This document shows positions 1 to 64,000 of a DNA stretch of 64,000 nucleotides, piece after piece. Numbering within the stretch: position 1 is the stretch's first letter; each line of letters opens with the position of its first letter. A program made the translations under genes and the position numbers. Source of the stretch: Sphingobium sp. (lineage in GTDB: Bacteria > Pseudomonadota > Alphaproteobacteria > Sphingomonadales > Sphingomonadaceae); the NCBI GenBank assembly GCA_020446425.1, contig JAGRES010000015.1:1-64000 (forward strand), written 5' to 3'. Below the pieces are notes generated by a model. The model saw nothing but the letters and a program-made list of their open reading frames with translations, was not told the DNA's origin and searched no databases.

Positions 1-4
1 AAAC

Positions 5-679
5 CTATAGCGTCGCTTCGATTTCCCGCGCGGCCATGTCCGGGTCCTTGGCCTGGCTGATGGGGCGGCCGATCACGATGATGGATGCACCGGCGTCCAC
101 GGCGGCGCGCGGTGTCACGGCGCGCTTCTGGTCGCCTTTCTTGCCGCCTGAGGGGCGGACGCCTGGCACCACGAAAAAGCCGTCATGCCAGCGCCTGCGG
201 ATGTGGCCCACTTCTTCGCCTGAGCATACAATACCATCGAGCCCCGCATCCTGCGCCAGATCAGCCAGCCGCTCGACCTGAGCCGTGGCGTTACGCTCAA
301 CCCCGATTTCGTTGAGGTCGCTGACATCAAGGCTGGTAAGGACAGTAACCGCGACGACCTTTGTGTTTTTGCCCGCCGCGGCCTTAGCATCCTCCAGCAT
401 CGCCCGCCCGCCCGCAGCATGGACGGTCAGGATAGCGGGCTCCAGAACATGCAGTGCCTGCACCGCCTTGGCCACGGTATTGGGGATGTCGTGCAATTTC
501 AGATCGAGGAATATCGGCAGGCCGATTCTGGCCATTTCATACATGCCATGATGCCCATTGGCGCAGAAGAATTCGAGCCCCAGCTTTATACCGCCGACAT
601 GGTTGTGCACGCGCATCGCGAGATGCTTCGCTCTCTCCAGATCGGGTGTGTCGATGGCGACATAGATAGGGCTGCTCAT
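5..679 (-). CDS. pyrF: Orotidine 5'-phosphate decarboxylase
   Basis: Catalyses the last step of UMP synthesis, decarboxylating OMP to UMP in the cytoplasm. The 224-residue protein has the family's usual length. It shows the N-terminal strand YVAIDTPD, the Lys/Asp catalytic stretch around FLDLKLHDIPNTV, and the C-terminal phosphate-binding VPGVRPSGG and IVIGRPIS motifs. The ATG at 679 is chosen because the MSSPIYVAID start aligns with the family; upstream in-frame sequence lies inside the neighbouring gene. The start overlaps the stop of the upstream LapA-domain gene by four bases (ATGA), so the two are probably co-transcribed and coupled. The stop lies only five bases from the window edge. 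Confidence 0.95.
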   Translation of the reverse strand: MSSPIYVAIDTPDLERAKHLAMRVHNHVGGIKLGLEFFCANGHHGMYEMARIGLPIFLDLKLHDIPNTVAKAVQALHVLEPAILTVHAAGGRAMLEDAKAAAGKNTKVVAVTVLTSLDVSDLNEIGVERNATAQVERLADLAQDAGLDGIVCSGEEVGHIRRRWHDGFFVVPGVRPSGGKKGDQKRAVTPRAAVDAGASIIVIGRPISQAKDPDMAAREIEATL

Positions 680-1023
680 TGGTCCCCCGAATTTTCCGAG
701 GGGGATAAGGGCTTGTCGGCCGGTGGAAGGACAGGGTCCGAAGGCTGTTGACTGGCGATGCTGCTCGCCAGGGCCCGTTCCGTACTGTTCAGCTTGCGCT
801 TGATCTGCCATTTGGTCGCACGGGCCCACAGCCACATGGGCACCAGCCCAAGCAGGAAGGCTGCGATGATCAGAACCGGCAGGCGGGTTTCGAGGATGAC
901 GTCGCCCCACAGCTTGACCGGCACATAACCGGAATAGGTAGGCGCAACGATCCAGTTCGCCTTGGTAAACAGCGCCAGGGCGACAGCAACTATCACCCAG
1001 AAAGCAGTTTTCAGGAAGTTCAT
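676..1023 (-). CDS. LapA-domain inner-membrane protein
   Basis: A 115-residue small membrane protein of the LapA (lipopolysaccharide assembly protein A domain) type. It has one hydrophobic segment at about residues 4-21 (FWVIVAVALALFT) and a second at about 48-65 (VLIIAAFLLGLVPMWLW), followed by a basic stretch (WQIKRKL) and a Ser/Pro-rich tail. In enterics LapA-type proteins take part in regulating LPS synthesis; that role here is inference. The ATG at 1023 is preferred over longer starts because it places the first TM helix directly at the N terminus. It is the first gene of a two-gene unit with pyrF, with a four-base overlap. Confidence 0.75.
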   Translation of the reverse strand: MNFLKTAFWVIVAVALALFTKANWIVAPTYSGYVPVKLWGDVILETRLPVLIIAAFLLGLVPMWLWARATKWQIKRKLNSTERALASSIASQQPSDPVLPPADKPLSPSENSGDQ

Positions 1024-1114
1024 GACCAACCCTCTTTTCTCGGAGGGCAGCTTAGGAAATTTTCTCTTGCTGTGCCAGAGCGCAGTTGCATTGCGCGACC
1101 AGCTGTGTCCGGCC

Positions 1115-1174
1115 AATAAAAATCGGCCCTTCCTGCTGGGCGCTGTTCCGGTGTCAGCGCGGCGGGAAGGGCCG
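1115..1174 (-). terminator. Intrinsic terminator of the TonB-C gene
   Basis: A perfect 10-bp inverted repeat, CGGCCCTTCC at 1124-1133 and GGAAGGGCCG at 1165-1174, lies 29 bases after the minus-strand stop at 1203. On the minus strand it is followed by a T-rich run (revcomp of 1115-1123). Confidence 0.7.
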
Positions 1175-1202
1175 AAAAGCCAGTCTGAAAGAAGAGACTA
1201 GA

Positions 1203-1553
1203 TTACATCAGCTTCCAGGTCAGCGGCAGGACGATGGTCGTCGCACCGCCCGGAGGGGCCGGGAAGTTGCCGGCTTTGGTCGGCAGATTAAGTGCCTCGC
1301 GGTCGAGAACCGAGGAGCCGGAGGGCGACACCATTTCGGTTTTCTCGACGGCGCCCGAAGCGCTGACGTAAACCTTCACCTTGGCGGTGCCTTCGTCGCC
1401 GCGCATCTGGGCAGCACGCGGATAGGTCTGCTTCGAAGCGATCAGGCGAGCGACAGCCTGCTGCCATGCGGCGGGCTGGGCGAATGCCGGGGTGGAGAAA
1501 ACGAGAGTTGCGGCAGCGGCGACCGCGCATTTGCCTGCGAATTTCGTGAACAT
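1203..1553 (-). CDS. Periplasmic TonB C-terminal-domain protein
   Basis: A 116-residue protein with a cleavable Sec signal peptide (hydrophobic core at about 9-22, cleavage after TPAFA) and then a domain resembling the TonB C-terminal fold: YPRAAQMRGDEG, then AKVKVYVSASGAVEKTEMV, then LDREALN. Unlike true TonB it has no Pro-rich spacer and no retained membrane anchor, so it is probably soluble in the periplasm. Such single-domain proteins are common in sphingomonads, which carry many TonB-dependent receptors; their job is not established. It stands alone, followed by a strong terminator. Confidence 0.7.
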   Translation of the reverse strand: MFTKFAGKCAVAAAATLVFSTPAFAQPAAWQQAVARLIASKQTYPRAAQMRGDEGTAKVKVYVSASGAVEKTEMVSPSGSSVLDREALNLPTKAGNFPAPPGGATTIVLPLTWKLM

Positions 1554-1705
1554 TGTACCTTATTCCTTCTTCTTCATTTTGACTGGAATATTCATCCGGT
1601 AGTAAGCAGGTATAGGATCGGGTCTAAATTCACGTTTATGACCATGGTAAATTTGCTGTTAACTCCTGAGCCAGCACCGGATTGCTGGACATCGGCGCAA
1701 ATGAA

Positions 1706-1738
1706 AATGAGCCCGGACCACTAGGGACCGGGCTCATT
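1706..1738 (-). terminator. Hairpin terminator after the MCP gene
   Basis: A perfect 11-bp inverted repeat, AATGAGCCCGG at 1706-1716 and CCGGGCTCATT at 1728-1738, lies 22 bases downstream of the minus-strand chemoreceptor stop. The T run after the stem is weak on the minus strand. Confidence 0.6.
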
Positions 1739-1760
1739 ATTTTCGGGTTCGGATCGGGTA

Positions 1761-3638
1761 TCAGAACTCGGCCCAGTCATCTTCGTCAACGCTCAGTGCC
1801 AGATTGCCGTGGCTGACAGGAGCGGACTTCGCCGGTGCAGGAGCGTCTTCCTCCTCCTCAGTATAGTCCTCTGAACCGCTCATGCCCAGACCACCGGTGT
1901 AGCCACCCTGACGGCCAAGCTCGAAGAACGACAGCTGCTCGAACAGGCGTTCGGTTTCGGCATTGAGGTTGCGCGAGCTGGCGTTGCTTTCCTCGACCAT
2001 CGCGGCGTTCTGCTGCGTGGAGGTGTCCATGGCGGTGACCATTTCGGAAATTTCCGAAAGGCCGGTAGCCTGACGGCCTGCCGCTTCCGCGATCTCGTCC
2101 ATGAGGTCGGAGACTTCTGTGACCTCGGTGACGATCTGGCGCAGTGCCTCGCCGCTGTTTTCAACGAGCGACACACCTTCGGTGATCTGCGCGCTGGAGG
2201 TGGCGACGAGCTGGCGGATCGAGTTGGCCGCTTCCGCGCTACGCTGGGCCAGGTGACGGACCTCGGTAGCCACGACCGCGAAGCCTGCGCCCGATTCACC
2301 GGCACGCGCCGCTTCAACGCCAGCATTGAGCGCCAGCAGGTTGGTCTGGAACGCCAGGCCGTCGATGGTGGTGATGATATCGTTCATCTCTTTCGAGGAA
2401 GCTTCGATATTGCGCATCGCGACGACGGCGCGCTTCGCGGTTTCGTCAACACGTTCCGCCGATTCACGCGCCACGGTCAGGCGGCTGCTGGTCTGGCGGG
2501 CATTGTCTGCCGCGACTTTCACGGAGTCGGTGAACTCGCCCAGGGTCTTGGACGTATGTGCCAGAGATTCGGCCTGCCGCTCTGTGCGCAGCGAGAGATC
2601 CGAGGATGCCTGAGCGATTTCGTTCGTACCGTTCTTGATCGTGTTGCAGCCATCGACGATTTCGATCATCGAATCGAGCAGGTGCTGCACGGCTTCGTTA
2701 TAGTCCTTGTGCAACTTGGCGAGCGGGCCAGTGGCATCATTGTCCACGCGGTGGGTCAGGTTGCCCTGCGCCAGAGCGGACAGGCCGTTGCCGATCGCGT
2801 CGATGGTGACCTGCGTTTCCTGTGCACGAACCGCTTCCGCTTCCGCGCGCTCCTTGTCGGCGGTGAACAACGCCTTGAAGCTGTCGAGTGCGCGCGCAAG
2901 GCTGCCCAATTCATCCTTGCGCTTCATGCCCGGCACATCGACGGTCAGGTCACCTTCGACGAGGCGGCTGACCGAAGCGGCCATATTCTTGATCGGCTTG
3001 GCGATTATCTGCATCAAAATGCCTGCCAGGATCATCGAGATGACAAGGCCTGCGCCGATAGCACCGATCAGCATCTTGCGCGATTCGTCGTAAATCTTCT
3101 CGCTCTTGGTGCTGATGGCCTGACCGTTCTTCACGTTAAGGTCGATCAGCTGGAGGATGCTGTCCTCAACCATATAGAACATGTCGAGCGCCTCGCCTTC
3201 GAACATGTCGTTGGCGGCGGGATCATTCGCATCGGAAAGCGACACCATCTGATCGGTCAGCTGCTGATACTGCACCCAGCTGGTCTTCAGGTCGGCGAAC
3301 AGGGCTTTCTGTTCGTTGCTCTGCAGATAAGGTTCGTAATCGTCCATCATACCCGAAATCGCGTTCGCGGCATTTTTCAGCATCTTCTCGGCCTTGGCTT
3401 TTGACTCAGGTGTCGGAGCCGAGATGTGGCCGCTCTGCTGAATGCGATATTGCGACGTATAGGCATGCAGATCGCCGATGAGCTGCGTGGCGGGCAGCGT
3501 GCGTGAGCGCATCTCGCTCGACAGCTGGTTGACCTCGCCAATCTTCATCACGGCGAACAAGCCGATACCCGCCAGCAGCACGAGCAGCGCGGCGAACGCA
3601 GCCAGCATCTTGGCGGTGATATTGAAACCTTTGGGCAC
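1761..3638 (-). CDS. Methyl-accepting chemotaxis protein
   Basis: A 625-residue transmembrane chemoreceptor. The order is TM1 (about 11-32), a periplasmic helical-bundle ligand domain with no recognisable PAS or Cache signature, TM2 (about 189-213), HAMP (KPIKNMAASVSRLVEGD) and a long coiled signalling domain with the conserved tip QTNLLALNAGVEAARAGE. It ends in an acidic linker and the pentapeptide DWAEF, of the xWxxF type that tethers CheR or CheB in enteric receptors. I choose the GTG at 3638 because AAGGAA precedes it at good spacing and TM1 then follows at once; upstream in-frame Met codons add an unlikely 66-residue extension. No che genes are adjacent. It probably feeds the flagellar motor partly encoded at 7.4-14.9 kb. 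Confidence 0.93.
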   Translation of the reverse strand: MPKGFNITAKMLAAFAALLVLLAGIGLFAVMKIGEVNQLSSEMRSRTLPATQLIGDLHAYTSQYRIQQSGHISAPTPESKAKAEKMLKNAANAISGMMDDYEPYLQSNEQKALFADLKTSWVQYQQLTDQMVSLSDANDPAANDMFEGEALDMFYMVEDSILQLIDLNVKNGQAISTKSEKIYDESRKMLIGAIGAGLVISMILAGILMQIIAKPIKNMAASVSRLVEGDLTVDVPGMKRKDELGSLARALDSFKALFTADKERAEAEAVRAQETQVTIDAIGNGLSALAQGNLTHRVDNDATGPLAKLHKDYNEAVQHLLDSMIEIVDGCNTIKNGTNEIAQASSDLSLRTERQAESLAHTSKTLGEFTDSVKVAADNARQTSSRLTVARESAERVDETAKRAVVAMRNIEASSKEMNDIITTIDGLAFQTNLLALNAGVEAARAGESGAGFAVVATEVRHLAQRSAEAANSIRQLVATSSAQITEGVSLVENSGEALRQIVTEVTEVSDLMDEIAEAAGRQATGLSEISEMVTAMDTSTQQNAAMVEESNASSRNLNAETERLFEQLSFFELGRQGGYTGGLGMSGSEDYTEEEEDAPAPAKSAPVSHGNLALSVDEDDWAEF

Positions 3639-3889
3639 AGCGAATTCCTTTTTTGGATATCTGTTTGGAGAAGGCAGTAATTGCAAAGGCTTGAGATTTG
3701 GTAACCGCGCGGGAAACCATTTGTTTTTTGATTTTCCATGCACTGCGGGGCGCGCGGCGAATGTTGCGATATGGTTAATTTTTGATGACGCCGGGGTCAC
3801 GGAAGTGTCTTCGAACCGTCCCTGACTCATCATCAACCGGCAAAGCAGCCGGTCTAAGAAGCCCTCAGTTTCAACCCTGGGGAATCATC

Positions 3890-5854
3890 ATGGCTACTGG
3901 ACCTTCTTCTTCGCTCTCACCGTATCTGCTCGGCGCTGAACCCAATGTGCACTTCACCTCGATCATTACTGTAGGCGATCCGCTCAGCCCGGGCGGCACG
4001 ACCGGCATCTTCGGCGGCATCCCTGATGGGATGGGCGCATTCGACAATGGCGATGGCACGATCACCGTCATCATGAATCACGAATTGAGCGCCGGAGTGG
4101 GCGTGGTTCGCGATCATGGCACGACTGGCGCCTATATCGACCGGCTGGTCATCGACAAGAACACGCTGGCGGTTGTTTCCGGCGACGACGCCGTCCAGAC
4201 AGTCAATACATGGGATGATGTCAACGACGTCTATGTCACCGGCCCGGCCGAGTTCAGCCGTTTCTGCTCGGGCGATCTGGCTGCTCCCTCCGCGTTTTAC
4301 GATGCAACCAGCGGCCTTGGCACGCAGACGCGCATTTTCCTGACGGGTGAAGAAAACGGCCCCGAAGGCCGTGCTACGGGCACCATCGTATCGGGCGATG
4401 AAAGTGGCACGCTGTACGAGCTGCCTTTCCTCGGCAACATGTCGTTCGAGAATATCGTCGCCAACCCCTATGCGCAGACCAAGACCATTGTCGCTGCGAC
4501 GGACGATACCGGCGGCGGTCAGGTTTACATCTATGTCGGTGAAAAGCAGGCATCCGGCTCAGACATCGACAAGGCAGGCCTCTCCGGCGGTTCTTTCTAC
4601 GGCATCAAGGTCGATGGCCTGCTCAGCGAAGTGGACGGCGCACCTGCCACTGGCGCTTTCACGCTTCAGGAAATCGGCCCCGATGGCGATGTCAGCAACA
4701 TGACGGGCGCTGAAATCGACGCTGAAAGCACAGCCGAAGGCGTGACCGGTTTCCTCCGCCCGGAAGACGCCGCATGGGATCCGGACAATCCAAATGTCCT
4801 CTATTTCACCACCACGGCCAGCTTCGACGGCAACAGCCGCCTGTACAAGCTGACCTTCTCCGACGTTTCCAATCCGGAAGCGGGTGGTACGATCGAAGCG
4901 GTTCTGGACGGCAGCGAAGGCCAGCACATGCTCGACAATATGTCGTTCGGTCAGGGTGTGGCGATGCTTCAGGAAGATCCGGGCAGCGCATCCTATCTCG
5001 CTGGTATTTTCGAATATGATGGCGCGACCGACATGCTGCACCGCATGGCCGATTTCGATCCGGCTCAGTTCACGCCGGGCGCGCCGGGCTTCATCACCAG
5101 CAATGAGGAAAGCTCGGGCATTATCGACGTGACCGATCTGCTGGGCGATGCCGATACCCGCGCCTATCTGCTCGACGCGCAGGTGCATGCTTCGACCGGC
5201 GATCCGGCGACCGTCGAATATGGCCAGTTGCTCGCCATGTTCGTTGAAGAAGCCCAGACCCGCGGCGATGACGGCAACGACACGCTGAACGGCAGCTACG
5301 CCGACGAGACCTTCTTTGGCTATGAAGGCAATGACACGATCAACGCCGGTTCGGGCGACGACAATGTTCATGCGGGCGAAGGCAACGACACCGTCAATGC
5401 GGGCGCTGGCAATGACAATGTCCGCGGCGATGCCGGTAACGACACGCTGAACGGTGGCGCCGGCAAGGACAAGCTGGTTGGCGGCGAAGGCAATGACGTG
5501 CTCGACGGCGGTGCGGATCGTGACGGCCTGACGGGCGGAGCGGGTGCTGACCTGTTCGTCTTCTCTTCGGCGACGGACTCGGTGAAGGGTGCGCAGGACT
5601 TCATCACCGACTTTAATGCCGCAGAAGGCGACCGTATCGACCTGAGCGGTGTGGACGCCATTGCGGGCGGCAGCGACGATGCCTTCACAATGGTGAGCGC
5701 ATTCACCGGTGTCGCGGGTGAACTCACAACCGTCTACAACGCCAATGTGAACGCCACCTTCGTCTATGGCGATACGGATGGCGATGGCGCGGCCGATTTC
5801 GCCTTCACGCTGAAGAACACCAGCTCGGTCAGCGCGAGCGACTTCATACTCTGA
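3890..5854 (+). CDS. Secreted PhoX-like (DUF839) protein with RTX repeats
   Basis: A 654-residue protein with no Sec signal. The N-terminal 450 residues resemble the PhoX/DUF839 six-bladed propeller: VIMNHELS, the FCSGDLAAP stretch, FLTGEENG, and RPEDAAWDPDNPNVLYFTTT. Residues about 459-560 hold eight to ten RTX-type nonapeptides (GNDTLNGG, GDDNVHAGE and similar), followed by a Peptidase_M10_C-like end (GADLFVF, then FITDFNAAEGDRIDLSG). RTX repeats bind calcium and mark type I secretion. PhoX proteins are Ca/Fe-dependent phosphatases, so extracellular phosphatase activity is a reasonable inference, but catalytic residues were not verified. The ATG at 3890 follows GGGGA at 8 bases. No ABC exporter is adjacent. 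Confidence 0.75.
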   Translation: MATGPSSSLSPYLLGAEPNVHFTSIITVGDPLSPGGTTGIFGGIPDGMGAFDNGDGTITVIMNHELSAGVGVVRDHGTTGAYIDRLVIDKNTLAVVSGDDAVQTVNTWDDVNDVYVTGPAEFSRFCSGDLAAPSAFYDATSGLGTQTRIFLTGEENGPEGRATGTIVSGDESGTLYELPFLGNMSFENIVANPYAQTKTIVAATDDTGGGQVYIYVGEKQASGSDIDKAGLSGGSFYGIKVDGLLSEVDGAPATGAFTLQEIGPDGDVSNMTGAEIDAESTAEGVTGFLRPEDAAWDPDNPNVLYFTTTASFDGNSRLYKLTFSDVSNPEAGGTIEAVLDGSEGQHMLDNMSFGQGVAMLQEDPGSASYLAGIFEYDGATDMLHRMADFDPAQFTPGAPGFITSNEESSGIIDVTDLLGDADTRAYLLDAQVHASTGDPATVEYGQLLAMFVEEAQTRGDDGNDTLNGSYADETFFGYEGNDTINAGSGDDNVHAGEGNDTVNAGAGNDNVRGDAGNDTLNGGAGKDKLVGGEGNDVLDGGADRDGLTGGAGADLFVFSSATDSVKGAQDFITDFNAAEGDRIDLSGVDAIAGGSDDAFTMVSAFTGVAGELTTVYNANVNATFVYGDTDGDGAADFAFTLKNTSSVSASDFIL

Positions 5855-5880
5855 TCAAGAGGCCCCTTGTGCCGGGAATT

Positions 5881-5906
5881 GGGGGCGGGTTTCCGCCCCC
5901 TTTTTT
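5881..5906 (+). terminator. Intrinsic terminator after the RTX protein gene
   Basis: Stem GGGGGCGG (5881-5888) pairs with CCGCCCCC (5893-5900), followed by six Ts at 5901-5906. It lies 26 bases after the RTX gene stop, in the convergent gap with purB. Confidence 0.9.
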
Positions 5907-5927
5907 GGCACTGAACCGGAGGTGCGA

Positions 5928-7241
5928 TTACTCGCCGAAAACGCGGGCGAAGATCGTGTCCACATGCTTGTAATGATAATCGAGGTTGAACTTTTCCTCG
6001 ATTTCCTGCGCTGACAGGGCGGCGGTGACGTCTTCATCCGCCTTGAGCAGCTCCATTAGCGAAAGCTGCCCGTCCGATTCCCAGACCTTCATCGCGTTGC
6101 GCTGGACATAGCGATAGGAATCCTCGCGGGAAACACCCGCCTGTGTAAGCGCTAACAGCACGCGCTGGGAGTGGACAAGGCCACCCATCTTGTCGAGATT
6201 CTTCATCATGCGTTCCGGGTATACCAGCAGCTTGTCGATCACGCCGGTGATGCGGCCCAGTGCGAAGTCGAGCGTTATGCAGGCATCGGGGCCAATGAAC
6301 CGCTCGACCGAGCTGTGCGAGATATCGCGCTCATGCCATAGCGCGACATTCTCCATCGCGGGCAGCGCGTAGCTGCGCACCATACGGGCGAGGCCGGTCA
6401 GATTCTCGGTCAGCACCGGGTTGCGCTTATGCGGCATCGCGCTCGAACCCTTCTGCCCCGGCGAGAAATATTCCTCGGCTTCCAACACTTCGGTGCGCTG
6501 CAGGTGGCGTACTTCGACTGCGAGGCGTTCAATCGAGCTGGCGATGACGCCCAGTGTCGCGAAAAACATCGCGTGGCGGTCACGCGGGATTACCTGTGTC
6601 GAGACGGGTTCGACCGACAGGCCGAGCTTGGCTGCGACATGCTCCTCCACCTTGGGGTCGATATTGGCGAAGGTGCCGACCGCGCCCGATATTGCGCAGG
6701 TCGCGACATCCTTGCGCGCGGCGATCAGACGCTCCTTGCAGCGGGAAAATTCGGCATAGGCCTCTGCCATTTTCAGGCCGAAGGTAACCGGCTCGGCATG
6801 AATGCCATGGCTGCGGCCGATGGTCGGCGTCATCTTGTGTTCGTATGCACGGCGCTTGATGGCTTCGAGCAGCGCGTCGATATCCGCGAGAAGAATGTCG
6901 CTCGCCTGCGCGAGCTGCACGGCAAGGCAGGTGTCGAGCACGTCGGAGCTGGTCATGCCCTGATGCATGAAACGGGCTTCGTCACCGACCTGTTCGGCTA
7001 CCCAGGTCAGGAACGCGATCACGTCATGCTTGGTGACGGCTTCGATTGCGTCAATGGCAGGAACGTCGATAGCCGGGTTCGTCGCCCACCAGTACCACAG
7101 AGCATTCGCTGCCGATTGCGGTACGACGCCGAGGTCAGCCAGCGCCTCGGTCGCGTGCGCCTCTATCTCGAACCAGATCCGGAAACGGTTTTCCGCTTCC
7201 CAGATGGCGGACATTTCGGGGCGGGCATAGCGCGGGACCAT
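5928..7241 (-). CDS. purB: Adenylosuccinate lyase
   Basis: Cleaves SAICAR to AICAR and adenylosuccinate to AMP in purine synthesis. The 437-residue length is typical of the short bacterial form. The fumarase/aspartase-superfamily signature is present as GSSAMPHKRNP, and other family blocks include MTSSDVLDT and TIGRSHGIHAEP. The ATG at 7241 gives the family-typical MVPRYARPEMSAIW start. It is convergent with the RTX gene and separated from the fliHG genes by 170 bases in which no further gene was found. purF, the first pathway enzyme, is also in the window at 34.5 kb. Confidence 0.96.
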   Translation of the reverse strand: MVPRYARPEMSAIWEAENRFRIWFEIEAHATEALADLGVVPQSAANALWYWWATNPAIDVPAIDAIEAVTKHDVIAFLTWVAEQVGDEARFMHQGMTSSDVLDTCLAVQLAQASDILLADIDALLEAIKRRAYEHKMTPTIGRSHGIHAEPVTFGLKMAEAYAEFSRCKERLIAARKDVATCAISGAVGTFANIDPKVEEHVAAKLGLSVEPVSTQVIPRDRHAMFFATLGVIASSIERLAVEVRHLQRTEVLEAEEYFSPGQKGSSAMPHKRNPVLTENLTGLARMVRSYALPAMENVALWHERDISHSSVERFIGPDACITLDFALGRITGVIDKLLVYPERMMKNLDKMGGLVHSQRVLLALTQAGVSREDSYRYVQRNAMKVWESDGQLSLMELLKADEDVTAALSAQEIEEKFNLDYHYKHVDTIFARVFGE

Positions 7242-7411
7242 GAAGCGACTCTCTTGGCTGTGATTTCGGAATGCGCGCCGCGTAGCAGCATGGGCGCAAG
7301 GGGGCAATGCCAAGCGTCATCCGGGAGCCAATGACCCCTGTTAAGTCTGGAGTTCGTCTACCCCGCCCGCAACATGGGGGGATTTCAGGCGCAGGCCGCC
7401 AGCCAGTGATC

Positions 7412-8086
7412 TTATGATTGGTGCGTTTGAGAAATGGGAGCACCCAGCGCGCTCATTTCGGCAATGATCGCCGCTGCACGTTCTTTGGCGTTGAGGCGCA
7501 CACCGCCGCCGTCCCAGCGCAGATGGGCGTCGCCAATGGGCAGGCCATCGTCGGCGATGACAACCAGATTGAGCTTGCGCCGGTCCTGTGACTGGCGATG
7601 GGTGATCCGGGCCTCGACATCGGCGATCAGTTCGGGATGGACGGCGATGATGACTTCCTGCCCGCGCGCGATCTGGACGAGGATGCGTCCGACAGCGTCG
7701 TCGATAGCGCCCGCCGGATTGGCGGTCAGCGCCTGTGCGGCCAGCGCCTCGCCAATGGCCTGGGCCAGCGTGCAGGCTTCGTCGCGCACATGCTCGGTCA
7801 TTGCTTCGCGCTGGGCGTCGAACTCCTCCCATTGCGCATGCAGTGCATCGAGCGCGTTCAATATCGCCTGATCGCGTTCGGCGCGTGCCTGCGCCAATCC
7901 TTCCAGATAGGCTTCGGTGCGGGTCTGCTCGATGGTCCGGGCGTGATCCGCGCGCAGCGCCGCCATCTCGGCGCGCAATGCCGCAACATGCAGGGCTTCC
8001 TCGACCACCATGCCGTCGGACAGCGGGATGCTGGCCGCGAATTCGGTATCGAAGTGAAAGGGTTTGATGATGAAGCTCTGGTCCAT
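7412..8086 (-). CDS. fliH: Flagellar assembly protein FliH
   Basis: A 224-residue protein that in other bacteria regulates the FliI export ATPase as a peripheral stator of the flagellar type III export gate. Residues about 30-105 are an Ala/Glu/Arg-rich coiled coil and the C-terminal half has the FliH/HrpE fold (VIIAVHPELIADVE, then LNLVVIADDGLPIGDAHLRWDGGGV). It lies ten bases downstream of fliG on the same strand, the usual fliG-fliH order. FliI and the rest of the export apparatus are not in this window. It is the last gene of its unit; no clear terminator was seen in the 170-base gap before purB. Confidence 0.88.
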   Translation of the reverse strand: MDQSFIIKPFHFDTEFAASIPLSDGMVVEEALHVAALRAEMAALRADHARTIEQTRTEAYLEGLAQARAERDQAILNALDALHAQWEEFDAQREAMTEHVRDEACTLAQAIGEALAAQALTANPAGAIDDAVGRILVQIARGQEVIIAVHPELIADVEARITHRQSQDRRKLNLVVIADDGLPIGDAHLRWDGGGVRLNAKERAAAIIAEMSALGAPISQTHQS

Positions 8087-8096
8087 ATTCTGCGCC

Positions 8097-9122
8097 TCAG
8101 ATAATCATGGTCTCGTCGTCCTTGGGGTCGACCAGCATGATCTCGCCCCTGTCGGCCAGCAGCTTGGCGAGGCGGACAAGACCCGTCTGCGCCTCCTCGC
8201 ACTCGCGGGCACGTACTGGCCCCATCGAAGCCATATCCTCGCGCAGCATCTTGGCGGCGCGTTCCGTCATCGCGTTGAGGAATATCTGGCGCATCTCTTC
8301 CGGCGCGCCCTTCAGCGCCAGTGCCATCTGCTGCTTGTCGGCATTCTTGACCAGTACGGCGATGGCCGACGGCATTAGGTTGGCAAGATCGTCGAAGGTG
8401 AACATCAGCGCGCGGATGCGCTCCGCCGATTCGGGTGCACGTTCGTCGAGCGCACCCAGGATCGTTTCTTCGGTGGCGCGGTCGAAGGCGTTGAACACAT
8501 CCGCCATCGCTTCGTGCGGGTCGCGCCGCTGCGAGCGCGACAGGTTGCTCATGAACTCGCTTTTGAGTGTATTCTCGATCTCGTTGACGATATCCTTCTG
8601 CACCGTTTCCATGCGCAGCATGCGCTGGATCACGTCGATGGCGAAATCGCGCGGCAGGGCGGCGAGCACGCGCGCGCAATGCTCGGACTTCAGCTTGCTC
8701 ATGATAACCGCGACGGTTTGCGGATATTCATTCTTCAGGAAAGCAGCGAGGATGTTTTCGGAGACATTGGAGAGCTTGTCCCACATGGTGCGACCCGATG
8801 GGCCTCTTATGTCTTCCATCACCTCTTTCAGCTTTTCGTCGGGCAATATGCCTTCGAGCAGTCTTTCGGTCGTTTCGAACGAACCGTGCAGCGAGGATAT
8901 GGTCGAAACCTCGCTGGAAAACTGAACGAGCAGGAACTCGACGACATGGGCAGGCACGCGGCCCAGTTGCGCCATAGCGGTCGAGAGCTCCTTCACCTCG
9001 TCAATGCCGAGCTGCTCCCAGATCAGCGCGCCATTGTCCTTGCCCAGCGCCAGCATCAGTGCGGCGGCGCGCTGCATGCCGGTAAAGCGTTTCAGGTCCA
9101 CTGGTTCGATCAACTGCTGCAT
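8097..9122 (-). CDS. fliG: Flagellar motor switch protein FliG
   Basis: Rotor component that carries torque-generating residues and binds FliF and FliM. The 341-residue protein has the three-domain FliG layout: N-terminal FliF-binding part (GMQRAAALMLALGKDNGALIW), a middle EHPQT-like segment seen as KNEYPQTVAVIMSKL, and a C-terminal domain with charged helix 5 (FDDLANLMPSAIAVLVKNAD). The ATG at 9122 is preferred because it aligns MQQLIEPVDLKRFTG with family N termini, although the ribosome binding site is weak; an in-frame GTG lies further upstream. It is divergent from the FlaEY-like gene; the shared 125-base gap holds a motif repeated at the second flagellar divergent region. Confidence 0.93.
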   Translation of the reverse strand: MQQLIEPVDLKRFTGMQRAAALMLALGKDNGALIWEQLGIDEVKELSTAMAQLGRVPAHVVEFLLVQFSSEVSTISSLHGSFETTERLLEGILPDEKLKEVMEDIRGPSGRTMWDKLSNVSENILAAFLKNEYPQTVAVIMSKLKSEHCARVLAALPRDFAIDVIQRMLRMETVQKDIVNEIENTLKSEFMSNLSRSQRRDPHEAMADVFNAFDRATEETILGALDERAPESAERIRALMFTFDDLANLMPSAIAVLVKNADKQQMALALKGAPEEMRQIFLNAMTERAAKMLREDMASMGPVRARECEEAQTGLVRLAKLLADRGEIMLVDPKDDETMII

Positions 9123-9186
9123 GACGTCCGGTACATTTCCGTTAACCACGAATTTTCGTGCGTTACGCGCGCAAGCGCCGCTCTTC

Positions 9187-9212
9187 TCTCTATTATAGGA
9201 AGAACGGAGGTG
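9187..9212. promoter_or_regulatory. Candidate divergent flagellar promoter motif, copy A
   Basis: The segment from CTCTATTATAGG to GGAGGTGA is closely matched by copy B at 14390-14416, in the other divergent flagellar gap. On the minus strand it reads CTATAATAGAG, containing a perfect -10-like TATAAT oriented toward fliG. No sigma-54 (-24/-12) or sigma-28 consensus was found. Function is inferred from position and repetition. Confidence 0.4.
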
Positions 9213-9247
9213 AATTTTCGCGAAAGGCGTCATCAAGGACAGGTGGC

Positions 9248-11983
9248 ATGAGCATAGGCATATCGAACAGTCTGGTCGGCCTCAGCCTGCTTAGCGGGAC
9301 GAGCGCCTTTTCCAGTTTCGGGCAGGGCGTGAAGATCGAATCCGCTGCCGTTCGTGTGGCCCGGGCCGCATTCAACCTGCCGGAAACCACGCCGCCGTGG
9401 AAACAGGACACAGGGCAGGTCAGCGACAGCAGCCAGCTCGCCGCGATCAAGCGCCTCGCTAGCATCATCGACAAATCCTCGTCGGGCATAGATAGCCTGC
9501 CCGATGATGTGCAGACCAGCTTCACCGCCTACAAGGCGCTGGACCGTTTGCGCGTGCTGGCCGAAGCCGCCGCCAAGGCGACGACAAGCAGCGCCGAGCG
9601 CACGAAGCTGGATGCGCTTTTCGCCAAGGGCTTGTCCGATCTGCAAACCTATCTGGGCGGCGCGCCGTCCGACAAGCTCGATCTGGCGTTTGGCATTCCC
9701 ACTCGCCGCGCGGAAAGCGTGGGCGTGGCAGCACAGTCGGCGCTGGAGGTAAAGGGCGCGGGGGTATTGCCCGCGCGCGATACGCCGATACCGGGCATGA
9801 CCGGCACCGAGAAATTCACGCTGACGCTGACCAAGTTCGGCGCGAGCGATACGGTGAGCGTCGATCTTGCTGGAACGCCGCAGCCGCCGACCCTCGATAG
9901 CGTTGCCGATGCGATCAACAATGCGATATCGGCCATCCCGCTGCGCAACCCGGACGGCAGCCTCTATCTCGATCCCGCCACCGGCCAGCCGTCGCCAAAA
10001 TGGCTGGTACGTTTCGTGCCGGACAAGAGCACCGACAAATGGGGCTTTGCGATCAAGAATCCGGCGCAGGAAGAGGTCGCGATCACGCAGGACAATGCCG
10101 CCGATGCGATTCTGGTCGCGGCGGGGCAGACATCGCTCGATGCGCCGGAGCGGGTGCGTCTGCTGCGCTTCGACGATCCGCTGGGCACCGCCACGCAAAA
10201 GACATTGGGAGAGGTCGCCGGATATGACCGGCTGGGCACAGAGCGCGCGCTGCTTGCCCAGCCCAAGGTCAAGCCGCCCGAAGGCGTCACTCTGTCCAAG
10301 CCGGAACTGTTCGCGCCCACCAGCGCCAGCGCCGTCGCCACGGCGGCAGATGGCAGCAGCTATGTCGTGGGAACCACGGCGGGCGAGCTGGATGCGAACC
10401 GCCCCGCAGGGGCGCAGGATCTGGTGCTGACCAAGCTGGACAGCGAAGGCCGGGTGCTGTGGCAGCGCATGCTGGGTGCGGCCAACGACGCTAGCGGCGC
10501 GGCAGTCAGCATTGATGCCAATGGCGATGTCGTCGTCGCGGGCAGCGTTTCCGGCGGCTTTGGCGCGGACCAGAGCGATGGCGACATGCTGGTCGCCCGC
10601 TATGATGCGAGCGGCGATGAACAGTTTGCGACGCTCATCCGCAATATCGGCGTGGAACAGGCCAGCGCTGTGGCGACGGCGGCTGATGGGTCCATCTATG
10701 TCGGCGGCAAGGCGACCGGCGTGGGCGGCTATGGCAGCGGCGATGCGGTGATCGTCAAGCTCGACAGCACCGGTGCGATTACCGAGCGCCGTACGATAGA
10801 TGCGGGCGGCAGCGAAGGCGTGAAGGCGCTCGCCGTGGCCCCTGACAACAGCCTCATCGCCCTGACCGGCGAGAGCGGGCGCGCGGTGGTGCGGCGGATC
10901 GACGCGGCGTCGCTCGCCAATGATCTTTCCAGCATTGACTTGGGCGTGGCCGATGCGCGCGCGCTGGCGATTGCACCTGATGGCGGTATCGCTGTGGGGG
11001 GTGCAACCGACAGCGCGCTATCGGGCGCGCAGGTCAATGGCTTGTCCGGCGGGCGCGAAGGTTTCGTGACGCGGTTTTCTGCGTCTCTGACGGGCGCGAG
11101 CACCAGCTATATCGGTACGTCCGGCACCGATCAGGTGGATAGCATCGCCTATATGAACGGCAGTCTCTATGCCGGTGGGCGGACCACGGGCGTGCTCGGT
11201 ACCGCCAAGACCGGTACGACGGACGGCTTTGTCGTGGCGCTGGATGCGGCATCGGGCGCGCAGCTATCGGCCAGCCAGTTCGGCCGCCTGGCCGAGCAGA
11301 CTGGCGCGGTGCGGATTTCCGCCGCGTCTGGTGGTGCGAGCGCGCTGGGTGCGATGGGGCTGGCGCGCGGCACGCTGACGCCGCTCGATTCCGACAAGCT
11401 GACAGCGCAGACTTCTTTGCGTGAAGGCGATAGTTTTTCTGTGCGCCTCAATGACGGAGCCATCCGCAAGATCAGCATCGCGGCGGACGACACGATGACA
11501 TCGCTGGCGGCCAGGATACGCAGCGCGCTCGGCAACAAGGCCACCGTTACTACGCCGACTGTCGACGGCAAGAAAGTGCTGCGCATCGAGGCGAAGGCAG
11601 GCGCCGATGTCGAGTTGATAGCGGGCGCAGCGGGCAACGATGCGCTGGAAAAACTCGGTCTGGATCCCTCGCGCCTGACTGTACCGGAAATTTCCGGGCC
11701 AAGAGATCCGAAGGTCCGCCCCGGCGGCACCTATGGCCTTGGCCTGACTGAGGCTTTGTCCATCGGCACTGCCAAGGACGCTGCCATTGCGCTCAAGACG
11801 ATCAAACTGGCCATATCGGTGTCGCAAACCGCCTATCGCTCGCTCTATTGGGATAGTGGCAAAGAAGCGTTGGTGAATGCCGGGAACGGTAATGGCCGCG
11901 GCCCGTCCGCCTATCAGCTCGCCCAGGTCGAGCGTTATCAGGATGCGCTGACCCGTATCAGCAGCCTGACCGGGGTGTTTTGA
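9248..11983 (+). CDS. FlaEY-like flagellar protein with beta-propeller core
   Basis: A 911-residue protein. The helical N terminus (about 1-150) and helical C terminus resemble the ends of flagellin-type axial proteins. Two Flagellin_IN-like modules flank the centre, at about 188-230 (FTLTLTKFGASDTVSVDLAG) and 721-800 (GDSFSVRLNDGAIRKISIA). Residues about 358-700 are six or so SBBP-type propeller blades, each with a Dxx-G-xxY/V-V-G core and a VxKLDSxG end. No signal peptide. The closest description I can offer is the Caulobacter regulatory protein FlaEY, of similar size and involved in flagellin regulation or assembly; this naming is tentative. The ATG at 9248 follows AGGTGGC. The next gene is flgB. 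Confidence 0.6.
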   Translation: MSIGISNSLVGLSLLSGTSAFSSFGQGVKIESAAVRVARAAFNLPETTPPWKQDTGQVSDSSQLAAIKRLASIIDKSSSGIDSLPDDVQTSFTAYKALDRLRVLAEAAAKATTSSAERTKLDALFAKGLSDLQTYLGGAPSDKLDLAFGIPTRRAESVGVAAQSALEVKGAGVLPARDTPIPGMTGTEKFTLTLTKFGASDTVSVDLAGTPQPPTLDSVADAINNAISAIPLRNPDGSLYLDPATGQPSPKWLVRFVPDKSTDKWGFAIKNPAQEEVAITQDNAADAILVAAGQTSLDAPERVRLLRFDDPLGTATQKTLGEVAGYDRLGTERALLAQPKVKPPEGVTLSKPELFAPTSASAVATAADGSSYVVGTTAGELDANRPAGAQDLVLTKLDSEGRVLWQRMLGAANDASGAAVSIDANGDVVVAGSVSGGFGADQSDGDMLVARYDASGDEQFATLIRNIGVEQASAVATAADGSIYVGGKATGVGGYGSGDAVIVKLDSTGAITERRTIDAGGSEGVKALAVAPDNSLIALTGESGRAVVRRIDAASLANDLSSIDLGVADARALAIAPDGGIAVGGATDSALSGAQVNGLSGGREGFVTRFSASLTGASTSYIGTSGTDQVDSIAYMNGSLYAGGRTTGVLGTAKTGTTDGFVVALDAASGAQLSASQFGRLAEQTGAVRISAASGGASALGAMGLARGTLTPLDSDKLTAQTSLREGDSFSVRLNDGAIRKISIAADDTMTSLAARIRSALGNKATVTTPTVDGKKVLRIEAKAGADVELIAGAAGNDALEKLGLDPSRLTVPEISGPRDPKVRPGGTYGLGLTEALSIGTAKDAAIALKTIKLAISVSQTAYRSLYWDSGKEALVNAGNGNGRGPSAYQLAQVERYQDALTRISSLTGVF

Positions 11984-12004
11984 TAGAAGTTTTTTTCATC
12001 CACT

Positions 12005-12107
12005 CCGTTCGCTTCGAGCGCAGGTTCGAGCTTGTCGAGAACCGAAGTCGAGAAGGCTGTTCTCGACAGCTATCTCGACGAGCTCGATAGCAGCTCGAAC
12101 CGAACGG
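12005..12107 (-). repeat. Dispersed 100-bp palindromic repeat, copy 1
   Basis: Begins CCGTTCG and ends CGAACGG, a perfect 7-bp terminal inverted repeat, with internal short TCGAG/CTCGA palindromes. It is inverted relative to copies 2 and 4: its reverse complement contains the same CTCGACTTCGGTTCTCGACA core. It fills most of the gap before flgB and ends 19 bases before that start codon. Confidence 0.85.
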
Positions 12108-12126
12108 TTGAGGAGGAGTAGGGCAT

Positions 12127-12537
12127 ATGCCTGAATCGCCAAAGTTGATCACCGCCATTGGCGATGCGATGCGGCATCTGGGTACGCGCCAGCGCGTCAT
12201 CGCCCAGAATATCGCCAATAGCGATACGCCCGGATACAAGGCGCGCGAGCTTGCGCCGCCCAGCTTCGCAGCGCTGGTCGATGGGTCGTCCAGGGTTGCG
12301 AAACCGCAGGTCGAGATCAGCGATGCGATGAAGCGGCTGGGCGCAAAGCCCTCTTCGGTCACGACCATTGCCGACCCGGACATTTCGGAAATCAAACCCG
12401 ATGGGAATAATGTCACGCTGGAGGACCAGCTCCTGAAAATGGGTCAGGTGCAGGCCGATTATGCAGCGCTTACCAGCCTCTATGCCAAGCAGATGAAGAT
12501 GCTGAAATCCGCTCTAGGCAAGGGCGGCATGGCGTGA
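12127..12537 (+). CDS. flgB: Flagellar basal-body rod protein FlgB
   Basis: Proximal rod subunit. The 136-residue protein carries the rod/hook-family N-terminal motif (VIAQNIANSDTPGYKARE) near residues 24-41 and the C-terminal helical segment (VQADYAALTSLYAKQMKMLKSAL) that packs in the axial structure. No signal peptide, as expected for flagellar export. A GAGGAGTAG stretch precedes the ATG. It lies downstream of the FlaEY-like gene, from which it is separated by palindromic repeat copy 1, and converges on flgN three bases later. flgC and fliE, often adjacent to flgB, are not here. Confidence 0.92.
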   Translation: MPESPKLITAIGDAMRHLGTRQRVIAQNIANSDTPGYKARELAPPSFAALVDGSSRVAKPQVEISDAMKRLGAKPSSVTTIADPDISEIKPDGNNVTLEDQLLKMGQVQADYAALTSLYAKQMKMLKSALGKGGMA

Positions 12538-12540
12538 ATA

Positions 12541-12978
12541 TCAATAGCGTTGGTTGATGGATAGCGGCGCGCGGCCCTGCATGCGGCGGATATCGCCGAG
12601 CCGCGAATAGGTCGATCCGCGCCGCCCGGTCAGCCGCTCCAGTTCCACGCCGACGGCTTGCAACATCTCATTCGACAGGTCGATCTGCCGCTCCAGAACG
12701 GAACTGTTGTCCGCAGCAGCCTTCATCAATGCTTCCGCCGCGTCCGAAAAACGCGTCCTGTCATCGTCGTTCAGCGTCTCGATCCATTCCGCATTTTCCC
12801 GGCCCAATTGCGCCGACAGGTTATCGAGCTGCGCGACAAGCCGGACTTTGGCCTTTGCCAGTTCGCGTATTTCGGGCTGCGGGCCATATATGCTGAGGGT
12901 TTCGCTCTCCTGCTCCATCACGACGGTCAGCGCGTGGAGGGTGTTGATCAGCTGAGTGAGGGGGTCGGTTATGCTCAT
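12541..12978 (-). CDS. flgN: FlgN-like flagellar export chaperone
   Basis: A 145-residue, mostly helical acidic protein with the layout of FlgN-family chaperones, which hold hook-associated proteins FlgK and FlgL for export. Visible features are long amphipathic helices (LINTLHALTVVMEQESETL and LAKAKVRLVAQLDNLSAQL) and a short basic C-terminal tail. FlgN families diverge strongly in sequence, so the call rests on length, helicity and position after flgI and flgJ. The ATG overlaps the flgJ stop by four bases and follows AAGGAAACGCC. It is the last gene of the flgI-flgJ-flgN unit. Confidence 0.7.
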   Translation of the reverse strand: MSITDPLTQLINTLHALTVVMEQESETLSIYGPQPEIRELAKAKVRLVAQLDNLSAQLGRENAEWIETLNDDDRTRFSDAAEALMKAAADNSSVLERQIDLSNEMLQAVGVELERLTGRRGSTYSRLGDIRRMQGRAPLSINQRY

Positions 12979-13277
12979 GGCGTTTCCTTGCCGGATAGAG
13001 TGGCTTGCTGCAGTCGGATGATCTCGGCCATAATAGTGTCAGAGAGGCCTATGCCGCGCCCGCTGGCGATTTCCTCGCCCATTTTTTCGGCCAGCACGCC
13101 ACGAAACATTTCCTCGCCATGCCCGCCGGAAAAAGGGCCATCCTGATCGACGCTTTCCAACATCAGCTTCGCCATCTGGCCGATGAACACGGCCTCGAAC
13201 TGGCGCGCGGTGTCCTGAGCCTTCCCTGACAGGGGTGGCAATTTGGGTGTAGGGTTAGGTGAAATGGGGTCGCTCAT
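12975..13277 (-). CDS. flgJ: Rod-binding protein, FlgJ N-terminal domain only
   Basis: A 100-residue protein matching the rod-capping half of FlgJ: ARQFEAVFIGQMAKLMLESV and GHGEEMFRGVLAEKMGEEIA. The muramidase half found in gammaproteobacterial FlgJ is absent, which is normal for alphaproteobacteria, where a separate lytic enzyme is used. The flgI stop overlaps this ATG by one base (TGATG); a GTG three bases upstream would give a four-base overlap instead. It is translationally coupled to flgN downstream by a four-base overlap. The product should act as rod scaffold in the periplasm. Confidence 0.85.
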   Translation of the reverse strand: MSDPISPNPTPKLPPLSGKAQDTARQFEAVFIGQMAKLMLESVDQDGPFSGGHGEEMFRGVLAEKMGEEIASGRGIGLSDTIMAEIIRLQQATLSGKETP

Positions 13278-14386
13278 CACTGCACCTCGATATCGGCCTG
13301 TAACGCGCCCGCACTGCGCAGCGCCTGCAGGATGGTGATCAGGTCGCGCGGCGATACGCCCAGCGCGTTGAGGCCGCCGACCAGCGATTTGAGCGACGCG
13401 CCCTCGACCATTGCCAGCGACGCGCCACCGCCATCGTCCACCTCGACCTGCGTGCGGGGCAGCACCTGTGTCTGGCCGTTCGACAGCGGGCCAGGCTGGG
13501 ACGCAATCGGATTTTCCGCAACCGATATGGTGAGGCCGCCCTGTGCGATCGCGACCGGGCTGACGCGTACGTCTGCTGTCATCACGACCGTGCCGCTCGC
13601 TTCATTGACGATCACGCGGGCGGGCGTGTCGACTTCGACGGGCAGGTTTTCGATTTGCGCGATCAGGTCGATCAGCGAGCCGCCGGGCGCCGTCAGGCGT
13701 ACGGTCGAAGGATCAAGTATCTCCGCGCTGCCCGGAACCGCCATGTTGATCGTGCGCGCGATATGGCGGGCGGTGGTGAAATCGGGATTGCGCAGCGCAA
13801 GCTTCAGGCTGTCGGCGGATTTGAGTGCGAAGGGCACTTCGCGTTCGATGATCGCGCCGCCTGCGATGCGCGCCGATGTCGATACGCCGCGGCTGATGTT
13901 CGCGCCCGCGCCCTGCGCCTTGAAACCGGACACGGCAACCTGTCCTTGCGCCACAGCATAGATTTGCCCGTCCATGCCCTTGAGTGCGGTGATCAGCAAT
14001 GTGCCGCCTTGCAGGCTGGTGGCGTCACCTAGTGCGCTGACCTGCACGTCGATCTGTGAACCTGACCGGGCGAAGGGCGGCATGCTGGCGGTGACGGAGA
14101 CAGCGGCGACATTCTGCGTCTTCATCTGCGACTCGCGGATGTTGACGCCCATGCGCTCCAGCATCGCCTGCATCGACTCTTCGGTGAAGGGCGCGTTGCG
14201 GATCTTGTCGCCAGTCCCTGCAAGGCCGACAACCAGACCATAGCCAATCAATTGATTGGACCGGACATTTTCAATGTCGACAATGTCCTTGATGCGCGGC
14301 GCGGCGGCTGCGGGCGCGGTAATGACCAGCGCCAGCAGCGCGAGCAGGTACGTCACGCAGGTCAGTGACTTTGGAGCACGTCTCAT
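13277..14386 (-). CDS. flgI: Flagellar P-ring protein FlgI
   Basis: Forms the periplasmic P ring around the rod. The 369-residue protein has a Sec signal peptide (hydrophobic LLALLALVITAPAAAA, cleavage near residue 28) and the family N terminus RIKDIVDIENVRSNQLIGYGLVVGLAGTG cut here into IGYGLVVGLAGTGD plus the preceding strand, and ends in ADIEVQ after DLITILQALRSAGAL. The ATG at 14386 is supported by the signal peptide. A TATAAT lies only seven bases upstream of that ATG, so a near-leaderless transcript is possible. It is first in the flgI-flgJ-flgN unit and divergent from fliX, the arrangement known from Caulobacter. Confidence 0.93.
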   Translation of the reverse strand: MRRAPKSLTCVTYLLALLALVITAPAAAAPRIKDIVDIENVRSNQLIGYGLVVGLAGTGDKIRNAPFTEESMQAMLERMGVNIRESQMKTQNVAAVSVTASMPPFARSGSQIDVQVSALGDATSLQGGTLLITALKGMDGQIYAVAQGQVAVSGFKAQGAGANISRGVSTSARIAGGAIIEREVPFALKSADSLKLALRNPDFTTARHIARTINMAVPGSAEILDPSTVRLTAPGGSLIDLIAQIENLPVEVDTPARVIVNEASGTVVMTADVRVSPVAIAQGGLTISVAENPIASQPGPLSNGQTQVLPRTQVEVDDGGGASLAMVEGASLKSLVGGLNALGVSPRDLITILQALRSAGALQADIEVQ

Positions 14387-14389
14387 ACC

Positions 14390-14416
14390 CTCTATTATAG
14401 AAGGAAGGAGAGGTGA
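14390..14416. promoter_or_regulatory. Candidate divergent flagellar promoter motif, copy B
   Basis: CTCTATTATAG followed by an AG-rich run ending AGGTGA matches copy A at 9187-9212 with one indel. The minus strand shows TATAAT at 14399-14394, ending seven bases before the flgI ATG. The plus-strand GGAGAGGTGA also serves as the fliX ribosome binding site. Confidence 0.4.
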
Positions 14417-14425
14417 TCCGCGCTT

Positions 14426-14908
14426 ATGGCGACAACTATCGGTCCTGTATCCAATGCTCTTTCTGCTCAGGCGGCCAACTTGTTGCGTGAAGCATTGCCT
14501 GTGGCGAAGCTGGCGGACACGCTTGCCGCGACTGTGAAGCAATCGGGCGGTGAGGCGGGGCAGGTGGCTCAGGCCGCAATAGCTGCACAACCGCATGCGC
14601 CAGCGGCTCAGGCGCTGGGCAATGTTCAGATGCTGGTAGCCATCTCCGCGCTCAGCCCGCAGGAGGAGCGCCGCCGCATGCAGGCGGACCATGCGCGCCG
14701 GGGGCTGGACAGCCTCGACAAGCTGCATGGCGAGTTATTGGATGGAGAGGTTGACCCAGCCACGCTCAAGGAATTGGTCCAATGGCTTGGGCGGGAGCGG
14801 GACGTCGCCGACATGTCCGACGAAAGCGATTCCCAATTCGATGCGCTGATGCATGATATCGAGCTGCGTGTCCGTGTCGAGCTGGCGAAATTCGACATCG
14901 AGATTTAG
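14426..14908 (+). CDS. fliX: Flagellar assembly regulator FliX
   Basis: FliX in alphaproteobacteria couples early flagellar assembly to the sigma-54 activator FlbD. The 160-residue protein ends with the family's helical module (GLDSLDKLHGELLDGEVD, then HDIELRVRVELAKFDIEI), the most conserved part. The N terminus is Ala-rich and low in complexity. The ATG at 14426 follows GGAGAGGTGA. Its position divergent from flgI reproduces the Caulobacter arrangement and supports the call. FlbD itself is not in the window, and no sigma-54 promoter was seen upstream. Confidence 0.82.
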   Translation: MATTIGPVSNALSAQAANLLREALPVAKLADTLAATVKQSGGEAGQVAQAAIAAQPHAPAAQALGNVQMLVAISALSPQEERRRMQADHARRGLDSLDKLHGELLDGEVDPATLKELVQWLGRERDVADMSDESDSQFDALMHDIELRVRVELAKFDIEI

Positions 14909-14922
14909 GTTACAGGTTTATC

Positions 14923-14976
14923 AGGCGGGCAGCCCTTCCCCATGAACCAGGGAAAGGGCTGCCTGCTATATTTTAT
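14923..14976. terminator. Bidirectional terminator between fliX and the channel gene
   Basis: A left arm at 14923-14940 (around GGCAGCCCTTCCC) pairs with 14950-14966 (GGGAAAGGGCTGCCTGC) with one bulge, and TATATTTTATTT follows. The gap is between convergent genes, so it can serve both. Confidence 0.8.
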
Positions 14977-16139
14977 TTCACCATGTCATTCAGCTTGCGC
15001 GCGGCGACTTCGCGGCCGCCCAGTCCAAAGGCGAGAGCGAAGGCGACACCCGTGCCAATGGCGATGGCGAGGAACGCATAGTCGATGATCAGACCGCCAA
15101 TATCCATCTGCTTGATGCCGATGAAAATGAACAGGCCGACCGTCAGCCAGTATACGAGTGCGGGCGCAAAGCCTTCACCAGCGGCTGTAGCGATCAGGTT
15201 GCGCAAAATCTTGGCGAGCAATGCGCCCGCTGCGATCAGCACCGCGCCGAAGATAACGTTGGCACCTTGGTCCAATATGGTTTCGACAATGCGCGTGAGC
15301 TCGGGGAAACCCAGCAGACGCGTGGCTGCAATCGCCATGAACAGCATGATCGCGATATTGACCAACGTTGCCACGATGCCCGAAGCGCTGCGCCCCTCCG
15401 GCACAATGCCGATGGCGGCGACGGCCCGGTCGAAACCGAGGCCGGGCAATACTTCCTGGATCATCTTGCTGACCCAGCGTGCAATCACATAGCCCAGCCC
15501 CAGTAGCAGACTTGCGCCGATGATCAGCGGCACCGCCTGCAGCACCATTTCCAGCATTTCACGTGCGGGCACCGTGATCGCCGGAATGTTGAGCACGTCG
15601 AGCGCGGCTATGCCCACGGGCACGATCACGAGAATGAAGACGATTGTGCCGATGGTCTTGCTGATTGCACTGTTGCCGGTCACGGCTTCCGCGCCGCCCA
15701 TATTGGCCCATTTATCGAAATTGATGGAAGACAGCGCCGTTTCGACGATTTCCCGCGCAATCTTGGCGATCATCGCACCGACGAAGAAGATGATGGCCGC
15801 GCCGATAATCTTGGGCAGGAAGCCGATGAAGCTGTTGAGCAGCTCCTGCACGGGGGCGATGACGCTATCCAGATCGAGCGCCTGCAGCACCGCCAGAAGA
15901 CCGAAGAGCCAGACGAACAGGGAGATGATCTTGCCAAGCGATTCCCCAACGCTCTGGCCGGAAGCATCCGCACGGCGGAACAGGGATACTTTCTCCGCCA
16001 GATGCGCGAAAGACCATTTGGCGGCCTTTGCCAGCAGCCATGTAACGACGAGGATTGCCGCAACTATGATTGCCTTTTCGACGAGTTCTTGCGCCAGTGC
16101 GGGGTCAAATCTATACCCCCCTATAGCTAAATCATCCAT
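14973..16139 (-). CDS. TM-helix mechanosensitive-type channel protein
   Basis: A 388-residue polytopic membrane protein with about nine hydrophobic segments in repeats of the conserved TM helix type found in small-conductance channel relatives: FLPKIIGAAIIFFVGAMIAKIAREI, then AVPLIIGASLLLGLGYVIARWV, then ANVIFGAVLIAAGALLAKILRNL (each given here as separate repeat units). It lacks a clear MscS beta domain, so ion-channel function is an inference. It ends FGLGGREVAARKLNDMV. The ATG at 16139 follows an ideal AAGGAGGATCAG. It stands alone, with a 276-base upstream region in which no gene was found. Confidence 0.7.
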   Translation of the reverse strand: MDDLAIGGYRFDPALAQELVEKAIIVAAILVVTWLLAKAAKWSFAHLAEKVSLFRRADASGQSVGESLGKIISLFVWLFGLLAVLQALDLDSVIAPVQELLNSFIGFLPKIIGAAIIFFVGAMIAKIAREIVETALSSINFDKWANMGGAEAVTGNSAISKTIGTIVFILVIVPVGIAALDVLNIPAITVPAREMLEMVLQAVPLIIGASLLLGLGYVIARWVSKMIQEVLPGLGFDRAVAAIGIVPEGRSASGIVATLVNIAIMLFMAIAATRLLGFPELTRIVETILDQGANVIFGAVLIAAGALLAKILRNLIATAAGEGFAPALVYWLTVGLFIFIGIKQMDIGGLIIDYAFLAIAIGTGVAFALAFGLGGREVAARKLNDMVK

Positions 16140-16415
16140 CTGATCCTCCTTCGTGGCGATAAGAATGTCCGGGTCGTACTGAAAATAAGAAGGTCGTTCT
16201 GCCTCCAATTTGCAAGATCATATCCTATGCGGACGACGGCATTGTTTCAACACAAGCGCGGGTCTGAGATAATTATTTACAAATTTGCCGGGCTTATCTG
16301 GCCCTGAATTGTGTATTGAATAGCAAAAGTCACTTTGGGCCGCAAATATCTGTAAACGATCTTGGCCCTTCGCGCCACGCTTTCCAACGGTGCGGATTAT
16401 AGTATGACCGCTGTC

Positions 16416-17306
16416 TCAGCCCTGAGCGGTTGTGGCCCAGTCCTTGCTGGCTATGCCTTGCGCATAGAGAAGCACGGAGAGGTCCCCGTGCCGGATTTCC
16501 GCATCGGCTGCTGCGCGCGCTTTTTCCTTGGCGTGATAGGCGACGCCAAGGCCAGCAGCCTCTATCATCGGAATATCGTTTGCACCGTCACCGACAGCCA
16601 TGGTCATGGCCTGTGCGATGCCGCGTTCGGTCATTGCACCTTCCAGCTCATGCCTTTTGCGCGCTGAATCAACGATCGGATCGGTTACCGTTCCCGCCAG
16701 AACGCCGCGCTCGATATCGAGAATATTGGCAACCACCTTGTGGAACCCGATTTCCGCGCCTACCGGCTCGGCAAAGCGCGTGAAGCCGCCGGAAACCAGC
16801 ACGGCATGCGCGCCGCGTGCCGCCATGGTCTGCACCAATGCCTTGGCACCCGGCATGATCTGGACGCGTTCGGCGCGGCACCGGTCGATCATCGCTTCGT
16901 CCAAATCCTTGAGCAGGGCGACGCGCGCGCGCAGCGCCTCGGCAAAATCCAGCTCACCGCGCATCGCCCGTTCCGTTACCTCGGCAATCTGCGCCTTGAT
17001 ACCGGCATAATCGGCCAGTTCGTCGATGCATTCGATGGTGATCATGGTCGAATCCATGTCCGCGACGATCAGCTTTTTCTCGCGCGTCGCGGCTTCCTGC
17101 ACGATTACGTCAGTACTGCCTGCCATATCCTGAAGCGCCTTGCGTGCCGCAACAGCATCGCCCTCAAAAAACAGATCGGCCGCCTTGCCCGGCTCCAGCA
17201 TGGTCTGTTCGGTGACTGTCGCGCCAATGGCAGAGATCCTGTCTGCCGCCTCGGCAATATCCCCCTGCCCCAGAGAGGCGCTTGCGACTATGGTGGCAAC
17301 GAACAT
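16416..17306 (-). CDS. serB: Phosphoserine phosphatase
   Basis: Makes serine from phosphoserine. The 296-residue protein has an N-terminal regulatory part and a HAD-superfamily domain with DMDST (nucleophile D83, acid/base D85), the serine/threonine motif LVSGGFT, and the magnesium-binding GDGANDIPM. Length fits SerB with one N-terminal ACT-like region. The start ATG at 17306 lies inside a CATG that is also the start of divergent miaA, so no dedicated promoter gap exists; each promoter must lie inside the other gene unless a downstream start is used. No Shine-Dalgarno stands out. Confidence 0.93.
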
Positions 17307-18267
17307 GATGACTCCCGATCCAAAACGGGCAGGCGAATCTGGCCTGCCGCCGCTCGCGCTTATTGCCGGACCGACCGCCAGCGGCAAGAGCGCGCTTGCA
17401 CTGGAGCTGGCGCAGCGTACCGGCGGCACGATTATCAATGCCGACGCCAGCCAGGTCTATGCCGATCTGGCCGTGCTGTCCGCCCGGCCCTCGGAGGAGG
17501 AAATGGCGCGCGCGCCGCACCGGCTGTTCGGCGCTATTGACGGTAGTGAGGCCTGTTCGGCGGCGCGCTGGGCCAAGGATGCGAAGGCGGAAGTCGCTGC
17601 CGCTCATGAGGCCGGAACGCTGCCGATACTGGTTGGTGGCACGGGTCTTTATATCCGCACCCTGCTCGACGGTATTGCTCCGGTGCCCGATATCGACCCG
17701 GATATTCGCGCCACTGTGCGCGCCATGCCTGTGGCGAAGGCTTATGACGCACTGTCACGCGAAGATCCGGCAAGCGCAGCGCGGCTCGCGCCCGCCGATA
17801 CGAGCCGCATCGCCCGCGCACTGGAGGTAATCCGTTCGACGGGGCGAAGTATCGTCGATTGGCGCCAGGAGAAGGTAGGGGGTATTGGCGTTCAGGTACG
17901 GCTCGCGCCGCTCGTCATGCTGCCGCCGCGCGAATGGCTCTATGCGCGCTGCGACTTGCGGTTCGAGGCGATGCTTGGGCAGGGCGCTATCGAAGAGGTC
18001 GAGGCGCTGCGTGCGCGCCACTTGGCGCCCGATCTGCCCGTCATGCGTGCTATCGGTGTTCCCGAAATAACCGCTTGGTTAGAGGGCGAAATATCGCGCG
18101 ATGACATGATCGAGCGGGCGCAACTCGCCACGCGGCAATATGCCAAACGGCAATATACCTGGTTCTCGCGGCAACCCCCGAGCGGCTGGCATCGCGAAAC
18201 TGAAGTGATCAATTCCAAAAATACGGATGAAATCGTAATTAAATTACAAAAAATAATATTGACATAA
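17305..18267 (+). CDS. miaA: tRNA dimethylallyltransferase
   Basis: Transfers a dimethylallyl group to A37 of tRNAs that read codons starting with U. The 320-residue protein has the P-loop GPTASGKS at 22-29, the ADASQVY block, [13 protein letters not shown] and the DWRQ and [13 protein letters not shown] motifs. Two adjacent ATG codons (17305 and 17308) are possible; the first overlaps the divergent serB start codon by two bases. The last 20 residues (after QPPSGWHRE) are encoded by noticeably AT-rich DNA. The next gene, ilvB, is 154 bases downstream. Confidence 0.94.
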
Positions 18268-18421
18268 TATTTTATTTCTCATATTTCGCCAGCGATCTTG
18301 CGGGGTTGCGATTCGGTGTCGCATCGCGCATGCGCATTCCTGTCGTGACGGGTTATCCATGTTTCCAGACCGGTTCTGGGCGCAGTGGCAACAGGCGCGA
18401 CATAAATCGAGGAGACAGAGT

Positions 18422-20167
18422 GTGGCCGAGATGAGCGGCGCGGATATATTTGTTCAGTGCCTGGTCGATCTGGGGGTCGAAGTCGTATTCGGCTATCCCG
18501 GCGGCGCGGTGCTGCCCATTTACGACGCACTCTATAATCACCCGACCATCAAGCATGTGCTGGTGCGCCACGAGCAGGGCGCAACGCATATGGCGGAAGG
18601 CTATGCCCGCTCCACCGGCAAACCCGGCGTGGTTCTCGTCACTTCCGGGCCCGGCGCTACCAATGCCATCACCGGCATTACCGATGCGCTGATGGATTCG
18701 ATCCCGATGGTCGTTTTTACCGGCCAGGTCGCCACGCATCTGATCGGCAGCGACGCCTTTCAGGAAGCGGACACGGTTGGCCTGACGCGCCATTGCTCGA
18801 AGCATAATTATCTCGTGAAGTCGCCGGGCAAGCTTGGCCAAGTCATCCACGAAGCGTTTCATATCGCGACATCGGGCCGCCCGGGCCCGGTCGTCATTGA
18901 TATTCCCAAGGATGTTCAGGTCGCCACGGCGCGGTATGAAAAGCCCGACCTGTCCACTCACGTCAGTTATCGCCCGCAGGTGAAGGCGGAACCCGATACT
19001 ATTGCGCAGGCAGTAGACATGATCGCCAAGGCGCAGCGTCCGATTTTCTATACGGGCGGCGGCGTCATCAATGCTGGGCCAGAGGCCTCCGCGCTGCTAC
19101 GCGAGCTGGCGGAGCTGACTGGCGCGCCGGTCACCAGCACGCTGATGGGGCTTGGCGCTTTCCCGGCTTCGTCGGAGCAATGGCTCGGCATGCTCGGCAT
19201 GCACGGCACCTATGAAGCCAATCTGGCGATGAACAAGGCGGATCTCATCATTGCGGTGGGTGCGCGTTTCGACGACCGCGTCACCGGGCGGCTGGATGCG
19301 TTCGCGCCGGCGTCCAAGAAGATCCACATTGATATCGACCGCAGCTCGATCAACAAGACGGTGCCTGTCGATTTGCCGATTGTAGCCGATGCGGGCAGTG
19401 CCCTTGCCGATATGATCGCGCAATGGAAGGCCGCAGGTCACAAGGCTGCCGATCTGGAGGAATGGTGGGCGCGCATCGCCGGGTGGCGCGCGCGCAACAG
19501 CCTTGCCTATGCCGAGGAAGGCACGGAGATCATGCCGCAACGCGCGATCGCCGACCTATTCAAGGCGACAAAGGGCAAGGATGCGATCATTACGACCGAA
19601 GTCGGCCAGCACCAGATGTGGGCCGCCCAGCATTATCATTTCGACGCGCCCAACAAATGGCTGACCAGCGGTGGCCTCGGCACCATGGGCTATGGTTTTC
19701 CGGCGGCCATCGGTGCGCAGATGGGCAACCCGGACAGCCTCGTCGTCTGCGTCGCGGGCGACGCCTCGATCCAGATGAATATTCAGGAGCTGGGCACAGC
19801 GACGCAATATCGCCTGCCGGTCAAAATCTTCATCCTGAACAACGAATATATGGGGATGGTCCGCCAATGGCAGGAGCTGACCTATGAAAGCCGTTATTCG
19901 GAAAGCTATTCCGACAGTCTGCCTGACTTCGTGCAGCTGGCGCAGGCCTATGGCTGGACCGGCATTCGCATCGAGGGCCCGCAGGAGCTGGAGGCGGGCA
20001 TCCGCCAGATGATCGAAACGCCGGGGCCGGTGCTGGTCGACTGCCGCGTGGCGAAGCTGACCAACTGTTTCCCGATGATCCCGTCGGGCGCGGCGCACAC
20101 CGAAATGTTGCTCGACCCCAGCCAGGTATCGGGTACCATGGCGGACGAGGCCAAAGCATTGGTGTAA
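18422..20167 (+). CDS. ilvB: Acetolactate synthase large (catalytic) subunit
   Basis: Thiamine-diphosphate enzyme that condenses pyruvate to acetolactate, or with 2-oxobutyrate to acetohydroxybutyrate, in valine/isoleucine/leucine synthesis. The 581-residue protein shows the catalytic Glu51 in RHEQGATHMAEGYA, and a ThDP motif running from GDASIQMN to NNEYMGMVRQW. The GTG at 18422 follows GAGGAGA; an ATG nine bases on (18431) and a longer ATG at 18359 are alternatives. It is first in a cluster with an unknown gene and ilvN. No Leu/Val/Ile-rich leader peptide was found in its 154-base upstream gap. Confidence 0.95.
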   Translation: MAEMSGADIFVQCLVDLGVEVVFGYPGGAVLPIYDALYNHPTIKHVLVRHEQGATHMAEGYARSTGKPGVVLVTSGPGATNAITGITDALMDSIPMVVFTGQVATHLIGSDAFQEADTVGLTRHCSKHNYLVKSPGKLGQVIHEAFHIATSGRPGPVVIDIPKDVQVATARYEKPDLSTHVSYRPQVKAEPDTIAQAVDMIAKAQRPIFYTGGGVINAGPEASALLRELAELTGAPVTSTLMGLGAFPASSEQWLGMLGMHGTYEANLAMNKADLIIAVGARFDDRVTGRLDAFAPASKKIHIDIDRSSINKTVPVDLPIVADAGSALADMIAQWKAAGHKAADLEEWWARIAGWRARNSLAYAEEGTEIMPQRAIADLFKATKGKDAIITTEVGQHQMWAAQHYHFDAPNKWLTSGGLGTMGYGFPAAIGAQMGNPDSLVVCVAGDASIQMNIQELGTATQYRLPVKIFILNNEYMGMVRQWQELTYESRYSESYSDSLPDFVQLAQAYGWTGIRIEGPQELEAGIRQMIETPGPVLVDCRVAKLTNCFPMIPSGAAHTEMLLDPSQVSGTMADEAKALV

Positions 20168-20183
20168 GGGCCGGGGAGAGGAC

Positions 20184-20519
20184 ATGCCCAACCGTCTGAA
20201 GCTGCGCATCCATATAACGGAGCCATGGGACTTCGCCCGCCAGAATGACGGTATCGAAGAACTGACGGGCTGGACTTTCGATCATGAGATTTATGAGCTG
20301 GAAGAATGGGAAGTTGAGCTGGATGCCGGGTACAAGATGAACGACATCCTGCATGAGCGTATCCTGGTCAGCCCGCGCTATGTCGGGGAGCATCTGACAA
20401 AGATATTCGATGCATTTGTCGGTTTCCCTGTGCGCATCGCGCATCGGCTGGATGACGAATGGCATTACTCGATGGCCGGCATGCTGTCCCAGCGGCGAGA
20501 GAAAGAGGAAGAAATTTGA
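20184..20519 (+). CDS. Uncharacterised small protein between ilvB and ilvN
   Basis: A 111-residue acidic, Trp/His/Tyr-rich soluble protein with no signal or TM segment. It shows two halves: WTFDHEIYELEEWEVELDAG and FDAFVGFPVRIAHRLDDEW. I do not recognise the family. A GGGGAGAGGAC stretch precedes the ATG. Its stop overlaps the ilvN ATG by one base (TGATG), so its translation is coupled to the regulatory subunit of acetolactate synthase. That context suggests a role linked to the enzyme, but no function can be read from the sequence. Confidence 0.75.
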   Translation: MPNRLKLRIHITEPWDFARQNDGIEELTGWTFDHEIYELEEWEVELDAGYKMNDILHERILVSPRYVGEHLTKIFDAFVGFPVRIAHRLDDEWHYSMAGMLSQRREKEEEI

Positions 20520-21028
20520 TGCATATCGCTGAGGAAACGAGCGAACGGCACGTCCTGTCCATAACCGTCACTAACGAGGCGGGCATATTGGCCAAGATCG
20601 CGGGTCTGTTTACCGCACGCGGCTATAATATCGAAAGCCTGACCGTTGCCGACATCTCCGACGATCATCAGGTCAGCCGCATCACCATCGTCACCAATGG
20701 CCCGCCGCGCGTGATCGACCAGATTATCGCGCAGCTCGACCGGCTGGTGCCGGTGCACAAGGTAGCCGACCTTACGGAGGATGGCCCTTTCGTCGAGCGC
20801 GAGCTGGCACTGGTCAAGGTTGCCGGCAAGGGTGAGCATCGTATAGAGGCGCTGCGCCTTGCCGATATTTTCCGCGCCAAGGTGGTCGACACCACGACCG
20901 AAAGTTTCATTTTCGAACTGACCGGTCCCAGCGACAAGATCGACACGTTCGTTGGTCTGATGCGTGAGCTTGGCTTGGTCGAAGTTGGCCGCACCGGCAT
21001 CGTTGGCATGGTGCGCGGGAAGGATTGA
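20519..21028 (+). CDS. ilvN: Acetolactate synthase small (regulatory) subunit
   Basis: Regulatory partner of IlvB that confers valine feedback. The 169-residue protein has an N-terminal ACT domain (HVLSITVTNEAGILAKIAGL, then GYNIESLTV) and a C-terminal ALS_ss_C domain (FRAKVVDTTTESFIFELTG). This is the usual length for the single-ACT form. The ATG overlaps the preceding stop by one base. The next gene is a PNPOx-like protein 36 bases on, followed by ilvC. Confidence 0.95.
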   Translation: MHIAEETSERHVLSITVTNEAGILAKIAGLFTARGYNIESLTVADISDDHQVSRITIVTNGPPRVIDQIIAQLDRLVPVHKVADLTEDGPFVERELALVKVAGKGEHRIEALRLADIFRAKVVDTTTESFIFELTGPSDKIDTFVGLMRELGLVEVGRTGIVGMVRGKD

Positions 21029-21064
21029 GGCAGGAACCCGTCACAGGGTAGCTGGACTGAACTT

Positions 21065-22650
<1,586 letters not shown>

Positions 22651-22657
22651 GACTGTA

Positions 22658-24661
22658 GTGGGCCGGTATAAATTACTGGCCTGCCTTCTCGGTGGGGCTT
22701 TGTCCTGTCCGGTGCAAGCACAGGCCGAGACGGATGGGCAGATAGTGGTGCTGGGGGAGGAGCTTCCTGTTCCACCCGGCACCCCCGCCTATGGCTCAGT
22801 CGTCATTACGCGTGACCGTCTGACAGGCAGTGCGTCCGACCGGCTGGAAAATATATTGACCGATGTGGCGGGGTTCCAGCAGTTCCGTCGCAGCGACAGC
22901 CGTTCGGCAAACCCGTCCGCACAGGGCGCGACGCTCCGCGCCATCGGCGGCAACGCATCCAGCCGCACATTGGTTCTGTTGGACGGCGTTCCCATGGCGG
23001 ATCCGTTTTTCGGATATATCCCGTTCAATGCGCTGGTACCGGACCGGCTAGGTGCTGTGCGCGTTACGCGCGGTAGCGGCGCGGGCGCGTTCGGCGCCGG
23101 GGCAGTGGCCGGAACCATTGAACTGGTCAGCGCCGACCGCACCATGTTGCCCGCCATCGAAGCAAGCGCTTTTTATGGCAGTAATGACGCGACGCAATTG
23201 TCTGGCGGCATAAACAGAGATCTGGGTAACGGCTATGTCTCGCTATCGGGGCGGTGGGACCGGGGCGATGGGTTCTGGACATCACCGCGCGACCAGCGCA
23301 GCGCGGCCTCCGTTCCGGCCGCTTATGACGGTTGGTCGATCAGTACCCGCGCAGTGACGCCTTTGAGCGATGATGTGGATATTCAGGCGCGTGCGCTTGT
23401 TTTCGACGATGACCGTACATTGCGCTTCGCGGGCGCGGACAACCATATCGAAGGCCAGGATGCGAGCGTCCGGGTGATTTCACGTGGTCCGTGGCAGGTC
23501 GATGCGCTGGCCTATGTACAGGCGCGCAATTTTTCCAACATCGTGATCAGCAGCTCGCGTTTCACGCCCGTTCTCGATCAATATGCCACGCCTGCAACGG
23601 GGCTTGGCGGCAAGGTCGAAGTGCGGCCGCCGGTAGGCGGTGCTCATGTGTTGCGGATGGGGGCGGACGTCCGCCGAACCTCGGGACGTATGCAGGAAAA
23701 TGCGATCAGCGCGATATCGGGCAATGTAACGGCGCGCCGCCGCGCGTCGGGCCGCCAGACCGTCGCGGGTTTTTTTGTTGAGGATGACTGGGTGCTTGGA
23801 CCTCTGGTGTTGACCGGCGGTGCCCGCGCGGATCGCTGGACCATTGCAAAAGGCGATTATCGTTCGCTCGATCCAGTGACAGTGGTGACCACGCAAAGTG
23901 ATTTTCCCGACCGGCATGACTGGCAGTTTTCCGGCCGCATGGGCGCCGTATACCGTTTGAGTGAAGCATGGGCTCTGCGCGGCGCGGCCTATACTGGCTT
24001 CCGCCTGCCGACATTGAATGAGCTGTATCGTCCTTTCACGGTTTTTCCGGTTACGACTTTGGCCAATGCCGCGCTGAAACCGGAAAAGCTGAAAGGGATC
24101 GAGGCTGGCGTGGACCTTACACCGGTAACCGGTGTGTCCCTGAACGCCACGGTCTTTTACAACCGCCTGAAAAACGCCATCGGCAATGTGACCATCGGTA
24201 CCAATCTCAACCAGCGGCAGAATATCGACGCGGTGGTCGCCAAGGGCATAGAGCTGACCTCGAACATACGGCTTGGGCAAGTGTCGTTGGGTGCGTCCTA
24301 TGCCTATGCTCACAGCAAGGTCGATGCTCCGGGGCAGCCGTCGGATGGCCTGTCCCCGGTTCAGAGCCCCCGCCACGCAGCCAGCGCGACCCTGACATGG
24401 GCGCCAGCAAGTTCTGGGGCATCCTTCTCGGCTAGCCTGCATTATGTCGGCAAACAATATGAGGATGACCTTCACCAGACCGCGCTGCCGGACGCGCTGA
24501 CCGTGGATGCGTTCGCGCGATGGCCTCTCGCAAAAGGTATTTCGCTGGTGGGACGCGCGGAAAATCTGTTCGATGCCCGTGTCATCACGCGTAATGCGGG
24601 CGGAAATATTGATCTCGGCACGCCGCGCATTTTATGGATCGGATTACGATTCAGCCAGTAG
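22658..24661 (+). CDS. TonB-dependent outer-membrane receptor
   Basis: A 667-residue outer-membrane beta-barrel receptor. A signal peptide (LLACLLGGALSCPVQAQA) precedes the plug domain: SASDRLENILTDVAGFQQF, TLRAIGGNASSRTLVLLDGVP and VRVTRGSGAGAFGAGAVAGTI cover its conserved strands. The barrel runs to the end, closing with an aromatic residue after PRILWIGLRF. The substrate cannot be told from the sequence; the size suits cobalamin- or siderophore-type receptors. The start GTG at 22658 is only seven bases after ilvC and has a weak ribosome binding site, so read-through from the ilv operon is likely. Confidence 0.88.
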   Translation: MGRYKLLACLLGGALSCPVQAQAETDGQIVVLGEELPVPPGTPAYGSVVITRDRLTGSASDRLENILTDVAGFQQFRRSDSRSANPSAQGATLRAIGGNASSRTLVLLDGVPMADPFFGYIPFNALVPDRLGAVRVTRGSGAGAFGAGAVAGTIELVSADRTMLPAIEASAFYGSNDATQLSGGINRDLGNGYVSLSGRWDRGDGFWTSPRDQRSAASVPAAYDGWSISTRAVTPLSDDVDIQARALVFDDDRTLRFAGADNHIEGQDASVRVISRGPWQVDALAYVQARNFSNIVISSSRFTPVLDQYATPATGLGGKVEVRPPVGGAHVLRMGADVRRTSGRMQENAISAISGNVTARRRASGRQTVAGFFVEDDWVLGPLVLTGGARADRWTIAKGDYRSLDPVTVVTTQSDFPDRHDWQFSGRMGAVYRLSEAWALRGAAYTGFRLPTLNELYRPFTVFPVTTLANAALKPEKLKGIEAGVDLTPVTGVSLNATVFYNRLKNAIGNVTIGTNLNQRQNIDAVVAKGIELTSNIRLGQVSLGASYAYAHSKVDAPGQPSDGLSPVQSPRHAASATLTWAPASSGASFSASLHYVGKQYEDDLHQTALPDALTVDAFARWPLAKGISLVGRAENLFDARVITRNAGGNIDLGTPRILWIGLRFSQ

Positions 24662-24759
24662 CCGGGCAACTATCCAGCCGAAGCGAATAGGGGGTGGATG
24701 GACTCGGTGGGCAACCCGGCTATTCTGACGGCGTGTATTTTGCCTGAGGAGGAGAGATC

Positions 24760-25386
24760 ATGCGTGGGTCCCATATCGCCATCGCCGTGGCCATAGTCGC
24801 CGCTGTCGCTGCGGGCAGTCACAGCCTGCACTCGCAAACACCGTCCGGCACTCCCGGTGCGCCGAATGTCAGCGCCGTCACAGGCGGAACATATATAGTC
24901 GATCCCAATCATACGCAGGTGCTTTTCGCCTTCGATCATATGGGGTTCACCAATAATCTCGGCCTTTTTGCTGGGCCCAGCGGCAGTATGAAGCTCGACC
25001 CCGCAAAGCCGGAAGCGGCCAGCGTCGACATTGTTTTTCAGGTCGACGGCGTCAGCACAGGTGTTCCTAAATTCAACGAGCATTTGCTTTCCGCTGATTT
25101 TTTCGAGGCTGCCACATATCCGACCGCCACATTCAAATCGACATCGGTCAAGGTTGATGGAACGGAAGCGGAAATCACCGGCGATCTGACGATCAAGGGA
25201 ATCACAAAAGAGGTTACGCTGGACGCGCGCTTTACAGGTGCAGGGGGGAATCCGATCTCCAAGAAGGAAACGGTGGGTTTTTCTGCGGATGCGATCATCA
25301 GGCGCAGCGATTTTGGCCTCGACAAATATGTGCCGCTTGTTGGCGATGCCATTGAACTGAAAATCACAGTTGCTTTCGAAAAATAG
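24760..25386 (+). CDS. YceI family periplasmic protein
   Basis: A 208-residue secreted protein with an N-terminal signal segment (IAVAIVAAVAAGSHSL). The YceI lipocalin-like barrel follows: YIVDPNHTQVLFAFDHMGFTN, HLLSADFFEAATYPTATFKST and GITKEVTLDARFTG. YceI proteins bind polyisoprenoids in the periplasm in characterised members; the ligand here is unknown. GAGGAGGAGAG precedes the ATG. It stands alone between the receptor and the leuA leader. Confidence 0.88.
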   Translation: MRGSHIAIAVAIVAAVAAGSHSLHSQTPSGTPGAPNVSAVTGGTYIVDPNHTQVLFAFDHMGFTNNLGLFAGPSGSMKLDPAKPEAASVDIVFQVDGVSTGVPKFNEHLLSADFFEAATYPTATFKSTSVKVDGTEAEITGDLTIKGITKEVTLDARFTGAGGNPISKKETVGFSADAIIRRSDFGLDKYVPLVGDAIELKITVAFEK

Positions 25387-25442
25387 GGGCTTTGCCCGAA
25401 AAAGGCTGGACTAATTTAACCATCTGCCGTTATGGCAATGAC

Positions 25443-25490
25443 ATGGCACGGAACTATTCCTCGCTGCTACTACGACTTACACGCCCTTAG
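25443..25490 (+). CDS. leuL: leuA leader peptide, Leu-rich
   Basis: A 15-codon ORF encodes MARNYSSLLLRLTRP, with Leu codons CTG, CTA, CTA and CTT close to the stop. CTA is rare in this genome, as expected of an attenuator sensor. The stop codon lies inside hairpin 25479-25496. It is 110 bases upstream of leuA and there is no other gene between. The ribosome binding site is weak. Confidence 0.7.
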   Translation: MARNYSSLLLRLTRP

Positions 25491-25537
25491 GCGTGTCATT
25501 TGTGCTGCCTGAAGCGCGGCGCACACGGCCTAAGGGC
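25479..25537 (+). promoter_or_regulatory. leuA attenuator-type alternative hairpins
   Basis: ACACGCC (25479-25485) and GGCGTGT (25490-25496) form a perfect 7-bp stem around a CTTA loop. The same bases can instead pair long-range: GCCCTTAGG (25483-25491) with CCTAAGGGC (25529-25537), extended by CGTGT (25492-25496) with ACACG (25523-25527). The two pairings are mutually exclusive, and ribosome position on the leader peptide would choose between them. A final terminator with a U run is not obvious. Confidence 0.6.
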
Positions 25538-25599
25538 AATCTCAAACTCGACAGTCGTAAGGAAGGCCTTATAGAGGCCGCACATTCAGGAATTTCACC

Positions 25600-27279
25600 A
25601 TGACCATGCTCGCCGACCCGTCCGTCAAGTATCGACCGTTTCCGCAGGTCGATCTGCCCGATCGCCAATGGCCCTCGCGCACTATTACCAAGCCGCCGAT
25701 CTGGCTCTCGACCGACTTGCGCGACGGCAATCAGTCGCTTATCGACCCGATGAACGCGGAAAAGAAAACCCGCTTCTTCGAGCTGCTCTGCAATGTCGGA
25801 GTCAAGGAAATCGAAGTTGGTTTCCCTAGTGCAGGCGCGACCGAGTTTGATTTCATTTCCGGCCTTGTGCAGCAGGGCCGCATCCCCGACGGTGTTACGC
25901 CTCAGGTACTCACGCAGGCGCGTGCCGACTTGATCGCCAAAACCTTCGAGAGCCTGCGCGGTGCGAAAACGGCCATCGTCCATGTGTACAACGCCGTGTC
26001 GCCCGCATGGCGGCGCATCGTCTTTGGCATGGACCGGTCGGAAATCCGCGAGATCGCGATCACCGCCGCCAAGCTGCTCCGCGATCATGCCGCCGCCCAG
26101 CCGGACACCGACTGGCGCTTTGAATATTCACCCGAGACCTTCTCGACCGCTGAGCTGGATTTCAGCCTGGAGTGCTGCGAGGCGGTGATGGATATTCTCC
26201 AGCCCACCCCGGAGAAGCCGCTGATCCTCAACCTGCCCGCAACGGTTGAGGCGGCGACACCCAATATCTATGCCGACCAGATCGAATGGATGTGCCGCAA
26301 TATCAGCAAACGCGACAGCGTCCTGATATCGCTCCATCCGCATAACGACCGGGGTACCGGCGTGGCTGCGGCCGAGCTGGGCCTGATGGCGGGCGCCGAC
26401 CGCATCGAGGGCTGTCTGTTCGGCAATGGTGAGCGCACCGGCAATTGTGACATCGTGACCGTCGCGCTCAACATGTATACGCAGGGCATGAACCCCGGCC
26501 TCGATTTCTCGGACATCGACGAGGTGATCCAGACGGTCGAATATTGTAATCAGCTGCCGGTCCATCCGCGCCACCCCTATGCGGGCGAGCTGGTGTTCAC
26601 CGCATTTTCGGGCAGCCATCAGGACGCGATCAAGAAGGGCTTCGCTGCGCAGGAAGCGCGCAACGATGAGATATGGGACGTGCCCTATCTGCCCATCGAC
26701 CCGGCAGACCTTGGTCGCAATTACGAGGCGGTGATCCGCGTCAATTCGCAGTCCGGCAAAGGCGGCGTCGCCTGGGTGTTGCAGCAGGACAAGGGCCTGA
26801 AGCTGCCCAAGCGCATGCAGGCCGACTTCAGCCGCGTGGTGCAGGAGGTTGCGGACAATACCAGCCGCGAACTCAACAGCGCCGACATCTGGGAGGCGTT
26901 CCAAAGCCATTACCGGCTTTCCGATGGCCAGCCGGTGCGCCTGATCGACTATCAGGAAAGCGGCGCGGCGGGTGACCGTATCTTCGTCGGCAAAGTCAGC
27001 CTGAATGGAGAAGATCGCAGCATATCGGGGCGCGGCAATGGCCTGATATCCTCCATATTGTCCGCACTTCGCGAAGAGCTGAATGTCGATCTCGACGTCG
27101 CCGACTATAGCGAGCACGCGATTGGTGCGGGAACCGACGTGAACGCCGCAGCTTATGTCGAATGCACCACCGGCGATGGCCGCACGGTCTATGGTGTCGG
27201 CATGGATGCGGACGTGGCGACTGCTTCGGTGCAGGCCGTATTGTCAGCGGCCAACGCGGTACTGGCGCGCGCCGCGTAA
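25600..27279 (+). CDS. leuA: 2-isopropylmalate synthase
   Basis: First committed enzyme of leucine synthesis, joining acetyl-CoA and 2-oxoisovalerate. The 559-residue protein is of the longer LeuA type: [17 protein letters not shown], the HMGL-like catalytic HPHNDRGTG block, [12 protein letters not shown], and a C-terminal regulatory domain (from about 430) that binds leucine. The ATG at 25600 follows AGGAATTTCACC. It is preceded by a leucine-rich leader peptide with attenuator-type structures. It converges on kup 31 bases downstream. Confidence 0.96.
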
Positions 27280-27310
27280 TTTGGTGGTCAGTGGTGGTCA
27301 GGTCGGGGAA

Positions 27311-29245
27311 TCAGATTTCCACCTGACTGCCCAACTCGACCACGCGGTTGGTGGGCAGGCGGAAGAATTCCATCGCGCTTTCCGCGTTGCGCAGCATCCA
27401 TGCGAAGATCTTTTCGCGCCACACCGCCATGCCCGGGTGCGATGACGGCAGCAATGTCTGCCGTGCGAGGAAGAAGCTGGTGTCCATCATCTTGAAGCTC
27501 TGCCCGCATTCGTGAATGCGCTTGAGCGCGGCGGGAACGTCGGGCTCCTGCATGAAGCCATAGTTCAGGACCAGGCGGAAGAAGCCACGGCCCAGATCCT
27601 CGAGCTGGCACCGGCCATCGTCAGGCACCACGGGATCGTCGGATATCTTGACTGTGAGTAGGATCACGCGCTCGTGCAGCACCTTGTTGTGCTTGAGATT
27701 ATGGAGCAGGGCATGGGGCACGCCATCGGCGCTTGATGTCATGAACACGGCGGTGCCGGATACGCGCACGGCGCTGTTGGCGGCGCTGGCGACGAAGATC
27801 GGGATCGGCATGGCCGATTCGCGCATCCGCTCGATCATCAGCTTGCGCCCGCGCGACCATGTGGTCAGCATCGTGAATATCACGAAGCCAATGAACAGCG
27901 GGAACCAGCCACCATCGGGGATCTTGGTCAGGTTGGCGGCGAAGTAGGCGCCGTCCACGATGTAGAAGACGCTCAGCAGTGCCACCGCACCCGCCCAATG
28001 CCATTTCCACAGGCGGAACAGCACGACCGTTAGGAGCACATTGTCGATGAACATCGCGCCGGTAACGGCAATACCATAGGCCGATGTCAGGTTGGACGAC
28101 GTCTGGAAGGTGAGAACCAGCAGGATCACCATCGTCATCAATGCCCAGTTGATGAACGGGATATAGATCTGCCCGGCGGTCGATGCGCTGGTATGCGAAA
28201 TGCGCAGACGCGGCATGAAGCCGAGCTGGATCGCCTGCTGGGTTACCGAGAACGCGCCGGAGATAACCGCCTGCGATGCGATGATCGCGGCAAGGGTCGC
28301 GAGGCCCACAAGTGGCAGCTGTAGCGCATTCGGCGCGAGATTATAGAAGGGGCTGTCGAGGGCGGGCATGCCCTCGCGGATCAGAAGTGCGCCCTGACCC
28401 ATATAGTTGAGCATCAGCGCGGGGAGCACGAAGACCAGCCACGACACACGGATCGGGTTGCGGCCGAAATGGCCCATGTCGGCATAGAGCGCTTCCGCGC
28501 CGGTAACCGCGAGGACGACCGAGCCGAGTGCCAGAAAGGCGGGCATGGGGTCGGTCACGAAGAACATCACCGCCCAGTAGGGATTGAGCGCCCATAATAT
28601 GCCGGGTGATTGTACGATGCTGATGATGCCGAGCGTCGAGATGACGCAGAAATAGAGCAGCATGATCGGCCCGAACAGCGCCGCGACCTTGTTGGTGCCG
28701 CCGCGTTGTATGCTGAACAGGCCGAACAGGATCATCACTGCTGCGGGTAGGATCAAGGGTTCCAGCCGTGGATTATAAACGGCGAGGCCTTCAACCGCAG
28801 ACAGGACGGAAACCGCTGGCGTAATCATTGAGTCGCCATAGAAAAGCGCGGTGGCGAACACGCCCATCAATATGATACCCGATGTCCATTTGCGGGTACC
28901 GCTCTGGCTGTTGATAAGCGCCAGCAATGCCAGGCTGCCGCCTTCGCCCTTGTTATCTGCCCGCATGATGATGGTGACATATTTGAGCGTCACCACCAGC
29001 ATCATCGACCAGAACATCAGGCTGATGACGCCCAGGATATGATCGGCGTCGAGCGTCAGCGGGTGATGGCCGGCAAAGGTTTCGCGAAAGGCGTAGAGCG
29101 GGCTGGTGCCGATATCGCCGAAGACGATACCGATCGCACCGACCGCCAGTTTGACGAGGCCGGATTCATGCCCATGCGGCATATGTCCTGTCAGTTGCGG
29201 GGAAGAGGAGCCTGTGGCTGTCGCCGTGCTACCATCATCAGCCAT
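27311..29245 (-). CDS. kup: Kup-type potassium uptake protein
   Basis: A 644-residue potassium/proton symporter of the KUP/HAK family. About twelve membrane segments fill the first 440 residues, with the family start [18 protein letters not shown] and the motifs [19 protein letters not shown] and [21 protein letters not shown] nearby (each read separately), and a cytosolic C-terminal domain. Length matches the family. The ATG at 29245 is used because it yields the common short polar N terminus before the first TM. No potassium-sensing regulator is nearby. Monocistronic by context. Confidence 0.95.
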
Positions 29246-29329
29246 GCATAAATGCTTTCGCTTGTTTAACGGGCGACCGGTCGCTGGCCGTAGCATAGCC
29301 TATAGTGCGGCGCAACATAGCCGTGCGCC

Positions 29330-29968
29330 TCATGGGGCTGTCGCGCCCTGTTGTCCCGCAAGGATACGATCAAGCTGCGTCAGATCACCCTTGAGCATAT
29401 CGAACAGGGGCGTTCGTTCATCAAGCTGGGTGGCGAGTGCGGCCCAGACTTCACGGGCGGCTTCAAATCGGCCCGATTTCGCCAGCGCGAGGCCATAGAA
29501 ATAGGGTGCAGCCGCCGACTTGGGGGCTACTTTCATCGCTTGCCGATAGCTGTAATCCGCCGCCGGGGATATGATGCCGCCGCCATGCGCCACCAGCGCA
29601 TTGCCCAAGCCGGTCCACAGGGCCGGGTCATCAGGGTTGGCCTTTATGCCCGATAGAAGGACATTGGCGGCGGCCTTGCTGTTGCCCTGCCGCGCGAGGC
29701 CGTCGGAAATGGTCAGCCAATGAGCGGTCTCGCCATATTCGCCGAAGCTGCGCCGCAGTCTCGCTTCATCTTCGTCGAAACGGGGCGCGTTTTGCTGGGG
29801 ATCGCGCGGGTCGCCCTTGAACGAAGGATGACCCTGCCAGGCATAGCCTGCGCCGCCCAGCAGCAGGGCCGCACCGACCATCTCCCACAAGGTACGCGGC
29901 AGGCGGCCCAATATGATCAGCCCCACGACAAGGAGTGCGATCAGGATCAGGAGAATGGCCCAGCCCAT
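29330..29968 (-). CDS. ccmI: Cytochrome c maturation protein CcmI-like, TPR
   Basis: A 212-residue protein that begins with a two-part membrane segment (WAILLILIALLVVGLIILG and MVGAALLLGGAGYAW) and then has tetratricopeptide-type helical repeats (AAANVLLSGIKANPDDPALWTGLGNAL and PKSAAAPYFYGLALAKSGRFEAA, each read separately). CcmI/CycH chaperones apocytochrome c to the heme ligation complex. It is last in the ccm gene run, and its ATG overlaps the ccmH stop by one base. The protein is shorter than classical two-domain CcmI. Confidence 0.78.
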   Translation of the reverse strand: MGWAILLILIALLVVGLIILGRLPRTLWEMVGAALLLGGAGYAWQGHPSFKGDPRDPQQNAPRFDEDEARLRRSFGEYGETAHWLTISDGLARQGNSKAAANVLLSGIKANPDDPALWTGLGNALVAHGGGIISPAADYSYRQAMKVAPKSAAAPYFYGLALAKSGRFEAAREVWAALATQLDERTPLFDMLKGDLTQLDRILAGQQGATAP

Positions 29969-30381
29969 TATGTGCCCTTTCTCTTGCGCTTGATACGCGC
30001 GGCGACCAGCAATCCACCCACCAGCAGCAGCAGCAGCGGCATCGCCCAGAGCGGCCATAGTAGCGGATCGTCGGTTGGCTCATAGCTGATCCAGTCGCCA
30101 TAACGTTCGATCAGCCAGGCGCGGATTTGCTCCGGCTCCTCGCCCGCCGCAATCCGTTCCCTGATCTGCGAGCGCAGGTCGCCTGCCATGCTGGCGTTAC
30201 TGTCGGCAATGGACTGGCTCTGGCAGGTCAGGCAGCGGATCGTGAGCATCAGGTCGCTGGCTTTTTTCTCTAGCGCCGGGTCGTCGAGCTGCCTGTCGGC
30301 ATAGGGCGCGGGCGGCAGCGCGGTTTGTGCATATATCGGTGCAGCTATGAAAAGTGCGAAAAGGAAGAGGATATGCTTCAT
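29968..30381 (-). CDS. ccmH: Cytochrome c maturation protein CcmH/CycL
   Basis: Thiol oxidoreductase that reduces apocytochrome c cysteines before heme ligation. The 137-residue protein has a signal peptide (FLFALFIAAPIYAQ), the redox motif RCLTCQSQSI (C50, C53), and one C-terminal TM helix (LWAMPLLLLLVGGLLVAA). The ATG at 30381 overlaps the ccmG stop by four bases; an upstream in-frame ATG would add five residues and is less likely. It lies in the ccmC-D-E-F-G-H-I order on the minus strand. Confidence 0.94.
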   Translation of the reverse strand: MKHILFLFALFIAAPIYAQTALPPAPYADRQLDDPALEKKASDLMLTIRCLTCQSQSIADSNASMAGDLRSQIRERIAAGEEPEQIRAWLIERYGDWISYEPTDDPLLWPLWAMPLLLLLVGGLLVAARIKRKRKGT

Positions 30382-30905
30382 TGCGCCCCCTTCCATATCG
30401 CGATCAGCTTCGGCACGTCCTCTGCGCGGATGTCGCCAATATGCTGGTGCACGATGCGGCCCTGCCCATCGACGATAAAGGTTTCCGGTACGCCTGACGA
30501 CCCCAGCGCGATCTGTACCGAGGAACGCGCATCGAGGCCGATATGATCATAGGGATTGCCCCATCGGGCAAGGAACGCATCAACATCTTCGCGCGCATCG
30601 CGAATGGCAATGGCGTCGATGGGAACACCCGCTTTCTCCAGCGCCAGCAGCTGCGACGATTCGGCGGCGCAGGGTACGCACCAGCTGGCGAATATATTGA
30701 GCATGCGCGGTTTGCCCTTGGCGAATTCCGCGCTGCTCAAGGGGGGACGGTCGCTTGCCGCCTGAGGCAGCTCGAACGCGGGCAATGGCTTGCCCACCAG
30801 CTTGGACGTGATGACGCGCTCGTCGGGCCTCAGCAGGCCACTGGCGAAGAACAGCGCCAGCGCGGCGAACAACGCGAGGGGCAGCCAGAGGAGGATGCGG
30901 CCCAT
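30378..30905 (-). CDS. ccmG: Thiol:disulfide interchange protein CcmG/DsbE
   Basis: Membrane-anchored periplasmic thioredoxin-fold reductase in cytochrome c maturation. The 175-residue protein has an N-terminal anchor (LLWLPLALFAALALFFASG), then a thioredoxin domain with the active site WCVPC (C76, C79), and the family's GVPETFIVDGQGRI cis-Pro loop. The ATG at 30905 overlaps the ccmF stop by one base. Its stop overlaps the ccmH start, so the whole run is translationally coupled. Confidence 0.95.
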   Translation of the reverse strand: MGRILLWLPLALFAALALFFASGLLRPDERVITSKLVGKPLPAFELPQAASDRPPLSSAEFAKGKPRMLNIFASWCVPCAAESSQLLALEKAGVPIDAIAIRDAREDVDAFLARWGNPYDHIGLDARSSVQIALGSSGVPETFIVDGQGRIVHQHIGDIRAEDVPKLIAIWKGAQ

Positions 30906-32839
30906 CAGCCCCAATCCCCCGCATGAATTTTCCGCAACTTCAGCAGCCATCCGCGCCGTTCCCGCCCGATGATGGTGAGCACACCGCCTGCCGCAATCAT
31001 CAGTCCGCCGAGCCAGATCAGCGTTACGAACGGCTTCCACCAGATGCGCACCTGCCAGCGGCCATCGTCGAGCGCATCGCCGAGCACGATGTATAGCTGG
31101 CCGTCCCAGCGGGTCAGTATTGCGGACTCGGTGGTGGTGGTCGGCGGATCGGAAAAGAAACGGTTTTGCGGATTGAGCAGCGCCTCTGCGCCGCCGCGCT
31201 GTGCAATCATATCCGCCTGCATCGCCGACCAGTTTTCACCGGCGACAGGTGCGACGCTGGAAAATGTGACGCTCCAGCCAGCCGCCTCGACATTGTCGCC
31301 CGGCTTCATCGCCGCCAACTTTTCGGTTGTGAAGGCGCTGTCGGCGGCCATACCCGCCAGAGACACGGCACATCCCATATGGGCAATCACCATGCCCCAA
31401 ACAAACAAAGGCGTGCGGCGCAGGTTGCGCTTGCCCAGTGGTACGATGCTGCCCAGCGCCACGCCGCCAGCCACCACTAGACCCAGAAACGGCAACAGGC
31501 CGATTTTACCCCATGACGCTACACCGAGTGCAGCGGCGATACCAGCCATCGCCAGCGCAGGCCATATCAGGCGCTCGGCGACCAGCCCCGGCTTGTCGCG
31601 CCGCCAGCGGGTGAGCGGCCCCGCCATCATCGCCAGCATCAGCATCAGTGCGAGCGGCCCGGCAATACGATTGAAATAGGGCGGGCCGACGGAAACTTTA
31701 TGCCCGAAGGCTTCGGTCATCAGCGGATAGAGCGTGCCGATCAGCACGACACCAAGGATGACGGTCAGCAGCAGGTTATTGACGACCAGCCATGTCTCGC
31801 GGCTCATCGCCTCGAACTGTTTGCCTTCGCGCACCGTGCCCACTCGTGCGCCGAACAGCGCCAGCGCCCCGCCGATATAAATGGCCAGCAGGGCAAGGAT
31901 GAAACTGCCGCGTTCGGGGTCGACAGCGAAAGCGTGGACGCTGGTCAATATGCCGGAGCGCACGAGGAAGGTGCCGACCATCGACATCGAAAAGGCGATC
32001 ACGGCCAGCATCACCGTCCACGCACGCAGAGCGTCGCGGGTTGCCAGTACGGTGACCGAATGGAGCAGCGCGGTCGCGGCCAGCCATGGCATCAGCGACG
32101 CGTTCTCCACCGGGTCCCAGAACCACCAGCCGCCCCAGCCCAGCTCATAATATGCCCAGTAACTGCCCGCGACGATGCCGATGGTCAGCATCACCCACGC
32201 GGTCAGCACCCAGGGGCGCATGGCGCGCGCAAAGGCGGCATCGACCGTGCGCGTCACCAGTGCGCCGACGGCGAAGGAGAAAGCGACCGACAGGCCGACA
32301 TAACCAAAATAGAGCGTTGGCGGATGAAAGGCGAGGCCGGGGTCCTGCAGCAACGGGTTCAGCCCTTGGCCGTCGGCAGCAGGTGGAGCAAGCCGCTCGA
32401 ACGGGTTGGACGAGAACAGCAGGAAGGCATAGAAGCCGAGGCTGATCAGCGCCTGTGCGCCCAATGTCGCCATATGCGTGTCGCGCTTCAATGTGCGTTC
32501 CAGCAGCGCAACACCTGCGCCCGCAACGCCCATCACCGTGACCCACAGCAGCATTGAGCCTTCATGATTACCCCATGCTCCGGCGAATTTATAGAGCCAC
32601 GGCTTGGCGCTGTGGCTGTTCATCGCCACCAGCAGCACCGACATGTCCGAGCGCAGGAACAGCAGGATCAGGCAGAGGAAGGCGAGTGCGCAGAGCAGCG
32701 CTTGGCAGACAGCGACCGGGCGCACGCCGGAGAGCAGGTCATCGCGCGATTGCGTGAGGCCCAATCCCGCCAGCACGCATTGCAGCAGCGCCAGCGCGGC
32801 GGCCAGCCACAAGGCGGCAAGACCAAGTTCGGCGATCAT
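30905..32839 (-). CDS. ccmF: Cytochrome c heme lyase subunit CcmF
   Basis: Core of the heme-apocytochrome c ligase in the inner membrane. The 644-residue protein has about fifteen membrane segments and the tryptophan-rich WGGWWFWDPVENASLMPWL heme-handling motif, plus conserved histidines (KFAGAWGNHEGSMLLW and LAFHPPTLYFGY). The ATG at 32839 is chosen since MIAELGLAALWLAAAL starts with the first TM; longer in-frame sequence is part of palindromic repeat copy 2. That repeat separates ccmF from ccmE. Confidence 0.96.
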   Translation of the reverse strand: MIAELGLAALWLAAALALLQCVLAGLGLTQSRDDLLSGVRPVAVCQALLCALAFLCLILLFLRSDMSVLLVAMNSHSAKPWLYKFAGAWGNHEGSMLLWVTVMGVAGAGVALLERTLKRDTHMATLGAQALISLGFYAFLLFSSNPFERLAPPAADGQGLNPLLQDPGLAFHPPTLYFGYVGLSVAFSFAVGALVTRTVDAAFARAMRPWVLTAWVMLTIGIVAGSYWAYYELGWGGWWFWDPVENASLMPWLAATALLHSVTVLATRDALRAWTVMLAVIAFSMSMVGTFLVRSGILTSVHAFAVDPERGSFILALLAIYIGGALALFGARVGTVREGKQFEAMSRETWLVVNNLLLTVILGVVLIGTLYPLMTEAFGHKVSVGPPYFNRIAGPLALMLMLAMMAGPLTRWRRDKPGLVAERLIWPALAMAGIAAALGVASWGKIGLLPFLGLVVAGGVALGSIVPLGKRNLRRTPLFVWGMVIAHMGCAVSLAGMAADSAFTTEKLAAMKPGDNVEAAGWSVTFSSVAPVAGENWSAMQADMIAQRGGAEALLNPQNRFFSDPPTTTTESAILTRWDGQLYIVLGDALDDGRWQVRIWWKPFVTLIWLGGLMIAAGGVLTIIGRERRGWLLKLRKIHAGDWG

Positions 32840-32851
32840 TGTGTTTCCAAT

Positions 32852-32956
32852 CCGTTCGGTTCGAGCAGTGTTCGAGCGGAGCCGAGAACACATGTCGAGA
32901 ACGCGTTTCTCGACTTCGGTTCTCGACAAACTCGAACCTCCGCTCGAAATGAACGG
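32852..32956 (+). repeat. Dispersed 100-bp palindromic repeat, copy 2
   Basis: Begins CCGTTCG and ends TGAACGG. It shares the core CTCGACTTCGGTTCTCGACA and about four fifths of its bases with copy 4 by eye. It lies in the ccmE-ccmF junction, 12 bases upstream of the ccmF start, in an otherwise tightly packed gene run. Confidence 0.85.
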
Positions 32957-32975
32957 TTTTGGCTATTTGAGTTAT

Positions 32976-33440
32976 TCACCGATCCGCCTTCATCTCGTGC
33001 GTGGCGGCATTGTAATTCATGCCCTCCAGCTCGCGCGGCATATAACGTTCGTCATGCTTGGCGAGCAGTTCGGTGGCGACGAAGGTGCCGGTCTCGTCGA
33101 ACGCGCCTTCTGCGACCACACCCGACCCTTCGCGGAACAGATCCGGCGCAATACCGGTGAAGGTAGCGGGGACGGTCGCCTTGCCGTCGGTCACGTCGAA
33201 CGTGATTGTCACGCCATCGGCTGCTTTTTTCAGGCTGCCGGCAACGACCATACCGCCCAGCCGGATCGCCTTGCCGGGTTCCACGCCTTTGGTTTTCACG
33301 TCATCGGGTGCGTAGAAATAGGCGGCTTCGTCCTTGAGTGCAGACGCGGCGAGCAGCCCTGCTGCGACCACCGCCACCAGCGCAATGATTGCCAATATTA
33401 GGCGCTGGTGCTTGGATTTCATGGCTCCGGTTTTCGCCAT
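32976..33440 (-). CDS. ccmE: Cytochrome c heme chaperone CcmE
   Basis: Periplasmic heme chaperone anchored in the inner membrane. The 154-residue protein has one N-terminal TM (LILAIIALVAVVAAGLLAAS), an OB-fold domain, and the heme-attachment motif AKHDERYMP with the covalent-ligand His129 and coordinating Tyr133. The length is normal for the family. It starts three bases after the ccmD stop. Downstream lies a palindromic repeat before ccmF. Confidence 0.96.
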   Translation of the reverse strand: MAKTGAMKSKHQRLILAIIALVAVVAAGLLAASALKDEAAYFYAPDDVKTKGVEPGKAIRLGGMVVAGSLKKAADGVTITFDVTDGKATVPATFTGIAPDLFREGSGVVAEGAFDETGTFVATELLAKHDERYMPRELEGMNYNAATHEMKADR

Positions 33441-33443
33441 GTC

Positions 33444-33575
33444 TCAGTTGTCCCGCTTCATATCGTTTGCGCGCGCTTCGGCGGCGCGCATCTGTTGCCA
33501 GCTTGCCCAGCTCAGCGCCAATGTGCCCAGTGCGGTAATCGCATATGCGGCGATGATGAAGGGCCAATGGTTCAC
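33444..33575 (-). CDS. ccmD: Heme exporter protein CcmD
   Basis: A 43-residue single-TM protein starting at GTG: hydrophobic WPFIIAAYAITALGTLALSW followed by a basic tail (QQMRAAEARANDMKRDN). CcmD is needed for release of holo-CcmE from CcmABC. The size, layout and position between ccmC and ccmE support the call. The ribosome binding site is AAGGATAAGCGGC. Easily missed because of the non-ATG start. Confidence 0.85.
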   Translation of the reverse strand: MNHWPFIIAAYAITALGTLALSWASWQQMRAAEARANDMKRDN

Positions 33576-33580
33576 GCCGC

Positions 33581-34321
33581 TTATCCTTCCCGCGCCAGCC
33601 GGGCGAGCCGCGCCTCGACTTTGTTCTGCGCGAGGATGGCGCGCATCCGCATCAGCACGATGGCGCCAAACCAGAGTGAGAAGCCCAATACCGTCAGTCC
33701 AAGCGGCCACAAAATCGCGCTGTCGATGGTCGATCCGCGCATCGTGATGCTCGGTCCCTGATGCAGGCTGTTCCACCATACCACGCTGCGGTTGATGATC
33801 GGCAGGTTGATCGCGCCGACCAGCGCGAAGATCGCCGTCACGCGGCTCACCCCGCCATTCTCCGCGATACCGCGCCCTTCCTCGGCGCTGGCCCGCGCCA
33901 GCGCGATGTATCCGAAATAGAGGAACAGCAGCACCAGCATGCTGGTCATGCGGCCGTCCCATTCCCACCAGGTGCCCCATGTCGGCCGACCCCAGATCGA
34001 GCCGGTGACGAGGCATATGGCGGTGAACAGCGCGCCGGGAACGGCAATGGCGCGGCCCGCCACGCCAGCCAGCGGGTGTCGCCATACCATCTGCATCAGC
34101 GCGGCGATGGCGATGGCGCTCCAGCCGCCCATACCCAGCCATGCGGCGGGTACATGGATATAGAGAATGCGCACCGATTCCCCCTGCAGATAATCGGCGG
34201 GAGTGAGGAATAATCCGCTGTAGGCGCCAACGCCGATCAGCAGCAGCCCGCCCCAGAACAGCCAGGGCGTCAGCGGCCGCGCGATCTTCAGGAAACGGGC
34301 AGGGTTGGCAAAGGCATGCAT
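33581..34321 (-). CDS. ccmC: Heme exporter/handling protein CcmC
   Basis: Inner-membrane protein that loads heme onto CcmE. The 246-residue protein has six membrane segments, a periplasmic His region (YIHVPAAWLGMG) and the tryptophan-rich motif WGTWWEWDGRMTS. It heads the minus-strand ccmCDEFGHI run. The ABC components ccmA and ccmB, often directly upstream, are absent; the next gene upstream is divergent purF, 207 bases away. Confidence 0.96.
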   Translation of the reverse strand: MHAFANPARFLKIARPLTPWLFWGGLLLIGVGAYSGLFLTPADYLQGESVRILYIHVPAAWLGMGGWSAIAIAALMQMVWRHPLAGVAGRAIAVPGALFTAICLVTGSIWGRPTWGTWWEWDGRMTSMLVLLFLYFGYIALARASAEEGRGIAENGGVSRVTAIFALVGAINLPIINRSVVWWNSLHQGPSITMRGSTIDSAILWPLGLTVLGFSLWFGAIVLMRMRAILAQNKVEARLARLAREG

Positions 34322-34528
34322 CGGCGCTTCTTTAGCTGCGGGAACCGGGACTGGCTAGGCTTTCATCGCCTAATTCCCACGCCCGGTCATGCCAAAGTCC
34401 GGTTTTGTGACAGCATCGCGACAATCAAGGGGCGACAAAGCGATATAAACACCCTATATGCCGCCGCATAGGTCGCCCTTAAGTCGGCTCTGCCGGCATA
34501 ATTTCAGTGCAGTGGACCCGCCAGGATC

Positions 34529-35998
34529 ATGCTCACAACACATCCGTTTAATGATGACAAGCTGCGCGAGGAGTGCGGCGTTTTTGGTGTTTCCGGCGCG
34601 TTTACCGCCTCGGCCATGGTGGCTCTTGGGCTGCATGCCCTGCAACATCGCGGGCAGGAAGCGGCGGGAATCACCAGTTGGGACGGGCAGGATTTCCACA
34701 CCATGCGCGCAATGGGCCATGTTGCGGGCAATTTCGATAATGACGAGGCGATTCGCGGCCTGCCCGGCAATGTCGCTTGCGGCCATGTGCGCTATTCGAC
34801 CACGGGCGAAACCTCGCTGCGCAATGTCCAGCCGCTCTATGCCGAGCTGTCTTCGGGCGGCTTTGCGGTTGCGCATAACGGCAATATCTCGAACGCGGTG
34901 AAACTGCGCCGGGAACTGGTGCGGCGTGGCTCCATCTTCCAGTCGACCAGCGATACCGAAGTCATCATCCACCTGGTCGCGACGTCCAGCTATCGCACCT
35001 TGCTCGACCGCTTCATTGATGCGCTGAAACAGGTCGAGGGCGCCTACTCGCTGATCTGCATGACGGCAGAGGGCATGATCGCATGCCGCGATCCGCTCGG
35101 CATTCGCCCGCTGGTGATGGGTCGTCTGGGCGATGCGGTAATCTTCGCCTCAGAAACCGTGGCGTTTGACGTTGTCGGTGCGGAATATGTGCGTTCGGTA
35201 GAGCCGGGCGAGCTGATCGTCGTGCCCAATGGCGCTACCGCCGATGAGATACGCAGCCATCGCCCGTTCGGCGATGTCGCTGCGCGCCCCTGCATTTTCG
35301 AGCACGTCTATTTCAGCCGCCCCGACTCTATCGTCGACGGCTCCAGCGTTTATTCCGTGCGCAAGGAAATCGGCGCGCAGCTCGCCATCGAAAACCCGGT
35401 CGAGGCCGATTATGTCATCCCCGTGCCGGATTCGGGCGTGCCTGCCGCCATCGGCTATGCACAGGAATCGGGTATTCCATTTGAACTGGGCATCATCCGC
35501 TCCCACTATATCGGCCGCACCTTCATCCAGCCGGGCGATCAGGTTCGCCACCTCGGTGTCAAGCTGAAGCACAACGCCAACCGTGCACTGATCGACGGCA
35601 AGCGCATCGTCCTTATCGACGACAGCATCGTGCGCGGTACGACCAGCCTCAAGATCGTGCAGATGATGCGTGAAGCGGGCGCGAAGGAAGTGCATATGCG
35701 CATCGCCAGCCCGCCGACCAAGCATAGCTGCTTCTATGGTGTCGATACGCCGGAGCGCACCAAATTGCTCGCGCACAAACTCGACATTGGCGGCATGCAG
35801 GAGTTCATCCATGCCGACAGCCTCGCTTTCCTGTCCATCGAAGGTCTCTACAAGGCGTTGGGCGAGGCGCAGCGTGCTGACATCCGCCCGCAATATTGCG
35901 ACGCCTGCTTCACCGGCGATTATCCGACATCCCTCACCGATCAGGACGAGGCCGAAGTCCGGGACCAGCTTGAACTGCTCAGCGAGCGGGTGGTCTAA
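34529..35998 (+). CDS. purF: Amidophosphoribosyltransferase
   Basis: First enzyme of purine synthesis, converting PRPP and glutamine to phosphoribosylamine. The 489-residue protein has a 15-residue propeptide before Cys16 (EECGVFG), the Ntn glutaminase domain, and the PRPP loop VLIDDSIVRGTT. Cysteines expected to hold a 4Fe-4S cluster in the Bacillus-type enzyme are present as RPCIFEHVYF, KHSCFYG and YCDACFTG. The divergent ccmC gives a 207-base upstream gap. It is followed by palindromic repeat copy 3. Confidence 0.97.
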   Translation: MLTTHPFNDDKLREECGVFGVSGAFTASAMVALGLHALQHRGQEAAGITSWDGQDFHTMRAMGHVAGNFDNDEAIRGLPGNVACGHVRYSTTGETSLRNVQPLYAELSSGGFAVAHNGNISNAVKLRRELVRRGSIFQSTSDTEVIIHLVATSSYRTLLDRFIDALKQVEGAYSLICMTAEGMIACRDPLGIRPLVMGRLGDAVIFASETVAFDVVGAEYVRSVEPGELIVVPNGATADEIRSHRPFGDVAARPCIFEHVYFSRPDSIVDGSSVYSVRKEIGAQLAIENPVEADYVIPVPDSGVPAAIGYAQESGIPFELGIIRSHYIGRTFIQPGDQVRHLGVKLKHNANRALIDGKRIVLIDDSIVRGTTSLKIVQMMREAGAKEVHMRIASPPTKHSCFYGVDTPERTKLLAHKLDIGGMQEFIHADSLAFLSIEGLYKALGEAQRADIRPQYCDACFTGDYPTSLTDQDEAEVRDQLELLSERVV

Positions 35999-36009
35999 AC
36001 GCCTTTTCT

Positions 36010-36081
36010 CCGCTCGTGTCGAGCGTAGTCGAGACACGATTTCTCCTAGCCCCGGTTCTCGACTTCGCTCGAACCGAACGG
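36010..36081 (+). repeat. Dispersed palindromic repeat, short copy 3
   Basis: A 72-bp shortened family member. It begins CCGCTCG, contains CGGTTCTCGACTTCGCTCGAAC and ends CGAACGG like copies 1 and 4 (the motif is split here into two parts of at most twenty bases: CGGTTCTCGACTTCG then CTCGAAC). It lies 21 bases upstream of the SDR gene, after purF. Confidence 0.7.
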
Positions 36082-36102
36082 ATGCCAAGAATTGAATAGC
36101 CC

Positions 36103-36816
36103 ATGACCACAAAACCCCTCGCCGGAAAACTCGCACTTGTAACCGGGGCGAGCCGCGGCATCGGCGCCGAAACCGCCGTGGCGCTTGCAGCAGCCGGTGC
36201 GCACGTGATCCTTGTCGCGCGCACGTCGGGCGGGCTGGAAGAGGTGGAAGAACGCATTCATGCCGCAGGCGGCAACGCCACCATTGCGCCGCTCGACCTG
36301 ATCGATGGCGAGAGCATCGGCAGGCTTGCAAGCGCGATTGCGGGGCGCTGGGATGCGCTCGATATCCTTGTGCTCAATGCGGCGATGCTGGGCGCGCTTG
36401 CTTCCGTGCCCGCCATCGACACCAAGGAATTCGCGAAGATGATGACACTCAACATCAGCGCGAACCAGGCGCTGATCGCCGCGTTCGATCCGATGCTACG
36501 CGCGAGCAAGGATGCGCGCGTCGTCGCCGTGACGAGCAGTGTGGGCAGCGATGTGCGGCCCTATTGGGGCGCCTATGGCGCGACCAAGGCGGCGCTGGAG
36601 GTGCTGGTGCGTGCCTATGGCGAGGAAGTGAAGAATATCTCGGCCATCCGTACCCATATCGTAGACCCGGGCGCGACCCGCACCGCGATGCGCGCCAAAG
36701 CCTTTCCCGGCGAAGACCCGGCGACGCTCAAGGGGCCGGAGGTGGTTGCGCAGGCTATCGCTGAGCTGGCGACGAGCGATGCACTGGATGGGGAGAGAGT
36801 GCGGGTAGAGCCGTAA
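36103..36816 (+). CDS. Short-chain dehydrogenase/reductase (SDR)
   Basis: A 237-residue classical SDR. It has the NAD(P)-binding TGASRGIGAE motif near residue 15, LVLNAAMLG (NNAG-like), the catalytic Ser in VTSSVGS, and YGATK (Tyr/Lys). The substrate is not evident. It follows purF on the same strand with repeat copy 3 in between. The C terminus (GERVRVEP) is short. No partner enzyme is adjacent to suggest a pathway. Confidence 0.88.
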   Translation: MTTKPLAGKLALVTGASRGIGAETAVALAAAGAHVILVARTSGGLEEVEERIHAAGGNATIAPLDLIDGESIGRLASAIAGRWDALDILVLNAAMLGALASVPAIDTKEFAKMMTLNISANQALIAAFDPMLRASKDARVVAVTSSVGSDVRPYWGAYGATKAALEVLVRAYGEEVKNISAIRTHIVDPGATRTAMRAKAFPGEDPATLKGPEVVAQAIAELATSDALDGERVRVEP

Positions 36817-36876
36817 TCTACCGCATATACCGCGATACATTGCTATGTCAGCTATATTGTGGGAACCGGACATTCC

Positions 36877-37161
36877 CTAGACCCCCTGCCCCCATATCGA
36901 TAGCCACCATATTGCGCTAAGGGCCGCCACGACCGACGACACGACAATATGCGATTTTGAGAGCCTTTCGCGCTTTGCGGCTAATCCAAGAACCAAGGTC
37001 AATGTGATCATCGCGCATGGAATACCTAGAAGCGGTAAACTGTCATAGATGAAACCGAAACCCTCTTCGTAAAACCCATATTTTTCGAAAAGCATCACAG
37101 CTAGTCCGAGAGGAAATAGCCAAAAGGCGCATCCAAGAGCGGTGAGGATCAAAATTTTCAC
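36877..37161 (-). CDS. Small uncharacterised membrane protein
   Basis: A 94-residue protein with three hydrophobic segments (ILTALGCAFWLFPLGLAVML, LLGIPCAMITLTLVLGLA, VVSSVVAALSAIWWLSIW). No family recognised. Its DNA is less GC-rich than its neighbours. It lies convergent to the SDR gene and downstream of cfa's 3' side, with no operon partner. It is open, with a plausible ATG, but no strong ribosome binding site, so it is a moderate-confidence gene. Confidence 0.55.
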   Translation of the reverse strand: MKILILTALGCAFWLFPLGLAVMLFEKYGFYEEGFGFIYDSLPLLGIPCAMITLTLVLGLAAKRERLSKSHIVVSSVVAALSAIWWLSIWGQGV

Positions 37162-37215
37162 TGAAGGACGTTATTCGATGCTCTTAACGTCCGCAATGTT
37201 GTCGCGTCCTGACAG

Positions 37216-38481
37216 TCAGCTTTTCACCAAAGTCACCTGCGCCACGTCTATCCCGCCGCCTGCAAAGCCGCCTTCGCAATACATCAGGTAGTAGCGCCAC
37301 AGCTTGACGAACTTCTCATCGAACGCAGCGGGGAGGTGGCCTTCGTCCAGCGCCGCGTCGAAGCGTTCGCGCCATAGGCGCAGCGTCGTCGCATAATGCT
37401 GGCCGAACGAGTGCCGGTCGCGCCATTCAAGACCCTGCGCCTCCGCAATCGCGCGGAAGCAGCTTTCCGACAGCAGCATGCCGCCGGGGAAGATATAGGT
37501 CTGGATGAAGTCAGCACTGGCGGCATACCGCTCGAAGATTGCATCGTCGATGCTGATATACTGGATCACCGCTCGCCCGCCGGGTTTCAGCAACCGGTGG
37601 ATGGCCGCCAAATAGTCCGGCCAATATTCCCGCCCCACGGCCTCGACCATTTCGATGCTGGCTATGGCGTCATATGCGCCCGTGGCGTCACGATAATCGG
37701 TGAGGTGAATCTCGGCACGTTCGGCGGGCAAGCGCGAACGCGCCCACTGCGCCTGCTCGGTCGAGAGAGTGAGACCGTCATAGCGGATGTCGGACCGCTC
37801 CATTGCGTGCCGGGCAAAGCCGCCCCAGCCGCAGCCTATCTCCAACAGGCGATCACCATCTTTCAGCGCCAGACGATCGAGCGCTGCATCTATTTTCGCA
37901 CACTGCGCCGCCTCCAGCCCCTCTTGCGGGTCGCCCGCATCGGCGAAAAGCGCGCTCGAATAGTTCATGCCCTCATCGAGCCAGAGCGCATAGAAATCAT
38001 TGCCCAGATCATAATGGGCAGAGATATTGCGCTTTGCGCCCGTGCGGCTGTTCGCATGCCAGCCATGCGCCATCCGCGCCAGCCAGCGCATCGGCCCGCG
38101 TGCGCGCGCCACCCGGCCCAAGGTGCGGGCATTGGCCATGAACAGCGCGAACAGCGGCACCGGGTCCGGGCTGTCCCATTCTCCCGCCGCCCATGCCTGA
38201 TACCAGCCGACCGAACCGCCCGTTGCGAGGCGGACGAGCGCGTGCCAGTTCCTGAGGCGGACCTCGCATACTGGCCCGTCATCGCGGGCGCCCAGAACGC
38301 GGATGGAGCCGTCAGGCAGCCATGCCTCCAGCCGCCCCTTGTCCAGCCCCGCATCAATCCGGTCCAATATGCGATGACCAAAGGGTGCGAGCAGGCGCCC
38401 CCACAGGCGCGCCCATCCGCTGGGCATCCATCGCGCCGCGCGGACCAGATGCGCTCCGCGTTTATGGTTCATCGCGTTCAT
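37216..38481 (-). CDS. cfa: Cyclopropane-fatty-acyl-phospholipid synthase
   Basis: SAM-dependent methyltransferase that cyclopropanates unsaturated acyl chains in membrane lipids. The 421-residue protein has an N-terminal lipid-binding part, the linker SAHYDLGNDFYALWLDEGMNYSS read as two motifs (SAHYDLGNDFY and LDEGMNYS), the SAM site LEIGCGWGG, and the C-terminal active-site stretch MYCEGGF. Start ATG at 38481; an internal ATG three codons on is also possible. It lies 64 bases downstream of phrB on the same strand. Confidence 0.94.
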   Translation of the reverse strand: MNAMNHKRGAHLVRAARWMPSGWARLWGRLLAPFGHRILDRIDAGLDKGRLEAWLPDGSIRVLGARDDGPVCEVRLRNWHALVRLATGGSVGWYQAWAAGEWDSPDPVPLFALFMANARTLGRVARARGPMRWLARMAHGWHANSRTGAKRNISAHYDLGNDFYALWLDEGMNYSSALFADAGDPQEGLEAAQCAKIDAALDRLALKDGDRLLEIGCGWGGFARHAMERSDIRYDGLTLSTEQAQWARSRLPAERAEIHLTDYRDATGAYDAIASIEMVEAVGREYWPDYLAAIHRLLKPGGRAVIQYISIDDAIFERYAASADFIQTYIFPGGMLLSESCFRAIAEAQGLEWRDRHSFGQHYATTLRLWRERFDAALDEGHLPAAFDEKFVKLWRYYLMYCEGGFAGGGIDVAQVTLVKS

Positions 38482-38545
38482 GAGTCGGGAGTGTGCCCCA
38501 CCATGCGGCGAAGGGCAATGCAGGTCGTCTAACCGATAGGGGAAT

Positions 38546-39922
38546 TCACCCTTTTATCTTTGCATAGGCCGCAAGCGCCCGTTCGCGCGCCTCGCGATGG
38601 CCTATGATCTTTGCCGGGTAGGCGTTCGGGCGGCAGCCATATTCATCCGGGTCATGCACATAAGGATCGTCGAGATGCGCCAGCTCCGGCACCCATGCGC
38701 GGATATAACCGCCCGCATCGAATTTTTCCGACTGGGAAAGCGGCGCCATGATGCGGCTGAACATGTTGGCGTCCACGCCGCTGCCCGCCACCCACTGCCA
38801 GTTGACGCTGTTCTGCGCATAGTCGGCATCGACCAGCGTGTCCCAGAACCATTGTTCCCCGATCCGCCAGTCGATCAGCAGATGCTTGATGAGAAAGCTG
38901 GCCGCGATCATGCGCACGCGGTTGTGCATCCATCCGGTCGTCCAGAGCTGGCGCATGCCCGCGTCCACAATGGGATAGCCGGTGCGCCCCTGCTGCCATG
39001 CATCCAGGTCGCTTTTCGCAGAGCGCATGTCGCGCCAGGGGAAGTCATCGAACCGGTCGCGTCCGTTTCTGCGCCCATATTCGGGCAGGGCGGTGATGAT
39101 ATTCTGCGCATAGTCGCGCCAGATCAGTTCCTTGAGATAGGTGCTGTTGTCGCCGCCTTCACGCTCCACGCCATGCCAGACAGCAGCAGGCGATATCTCG
39201 CCGAAATGCAGATGCGGCGACAGGCGCGAGCTGCCTTCCTGTGCGGGTAGATTGCGCGCATCGTCATAGTTGGATGCGCGGTTGCGGAATGCAGTGAGCC
39301 GCTTGCGCGCGCCCTCTTCTCCCGGCGTCCACTCTTTCTCGAAACCCGTCGCCCAATTGGGGGTTGTCGGGAGCAGGTTCCAGTCGCTCAGCGTGTCGCT
39401 CTTCGGCCATGTCGCGGGCGCGTCGATTATGTGCGGGCGCTGCGCCGGTTCAGGTGGCGGCATATGCTCCATCACCGCACGCATGAACGGGGTGTAGATC
39501 TTGTAGGGGCCGCCGCCCCCGGTCGTTACCGTGCCAGGCGGCAGGAGATAATTACCGTCATGCAGGTTGAGATCGAGCGCCTTAGCTACATCGCGTTCGG
39601 CATTGCGCCACCAGGGTTCATAATGGCGTAGCGCATGAATATGCTTCGTGCCGGTTTCCTCCGCCAACTTCGCCAGCACCTTGGCGCTTTTCCCTTTGCG
39701 CAGGATGAGCCGCGATCCCTTCTCGCGCAGTTCGGCGTCGAGGCTCGCAAGACTATGGTGCAGCCACCATCGGCTTGCCGCGCCCATGATGCGGTGTTTG
39801 GGCGTTTCATCGTCGAGAATATAGACCGGTACCACCGGCCCCTCGCGCGTGGCGGCTGCAAGCGCGGCCTGATCGGACAGCCTCAGGTCGCGACGGAACC
39901 AGAGAATGACCGGGGTGCTCAT
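38546..39922 (-). CDS. phrB: Deoxyribodipyrimidine photolyase
   Basis: Light-driven repair of cyclobutane pyrimidine dimers. The 458-residue protein has the N-terminal antenna-binding domain (LWFRRDLRLSDQAAL), and the FAD domain with LSPHLHFGEISP, TGYPIVDAGMRQL and WMHNRVRMIAASFL. Length matches class I CPD photolyases. The ATG overlaps the stop of the upstream membrane hydrolase by four bases (ATGA). cfa follows downstream; a photolyase-cfa neighbourhood suggests a stress-response group, which is inference. Confidence 0.95.
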   Translation of the reverse strand: MSTPVILWFRRDLRLSDQAALAAATREGPVVPVYILDDETPKHRIMGAASRWWLHHSLASLDAELREKGSRLILRKGKSAKVLAKLAEETGTKHIHALRHYEPWWRNAERDVAKALDLNLHDGNYLLPPGTVTTGGGGPYKIYTPFMRAVMEHMPPPEPAQRPHIIDAPATWPKSDTLSDWNLLPTTPNWATGFEKEWTPGEEGARKRLTAFRNRASNYDDARNLPAQEGSSRLSPHLHFGEISPAAVWHGVEREGGDNSTYLKELIWRDYAQNIITALPEYGRRNGRDRFDDFPWRDMRSAKSDLDAWQQGRTGYPIVDAGMRQLWTTGWMHNRVRMIAASFLIKHLLIDWRIGEQWFWDTLVDADYAQNSVNWQWVAGSGVDANMFSRIMAPLSQSEKFDAGGYIRAWVPELAHLDDPYVHDPDEYGCRPNAYPAKIIGHREARERALAAYAKIKG

Positions 39923-40872
39923 CGTTTCCGGTTGGATGGGATGATCACTGTGAAATTGTTGCGGGCGAAGCTGCCGGCAAAGCGCTGGTCGGTCAGCACG
40001 AGCGCCCCGTCGGAGCGGAACCGCGCGATCGGCATGCGTGACCAGTAGAGAAAGGCGCGGGCATCCTTGCTGCGTTTGACAATGGGGATGATGGCCGGGT
40101 CATCCATACCGGTGCGCGGCCCGTCTTCTTCGATCAACGGCAGGGTGAAGCCGAACATATTGAAATCGAAATTGCCATAGCGCCCGTCATAGGTGCGCCA
40201 CAGCATGTCGCGCCGCCAGAAAGCGAGCGGCACGGGATTGGCGACGATCTGTACCTGTTCCTCGCCCGCATCGCGGAAGCGGGCAAGGGTCCAGCTCTCG
40301 GCGATATCGGTGATCATGCTGTTGAGCAGCACATAGCCGCTCGCGACAAGCAGTGCGATTCGCCCTCGCCATGCCCAGTTGACCGCGCCTGTATTTTCCG
40401 CGCGGCGAGACCAGATGAAGCCGCCGATCAATATGACCCACAGGATCAGGTCGATGATGAACAGCATGTCGCCATAGAACCAGCGCGATGAAAAAGGCGC
40501 CATCATGCGCACGCCATAGCTGTTGAACGAATCGAGCAGGGGGTGGCTTGCCGTGCCGATGAAGCTGAGCAGCAACAACCAGCCGGGCCGCACCGGCAAA
40601 CGGTCGGGCGGACGCGTGCCGCGCCGGGTTTGCGAGATGTCAAACTGCATCAATATCGCGGTCAGGATCAGCGGCAATATCATCATCGCCAGCACGCCAT
40701 GGGTAATGCCACGGCGCAGCACCAGCGATTGCGTCCCCATCAGCGTGCAGGCCGCATCAATATCGGGAATATTTGCTCCGATAATAAGCGCCGCCATGCC
40801 AAGGCCTGTCTTTTTCTTGAGGCCCGTCTGCCCCAAGACGGCGCCCAGCATGGAATGCGTCAGATTATCCAT
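39919..40872 (-). CDS. Membrane-bound metal-dependent hydrolase (YdjM/YbcI type)
   Basis: A 317-residue protein with four to five membrane helices in the first 200 residues. It shows the family start MDNLTHSMLGAVLGQTG, GANIPDID, RRGITHGVLAMM and FIGTASHPLLDSFNSYG, all carrying conserved His/Asp residues thought to bind metal. The C-terminal 120 residues are soluble. Family members are annotated as metal-dependent hydrolases with unproven substrate. Coupled to phrB by a four-base overlap. Confidence 0.82.
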   Translation of the reverse strand: MDNLTHSMLGAVLGQTGLKKKTGLGMAALIIGANIPDIDAACTLMGTQSLVLRRGITHGVLAMMILPLILTAILMQFDISQTRRGTRPPDRLPVRPGWLLLLSFIGTASHPLLDSFNSYGVRMMAPFSSRWFYGDMLFIIDLILWVILIGGFIWSRRAENTGAVNWAWRGRIALLVASGYVLLNSMITDIAESWTLARFRDAGEEQVQIVANPVPLAFWRRDMLWRTYDGRYGNFDFNMFGFTLPLIEEDGPRTGMDDPAIIPIVKRSKDARAFLYWSRMPIARFRSDGALVLTDQRFAGSFARNNFTVIIPSNRKR

Positions 40873-40958
40873 CTGATCGTGTTGGCGATTTATTGCGGGA
40901 AGAGCAAGCCCCCGCGCCTGCGGCGGCGCGTCTCATGAGCCACAGGATCCGGAATGTT

Positions 40959-41306
40959 TCATGAATCGCGTGGCTTTGCGAAATCATATTCGCGTTCGAC
41001 GCGAGCGATCCTCAGGCGATATTGATCGTACCAGACCATACGACCGAGCCGCTGCGCCTCGATATGACCGGCATCGCGCCGCCATGCCGTGATCGATTCG
41101 AGGTCGCGCCAATAGGATATGGTGATACCGATACCCTGCCGCGCGCTTTCTACGCCCAGGAAGCCGGGCATGGTCGCCGCCAGCTCCATCATGTGGGCCG
41201 ACATGGCCTGGTATTCTTCTTCGCCTTCGTCGGACCGTGAAGAAGTGAATATGACGGCGTAATAGGGCGGCTCGGTTTCATTCTGAAGCGTGCCGCCTTC
41301 CGTCAT
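40959..41306 (-). CDS. ABM-family monooxygenase-like protein
   Basis: A 115-residue ferredoxin-like protein of the antibiotic biosynthesis monooxygenase family: YYAVIFTSSRSDEGEEEYQ read in part, MSAHMMELAATMPGFLGVES, ISYWRDLESITAWRRDAGH and WYDQYRLRIARVEREY. Members often handle heme or quinones, but the function here is open. It lies eight bases after the korB stop on the same strand, so it is probably co-transcribed with the oxidoreductase. Confidence 0.82.
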   Translation of the reverse strand: MTEGGTLQNETEPPYYAVIFTSSRSDEGEEEYQAMSAHMMELAATMPGFLGVESARQGIGITISYWRDLESITAWRRDAGHIEAQRLGRMVWYDQYRLRIARVEREYDFAKPRDS

Positions 41307-41314
41307 AGTGCCTC

Positions 41315-42361
41315 CTACAGCTCTGGCCCGCCTTCGCTGACTGTCCAGGTCTGCCCGGTGGACAACAGCTTTTGCAGGTCCGGCGTCTTGCCGGATGATG
41401 CTTGCTCGTTCTGCGCGACGATGGCGCTCTCGAAGCTGGGCGCGGGGTCGTCGTACAGCACGCCCAGCGCCATCGGGAACGGTCCGAACGGCATTTCGAC
41501 CAGCATATGCGCGATGGAGCGGTTCTTCACGTCATGCACGATGACGCCTGCTGCTTCCCAGTCGCCATCGGTGACTTCGACGACCTTGAGGCAGAGATTG
41601 TCGCGGTCCAGCGTAATGCCTTTCACGCCGCCGGTCTTTTCTGAACCGAACAGCATCGGCTCGCCATCCTTCAGCCAGAGCTGCCGGTCCTCAGCGCCCT
41701 TGGGCGCGGCAAAATCGTTGAACACATCCTTGTTGTACACGATGCAGTTCTGGAAGATCTCGATGAAGGCCGCACCCTTGTGATGATAGGCTGCGGTCAG
41801 TACCTCGGGCAGGTTCTTGCTGACGTCGAACCCGCGTCCCACGAAGCGCGCGCCGCTGCCCAGTGCGAAGGCCGCTGGGCGGGCAGGGCGGTCGACCGAG
41901 CCATAGGGTGTCGATGGCGTCTTGGTGCCCACGCGACTGGTCGGCGAATATTGCCCCTTGGTCAGGCCGTATATTTCGTTGTTGAACAGCAGTATCTGGC
42001 AATCGAGGTTGCGGCGCAGCAGGTGCATCGTGTGGTTGCCGCCGATCGACAGGCCATCGCCATCGCCGGTGATGAGCCATATGTCCAGTTCCGGATTGGC
42101 GAGCTTGACGCCCGTCGCCACCGCAGGCGCGCGGCCATGGATGGTGTGGAACCCATAGCTTTGCACATAATAGGGGAAGCGCGACGAGCAGCCGATGCCG
42201 GAGACAAACACCGTGCTTTCCGGGCGTGCGCCGATGGCGGGCAGCGTGCGCTGCACTGCTTTGAGGATTGCATAGTCGCCGCAACCGGGGCACCAGCGCA
42301 CTTCCTGATCGGTTTCCCAATCCTTGGGCGTCATTTTTTCAACCGGCGTCATATCGTTCAC
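41315..42361 (-). CDS. korB: 2-oxoacid:ferredoxin oxidoreductase, beta subunit
   Basis: Catalytic thiamine-diphosphate subunit that oxidises a 2-oxoacid, probably 2-oxoglutarate, to its acyl-CoA with ferredoxin reduction. The 348-residue protein has the CxGCG motif WCPGCGDY, and a ThDP site from GDGDGLSIGGNH to LLFNNEIYGLTKGQYSP. The ATG overlaps the korA stop by four bases. The pair is of the two-subunit, oxygen-tolerant type common in aerobes. Substrate choice is inferred from gene arrangement, not residues. Confidence 0.92.
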   Translation of the reverse strand: MNDMTPVEKMTPKDWETDQEVRWCPGCGDYAILKAVQRTLPAIGARPESTVFVSGIGCSSRFPYYVQSYGFHTIHGRAPAVATGVKLANPELDIWLITGDGDGLSIGGNHTMHLLRRNLDCQILLFNNEIYGLTKGQYSPTSRVGTKTPSTPYGSVDRPARPAAFALGSGARFVGRGFDVSKNLPEVLTAAYHHKGAAFIEIFQNCIVYNKDVFNDFAAPKGAEDRQLWLKDGEPMLFGSEKTGGVKGITLDRDNLCLKVVEVTDGDWEAAGVIVHDVKNRSIAHMLVEMPFGPFPMALGVLYDDPAPSFESAIVAQNEQASSGKTPDLQKLLSTGQTWTVSEGGPEL

Positions 42362-44232
42362 GAGATCATCTCCTCAATCGCCGCTTCGATCTCCGCGATG
42401 CGGAAGGGCTGGCCGGAGGTTTTATTGAGAGGTTTTGCGTCCACCAGATACTGGTCGCGCAGCACGGTCTTGAGCTGCCCGGTGTTCATCTCCGGCACAA
42501 GAACCTTGTCATAGCTTTTCAGCAGCTCGCCCAGGTTTTTGGGCATCGGCCAGATATGGCGGATATGGATGTGGCTGACGTCGTGCCCTTTGGCACGCGC
42601 GCGGCGCACAGCCTGATGGATTGGGCCATAGGTCGAGCCCCAGCCGACGACAGCGAGCTTACCGCCAGCCGCGCCCTGTTCCACTTCCTGATCGGGAATG
42701 GAGTCGGCAACGCCCAGCACCTTGTTGCGGCGGATGTCGGTCATCGCCTGATGGTTGGCGGGCGCATAATCAATATGGCCGGTATTCACCTGCTTCTCGA
42801 TGCCGCCGATGCGGTGCATCAGGCCCGGCGTGCCCGGCTTGATCCACGGGCGCTTCAGCTTCTCGTCGCGCGCATAGGGCTGCAGGCCGCCTTCCTGCGC
42901 TGTTTCGAGAAACTCGACCGGGAACGGCTCAAAGCTCGACACATCGGGCACCTGCCATGGCTCTGCGGCATTGCCGATATAGCCGTCGGACAGCAGGATG
43001 ACCGGCGTCATATATTGAGTGGCGATGCGGCAGGCCTCGATGGCGCAGTCGAACGCATCGGTGGGCGAGCGCGCGGCGATCACCGGCAGGGGCGCGTCGC
43101 CGTTGCGGCCATAGACCGCCTGATAGAGATCCGACTGCTCAGTCTTGGTCGGCAGACCGGTCGATGGGCCGCCGCGCTGGATGTTGACGATGACGAGCGG
43201 CAGCTCGGTCATGATCGCAAGGCCCATCGCCTCGCCCTTCAGCGCTATGCCGGGGCCGGATGAGCAGGTGACGCCAAGCTGACCCGCATAACTCGCACCG
43301 ATGGCCGACGCGATGGCGGCGATCTCATCCTCCGCCTGGAAGGTAGTGACGCCATATTCCTTCAGCTTCGAGAGCGAATGGAGCACGGCGGAGGCGGGTG
43401 TGATCGGATAGCCGCCATAGAACATCTTGAGGTTCGCAAGCTGCGCGCCAGCCACAAGGCCATAGGCAACGGCGTCCGCGCCGGTGATCGTGCGATAAAG
43501 GCCAGCGGGTTGCGGCGCGGCGTCGACATGGAGTTGTTTGAGACCATCGCCGCCGATCTCGGCGGTCTCGCCATAGGCATGACCGGCGTTGAGCGCGGCG
43601 ATATTGGCGTCGGCCAGCTCCGGCGCTTTGGCGAACTTGACGCGCAGCCAGTCGATAATCGGCTGGCGGTCGCGGTCGAACATCCACAGCGCAAGGCCCA
43701 GCGTCCACATATTCTTGCAGCGCAGGGCCTCCTTGTTGCCGAGGCCGAATTCCTTGACGCTGTCCATGGTGAGCTGGGAAATGTCGAACGCCAGCACCTG
43801 CCACTGGGCAAGGCTGCCATCCTCCAGCGGGTTGGCGTCATATTTCGCTTTGGCGAGATTGCGGTCGGAAAATTCACCGGTATCAGCAACGATGAGCCCG
43901 CCGGGCTTCAGATCCTTCACATTGGTCTTGAGCGCGGCCGGGTTCATCGCCACCAGCACGTCGGGCGCATCGCCCGCCGTCGTGATGTCGGACGAGCCGA
44001 AATTGATCTGAAACGCGGAAACGCCGAACAGCGTCCCCTGCGGCGCACGGATTTCGGCGGGAAAATCGGGAAACGTCGCAAGGTCATTGCCCGCAAGAGC
44101 AGTCGACAGCGTAAACTGACCGCCCGTCAGCTGCATCCCATCGCCGCTGTCGCCCGCAAAACGAACAACGACGGCTTCCGCCTGGGGTGCAGAGCCTTCT
44201 TCCGGCTTCAATATTTCGGCGACACTGGCCAT
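42358..44232 (-). CDS. korA: 2-oxoacid:acceptor oxidoreductase, fused gamma-alpha subunit
   Basis: A 624-residue protein with the gamma domain at the N terminus (VVRFAGDSGDGMQLTGGQF, about 20-200) and the alpha pyrimidine-binding domain after it (YGGYPITPAS, FQAEDEIAAIASAIGASYAG). This fused architecture is the two-subunit KorAB type. It is transcribed ahead of korB with a four-base overlap. A 143-base gap separates it from the pirin gene; no regulator is adjacent. The pair offers a ferredoxin-linked route parallel to the oxoglutarate dehydrogenase complex. Confidence 0.93.
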   Translation of the reverse strand: MASVAEILKPEEGSAPQAEAVVVRFAGDSGDGMQLTGGQFTLSTALAGNDLATFPDFPAEIRAPQGTLFGVSAFQINFGSSDITTAGDAPDVLVAMNPAALKTNVKDLKPGGLIVADTGEFSDRNLAKAKYDANPLEDGSLAQWQVLAFDISQLTMDSVKEFGLGNKEALRCKNMWTLGLALWMFDRDRQPIIDWLRVKFAKAPELADANIAALNAGHAYGETAEIGGDGLKQLHVDAAPQPAGLYRTITGADAVAYGLVAGAQLANLKMFYGGYPITPASAVLHSLSKLKEYGVTTFQAEDEIAAIASAIGASYAGQLGVTCSSGPGIALKGEAMGLAIMTELPLVIVNIQRGGPSTGLPTKTEQSDLYQAVYGRNGDAPLPVIAARSPTDAFDCAIEACRIATQYMTPVILLSDGYIGNAAEPWQVPDVSSFEPFPVEFLETAQEGGLQPYARDEKLKRPWIKPGTPGLMHRIGGIEKQVNTGHIDYAPANHQAMTDIRRNKVLGVADSIPDQEVEQGAAGGKLAVVGWGSTYGPIHQAVRRARAKGHDVSHIHIRHIWPMPKNLGELLKSYDKVLVPEMNTGQLKTVLRDQYLVDAKPLNKTSGQPFRIAEIEAAIEEMIS

Positions 44233-44375
44233 ATTCGATTAGTCCTGATGCTTTCCCCCAAATGGGGATGTTTCACGCATGCTCCCTACGACTCTAGCGC
44301 GTCAGCAGCAAAGTAGAAATATATACAGGGGGGAAAGCGCGGATTTGCGGCCTTCGCAAGCAAAATATCGGCGGT

Positions 44376-45278
44376 TCAGGGGTAGCTGACCGTTTTGGGA
44401 CGGCCTTGCGGAATGGGAATATGCTCCTCCTCGTCACCGGGAATGAGCGGAAAACGCATGGCCTCCCAATCCTCGCGGGCCTGCATCAGCCGGTCACGCG
44501 ATGACGATACAAAGTTCCACCAGACATGGCGCGGTGTGCCAAAAGCCTCGCCGCCGCATAATATTGCGCGTGCGCCAGAACCACTGCGCAGCGTCGCCGC
44601 AATGCCGGGGCGCAACACATATAGGGTTTGCGGATCGAGGCTCTGGCCATCGAGGGACGCGTCGCCATCCGTGACATAGAGCGCACGCTCTTCCGCTTGC
44701 GCGTCGATGGGAATAGCGCCCCCGGCAGAAAGAATAATATCGGCATAAATGGTATCGGCGTAGGTCGTCACCGGCGCGGTCTGACCCCACAGGCTGCCCA
44801 TGATGATGCGTGCCCGTGTGCCGCCGCTTTCGATGATGGGCAATTGGTTCGCGCCGACATGCTCGAATGCCGGTTCCATCTCCTCCTTGCCGTCGGGCAG
44901 GGCGAGCCAAGTCTGAATGGCTGAGATTGCTGACGATCCGCTTCGCTCGTTATCAGGAGACCGCTCGGAATGGACGATGCCTTTGCCCGCTGTCATCAGG
45001 TTGACCGCGCCGGGTTCGATTAACTGGACGCTGCCAAGTGAATCGCGGTGCATGAACGCGCCCTCGAACATGTAGGTGACGGTTGACAGGCCGATATGCG
45101 GATGCGGACGCACGTCGATGCCCTTTCCGGGTTCCAGCGTCGCGGGCCCTGCCTGATCGAAAAAGATGAACGGCCCCACCATCGTGCGTTCCCGCGCGGG
45201 CAGGGAGCGATTCACTTTGAAATCGCCAAGGTCATGGGTGGTCGGGGTGATTTCCATCAAAACGGGTGCGTCGTTCAT
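44376..45278 (-). CDS. Pirin family protein
   Basis: A 300-residue bicupin. The N-terminal cupin has the metal-binding HPHIGLSTVTYMFEG and TAGKGIVHSE motifs, and the C-terminal half has FGTPRHVWWNFVSSSRDRL. Bacterial pirins include quercetin 2,3-dioxygenases and regulators of pyruvate dehydrogenase; the activity here is not fixed by sequence. Divergent from the exbD-like gene. Confidence 0.9.
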   Translation of the reverse strand: MNDAPVLMEITPTTHDLGDFKVNRSLPARERTMVGPFIFFDQAGPATLEPGKGIDVRPHPHIGLSTVTYMFEGAFMHRDSLGSVQLIEPGAVNLMTAGKGIVHSERSPDNERSGSSAISAIQTWLALPDGKEEMEPAFEHVGANQLPIIESGGTRARIIMGSLWGQTAPVTTYADTIYADIILSAGGAIPIDAQAEERALYVTDGDASLDGQSLDPQTLYVLRPGIAATLRSGSGARAILCGGEAFGTPRHVWWNFVSSSRDRLMQAREDWEAMRFPLIPGDEEEHIPIPQGRPKTVSYP

Positions 45279-45374
45279 TGCAGCAAACTACACCGGCAAA
45301 GACATGGGAACAACGATTGATGACCTGCTCAGTACATGTTACGTTATATCATTATAAATAATGGAGGATGTCTC

Positions 45375-45800
45375 ATGGCTACTGGTTATTCGGAAACGCA
45401 GCCCGGCCCGATTGCCGATCTGAACACGACGCCGCTGATCGACGTCATGCTTGTTCTGCTCATCATGTTCATCATCGCCATGCCGCTGGCGACCAACGCG
45501 CTGAAGGTCGATCTCCCCGGCGAAGCCCAACCGAAACCGGCGATAATCATAAATCCAGTGAAGAATATCGTTTCTGTCACTGTTACAGGGCAAATCCTGT
45601 GGAACGGTGAGGTGATGGACAGAACAAAGCTGCGCGCGCACCTTGAGCAAACGCAGAGGATGACGGTGGAGCCTCAACTGCTGTTTCAGCCCGATGCGGA
45701 GGCCCGTTATGAGCTGGTGAATATGGTGCTGGGCGACATAAAACGCTCTGGTGCAAGCAAACTCGCGTTTATTGGTAATGAGCGCTTTGGGTCTTTCTGA
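45375..45800 (+). CDS. Orphan ExbD/TolR-like protein
   Basis: A 141-residue protein with one TM near the N terminus (LIDVMLVLLIMFIIAMPLA) preceded by the ExbD/TolR signature DLNTTPLIDVML, where the conserved Asp sits in the proton path, and a periplasmic domain ending with VNMVLGDIKRSGASKLAFIGN. ExbD works with ExbB; no exbB or tonB is adjacent here. The ATG at 45375 follows TGGAGGATGTCTC; the sequence just upstream is AT-rich. A stand-alone TonB C-terminal protein lies at 1.2-1.5 kb. Confidence 0.85.
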   Translation: MATGYSETQPGPIADLNTTPLIDVMLVLLIMFIIAMPLATNALKVDLPGEAQPKPAIIINPVKNIVSVTVTGQILWNGEVMDRTKLRAHLEQTQRMTVEPQLLFQPDAEARYELVNMVLGDIKRSGASKLAFIGNERFGSF

Positions 45801-45808
45801 GCGATAGG

Positions 45809-45838
45809 ATAGAGGGCGACTTGTCCTCTATTCTCTTG
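45809..45838. terminator. Weak terminator between exbD-like and bolA
   Basis: ATAGAGG (45809-45815) pairs with CCTCTAT (45825-45831) around a 9-base loop, followed by TCTCTTG. It lies in the 39-base convergent gap. Confidence 0.4.
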
Positions 45839-45839
45839 A

Positions 45840-46142
45840 TTACTCTCCCGGTGCAAGCGCTCGGATGCTCAGAGCATGGACCTTGTCCACCAGCAGGTCT
45901 TTGAGCGCGTCATTGACCATGCGCTGCCGCGCGACGCGGCTGGTGCCGATAAAGGCGGTGGACACCAGCTCGACCGTGAAGTGGCTTTCTCCGCCCTGCG
46001 CATCATATCCGCCATGGCCGCGATGCTTTTCGCTGTCGTTAATGACGAGCAGGTGCGAGGGATTGAGCGCCAGACGCAGGCAGGATTCGATCTCTGTAGC
46101 CACGGGGCCTTTTGCTGGAGTCTCTTTTGCATGTGTGTCCAT
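45840..46142 (-). CDS. BolA family protein
   Basis: A 100-residue BolA/IbaG-type protein with INDSEKHRGHGGYDAQGGESHF and VARQRMVNDALKDLLVDKVHAL (each a known block; given here shortened to SEKHRGHGGYDAQGGESH). The conserved His of the BolA fold, used in Fe-S shuttling with glutaredoxins, is present. The ATG at 46142 is chosen since longer in-frame sequence is low in similarity. It is divergent from the J-domain gene 43 bases away. Confidence 0.88.
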   Translation of the reverse strand: MDTHAKETPAKGPVATEIESCLRLALNPSHLLVINDSEKHRGHGGYDAQGGESHFTVELVSTAFIGTSRVARQRMVNDALKDLLVDKVHALSIRALAPGE

Positions 46143-46185
46143 CGCTCCTATATAGGCGTTTTGGCTATCACAGGACAGTGACTTC

Positions 46186-46809
46186 TTGGCTTCCGGCTCC
46201 AATAATCGCGCGTACAGACCCCGTTTCCATGGACGGGTGGAGGGGCAATCGCGCGCCTGTGCGGTGGACGGGTGCGAGGAAGCTGGAGAATTTCGCGCGC
46301 CTGCCGGGCGGGATGCCGACCATGTTGCGGATGGTCCGCCCCGTTGGCGCTGGCTGTGCCTCGATCATGTGCGCGAATTCAACGCGGGCTATAATTTCTT
46401 TGCGGGCATGAGCGCGGATGAAATTTCCGACGCGCAGCGGCCCTATGCCGGTTGGGAGCGCGAGACGCGCGCCTTTTCCTCCAACGCAGCCTCGCCGGGG
46501 CCGCGCTGGGCGGATTTCGCTGATCCGCTCGACGCCATTGGTGCTGGGTTCAGGAAAAAGATGGACGAGGCGCGCACGGAACTGGGCATGCGCAAGGATG
46601 GGAAACCCTTGTCGAGCGAGGACCGGCAGGCGCTGCGCACGATGGATCTCGCGATAGATGCTGACCGGAAATCGCTGCGCATGCGCTATACCGAGCTGGT
46701 GCGGCGCTATCATCCGGATCAAAATGGCGGCGACCGCAGCCACGAGAAAGCCTTGCAGGATGTGATCGCCGCCTATACGCACTTGCGAAAGGCTCCGGCT
46801 TTCGTCTGA
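46186..46809 (+). CDS. Zinc-finger J-domain protein
   Basis: A 207-residue protein. The N-terminal half has a CAVDGCEEAGEF and WLCLDHVREFN arrangement (Cys-x4-Cys, then Cys-x2-His) that looks like a small zinc ribbon. The C-terminal 65 residues are a J domain with the HPD motif in RRYHPDQNGGDRSHEKA. It should stimulate an Hsp70. The start is TTG at 46186, preceded by AGGACAGTGACTTC; no in-frame ATG exists before the zinc motif. cobS follows after palindromic repeat copy 4. Confidence 0.82.
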   Translation: MASGSNNRAYRPRFHGRVEGQSRACAVDGCEEAGEFRAPAGRDADHVADGPPRWRWLCLDHVREFNAGYNFFAGMSADEISDAQRPYAGWERETRAFSSNAASPGPRWADFADPLDAIGAGFRKKMDEARTELGMRKDGKPLSSEDRQALRTMDLAIDADRKSLRMRYTELVRRYHPDQNGGDRSHEKALQDVIAAYTHLRKAPAFV

Positions 46810-46828
46810 GTCTTGTCAGAAACCCTCG

Positions 46829-46932
46829 CCGTTCGCTTCGAGCAGCATCGAGCGCAGCCGAGATGCGTGTGTCGAGAAGCATGTCTCGACTTCGGTTCTC
46901 GACAGGCTCGAACCTCCGCTCGACACGAACGG
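46829..46932 (+). repeat. Dispersed 100-bp palindromic repeat, copy 4
   Basis: Begins CCGTTCG and ends CGAACGG. It shares the CTCGACTTCGGTTCTCGACA core and most of its length with copy 2, in the same orientation. It ends 28 bases before the cobS start. Confidence 0.85.
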
Positions 46933-46959
46933 ATCAAGTATATTAATCAAGGCCCGATC

Positions 46960-47967
46960 ATGACCGACATACCCAATGCCAACCCAGACATGCGCAGCGA
47001 TACGCTGATGGACGCGCCCGACAAGGAAGTAAGCGCGCGCGATGTGTTCGGCGTGGATGTCGACATGATGGTCCCGGCCTTTTCCGAGGCCGACGAACGC
47101 GTGCCTGATCTCGACCCCGCCTATGTGTTCGACCCGGACACCACGCTCGCCATTCTTGCAGGCTTCGCGCACAATCGCCGCGTGATGGTGCAGGGCTATC
47201 ACGGCACCGGCAAGTCTACCCATATCGAGCAGGTCGCCGCGCGCCTCAACTGGCCGTGCATCCGCATCAATCTGGACGCGCATATCAGCCGTATCGACCT
47301 TGTCGGTCGCGACGCCATCGTGCTGAAGGACGGGCAGCAGGTCACCGAATTCCGCGAAGGCTTGCTTCCATGGGCATTGCAGCGCCCCGTCGCGCTGGTG
47401 TTCGATGAATATGATGCGGGGCGTCCGGATGTGATGTTCGTGATCCAGCGCGTGCTGGAAACCGACGGCAAGATGACGCTGCTCGACCAGAATCGCGTCA
47501 TCCGCCCGAACCCGTGGTTCCGCCTGTTCGCGACCGCCAACACCGTGGGCTTGGGCGATACGTCGGGCCTCTATCATGGCACGCAGCAGATCAACCAGGG
47601 CCAGATGGACCGCTGGAACCTCGTGGTGGCGCTCAACTATCTGCCTGCCGAGGTGGAGGCGCAGGTCGTGCTCGCCAAGTCCGGCGAATATGACCATGAA
47701 GGCGGGCGCGAGGAAGTCGCGAATATGATCAAGGTCGCCGAGCTGTCGCGTCAGGGCTTCATCAACGGCGATATCTCGACCGTGATGTCGCCGCGTACCG
47801 TCATCAGTTGGGCGCAGAACGCGCTTATCTTCAAGGATGTCGGTTTCGCGTTCCGCTTGTCGTTTCTCAACAAATGTGACGAGGCCGAGCGGCCGCTAGT
47901 CGCCGAATATTATCAGCGCGTGTTCGGCAAGGACCTGCCCGAAAGCGTGGTGGGCAAGGCGGAGTGA
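46960..47967 (+). CDS. cobS: Cobaltochelatase AAA+ subunit CobS
   Basis: ATPase subunit that with CobT drives CobN to insert cobalt into hydrogenobyrinate diamide in aerobic B12 synthesis. The 335-residue protein has Walker A GYHGTGKS at 79-86, Walker [12 protein letters not shown] and the arginine-containing [12 protein letters not shown]. The ATG at 46960 starts the family-typical N terminus; in-frame sequence upstream lies in the repeat. cobT follows 18 bases later. cobN and the rest of the B12 pathway are not in the window. Confidence 0.95.
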
Positions 47968-47985
47968 TTCTGCGCCGCTGAAGCT

Positions 47986-49812
47986 GTGACCGCTCGATCC
48001 TCTCTCGACGCCTTCAAGGCCATATTGTCCGGTACCGCGCGGGCGATTGCGCGTGATGCCGAGGTGGAGGTGGGCTTTACCGCGGACGCGCCGCATATGG
48101 TTGGTAAGGCGATCAAGGTGCCTGCGCCCGGTCGTACCCTGCCCCACGATCAGGTGATGCTGGCGCGCGGTTTTGCCGACGCCGACGCGCTGAAGCTGCG
48201 GCACCATAATGCCAAACTGCATGCCGGGGCGGCTCCGGCGGAAGCGATTGCGCATGCCGTTTATGATGCCGCAGAACAGGCGCGGGTGGAGGCCATCGGC
48301 GCGCGCTCGATGGCGGGTGTGCGCGACAACCTGTCTGCGGCGCTCGACCTACGCCTCAAATCCGACGCGATTGTGCGCGCCAACAATTTCGAGGAAGTGC
48401 CGTTGCCGACGGCTGTCGCGCTGATGGTGCGTGAGCGCCTGACCGGACAGCCGGTGCCGGAGGCGGCGCAAAAGGGTGTGGATCTGGTGCGCGACTGGAT
48501 CGAAACGAAAGCGGGTGGTGATCTCGATGCCCTGCCGCTTGCGCTCGATGACCAGCGCGCCTTCCAGCAGCTTACAAATAGCCTGCTCGAACATCTTGCT
48601 CTGGTAGAGGCCGATAACCCTGACGAGCCGACCGACGATGATGGCGAGAGCGACGAAGAAAGCGCCGAGCAGGAACAGGACGAAAGCGATCAGGGCGAGG
48701 AGGAAACCGGCGATAGCGACGCCACCACCGAAGCGCGCGGCGAACAGGGCGAAGGTGAAACCGAAGACGGCGAGTCGGAATATAGCGACGATCTCGATGC
48801 GATGAGCGATGAGGACGCGGAAGGCATGGGCGATGAAGGCATGATGCCTGTCCGTCCCAACCGCCCGATGAGCGATCTGCCGCCCGGCTTCGATTACAAG
48901 GCGTTCACGACCGCCCATGACGAGGTGATTGCAGCGACTGAGCTGTGCGACGCTGACGAGCTGGCGCGCCTGCGCGGTTTCCTCGACCAGCAGATGGCGA
49001 GCCTGCATGGCGCAGTCACCAAGCTGGCCAACCGCCTGCAGCGCCGGTTGATGGCGCAGCAATCGCGCGCATGGGAATTCGACCAGGAAGAAGGCATGTT
49101 GGACGCGGCGCGGCTTGCCCGCATCGTGATCGACCCGACCCGCTCGCTTTCCTACAAGATCGAACGCGACACCGAATTCCGCGATACGGTTGTCACGCTG
49201 CTGATCGACAATTCGGGCTCGATGCGCGGGAGACCGATCAGTATCGCTGCGATCAGCGCCGATATCATGGCGCGTACGTTAGAGCGCTGCGGTGTCAAGA
49301 CCGAGATACTCGGCTTCACCACCCGCGCCTGGAAGGGTGGGCAGAGCCGTGAAGACTGGCTGGCCGCTGGCCGCCCGCCCATGCCGGGGCGTCTCAACGA
49401 CCTGCGGCACATCATATACAAAAAGGCGGACGAGCCGTGGCGGCGCGCGCGCAATTCGCTCGGCCTGATGATGCGCGAGGGGCTGCTCAAGGAAAATATT
49501 GACGGTGAGGCGCTGCTTTGGGCGCATGCGCGGCTGGTGGCGCGACCCGAAGAGCGGCGCATATTGATGGTGATCTCGGACGGTGCGCCGGTCGATGACT
49601 CGACCCTCTCCGTCAATAGCGGCGTCTATCTGGAACGGCATTTGCGGCAGGTGATCGAATGGATCGAAACGCGTTCGCCGGTCCAGCTCGTCGCCATTGG
49701 CATCGGCCATGATGTCACCCGCTATTACAAGCGCGCGGTGACGATCATGGACGCGGAACAGCTTGGCGGTACCATGGTGGAGCAACTGGCCGGGCTTTTC
49801 GACGAGGATTGA
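47986..49812 (+). CDS. cobT: Cobaltochelatase subunit CobT
   Basis: Partner of CobS in the ATP-driven part of cobaltochelatase. The 608-residue protein has an N-terminal domain, a highly acidic low-complexity linker at about 208-285 ([19 protein letters not shown]), and a C-terminal VWA domain with the MIDAS motif DNSGS near 409. The start is GTG at 47986. It lies 18 bases after cobS, and the nitroreductase begins six bases after its stop, so the three are probably one unit. Confidence 0.95.
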
Positions 49813-49818
49813 TGAACG

Positions 49819-50487
49819 ATGACGATGAGTGTTAGCGAAGCCGTTGCAACCCGCCGTTCCATCCGCGATTTTCTCGACACGCCTGTCGATCTGGAAACCC
49901 TGCGGCGCGTTCTGGACCAGGCGCGCTTCGCTCCATCGGGCTGTAACTATCAGCCATGGGAAGCGACCATCGCGACCGGTGAGCCTCTGCGGCAATTGCA
50001 GGAGCAGATGCGCGCTGCGAAACCGCAGGACCCGCAGGAATATGACTGGGCGGCGCCCGGCGCCTCGCCAATCTACAAGGCGCGGCTCGATGGAGTGAGT
50101 GAGGGTATGTACGGCGCGATGGGCATTGCGCGGGATGACAAGGCCGCGCGCAAGGACTTTTTCGTGCGCAATGTTGTCTCGTTCGGCGCACCGGCCGTGC
50201 TGCTGTGCTATTTCCCGCGCTTCATGGGCCCGCCGCAATGGTCGGATGTTGGCATGTGGTTGCAGACCATCATGCTGCTGCTGCGCGAAGAGGGGCTCGA
50301 TAGCTGCCCGCAGGAATATCTTTGGGCGCATGCCCGCCTCATCAAGAAATTTCTCGGCGTCGATGACGAAACACATATCTTTTTCTGTGGTCTTGCCATC
50401 GGCTATCGCAATCCCGATGCGCCGGTGAACACTTTCGAACGCGCGCGCGTACCGCTTGACGAGCAGGTGCGCTTTATGGGCTTCTGA
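49819..50487 (+). CDS. Nitroreductase family flavoprotein
   Basis: A 222-residue FMN-dependent oxidoreductase of the nitroreductase superfamily: the phosphate-binding RRSIRDFLDTPV, RFAPSGCNYQPWEATI and the C-terminal GLAIGYRNPDAPVN. It lacks the extra features I would expect for BluB, the B12 lower-ligand enzyme of the same fold, so the cobST link may be only positional. A short ATG run allows a start at 49819 or two codons on. Confidence 0.88.
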   Translation: MTMSVSEAVATRRSIRDFLDTPVDLETLRRVLDQARFAPSGCNYQPWEATIATGEPLRQLQEQMRAAKPQDPQEYDWAAPGASPIYKARLDGVSEGMYGAMGIARDDKAARKDFFVRNVVSFGAPAVLLCYFPRFMGPPQWSDVGMWLQTIMLLLREEGLDSCPQEYLWAHARLIKKFLGVDDETHIFFCGLAIGYRNPDAPVNTFERARVPLDEQVRFMGF

Positions 50488-50494
50488 AGCCGCG

Positions 50495-51007
50495 ATGGAG
50501 CAATTGCCGGTTCCGCTATGGGTTTTGATCCCCTGTGCGGCCGCGATCCTTTATCTGGGATACCGGCGGTGGCAGCGCAAGCCCGAGCGGGTCCTCAAGC
50601 CCGGCAGGTTATGGCTGTTCCCGACGCTGCTGACCGCTGTCATCTTGCCATTGCTCTATCTTCAGCCGCACAGACCGTTCGGAGCAATAGATTACGCCAT
50701 ATTCCTGACGGCTCTTTCCTTGGGCGCCGCGACCGGCTTCATTCGCGCGCGGGCCACGCGGATCCGTTACGATCATGAGCGCGGCGAGCTGATGGCCGGG
50801 TTTTCGCTGTCCGCCTTGCTGCTGCTCATCCCCATCGGCTTTGCCCGTCATATCAGCCGCGAATATCTCGGCATCGGCCCCAGCGCCGTCAGCCATGGCG
50901 ATGCGCGGGCGATCACCGGTTCGCTGCTGTTTGTGCTGGCGATGATAATCGTGCACCGCCTGACGCTGTGGCTTCGCACGAGAGATCATATGCCCAAGAA
51001 GGATTGA
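50495..51007 (+). CDS. Four-TM membrane protein, CcdC/DUF1453-like
   Basis: A 170-residue protein with four to five hydrophobic segments (VPLWVLIPCAAAILYLGY, LWLFPTLLTAVILPLLYL, IFLTALSLGAATGFIRARAT, FSLSALLLLIPIGFARH, GSLLFVLAMIIVHRLTL). The pattern of a basic loop after TM3, ATRIRYDHERGEL, recalls the CcdC/DUF1453 family. Function unknown. The ATG at 50495 lies eight bases after the nitroreductase stop; a longer start would overlap that gene. Confidence 0.65.
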   Translation: MEQLPVPLWVLIPCAAAILYLGYRRWQRKPERVLKPGRLWLFPTLLTAVILPLLYLQPHRPFGAIDYAIFLTALSLGAATGFIRARATRIRYDHERGELMAGFSLSALLLLIPIGFARHISREYLGIGPSAVSHGDARAITGSLLFVLAMIIVHRLTLWLRTRDHMPKKD

Positions 51008-51159
51008 CGGGCAGGCCCAATAGCCGATCCCTTGACTTGTCCAAAACCCTAATCTGACAGTCGAAGCTCAGAGGGCTTCGCCCTCCCGAAAATAGCGCTT
51101 GCCAATGACGAAAAAAGGGAGCAGCTCTCGCTCATAAAATGGGGTGGGTCTAACCTTAT

Positions 51160-51792
51160 ATGCCATTATTGCGTCGTACGGCAGTGGCCTTTTTCACTGC
51201 CGGGGCTTTACAGGCTTTTAGCGCATTTGCCGCCCAGGAAAACAGCGTCATAGACTCAGCTCCGTCGGCGCAGAAACCAGCTCCCCAGTGCGATTGCCGC
51301 TCAATCCCCGCACTCACTGTGATCTCGATAGAGGTAATGGCTCCGCTGGGGAGCAAAATCAGTAAAACAGGCGACGTTTTCCCTATCACTCTGGCAACAC
51401 CTATTATTGTCGACGGCGTCGAAGCCGTAGCTGCCGGAACTCAAGGCATGGGAGAAGTTGTGCATGCGAAGAAAAGCGGTGGCATGGGTGCTGCCGGTGA
51501 ACTGGTCCTGGCGGCGCGCTATCTGGATGTGAACGGTAAGAGGCTGAAGCTACGCAGCCTGCGGCTCGTTCCCGAGGGCAAAAGCGCCATCAACACCGTC
51601 AACGCTATCAATGTGGCAAGTGCGGCAAGTCCTTTGCCAATCGGCCTGGTCGGCTTCTTCATCAGCGGCGGACAGATCAATATTCCCCAGGGAACCATCG
51701 TGGAGGCGAAAACCGCCGAGCTGTTCACAGTGGAACTCACTGGCGAATCTACAGCAGAACCGGAAGGTCCAGCCGTAGAACTCTCACAATAA
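51160..51792 (+). CDS. Uncharacterised secreted protein
   Basis: A 210-residue protein with a signal peptide (TAVAFFTAGALQAFSAFA, cleavage near residue 24). The mature part begins with a Cys-rich short stretch (PQCDCRS) and continues as a beta-rich domain with repeated Gly turns (AAGTQGMGEVVHAKKSGGMG). No family recognised. The DNA is less GC-rich than flanking core genes. The DUF2846 gene follows 20 bases later, and both products should share the envelope. Confidence 0.7.
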   Translation: MPLLRRTAVAFFTAGALQAFSAFAAQENSVIDSAPSAQKPAPQCDCRSIPALTVISIEVMAPLGSKISKTGDVFPITLATPIIVDGVEAVAAGTQGMGEVVHAKKSGGMGAAGELVLAARYLDVNGKRLKLRSLRLVPEGKSAINTVNAINVASAASPLPIGLVGFFISGGQINIPQGTIVEAKTAELFTVELTGESTAEPEGPAVELSQ

Positions 51793-51812
51793 TAAATGTC
51801 AGGAGTGTCTGT

Positions 51813-52430
51813 ATGAGGTTGTCTATAAATAAAATCGCTCTGTCTTCCGGCTTGGCTCTGGCCATGACCTCCCCTGCATATGCAGGGGAAACGGAAACAG
51901 TTATGCCTATTGCTATTCCAAAACCGCCAGTGGGCAAGGGCCAGATTGTATTTTTCCGCCCTGGCGGCATGGGTTTCGCCTTGGGCTGCTCGGTCAATGA
52001 AAATGGCCAGAAAGTCAGCTCTCTGGGTGCGGGAAAATATTTCATCATGGTCACCGATCCGGGACGTCATGAATTTACCGTCCAGAGCGAAGCTAAGGAT
52101 GTACTTGCGCTGGAAGTCGAGTCCGATGAAACCCAATATGCGAGCTGCAAGATCAAGATGGGCATTTTGGTCGGTCGCCCAGATATCAGGCCTGCAACCG
52201 AAGCGGAATTTCTGAAGGCCACCAAGCTCAAAATGGTGGATGCGGACGATATGGGGCCAGCGCCCGGTGCGCTCAAGCCCGAAGAGGTTACTGCGGCACT
52301 CGCCATGGCCGATACCATCGAAAGCGTAGAGGTCCCTGCTGAAGAGCCTGCTCCGGCAGTTGAAGAAGCGCAATCGGCTGAGATGGCGGTCACCGATACA
52401 AGTGATGATGAAAGCGAAGTAGAGAATTGA
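51813..52430 (+). CDS. DUF2846-like secreted protein
   Basis: A 205-residue protein with a signal peptide (LSSGLALAMTSPAYAG). The domain matches the DUF2846 pattern: GKGQIVFFRPGGMGFALGC, SSLGAGKYFIMVTDPGRHEF, and ESDETQYASCKIKMG. The C-terminal 60 residues are an acidic, low-complexity tail rich in Glu, Ala and Val. Function unknown. It lies 20 bases after the preceding secreted protein and 59 bases before cysS. Confidence 0.75.
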   Translation: MRLSINKIALSSGLALAMTSPAYAGETETVMPIAIPKPPVGKGQIVFFRPGGMGFALGCSVNENGQKVSSLGAGKYFIMVTDPGRHEFTVQSEAKDVLALEVESDETQYASCKIKMGILVGRPDIRPATEAEFLKATKLKMVDADDMGPAPGALKPEEVTAALAMADTIESVEVPAEEPAPAVEEAQSAEMAVTDTSDDESEVEN

Positions 52431-52489
52431 GCCATCCGCCCACGAAGCACGCACCTTGACGTATGAGCGAGGGGGCGTATGCACCGGCC

Positions 52490-54193
52490 ATGACTGATGC
52501 ACCGCCCCTTCGCCTGTTCAACAGCCTGACGCGCCAGCTTGAAGATTTCGTGTCGGTTCACTCGGGCGAGGCACGTGTCTACACCTGCGGGCCAACGGTC
52601 TATAACTATCCGCATATCGGCAATATGCGTGCCTATGTGTTCGCCGATACGCTGGGCCGCGTGCTCAGCTTCAAGGGCTATAAACTCACCCATGTCATCA
52701 ACATCACCGATGTCGGCCACCTGACCGATGATGCCGACGCGGGCGAGGACAAGATGGAAAAGATGGCGGCGGAAAAGGCGCAATCCATCTGGGACATCGC
52801 GAGACATTATACCGACGCTTATTGGGCGGACGTGAAGGCGCTGAATATTCGGCAGCCTGCCCACTGGTCAATCGCTACTGACTATGTGCCGCAGATGATC
52901 GACTTCGCGAAGAGCATCGCGGATGAGCATTGCTATGAGCTGGAGAGCGGCCTCTATTTCGACACGTCGACGGTGGCCGATTATGGCCGTCTCGCGCGCG
53001 AAGACGACTTAATCGCAGAGACTATGAAAGTAAGCTCTCGGCTCAGGGCACTCCAAACCCTCGATGATGTCGACAAATTGAGGATTGAATTCCACTCGAT
53101 TGCTAAGGATTTCTTGGCAAATTTGCGGAGCTTCCACAGCCGGAAAGCGCTAAAAAAATATAGCGATCTAATTAAGATTTGGGAATGGGCCGACGCTCCC
53201 GCCAGCGTAAATCTGGCGGAGCATCTAATTGCAAGTGTTGACGCAACCCGAGAGCGGCTACGCGAAGGTCGTATCGACTCTGTCGACGGTAAGCGAAACG
53301 ACGAGGACTTCGCAATCTGGCGTAAGACGCCGCCGGGCGAGAAGCGCCAGATGGAATGGGACTCGCCATGGGGCAAAGGCGCGCCGGGCTGGCATCTCGA
53401 ATGCTCGGTAATGAGCCGCGAACTGCTCGGGCTGCCCTTCGATATCCACACCGGCGGCATCGACCATCGCGAGATCCACCACCCCAATGAGATTGCGCAG
53501 AACCAGGCAATTACTGGTTGCGGGTCGCTGGATTGCGCCGAGCATTCGGGCGCGCGGATATGGATGCACAATAACTTCCTGATTGACCGGTCGGGGAAGA
53601 TGTCGAAGTCGTCGGGCGAGTTTCTGCGCGTGCAGCTGCTCATCGACAAGGGCTTCCACCCGCTCGCCTATCGTATGATGTGTTTGCAGGCGCATTACCG
53701 CAGCGAGCTGGAATTTTCGTGGGACAATCTCGCCGCCGCACTGACGCGCCTCAAACGCATGGTGATGGCGGTCGCGCCGCTCAAGGATATTACTGCTGCG
53801 CCATCGGTAACGCATCAGAAACTGACGCCGCTGCTCGCAAAATTCGACGAGGCGCTGAGTGACGATCTCAACACCGCCGTTGCCCTCACCCTGTTCGACG
53901 AGGCCATCGCGATCAAGAAAGTGCCGGTCGAGGAAAAACGCGCTTTGGTTGAGGCGATGGATGCGGTGCTCGGTTTCGATTTGCTTGATCTGAAACGCGA
54001 AGACCTGCGTATCCGCCCGAAAGGCGCCGTCATCACCGCGCCCGAGATCGAAACCTCGCTCGACCTGCGCAAGGAAGCACGCGAAGCAAAGGACTTCGCC
54101 ACTTCCGATGCGATCCGCGACGGCCTTGCCGCCAAGGGCGTCGAAGTTATGGACGGCGACCCGCTCCGCTGGGAATGGAAGCTTACTCCATGA
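52490..54193 (+). CDS. cysS: Cysteinyl-tRNA synthetase with a ~90-residue insertion
   Basis: Charges tRNA-Cys. The 567-residue protein is about 100 longer than the 461-residue E. coli enzyme. Motifs are intact: HIGN at 42-45, KMSKS at 370-374, and zinc ligands C33, C305, H330 and E334. The E. coli spacing between the first two zinc ligands is 181; here it is 272. The extra part lies at about 171-258, between DYGRLAR and GRIDSVDGKRNDEDFAIW. It is helix-rich (FHSIAKDFLANLRSFHSRKA) and encoded by clearly AT-richer DNA. No intein splice motifs. The frame is open throughout, so the enzyme is probably functional. ATG at 52490. Confidence 0.93.
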   Translation: MTDAPPLRLFNSLTRQLEDFVSVHSGEARVYTCGPTVYNYPHIGNMRAYVFADTLGRVLSFKGYKLTHVINITDVGHLTDDADAGEDKMEKMAAEKAQSIWDIARHYTDAYWADVKALNIRQPAHWSIATDYVPQMIDFAKSIADEHCYELESGLYFDTSTVADYGRLAREDDLIAETMKVSSRLRALQTLDDVDKLRIEFHSIAKDFLANLRSFHSRKALKKYSDLIKIWEWADAPASVNLAEHLIASVDATRERLREGRIDSVDGKRNDEDFAIWRKTPPGEKRQMEWDSPWGKGAPGWHLECSVMSRELLGLPFDIHTGGIDHREIHHPNEIAQNQAITGCGSLDCAEHSGARIWMHNNFLIDRSGKMSKSSGEFLRVQLLIDKGFHPLAYRMMCLQAHYRSELEFSWDNLAAALTRLKRMVMAVAPLKDITAAPSVTHQKLTPLLAKFDEALSDDLNTAVALTLFDEAIAIKKVPVEEKRALVEAMDAVLGFDLLDLKREDLRIRPKGAVITAPEIETSLDLRKEAREAKDFATSDAIRDGLAAKGVEVMDGDPLRWEWKLTP

Positions 54194-55126
54194 TATGCGC
54201 GGTGCTTCCGGCTCTGGTGCGACCCCTAGTCGAACCGCATCTGCCCGATGATGTTGACGCGCACTGGTTCATGTCCTCCGATGAGGCCGCCATATTGGCC
54301 CCGCAAGCCGAAATCGGCTGGTTCGACATGATGGACAAAACCGGGATGCTCGCGCCGGTCAAGGCGGCGACCGCGCTCAAATGGCTGAACAGCATTTATG
54401 CCGGGGTCGATGGCATGCCGCTCGACTTACTCAAGAGCCGTGGCGTCATATACACAAATGGGGCTGGCCTGATAGCGAGCTCCGTTGCCGAATATGCGGT
54501 GATGGGCATGTTGACGATCGCCAAGGGGTATCGCGAGGTGGTTCGCGCGCAGGATCGGCATGAATGGCTCAAGGGACCGCCTGCCAGGGGTGAACTCGCG
54601 GGGTCGAAGGCGCTTTTGATCGGCTATGGTGCGATAGGAAAGTCGATCGAACGGCAGCTGAACGGTTTCGGTGTTGAGGTGATTGTCGTCCGGCGCTCGC
54701 CTTCACCCGGTGCATTGGGGCCAGACAATTGGCGTGCCAGGCTGGGCGAGTTCGACTGGGTCATTTTGGCGATGCCTGCCACCGCTGAGACTGAACATAT
54801 GATGGGTGAAGCGGAGTTTGCCGCGATGAAGCCGAGCGCGGCGCTGGTCAACATCGCGCGCGGCAGCGTTGTCGATCAGGACGCACTGGTGACGGCGCTG
54901 AGAGATAAAGTGATTGGCGCTGCCTTTCTGGACGTGACAACGCCTGAGCCACTGCCCGTCGATAATCCGTTATGGGCTCTCGATAACGCGCATATCACCA
55001 TGCACCTGTCAGGCCAGTCGCAGTCGAGTCTGTTCCAGCGCGCGGCGGAGCGTTTTCTCGACAATCTGGAGCGGTACCGGAAGAGCGAACCGCTCTCCCC
55101 CATGGTCGATCTGACGAAAGGGTATT

Positions 55127-55128
<2 letters not shown>
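54190..55128 (+). CDS. D-isomer-specific 2-hydroxyacid dehydrogenase
   Basis: A 312-residue NAD(P)-dependent enzyme with the dinucleotide motif LIGYGAIGKSIERQL, the arginine-bearing VNIARGSVVDQDAL, and the C-terminal HLSGQSQSS, where the usual catalytic His is present in MHLSGQ. The substrate is unknown. The ATG at 54190 overlaps the cysS stop by four bases (ATGA); an upstream ATG at 54175 would add five residues. It converges on ligA. Confidence 0.88.
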
Positions 55129-57640
<2,512 letters not shown>

Positions 57641-57641
<1 letters not shown>

Positions 57642-59305
57642 CACACTCCCTCCAACAACCTGTCCGCCTGTGCACGGGCTTCGGCGGTGATGTCCGCGCC
57701 GGAGAGCATGCGGGCGATTTCCTCGCGGCGGCCACCATCATCGAGCGGGCGGACGTCGGTGCGTGTTACCGTACCTTCGGATGATTTCGAGATCATCATA
57801 TGCGATCCCCCGCGCGCGGCGACTTGCGGTGAGTGTGTCACCACGATCACCTGCCCGTTTTCCGCCAGCCGCGCCAGCCGTTCACCGATAGCGGACGCCA
57901 CCGCGCCGCCCACGCCCCGGTCGATCTCGTCGAAGATCATCGTTTGCGCGCCGCCCTTTTCGGCCAGCGCCACTTTCAGCGCCAATATGAAGCGCGACAG
58001 CTCGCCGCCCGACGCGATCTTGGTGAGCGGCGCAAAGGGCGCGCCGGGGTTGGTGGAGATCAGGAACTCGACCCGGTCCATGCCGCGCTCGCCCCATTGA
58101 CTCTCTGGTAGTGCTTCGACCTGCGTCTGGAACCGCGCGGCGTCGAGCTTCAACGGTGCCAGCTCACCCGCTACTGCACTGTCGAGCTGGGCTGCGGCCT
58201 TCGCGCGCTGCTCCGACAGCGTCTTTGCCGCCGCCTCATAGTCAGAACGCGCCAGCGCCGTCGCTTTCTCCAATGCCGCCAGTCCGCCTTCGCCTGCCTC
58301 GATACGCGCCAGCTTGGCGGCCAGCTCTTCGGCTAGCGCTGCTAGATCGTCCGGTTGCACCTGATGTTTGCGCGCCAGCGCCCGCAGATCGAACAGGCGG
58401 GTTTCGACATCCTCCAGCCGCTGCGGGTCATAGGATAGCGCCTCACCGGCGCGCTCCATCGCTTCTTCCGCTTCACTTGCCTCGATCACGGCGCGGTCTA
58501 GCGCAGAGAGCGCATTGGCCAACAGCTCATGATCGGGCGCAATCCGGTCCAGCCGCCGCGCCGCCTGCCGCAATTGCGACAGGCCGCCGTCCGACCCGCC
58601 GAGCAGTTCGGTGATGACGGTCAGGTCCTCGCCCAGCTTCTCGCCCTTCTGCATCGTGGCGCGCTCCTCGGCCAGCTCTGCCTCTTCGCCGGGCTGCGGG
58701 GCGAAGTTGTTCAGCTCGGCGACGACATGGGTGAGATAATCGCGATCCCGCGCCGCATTCTCGACTTCCTCACGCGCCTTTTCCAATGCGTCTGCCGCAC
58801 CCCGCCAAGCCTGATAGGCGTGCGCAACCGCTCCCGTATCGCATCGCCCGAACGTATCGAGCAACGCACGGTGCCCGGCAGGGTTGAGCAGGCCGCGGTC
58901 ATCATGCTGGCCGTGGATCTCGATCAGCGCCGCACCCACTTCACGCAGCAGCGCTGCGGAGCAGGGCTGGTCATTCAGGAAGGCGCGGCTGCCGCCATCG
59001 GCTTTCAGTATGCGGCGAATGAGCAACGGTTCGCCGGGTTCAAGCTCCAGTCCGCTTTCTCCGGCCAAAGCGATGATGGGGGCACCGGCATCGCCGGGCT
59101 CGAATGTTGCGGTAACGCTGGCCTGCGCCGCGCCGCCGCGTACCAGCCCGCTGTCGGCGCGCATGCCCAGCGCGAGCCCGAGCGAATCGAGTAATATGGA
59201 TTTGCCCGCGCCGGTTTCACCGGTCAGCACGCCAAGTCCGCTGTCGAATTCGAGGTCAAGCGCTTCGATCAGGACGATATTGCGGATGGATAGCGCGGTC
59301 AGCAT
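57641..59305 (-). CDS. recN: DNA repair protein RecN
   Basis: SMC-like ATPase acting in double-strand break repair. The 554-residue protein has Walker A GETGAGKS at 29-36, a long coiled-coil middle (about 150-400), and the C-terminal ABC signature ASGGELSRF with Walker B MIFDEIDRGVGG. The ATG at 59305 is chosen since in-frame sequence upstream is part of a palindromic repeat. No LexA-type box (GTTC-N7-GTTC) was found upstream. bamD lies upstream on the same strand, ligA downstream. Confidence 0.95.
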
Positions 59306-59308
59306 GAA

Positions 59309-59353
59309 GCATCGCGCAGAAAAGTGGGAACCGGTTTTCTGCAAAAGCGATGC
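59309..59353. repeat. RIME-like palindromic repeat before recN
   Basis: Nested inverted repeats: GCATCGC (59309-59315) with GCGATGC (59347-59353), and GCAGAAAA (59316-59323) with TTTTCTGC (59335-59342), around a GTGGGAACCGG centre. The centre with flanking A and T runs matches the GAAAAGTGGGAACCGGTTTT core that I recall from rhizobial RIME-type intergenic elements. It begins three bases before the recN start codon. Confidence 0.75.
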
Positions 59354-59419
59354 GCCAATAATAAAATCAGGCAGCCTGTCCGGCTTTGGTTCATCGCCAA
59401 GCGTACACCTCGCGCTATA

Positions 59420-60205
59420 TCATGCTCCGGTGCCATGTTCCCGGATCAGCTTGTAGGCATGCTCATACCATTTGCTGCCCGGATAGTTGGCGCCCAATAC
59501 CGCTGCGGCTTTCTTCGCCTCTTCCGGAATGCCAAGCGCCAGATAGCTCTCGACCAGACGTTCCAGCGCTTCGGGTGTGTGCGTTGTCGTCTGATAATCG
59601 TCGATCACATTGCGGAAGCGCAAGGTTGCCGCCAGCCATTGACCGCGCCGCTGCAGGAAGCGGCCGATTTCCATCTCCTTGCCGGCGAGGTGATCGTTGA
59701 CGAGATCGAGCTTCAGGCGCGCGTCGGCGGCATAGCGGCTCTGCGGATAGCGGCGGATCAGCTCGCCCAGCGCGCTGCGTGCTTGCTCCGTCGTTTTCTG
59801 GTCGCGGGTCACGTCGGCGATCTGCTCATAATGACAGAGCGCGATCAGATAGAATGCGTAAGGGGCGTCCTTGTTACCCGGATGGATGGCGAGGAAACGC
59901 TGCGCCGCTGAAATCGCTTCAGTATAATCGCGATTCATATAATAGCTGAATGCGCTCATCAGCTGCGCCCGGCGCGCCCATGGCGAATAGGGATGCTGGC
60001 GCTCGACCTCGTCGAACAGCGCGGCGGCCAGTTTGAATTGCCCACGGTCGAGCCGGTATTTCGCGCTGTTATACAGCGTCGATACGTCGCGCGCGACATA
60101 TTGGGTGTCCGCCTTGTTCTTGCCCGTAGCGCAAGCGGAAAGGAGAGACAGGGCGGCGAAAGCGGCGAGGGCCGAGCCAACAGGCTTGAGAGACGAGAAC
60201 TGCAT
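59420..60205 (-). CDS. bamD: Outer-membrane assembly lipoprotein BamD
   Basis: Essential BAM-complex lipoprotein for beta-barrel insertion. The 261-residue protein has a signal peptide ending in the lipobox LLSAC (Cys25) and TPR-like repeats: YNSAKYRLDRGQFKLAAALF, then QHPYSPWARRAQLMSAFSYY, then IPEEAKKAAAVLGANYPGSK. Length is normal. The ATG at 60205 is preferred for its standard signal peptide. A histidine-kinase gene lies 70 bases upstream and recN 114 bases downstream. Confidence 0.93.
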   Translation of the reverse strand: MQFSSLKPVGSALAAFAALSLLSACATGKNKADTQYVARDVSTLYNSAKYRLDRGQFKLAAALFDEVERQHPYSPWARRAQLMSAFSYYMNRDYTEAISAAQRFLAIHPGNKDAPYAFYLIALCHYEQIADVTRDQKTTEQARSALGELIRRYPQSRYAADARLKLDLVNDHLAGKEMEIGRFLQRRGQWLAATLRFRNVIDDYQTTTHTPEALERLVESYLALGIPEEAKKAAAVLGANYPGSKWYEHAYKLIREHGTGA

Positions 60206-60275
60206 GGCAGCGGTCATAACGCAGCATATGCACTTCGCCAAGCGTCTGATTGCAGGATGATTGCGCGCGGCAGGC

Positions 60276-61292
60276 TTATAGGGCCTGCGGCAATATCAGG
60301 CGCGCCGCCGTGCCTCCGCCCGGACCCGGTATCAGATCGAACGATCCCTTCATTTGCCGCGCGAATGTCTGGGCGATCCGCAGCCCGTAACTTTCCGCAT
60401 GATCGAGCGAAAAATCGTCCGGCACACCGGCACCATTGTCGGTCACTTCGACAATTATGCCCTCGGTTCCGCTTTTTATGGAGATGCCGATATGACCGTC
60501 GCTGCTTTCCTGAATGCCATGCTCCAGTGCATTGACTACCGACTCAGCGATAATCAGCGCGGTGGGAACGGATGCGCCGCGAGGCAGGCCCACGCCGCCG
60601 TCTATATCCAGGCTATATTTCACATTCATGCGGCCATGCGCCTCTAATATGTCGTTGATGAGTGTGTGGATGAAGGTTTCGAGCTGATATCGCCCGCTGC
60701 CGCTATTGTAGAGCGTGCGGCTGATTCGACCGATCAGGGCAAGCCTTTGCGCAGCCTCATCCAGTACGTGCTGTGCCTGCGGGTCCTTGATAGTGCGCCG
60801 TTTGAGATTGAGCAGCGCGCTTACCACCTGCAAATTGTTGGAGACACGGTGCTGAAGCTCATGGAACAGCATTTCGTGCGTCTGTGCCAGTGCCCCGTTA
60901 CGCTCCCGTTCCCCCGCCAGCTTCATATTGGCCCGCTGCATGGCGTGAACAAGAAGAATGTCGACACTGACCACAACGATATAAAGCGTCATCGCGATCA
61001 TCCCCATCAACGTGTGCTGATAGTCCTGCGAAGGCAGAATGAAGACGGAGTAGGACAAGATGCCGCCAATGACGCCTGCGACAATCCCCGGTCCCACGCC
61101 GAAGAGGAACGAGGCGATGATGACGGCGGGGAAAAAGGTGACGTAAGGAAAACCGTTGGGCAATGTTTCCTGCGCCAACAGCCGTAATACATAGGCAACC
61201 GCGATCAGGGCCAGTGTCGATGGATAAGCTATCCACGGGCGATGGCTCACCAATGGCAATTGTTCGAGAAACGGCGTCGGCCTGGTGTCCAT
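60276..61292 (-). CDS. DUF4118 / HisKA_2-type sensor histidine kinase
   Basis: A 338-residue membrane kinase. Four TM segments in the first 118 residues resemble the DUF4118 sensor (PYVTFFPAVIIASFLFGVGPG). A HisKA_2 H-box follows, HELQHRVSNNLQVVSALLNL, with the likely phospho-His at 148, and then the ATPase domain with NALEHGI, DNGAGVPDDF and GPGGGTAARL. No response regulator is adjacent. HisKA_2/HWE kinases often feed the alphaproteobacterial general stress response; that link is inference. GGGGGAGGCACT precedes the ATG. Confidence 0.85.
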   Translation of the reverse strand: MDTRPTPFLEQLPLVSHRPWIAYPSTLALIAVAYVLRLLAQETLPNGFPYVTFFPAVIIASFLFGVGPGIVAGVIGGILSYSVFILPSQDYQHTLMGMIAMTLYIVVVSVDILLVHAMQRANMKLAGERERNGALAQTHEMLFHELQHRVSNNLQVVSALLNLKRRTIKDPQAQHVLDEAAQRLALIGRISRTLYNSGSGRYQLETFIHTLINDILEAHGRMNVKYSLDIDGGVGLPRGASVPTALIIAESVVNALEHGIQESSDGHIGISIKSGTEGIIVEVTDNGAGVPDDFSLDHAESYGLRIAQTFARQMKGSFDLIPGPGGGTAARLILPQAL

Positions 61293-61382
61293 AGTGCCTC
61301 CCCCCGGGATTCCGCTCAGGCTGGCCGCTGACGGAAAAGGCCTGCAATCCCCCACAGACTATGCTTGTAATTTTGACCTAGC

Positions 61383-61760
61383 TTACGCTTTTTCCAGTGT
61401 GCATTGCAAGGGATGCTGGTTCTGGCGCGCGAAATCCATCACCTGGTTGACCTTGGTTTCCGCAACCTCGTAACTGAATATGCCGCACACGCCGACACCA
61501 CGCTGGTGCACATGCAGCATCACGCGTGTCGCTTCTTCCATATCCATTTTGAAAAAACGCTGCAGCACATGAACGACAAATTCCATTGGCGTATAGTCGT
61601 CGTTCAGCATCAGCACCTTGTATAGCGATGGGCGCTTTGTGCGGGCGCGGGTGCGGGTCGCGATGCCGACATTGGGGCCGTCATGGCCATCATCTTCGCC
61701 TTCATGGCCCGCCATTCCCCGCGGTGCATGGGTCACTGGATTCGCTGGCAAGTGGATCAT
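61383..61760 (-). CDS. clpS: ATP-dependent Clp protease adaptor ClpS
   Basis: N-degron adaptor for ClpAP. The conserved domain has [21 protein letters not shown], with the substrate-pocket asparagine/aspartates in NDDYTPMEF, and ends [18 protein letters not shown]. The start is uncertain: the ATG at 61760 gives 125 residues with a 40-residue polar extension, while an ATG at 61715 gives 110; neither has a strong ribosome binding site. ClpA is not in the window. Transcribed after the phasin terminator. Confidence 0.9.
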
Positions 61761-61811
61761 GCACGGAATATGGCTGTTACAGGCGGTTTCGGCAAGGCCC
61801 TGTAACCTTAG

Positions 61812-61849
61812 ATTAAAAACGGCCCCGCCAAAATATCTGGCGAGGCCGT
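61812..61849 (-). terminator. Intrinsic terminator of the phasin gene
   Basis: ACGGCCCCGCCA (61819-61830) pairs with TGGCGAGGCCGT (61838-61849) with one mismatch, 24 bases after the phasin stop. On the minus strand the stem is followed by TTTTTAATC. Confidence 0.85.
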
Positions 61850-61872
61850 TCATTGTGCGACTTGAGAGAAAA

Positions 61873-62634
61873 TCAGGCGGCGAACGAACGCACCTTTTCA
61901 GTCATCACCGAAACGCGCGTGCTGATCGGCTGTGCGACATCGCCAGCAAGCTTCAGCATCGCTTCGCTGTTCTTCGCCGTTTCCTTGGCAAAGCTGTCGA
62001 AGGTGCTGGAAAGCAGCTCGCTCTGCAGCTGGAAGAACTCAGCCGGCGACTTGACGGCGGCCATGCTCTTCATCGCGGCGGAAGCTTTTTCAAAGGTCAT
62101 GCGGCCATATTCGGCAGCGTCCTGACCGATGGACTCAACGCCCTTGGTCGCGATCTTGCCCGATTCAACCATGGCTTCGACATTGCCCTTGGCCAGTTCG
62201 CTCAGCTCTTCGAAGGCCTTGGTCGATTTCTCAACATTGACCTTGGTCTTTTCGCTCATCTCGGCGAAAGCGCTCTGGAAGCGTTCTTTGGCTTCATCGG
62301 TGTATTTCTTGGTGGTTTCCATCATATCGGACATCGTTTCCGTTCCTTTCAGCTGCGCTTCTTCGATGACTTCCGAGACTGTTTCGATCATCTCTTCAGC
62401 AGCGGTTTCGGCGCTTTCAATTATTTGTGACGACGTGGCTTGTACTTCTTCCGCGACAGCAAGATCGGCTGCCGTCAATTCTTCGACATTTTCCAAGGCT
62501 TCGGTTTCTGCCTTTTCGACAGGCTTTTTGCTCGTAACCCGCTTTGCCGTCTTCGGAGAGGCGGTGCGCTTTGCAGCCGGTTTACGAGCTGGAGCCTTCT
62601 TCGAAGTTACAGGCGCTTTGGTAGTGCCAGCCAT
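61873..62634 (-). CDS. Phasin family protein
   Basis: A 253-residue granule-associated protein. The first 45 residues are a Lys/Ala/Pro-rich basic tail (histone-like [20 protein letters not shown]), then an acidic helix-rich region, then the phasin domain with amphipathic helices ([20 protein letters not shown] and [20 protein letters not shown]). It coats polyhydroxyalkanoate granules. The ATG at 62634 follows GAAGGAGGTTGTC. It lies downstream of phaC on the same strand. The upstream gap holds a paired TGC-rich operator. Confidence 0.92.
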
Positions 62635-62648
62635 GACAACCTCCTTCA

Positions 62649-62664
62649 TTGCTGCACTGCACAA
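62649..62664 (+). promoter_or_regulatory. PhaR-like operator, site 1
   Basis: TTGCTGCACTGCACAA, 15 bases upstream of the phasin ATG, is an inverted copy (15 of 16 bases) of site 2. It overlaps the probable -10/start region of the minus-strand phasin promoter. TGC-rich sites like this bind PhaR in alphaproteobacteria; the factor is inferred. Confidence 0.6.
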
Positions 62665-62696
62665 TATATGATGAAAAAGCAAAAATCAAGTATTTT

Positions 62697-62712
62697 TTGT
62701 GCAGTGCAACAA
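62697..62712 (-). promoter_or_regulatory. PhaR-like operator, site 2
   Basis: TTGTGCAGTGCAACAA on the plus strand, i.e. TTGTTGCACTGCACAA on the minus strand. It is centred 48 bases from site 1 in opposite orientation. Between them is AT-rich DNA with TTGATT and TATATT as a possible -35/-10 pair on the minus strand. Confidence 0.6.
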
Positions 62713-62752
62713 AAATGTCATCGAAGCGGGATTTGCCATCGCTCCATAGGCA

Positions 62753-64000
62753 TCAATGGCTTTTGACATACCGCCCTGGCGCATCCTCGATCGCCTTCAA
62801 TGCACCCTTACCCGGAACTCTGGCATTTTTCACCGGAACGGCTTCGTCGTCGAACGATTGCAGCCATTTTATCCAATCGGGCCACCAGCTGCCAGGGGTC
62901 TCTTTCGCTTTTGCAACAAACTCGTCCAGGCTGGAGACCGGTTCATCGCAGGTCCAATACTGATATTTGTTGCTGGCCGGAGGATTGACGACTCCGGCGA
63001 TGTGGCCGGACCCTGCCAGCATGAACTTGTTGGGCCCGGAGAAATGCTCTGTGAGTTTCCACACGCTCTTGAGCGGCGCGATATGGTCTTCACGGCCTGC
63101 CTGGATGAAGCTGGGGGTAGTCACCTTGCGCAGGTCGATCGGCGTGCCGTCAATGGTGATGGCCCCGGGCGTCGCCAGCTTGTTGTCGCGATACAGATCG
63201 GTCAAATATTCCCGGTGCCATTTGGCGGGCAGATTGGTCGTGTCTCCGTTCCAGTAGAGCAGGTCGAACGGGGGATAATCGGCCCCGAGAAGATAGTTGT
63301 TGACCACATAATTCCATATGAGGTCGCGCCCGCGCAGCAGATTGAACGTGGCCGCCATATAGCGTCCATCCATATAGCCCGGCGCGGATAGCTGCTCGAC
63401 CAGCCGGAGCTGTTCGTCGTCGATGAACAGCGTGAGTTCGCCAGCGTCGCGGAAATCGACCTGAGCGGTGAAGAAGGTCGCACTCTTGACCTTGTCCGCT
63501 TCTCCTCGTGCGGCAAGATAGGCAAGCGTCGCCGCCAGCGTCGTGCCGGCGACACAATAGCCGATGGTGTGGACGCTATCGACATCGAGAAGTTCCCTGA
63601 CAGTGTCGATGGCGTCAATTTGGCCGCGTACGATATAGTCCGCCCATTCAATGTCTTTCATGCTGGCATCTGCCGATTTCCAGCTCACCATGAACAGGCT
63701 GATCCCTTGATCGACCGCCCATTTGACGAAGCTTTTTTCGGGTGCGAGGTCCAGAATGTAGAAGCGGTTGATCCACGGCGGGAAGACGATGAGCGGGGTT
63801 CCCATCACCTTCTTGGTTGTCGGCTCATAATGGATCAACTGGTAAAGCGGCGTTTCCTTGATAACCTTGCCCGGGGTCGAGGCGATGTTGACGCCGACTT
63901 CAAAAGCGCTGCCATCGGTATGGCTAAGCTGGCCCTTTTCCATGTCGGCCAGCATGTGCTTGAGGCCGCGCACCAGATTGTCGCCACCTGTCTCGATCGT
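62753..64000 (-). CDS. phaC: Polyhydroxyalkanoate synthase PhaC (5' end outside window)
   Basis: The C-terminal 415 or so residues of PHA synthase; the frame stays open to base 64000, so the N terminus lies beyond the window. It has the lipase-like box GYCVAG with the nucleophilic Cys, the catalytic Asp in AGREDHIAPL and the catalytic His in GSGHIAGVVNPP, plus WINRFYILDL and PFDLLYWNGD. Class I is likely from these motifs and the absence of phaE. The phasin gene follows on the same strand after its own promoter. Confidence 0.95.
   Translation of the reverse strand, partial: TIETGGDNLVRGLKHMLADMEKGQLSHTDGSAFEVGVNIASTPGKVIKETPLYQLIHYEPTTKKVMGTPLIVFPPWINRFYILDLAPEKSFVKWAVDQGISLFMVSWKSADASMKDIEWADYIVRGQIDAIDTVRELLDVDSVHTIGYCVAGTTLAATLAYLAARGEADKVKSATFFTAQVDFRDAGELTLFIDDEQLRLVEQLSAPGYMDGRYMAATFNLLRGRDLIWNYVVNNYLLGADYPPFDLLYWNGDTTNLPAKWHREYLTDLYRDNKLATPGAITIDGTPIDLRKVTTPSFIQAGREDHIAPLKSVWKLTEHFSGPNKFMLAGSGHIAGVVNPPASNKYQYWTCDEPVSSLDEFVAKAKETPGSWWPDWIKWLQSFDDEAVPVKNARVPGKGALKAIEDAPGRYVKSH

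What the first reader, a model, noticed from the sequence alone, without database searches (positions are those of the whole stretch)
53000..53264. In-frame ~90-residue AT-rich insertion inside an otherwise intact cysteinyl-tRNA synthetase
All catalytic and zinc motifs of CysRS are present, but the distance between zinc ligands C33 and C305 is 272, against 181 in E. coli. The extra stretch at residues about 171-258 replaces the short link between DYGRLAR and the DFAIW strand. It is predicted helical, and its DNA uses codons such as TTA, CTA, AAA and ATT that are rare in the rest of the gene. This suggests a domain acquired by insertion into an essential gene without breaking the frame. It has no intein or group-intron splice features. 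It could tune tRNA-Cys binding, dimerise, or be a tolerated relic of a mobile sequence.
Basis: partly seen in the sequence, partly recalled or inferred. Interest (0 to 1): 0.75.

Follow-up and report, generated by a model that had tools for sequence, protein, structure and literature searches.

The report
Swappable helical insert in cysteinyl-tRNA synthetase
An essential enzyme that loads cysteine onto its tRNA carries an extra folded helical domain at a spot where scattered related bacteria carry similar or quite different inserts, which suggests that this part of the enzyme is being repeatedly remodelled, perhaps by something that attacks it.

Summary
cysS (52490-54193) is intact and carries an in-frame 91-codon segment (52997-53269) where relatives have a linker of about 9 residues (net +82). 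The insert has low GC3 (0.53 against 0.74 in the rest of the gene), and AlphaFold2 predicts a self-standing four-helix domain (pLDDT 92). The nearest relatives by the rest of the gene lack it. It is no one-off: 12 distinct carriers were found, the window included. Five share this domain, a sixth probably does, and six have other sequences of 49-112 residues at the same site. On a tree of the gene without the insert, 11 carriers need 11 changes (shuffled mean 10.7). In 12 of 12 the insert's GC3 is far below its host gene's. The six domain-A carriers share a glutamate 12 residues downstream (0 of 98 non-carriers). No homologue was found outside CysRS. The upstream half of cysS also looks mosaic. 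Best reading: this CysRS loop receives folded helical modules by horizontal exchange and soon loses or replaces them; the module most likely changes what binds there. That function is inferred, not shown.

The parts
52490..54193 (+). cysS, cysteinyl-tRNA synthetase, 567 aa (576 aa if read from 52463)
   Evidence: Open frame; Pfam PF01406 E 1.1e-74; NCBIfam TIGR00435 above its cut-off; only CysRS match in the genome at E <= 0.001
52997..53269 (+). inserted segment, 91 codons, in place of a linker of about 9 residues
   Evidence: Comparison of fetched loci, linker lengths, GC3 0.527 against 0.741 in the rest of the gene
53003..53059 (+). helix 1 of the insert
   Evidence: AlphaFold2 of the insert alone
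53069..53146 (+). helix 2 of the insert
   Evidence: AlphaFold2 of the insert alone
53153..53194 (+). helix 3 of the insert, with the best conserved stretch (KKYxDLIxIW in three carriers)
   Evidence: AlphaFold2 of the insert alone; alignments
53213..53266 (+). helix 4 of the insert
   Evidence: AlphaFold2 of the insert alone
53303..53305 (+). glutamate codon just before DFAIW that goes with domain-A inserts
   Evidence: 6 of 6 domain-A carriers (L034 counted), 0 of 98 non-carriers, 0 of 5 other carriers examined
52586..52588 (+). first conserved cysteine (CGPTVY motif); zinc role from general knowledge of CysRS
   Evidence: Sequence and alignment
53402..53404 (+). second conserved cysteine (GWHLEC motif); zinc role from general knowledge of CysRS
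   Evidence: Sequence and alignment
52586..52951 (+). upstream half of the catalytic region, the stretch that looks mosaic in the family (window has the common type)

Best explanation
The window's CysRS carries a small self-folding four-helix domain, plugged into a loop between the HIGH and KMSKS halves of the catalytic region (in sequence, between the two zinc cysteines). The domain came in horizontally. In the family this loop repeatedly receives such modules, homologous in some carriers and unrelated in others, probably by recombination between cysS alleles, and they are soon lost or replaced. The enzyme body stays intact and should still charge tRNA-Cys. The module most likely acts as an interchangeable interaction surface or shield, changing what can bind there (an antagonist, or a partner), and is not part of catalysis. 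Shown: the insert, its fold prediction, the scattered distribution, the low GC3 in every carrier, the linked glutamate. Inferred: horizontal exchange by recombination, rapid turnover, exposure of the loop, and the interaction-surface role.
For: Empty site in the nearest relatives: window against L003 is 91% (upstream half) and 84% (downstream half) identical, C-C spacing 194, no insert. 12 distinct carriers; 11 of them on a tree of 109 rows need 11 changes, shuffled mean 10.7, and at least 7 are forced by starred branches. L033's body is 96% identical to empty-site L089, in the same gene order. In 12 of 12 carriers insert GC3 is 0.38-0.58 against 0.68-0.86 in the host gene. The downstream glutamate goes with domain A in 6 of 6 carriers and in 0 of 98 non-carriers. 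The window's insert alone folds at pLDDT 92 and pTM 0.83. Among the window, N. album and N. sediminis inserts pN is 0.29-0.33 and pS 0.76-1.02. The upstream half of cysS also shows discordant trees. Of 56 complete CysRS of the other type in a sample of the order (my count), none is longer than the query by 30 residues or more across the site; the most is 16, in G1062.
Against: No functional data. No homologue of the domain outside CysRS was found, so the donor is unknown. Flank evidence for recombination is weak: synonymous identity to the nearest non-carrier is 0.35 and 0.49 in the first two 8-codon bins upstream, against 0.42 and 0.60 in controls, with no clear dip downstream. Synonymous sites are saturated or nearly so in insert and body, so insert age cannot be compared with body age. 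Overall GC, unlike GC3, is not lower in L122 (0.585 against 0.573) and hardly lower in L148 (0.605 against 0.615). The full-length model is weak in the body (mean pLDDT 70.8) and its coordinates were not read, so exposure of the loop and nearness to the tRNA are unmeasured. The ORF comparison of neighbouring genes showed nothing common to the carriers alone, but no family search was run on the neighbours.
Confidence: 0.5

Rival explanations
1. Neutral passengers: the loop merely tolerates AT-rich DNA captured in frame; each insert is transient and is purged, with no benefit.
For: Apparently unrelated sequences of various lengths (49-112 aa) and low GC3 in all 12 carriers, scattered single carriers, one insert low-complexity and Ala-rich (L033), no known family at cut-off.
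Against: The same domain is recognisable in five carriers of more than one genus, the window's copy folds confidently, and pN is far below pS among the three closest copies; the linked glutamate suggests adaptation or co-transfer.
Confidence: 0.25
2. A lasting accessory function, such as helping tRNA-Cys binding, dimerisation or docking of a partner protein, gained by horizontal transfer and useful only in some niches.
For: Fold prediction and a conserved stretch around KKYxDLIxIW. Extra domains on synthetases are a known route to new functions (general knowledge; the review PMC7373986 has a passage on appended domains).
Against: Inserts at the same site with no detectable relation (profile comparison of the two sets finds nothing) do not fit one conserved partner; very few carriers.
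Confidence: 0.2
3. An old feature of the family, inherited from a common ancestor and lost in nearly all lineages.
For: Domain-A homologues occur in more than one genus with diverged sequence.
Against: Would need very many losses (11 changes for 11 carriers); low GC3 persists in every host; 6 of 383 sampled family genomes with a match, the window included, were confirmed as carriers of any insert.
Confidence: 0.05

Closest known systems
Connective-peptide (CP1) editing domains of LeuRS, IleRS and ValRS
   Same: Extra domain between the HIGH and KMSKS halves of a class I synthetase (CP1 in PMC7373986, passages seen; the editing role is general knowledge)
   Different: Editing domains are ancient and catalytic (recalled); this is a small four-helix bundle with no solved structure matched at E <= 0.001 and a scattered distribution
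Lineage-specific domains added to synthetases (for example cyanobacterial CAAD, Plasmodium insertions)
   Same: Extra domains on a housekeeping synthetase (CAAD recalled; Plasmodium papers seen in the search listing)
   Different: Those are, as recalled, stable traits of whole lineages; here the same site holds apparently unrelated modules in scattered species
Rickettsia palindromic elements (in-frame mobile inserts in protein genes; recalled)
   Same: In-frame insert in an essential gene of an alphaproteobacterium
   Different: Those are short repeats in many copies per genome (recalled); here one copy in the genome and a folded 91-residue domain
Plasmid-borne CysRS that takes over from the chromosomal enzyme (pBT1, Salmonella D23580; PMC6785131, passages seen)
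   Same: CysRS altered through horizontally acquired DNA; the authors can only speculate why
   Different: A whole gene on a plasmid; here one loop of the chromosomal gene differs

Membership tests
Cysteinyl-tRNA synthetase (host protein) | CysRS catalytic domain, class I motifs and conserved cysteines intact | tested here: met
   PF01406 E 1.1e-74, TIGR00435 above cut-off, invariant motifs in 26 aligned proteins
Intein | Cys/Ser at the start, His-Asn at the end, about 130 residues or more (rule recalled) | tested here: not met
   Insert is 91 residues, begins with Arg and ends with Gly followed by Arg
Repeated in-frame element (Rickettsia palindromic element type) | Several copies in the same genome | tested here: not met
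   Insert profile finds one place in the genome at E <= 10
CP1 editing domain | Editing-domain fold | tested here: not met
   Predicted four-helix bundle; no editing domain among the listed structure matches, best E 1.3
CAAD-type membrane-anchoring domain | Transmembrane helices | not tested
   No membrane prediction was run; Pfam gave no match at cut-off
Known protein domain family | Match of the insert to a curated profile | tested here: not met
   Window insert: no match at cut-off in Pfam or NCBIfam. Other carriers: none at cut-off in Pfam (L122 not scanned). Seven inserts of alignment A3: nothing better than E 0.012 in PHROGs or 0.027 in PADLOC

The most novel reading that the evidence does not exclude
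CysRS of sphingomonads is the battlefield of an arms race: an unknown antagonist (a phage protein, a toxin delivered by rivals, or an inhibitor) binds the connecting region of the enzyme, and cells escape by swapping in a new helical shield at this loop and by exchanging the neighbouring upstream half of the gene between species.
Probability: 0.25. Interest if true: 0.85.

Novelty: new variant of a known kind. Interest (0 to 1): 0.6.

Why it matters
Essential, slowly evolving enzymes are expected to be stable. A loop in one that repeatedly takes up folded, foreign-looking modules would show how new domains enter essential proteins without breaking them. If an antagonist drives it, it would point to an unrecognised natural attack on CysRS and a way of escaping it. 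It is directly testable with small proteins and a standard charging assay.

Tried and rejected
Sequencing error or frameshift pair: rejected; the frame is open and named isolates (N. album, N. sediminis) carry homologous inserts.

Insert age from synonymous divergence: pS is 0.70-1.02 in inserts and 0.43-0.67 in the body, but both are at or near saturation and the body's codon bias lowers its ceiling, so no age was drawn from it.

Profile search for the domain in 385 genomes of the class: 7 matches at E <= 0.01, one being the window itself; the other six are at E 0.002-0.008, near what chance gives (about 4 expected). Viral contigs: none. tRNA-Cys comparison: the pattern that I guessed hit only 3 of 20 genomes, so it was dropped.

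Relation of the 49-residue inserts to domain A: none by profile comparison. L034 and L121 were put in the domain-A alignment, but their kinship is not secure (14% and 19% identity; hydropathy match reached by 213 and 275 of 5000 shuffles). L034 has domain A's length and glutamate; L121 has neither. The four 49-residue inserts are also not securely related to one another (16-22% identity).

An apparent clean gap between two upstream-half types (0.82 and above against 0.71 and below) partly reflects which loci I held: the family listing has some 25 genomes at 76-83%. So 'mosaic' is kept and 'dimorphic' dropped.

Control neighbours: 1 insert of 30 residues or more in 126 copies of three neighbouring genes; too few for a rate test, and the 80 loci were picked partly by a motif of the insert.

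Two-row genomes not opened: G199, G352, G589, G622. G283 and G368 have a second row from another contig or gene. G490 and G570 show a normal linker in the readable part. In G585, G605 and G611 one row runs across the site without a break. G436 ends at a contig edge. Genomes with a single row were not checked further.

Rows dropped: L128, L114, L116 and L122 before the tree; L122 also before the glutamate count (it reads RNAADFAIW).

Full report
OBSERVATION. The gene is cysS, read on the + strand to 54193. The first-stage numbering fits a start at 52490; the open frame runs from 52463. Pfam and NCBIfam identify CysRS, with two matched stretches on either side of a gap. It is the only CysRS match in the 2.73-Mb genome at E <= 0.001. 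The two conserved cysteines lie 272 residues apart; fetched loci without a long insert have 189-197 where the script could measure it. The differing segment is 52997-53269: 91 codons where relatives mostly have 9. GC is 0.495 and GC3 0.527, against 0.594 and 0.741 in the rest of the gene; 1.06% of 4915 overlapping windows of 91 codons in long open frames of the 64-kb window are as low in GC3.

FOLD. AlphaFold2 of the insert alone, with seven aligned inserts, gives four helices at mean pLDDT 92.0 and pTM 0.83. In the full-length model the same four helices appear, with block pLDDT 81-95 over residues 181-260 and 67 over 261-270; the body is partly weak (mean 70.8), so the model does not settle where the domain sits. 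No solved or viral structure matches at E <= 0.001; the best are E 1.3 and 0.67. No curated family matches the window's insert at cut-off, nor those of ten other carriers in Pfam. For seven inserts PHROGs and PADLOC give nothing better than E 0.012 and 0.027, and a profile search of PDB sequences nothing better than E 0.055.

WHO HAS IT. The closest relatives by the body of the gene lack it: L003 (91% upstream half, 84% downstream half) and L002 (87% and 86%) have short linkers. That scan used a motif of the insert as one of its patterns, so it is biased towards homologues. A less biased survey used a CysRS segment without the insert: a carrier then shows two separate matches. In 397 genomes of the family, 383 matched, and six were confirmed as carriers: the window itself (G000), G172, G220, G295, G323 and G383. 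By my reading of the E-values about 70 of the 383 carry another, more distant CysRS type. In 195 Novosphingobium genomes, 184 matched and six were confirmed: G383 again, G539, G555, G595, G618, G624. G383 is the contig of L035, and G539, G555, G595 and G618 print the same insert stretch as L031, L032, L036 and L034. The number of distinct carriers is thus 12, the window included. A few two-row genomes were not opened (listed under tried and rejected), so these are lower bounds. As a control, 56 of 80 sampled genomes of the order have a full-length match to the other CysRS type (my count) and none is 30 or more residues longer than the query there, the most being 16 (G1062); G095 is frameshifted and G097 cut short there. 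The rates are too low for this difference to be significant.

KINDS OF INSERT. The window's domain (A) is clear in N. album (56% identity), N. sediminis (55%), G220 (30%; pairwise E 4e-12) and Novosphingobium 28-62-57 (18%, with the same motif around KYxDxIxxW), and probable in L034. Four inserts of exactly 49 residues (L036, L119, L122, L148), one of 84 (L121) and one Ala-rich of 112 (L033) have no recognisable relation to it.

COMPOSITION. In 12 of 12 carriers GC3 of the insert (0.38-0.58) is far below that of the host gene (0.68-0.86) (L122's gene contains a masked stretch, which lowers its body value). Overall GC is lower in most, but not in L122 (0.585 against 0.573) and hardly in L148 (0.605 against 0.615). 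This fits recent foreign DNA. It would also fit a rare segment that escapes whatever keeps GC3 high in the core genome.

SCATTER. On a tree of 109 CysRS bodies with the insert region left out, 11 carriers (L122 was left out) need 11 changes; 500 label shuffles average 10.7, and strongly supported branches alone force 7. L033's body is 96% identical to that of L089, which has an empty site in the same gene order. The trait is thus not clustered: either it is gained often and soon lost, or it has been lost many times.

HOW IT MOVES. The six domain-A carriers (L034 included) have Glu just before DFAIW; 0 of 98 non-carriers and 0 of 5 other carriers examined do. This points to co-transfer of a stretch that reaches about 12 codons past the insert, or to a structural contact; the six share the domain, so they are not independent. 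Synonymous identity to the nearest non-carrier is lower in the 16 codons upstream (0.35 and 0.49 per 8-codon bin, against 0.42 and 0.60 in controls), which is suggestive only; downstream shows no clear dip. The upstream half of cysS also looks mosaic: a type 82% or more identical to G295's is one clade on the tree of that half (24 of 131 rows, support 99) but needs 11 changes on the tree of the downstream half (3 forced by strong branches). That is more than one, yet well under the shuffled mean of 22.4, so the type is partly clustered there too. The carriers G172 and G295 have it; the window does not. Recombination between cysS alleles of different lineages is thus likely in this gene.

FUNCTION. 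Nothing was measured. The body keeps the motifs, so charging activity is expected. Among the window, N. album and N. sediminis inserts pN is 0.29-0.33 and pS 0.76-1.02: the domain seems to have been kept as a protein, not drifting as a relic, though pS is saturated. Apparently unrelated modules at one site argue against one conserved partner and for a loose demand such as a steric change of a surface. Antagonist escape is the boldest form of this; support is circumstantial. CysRS genes do travel: 621 plasmid records have a match to the window's CysRS at E <= 1e-10, 502 of them labelled Klebsiella, some of the listed records being chromosome-sized; and Salmonella pBT1 carries a CysRS that is used in place of the chromosomal one, for which the authors only speculate about a reason (PMC6785131, passages). 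The insert itself was found in no record of the plasmid or phage collections at E <= 1, nor in viral contigs.

LITERATURE. Searches for CysRS with 'hypervariable' and 'insertion', with 'Novosphingobium', with 'connective peptide' (20 of 46 papers listed), with 'horizontal gene transfer' and 'Alphaproteobacteria', with tRNA and structure terms (8 of 51 listed), and for synthetases with added or in-frame insertions or phage (8 of 285 listed) listed no paper whose title or start of abstract describes this. The library holds open-licence papers only. Passages of three papers were seen (PMC6785131, PMC3532385, PMC7373986); none describes such inserts in CysRS.

VERDICT. A real and unusual feature: a new variant of a known kind (extra domains on synthetases), made notable by the hot spot. 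The evolutionary description is fairly secure; the function is open.

Noticed in passing
window 52586-52951 and equivalents in L046, L056, L060, L074, L087, L119, L121 and most of L175-L193: The upstream half of cysS looks mosaic in the family: one type is a single clade on its own tree but spread over the tree of the downstream half, and several genera hold more than one type.
   Followed up: partly
G539 (N. sediminis) C36:22358-22825 (L162); G368 C8:26798-27292 (L128): Two genomes carry a second CysRS of the distant type beside the family's usual one.
   Followed up: partly
plasmid collection: 621 plasmid records hold a CysRS match, 502 of them Klebsiella; plasmid-borne cysS seems common. 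Some of the listed records are chromosome-sized.
   Followed up: no
window 52490-54193: This CysRS scores best against 3sp1 (a Borrelia enzyme, recalled) among solved structures and against NCBIfam PRK14536, whereas other families of the order have a type only about 36-44% identical in its downstream half: the gene seems to have been replaced in this family.
   Followed up: no
L036:3517-3663: The 49-residue insert of L036 gives a below-cut-off Pfam hit to Arm DNA-binding domain PF12167 (E 0.0009, 19.6 bits against a cut-off of 22), a domain of phage-type integrases as I recall; possibly chance.
   Followed up: no
G585 C1:2100667-2101219 and G611 C1:3088517-3089072: In two Novosphingobium assemblies the cysS match is split between two overlapping frames downstream of the insert site, which may be a frameshift or an assembly error.
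   Followed up: no
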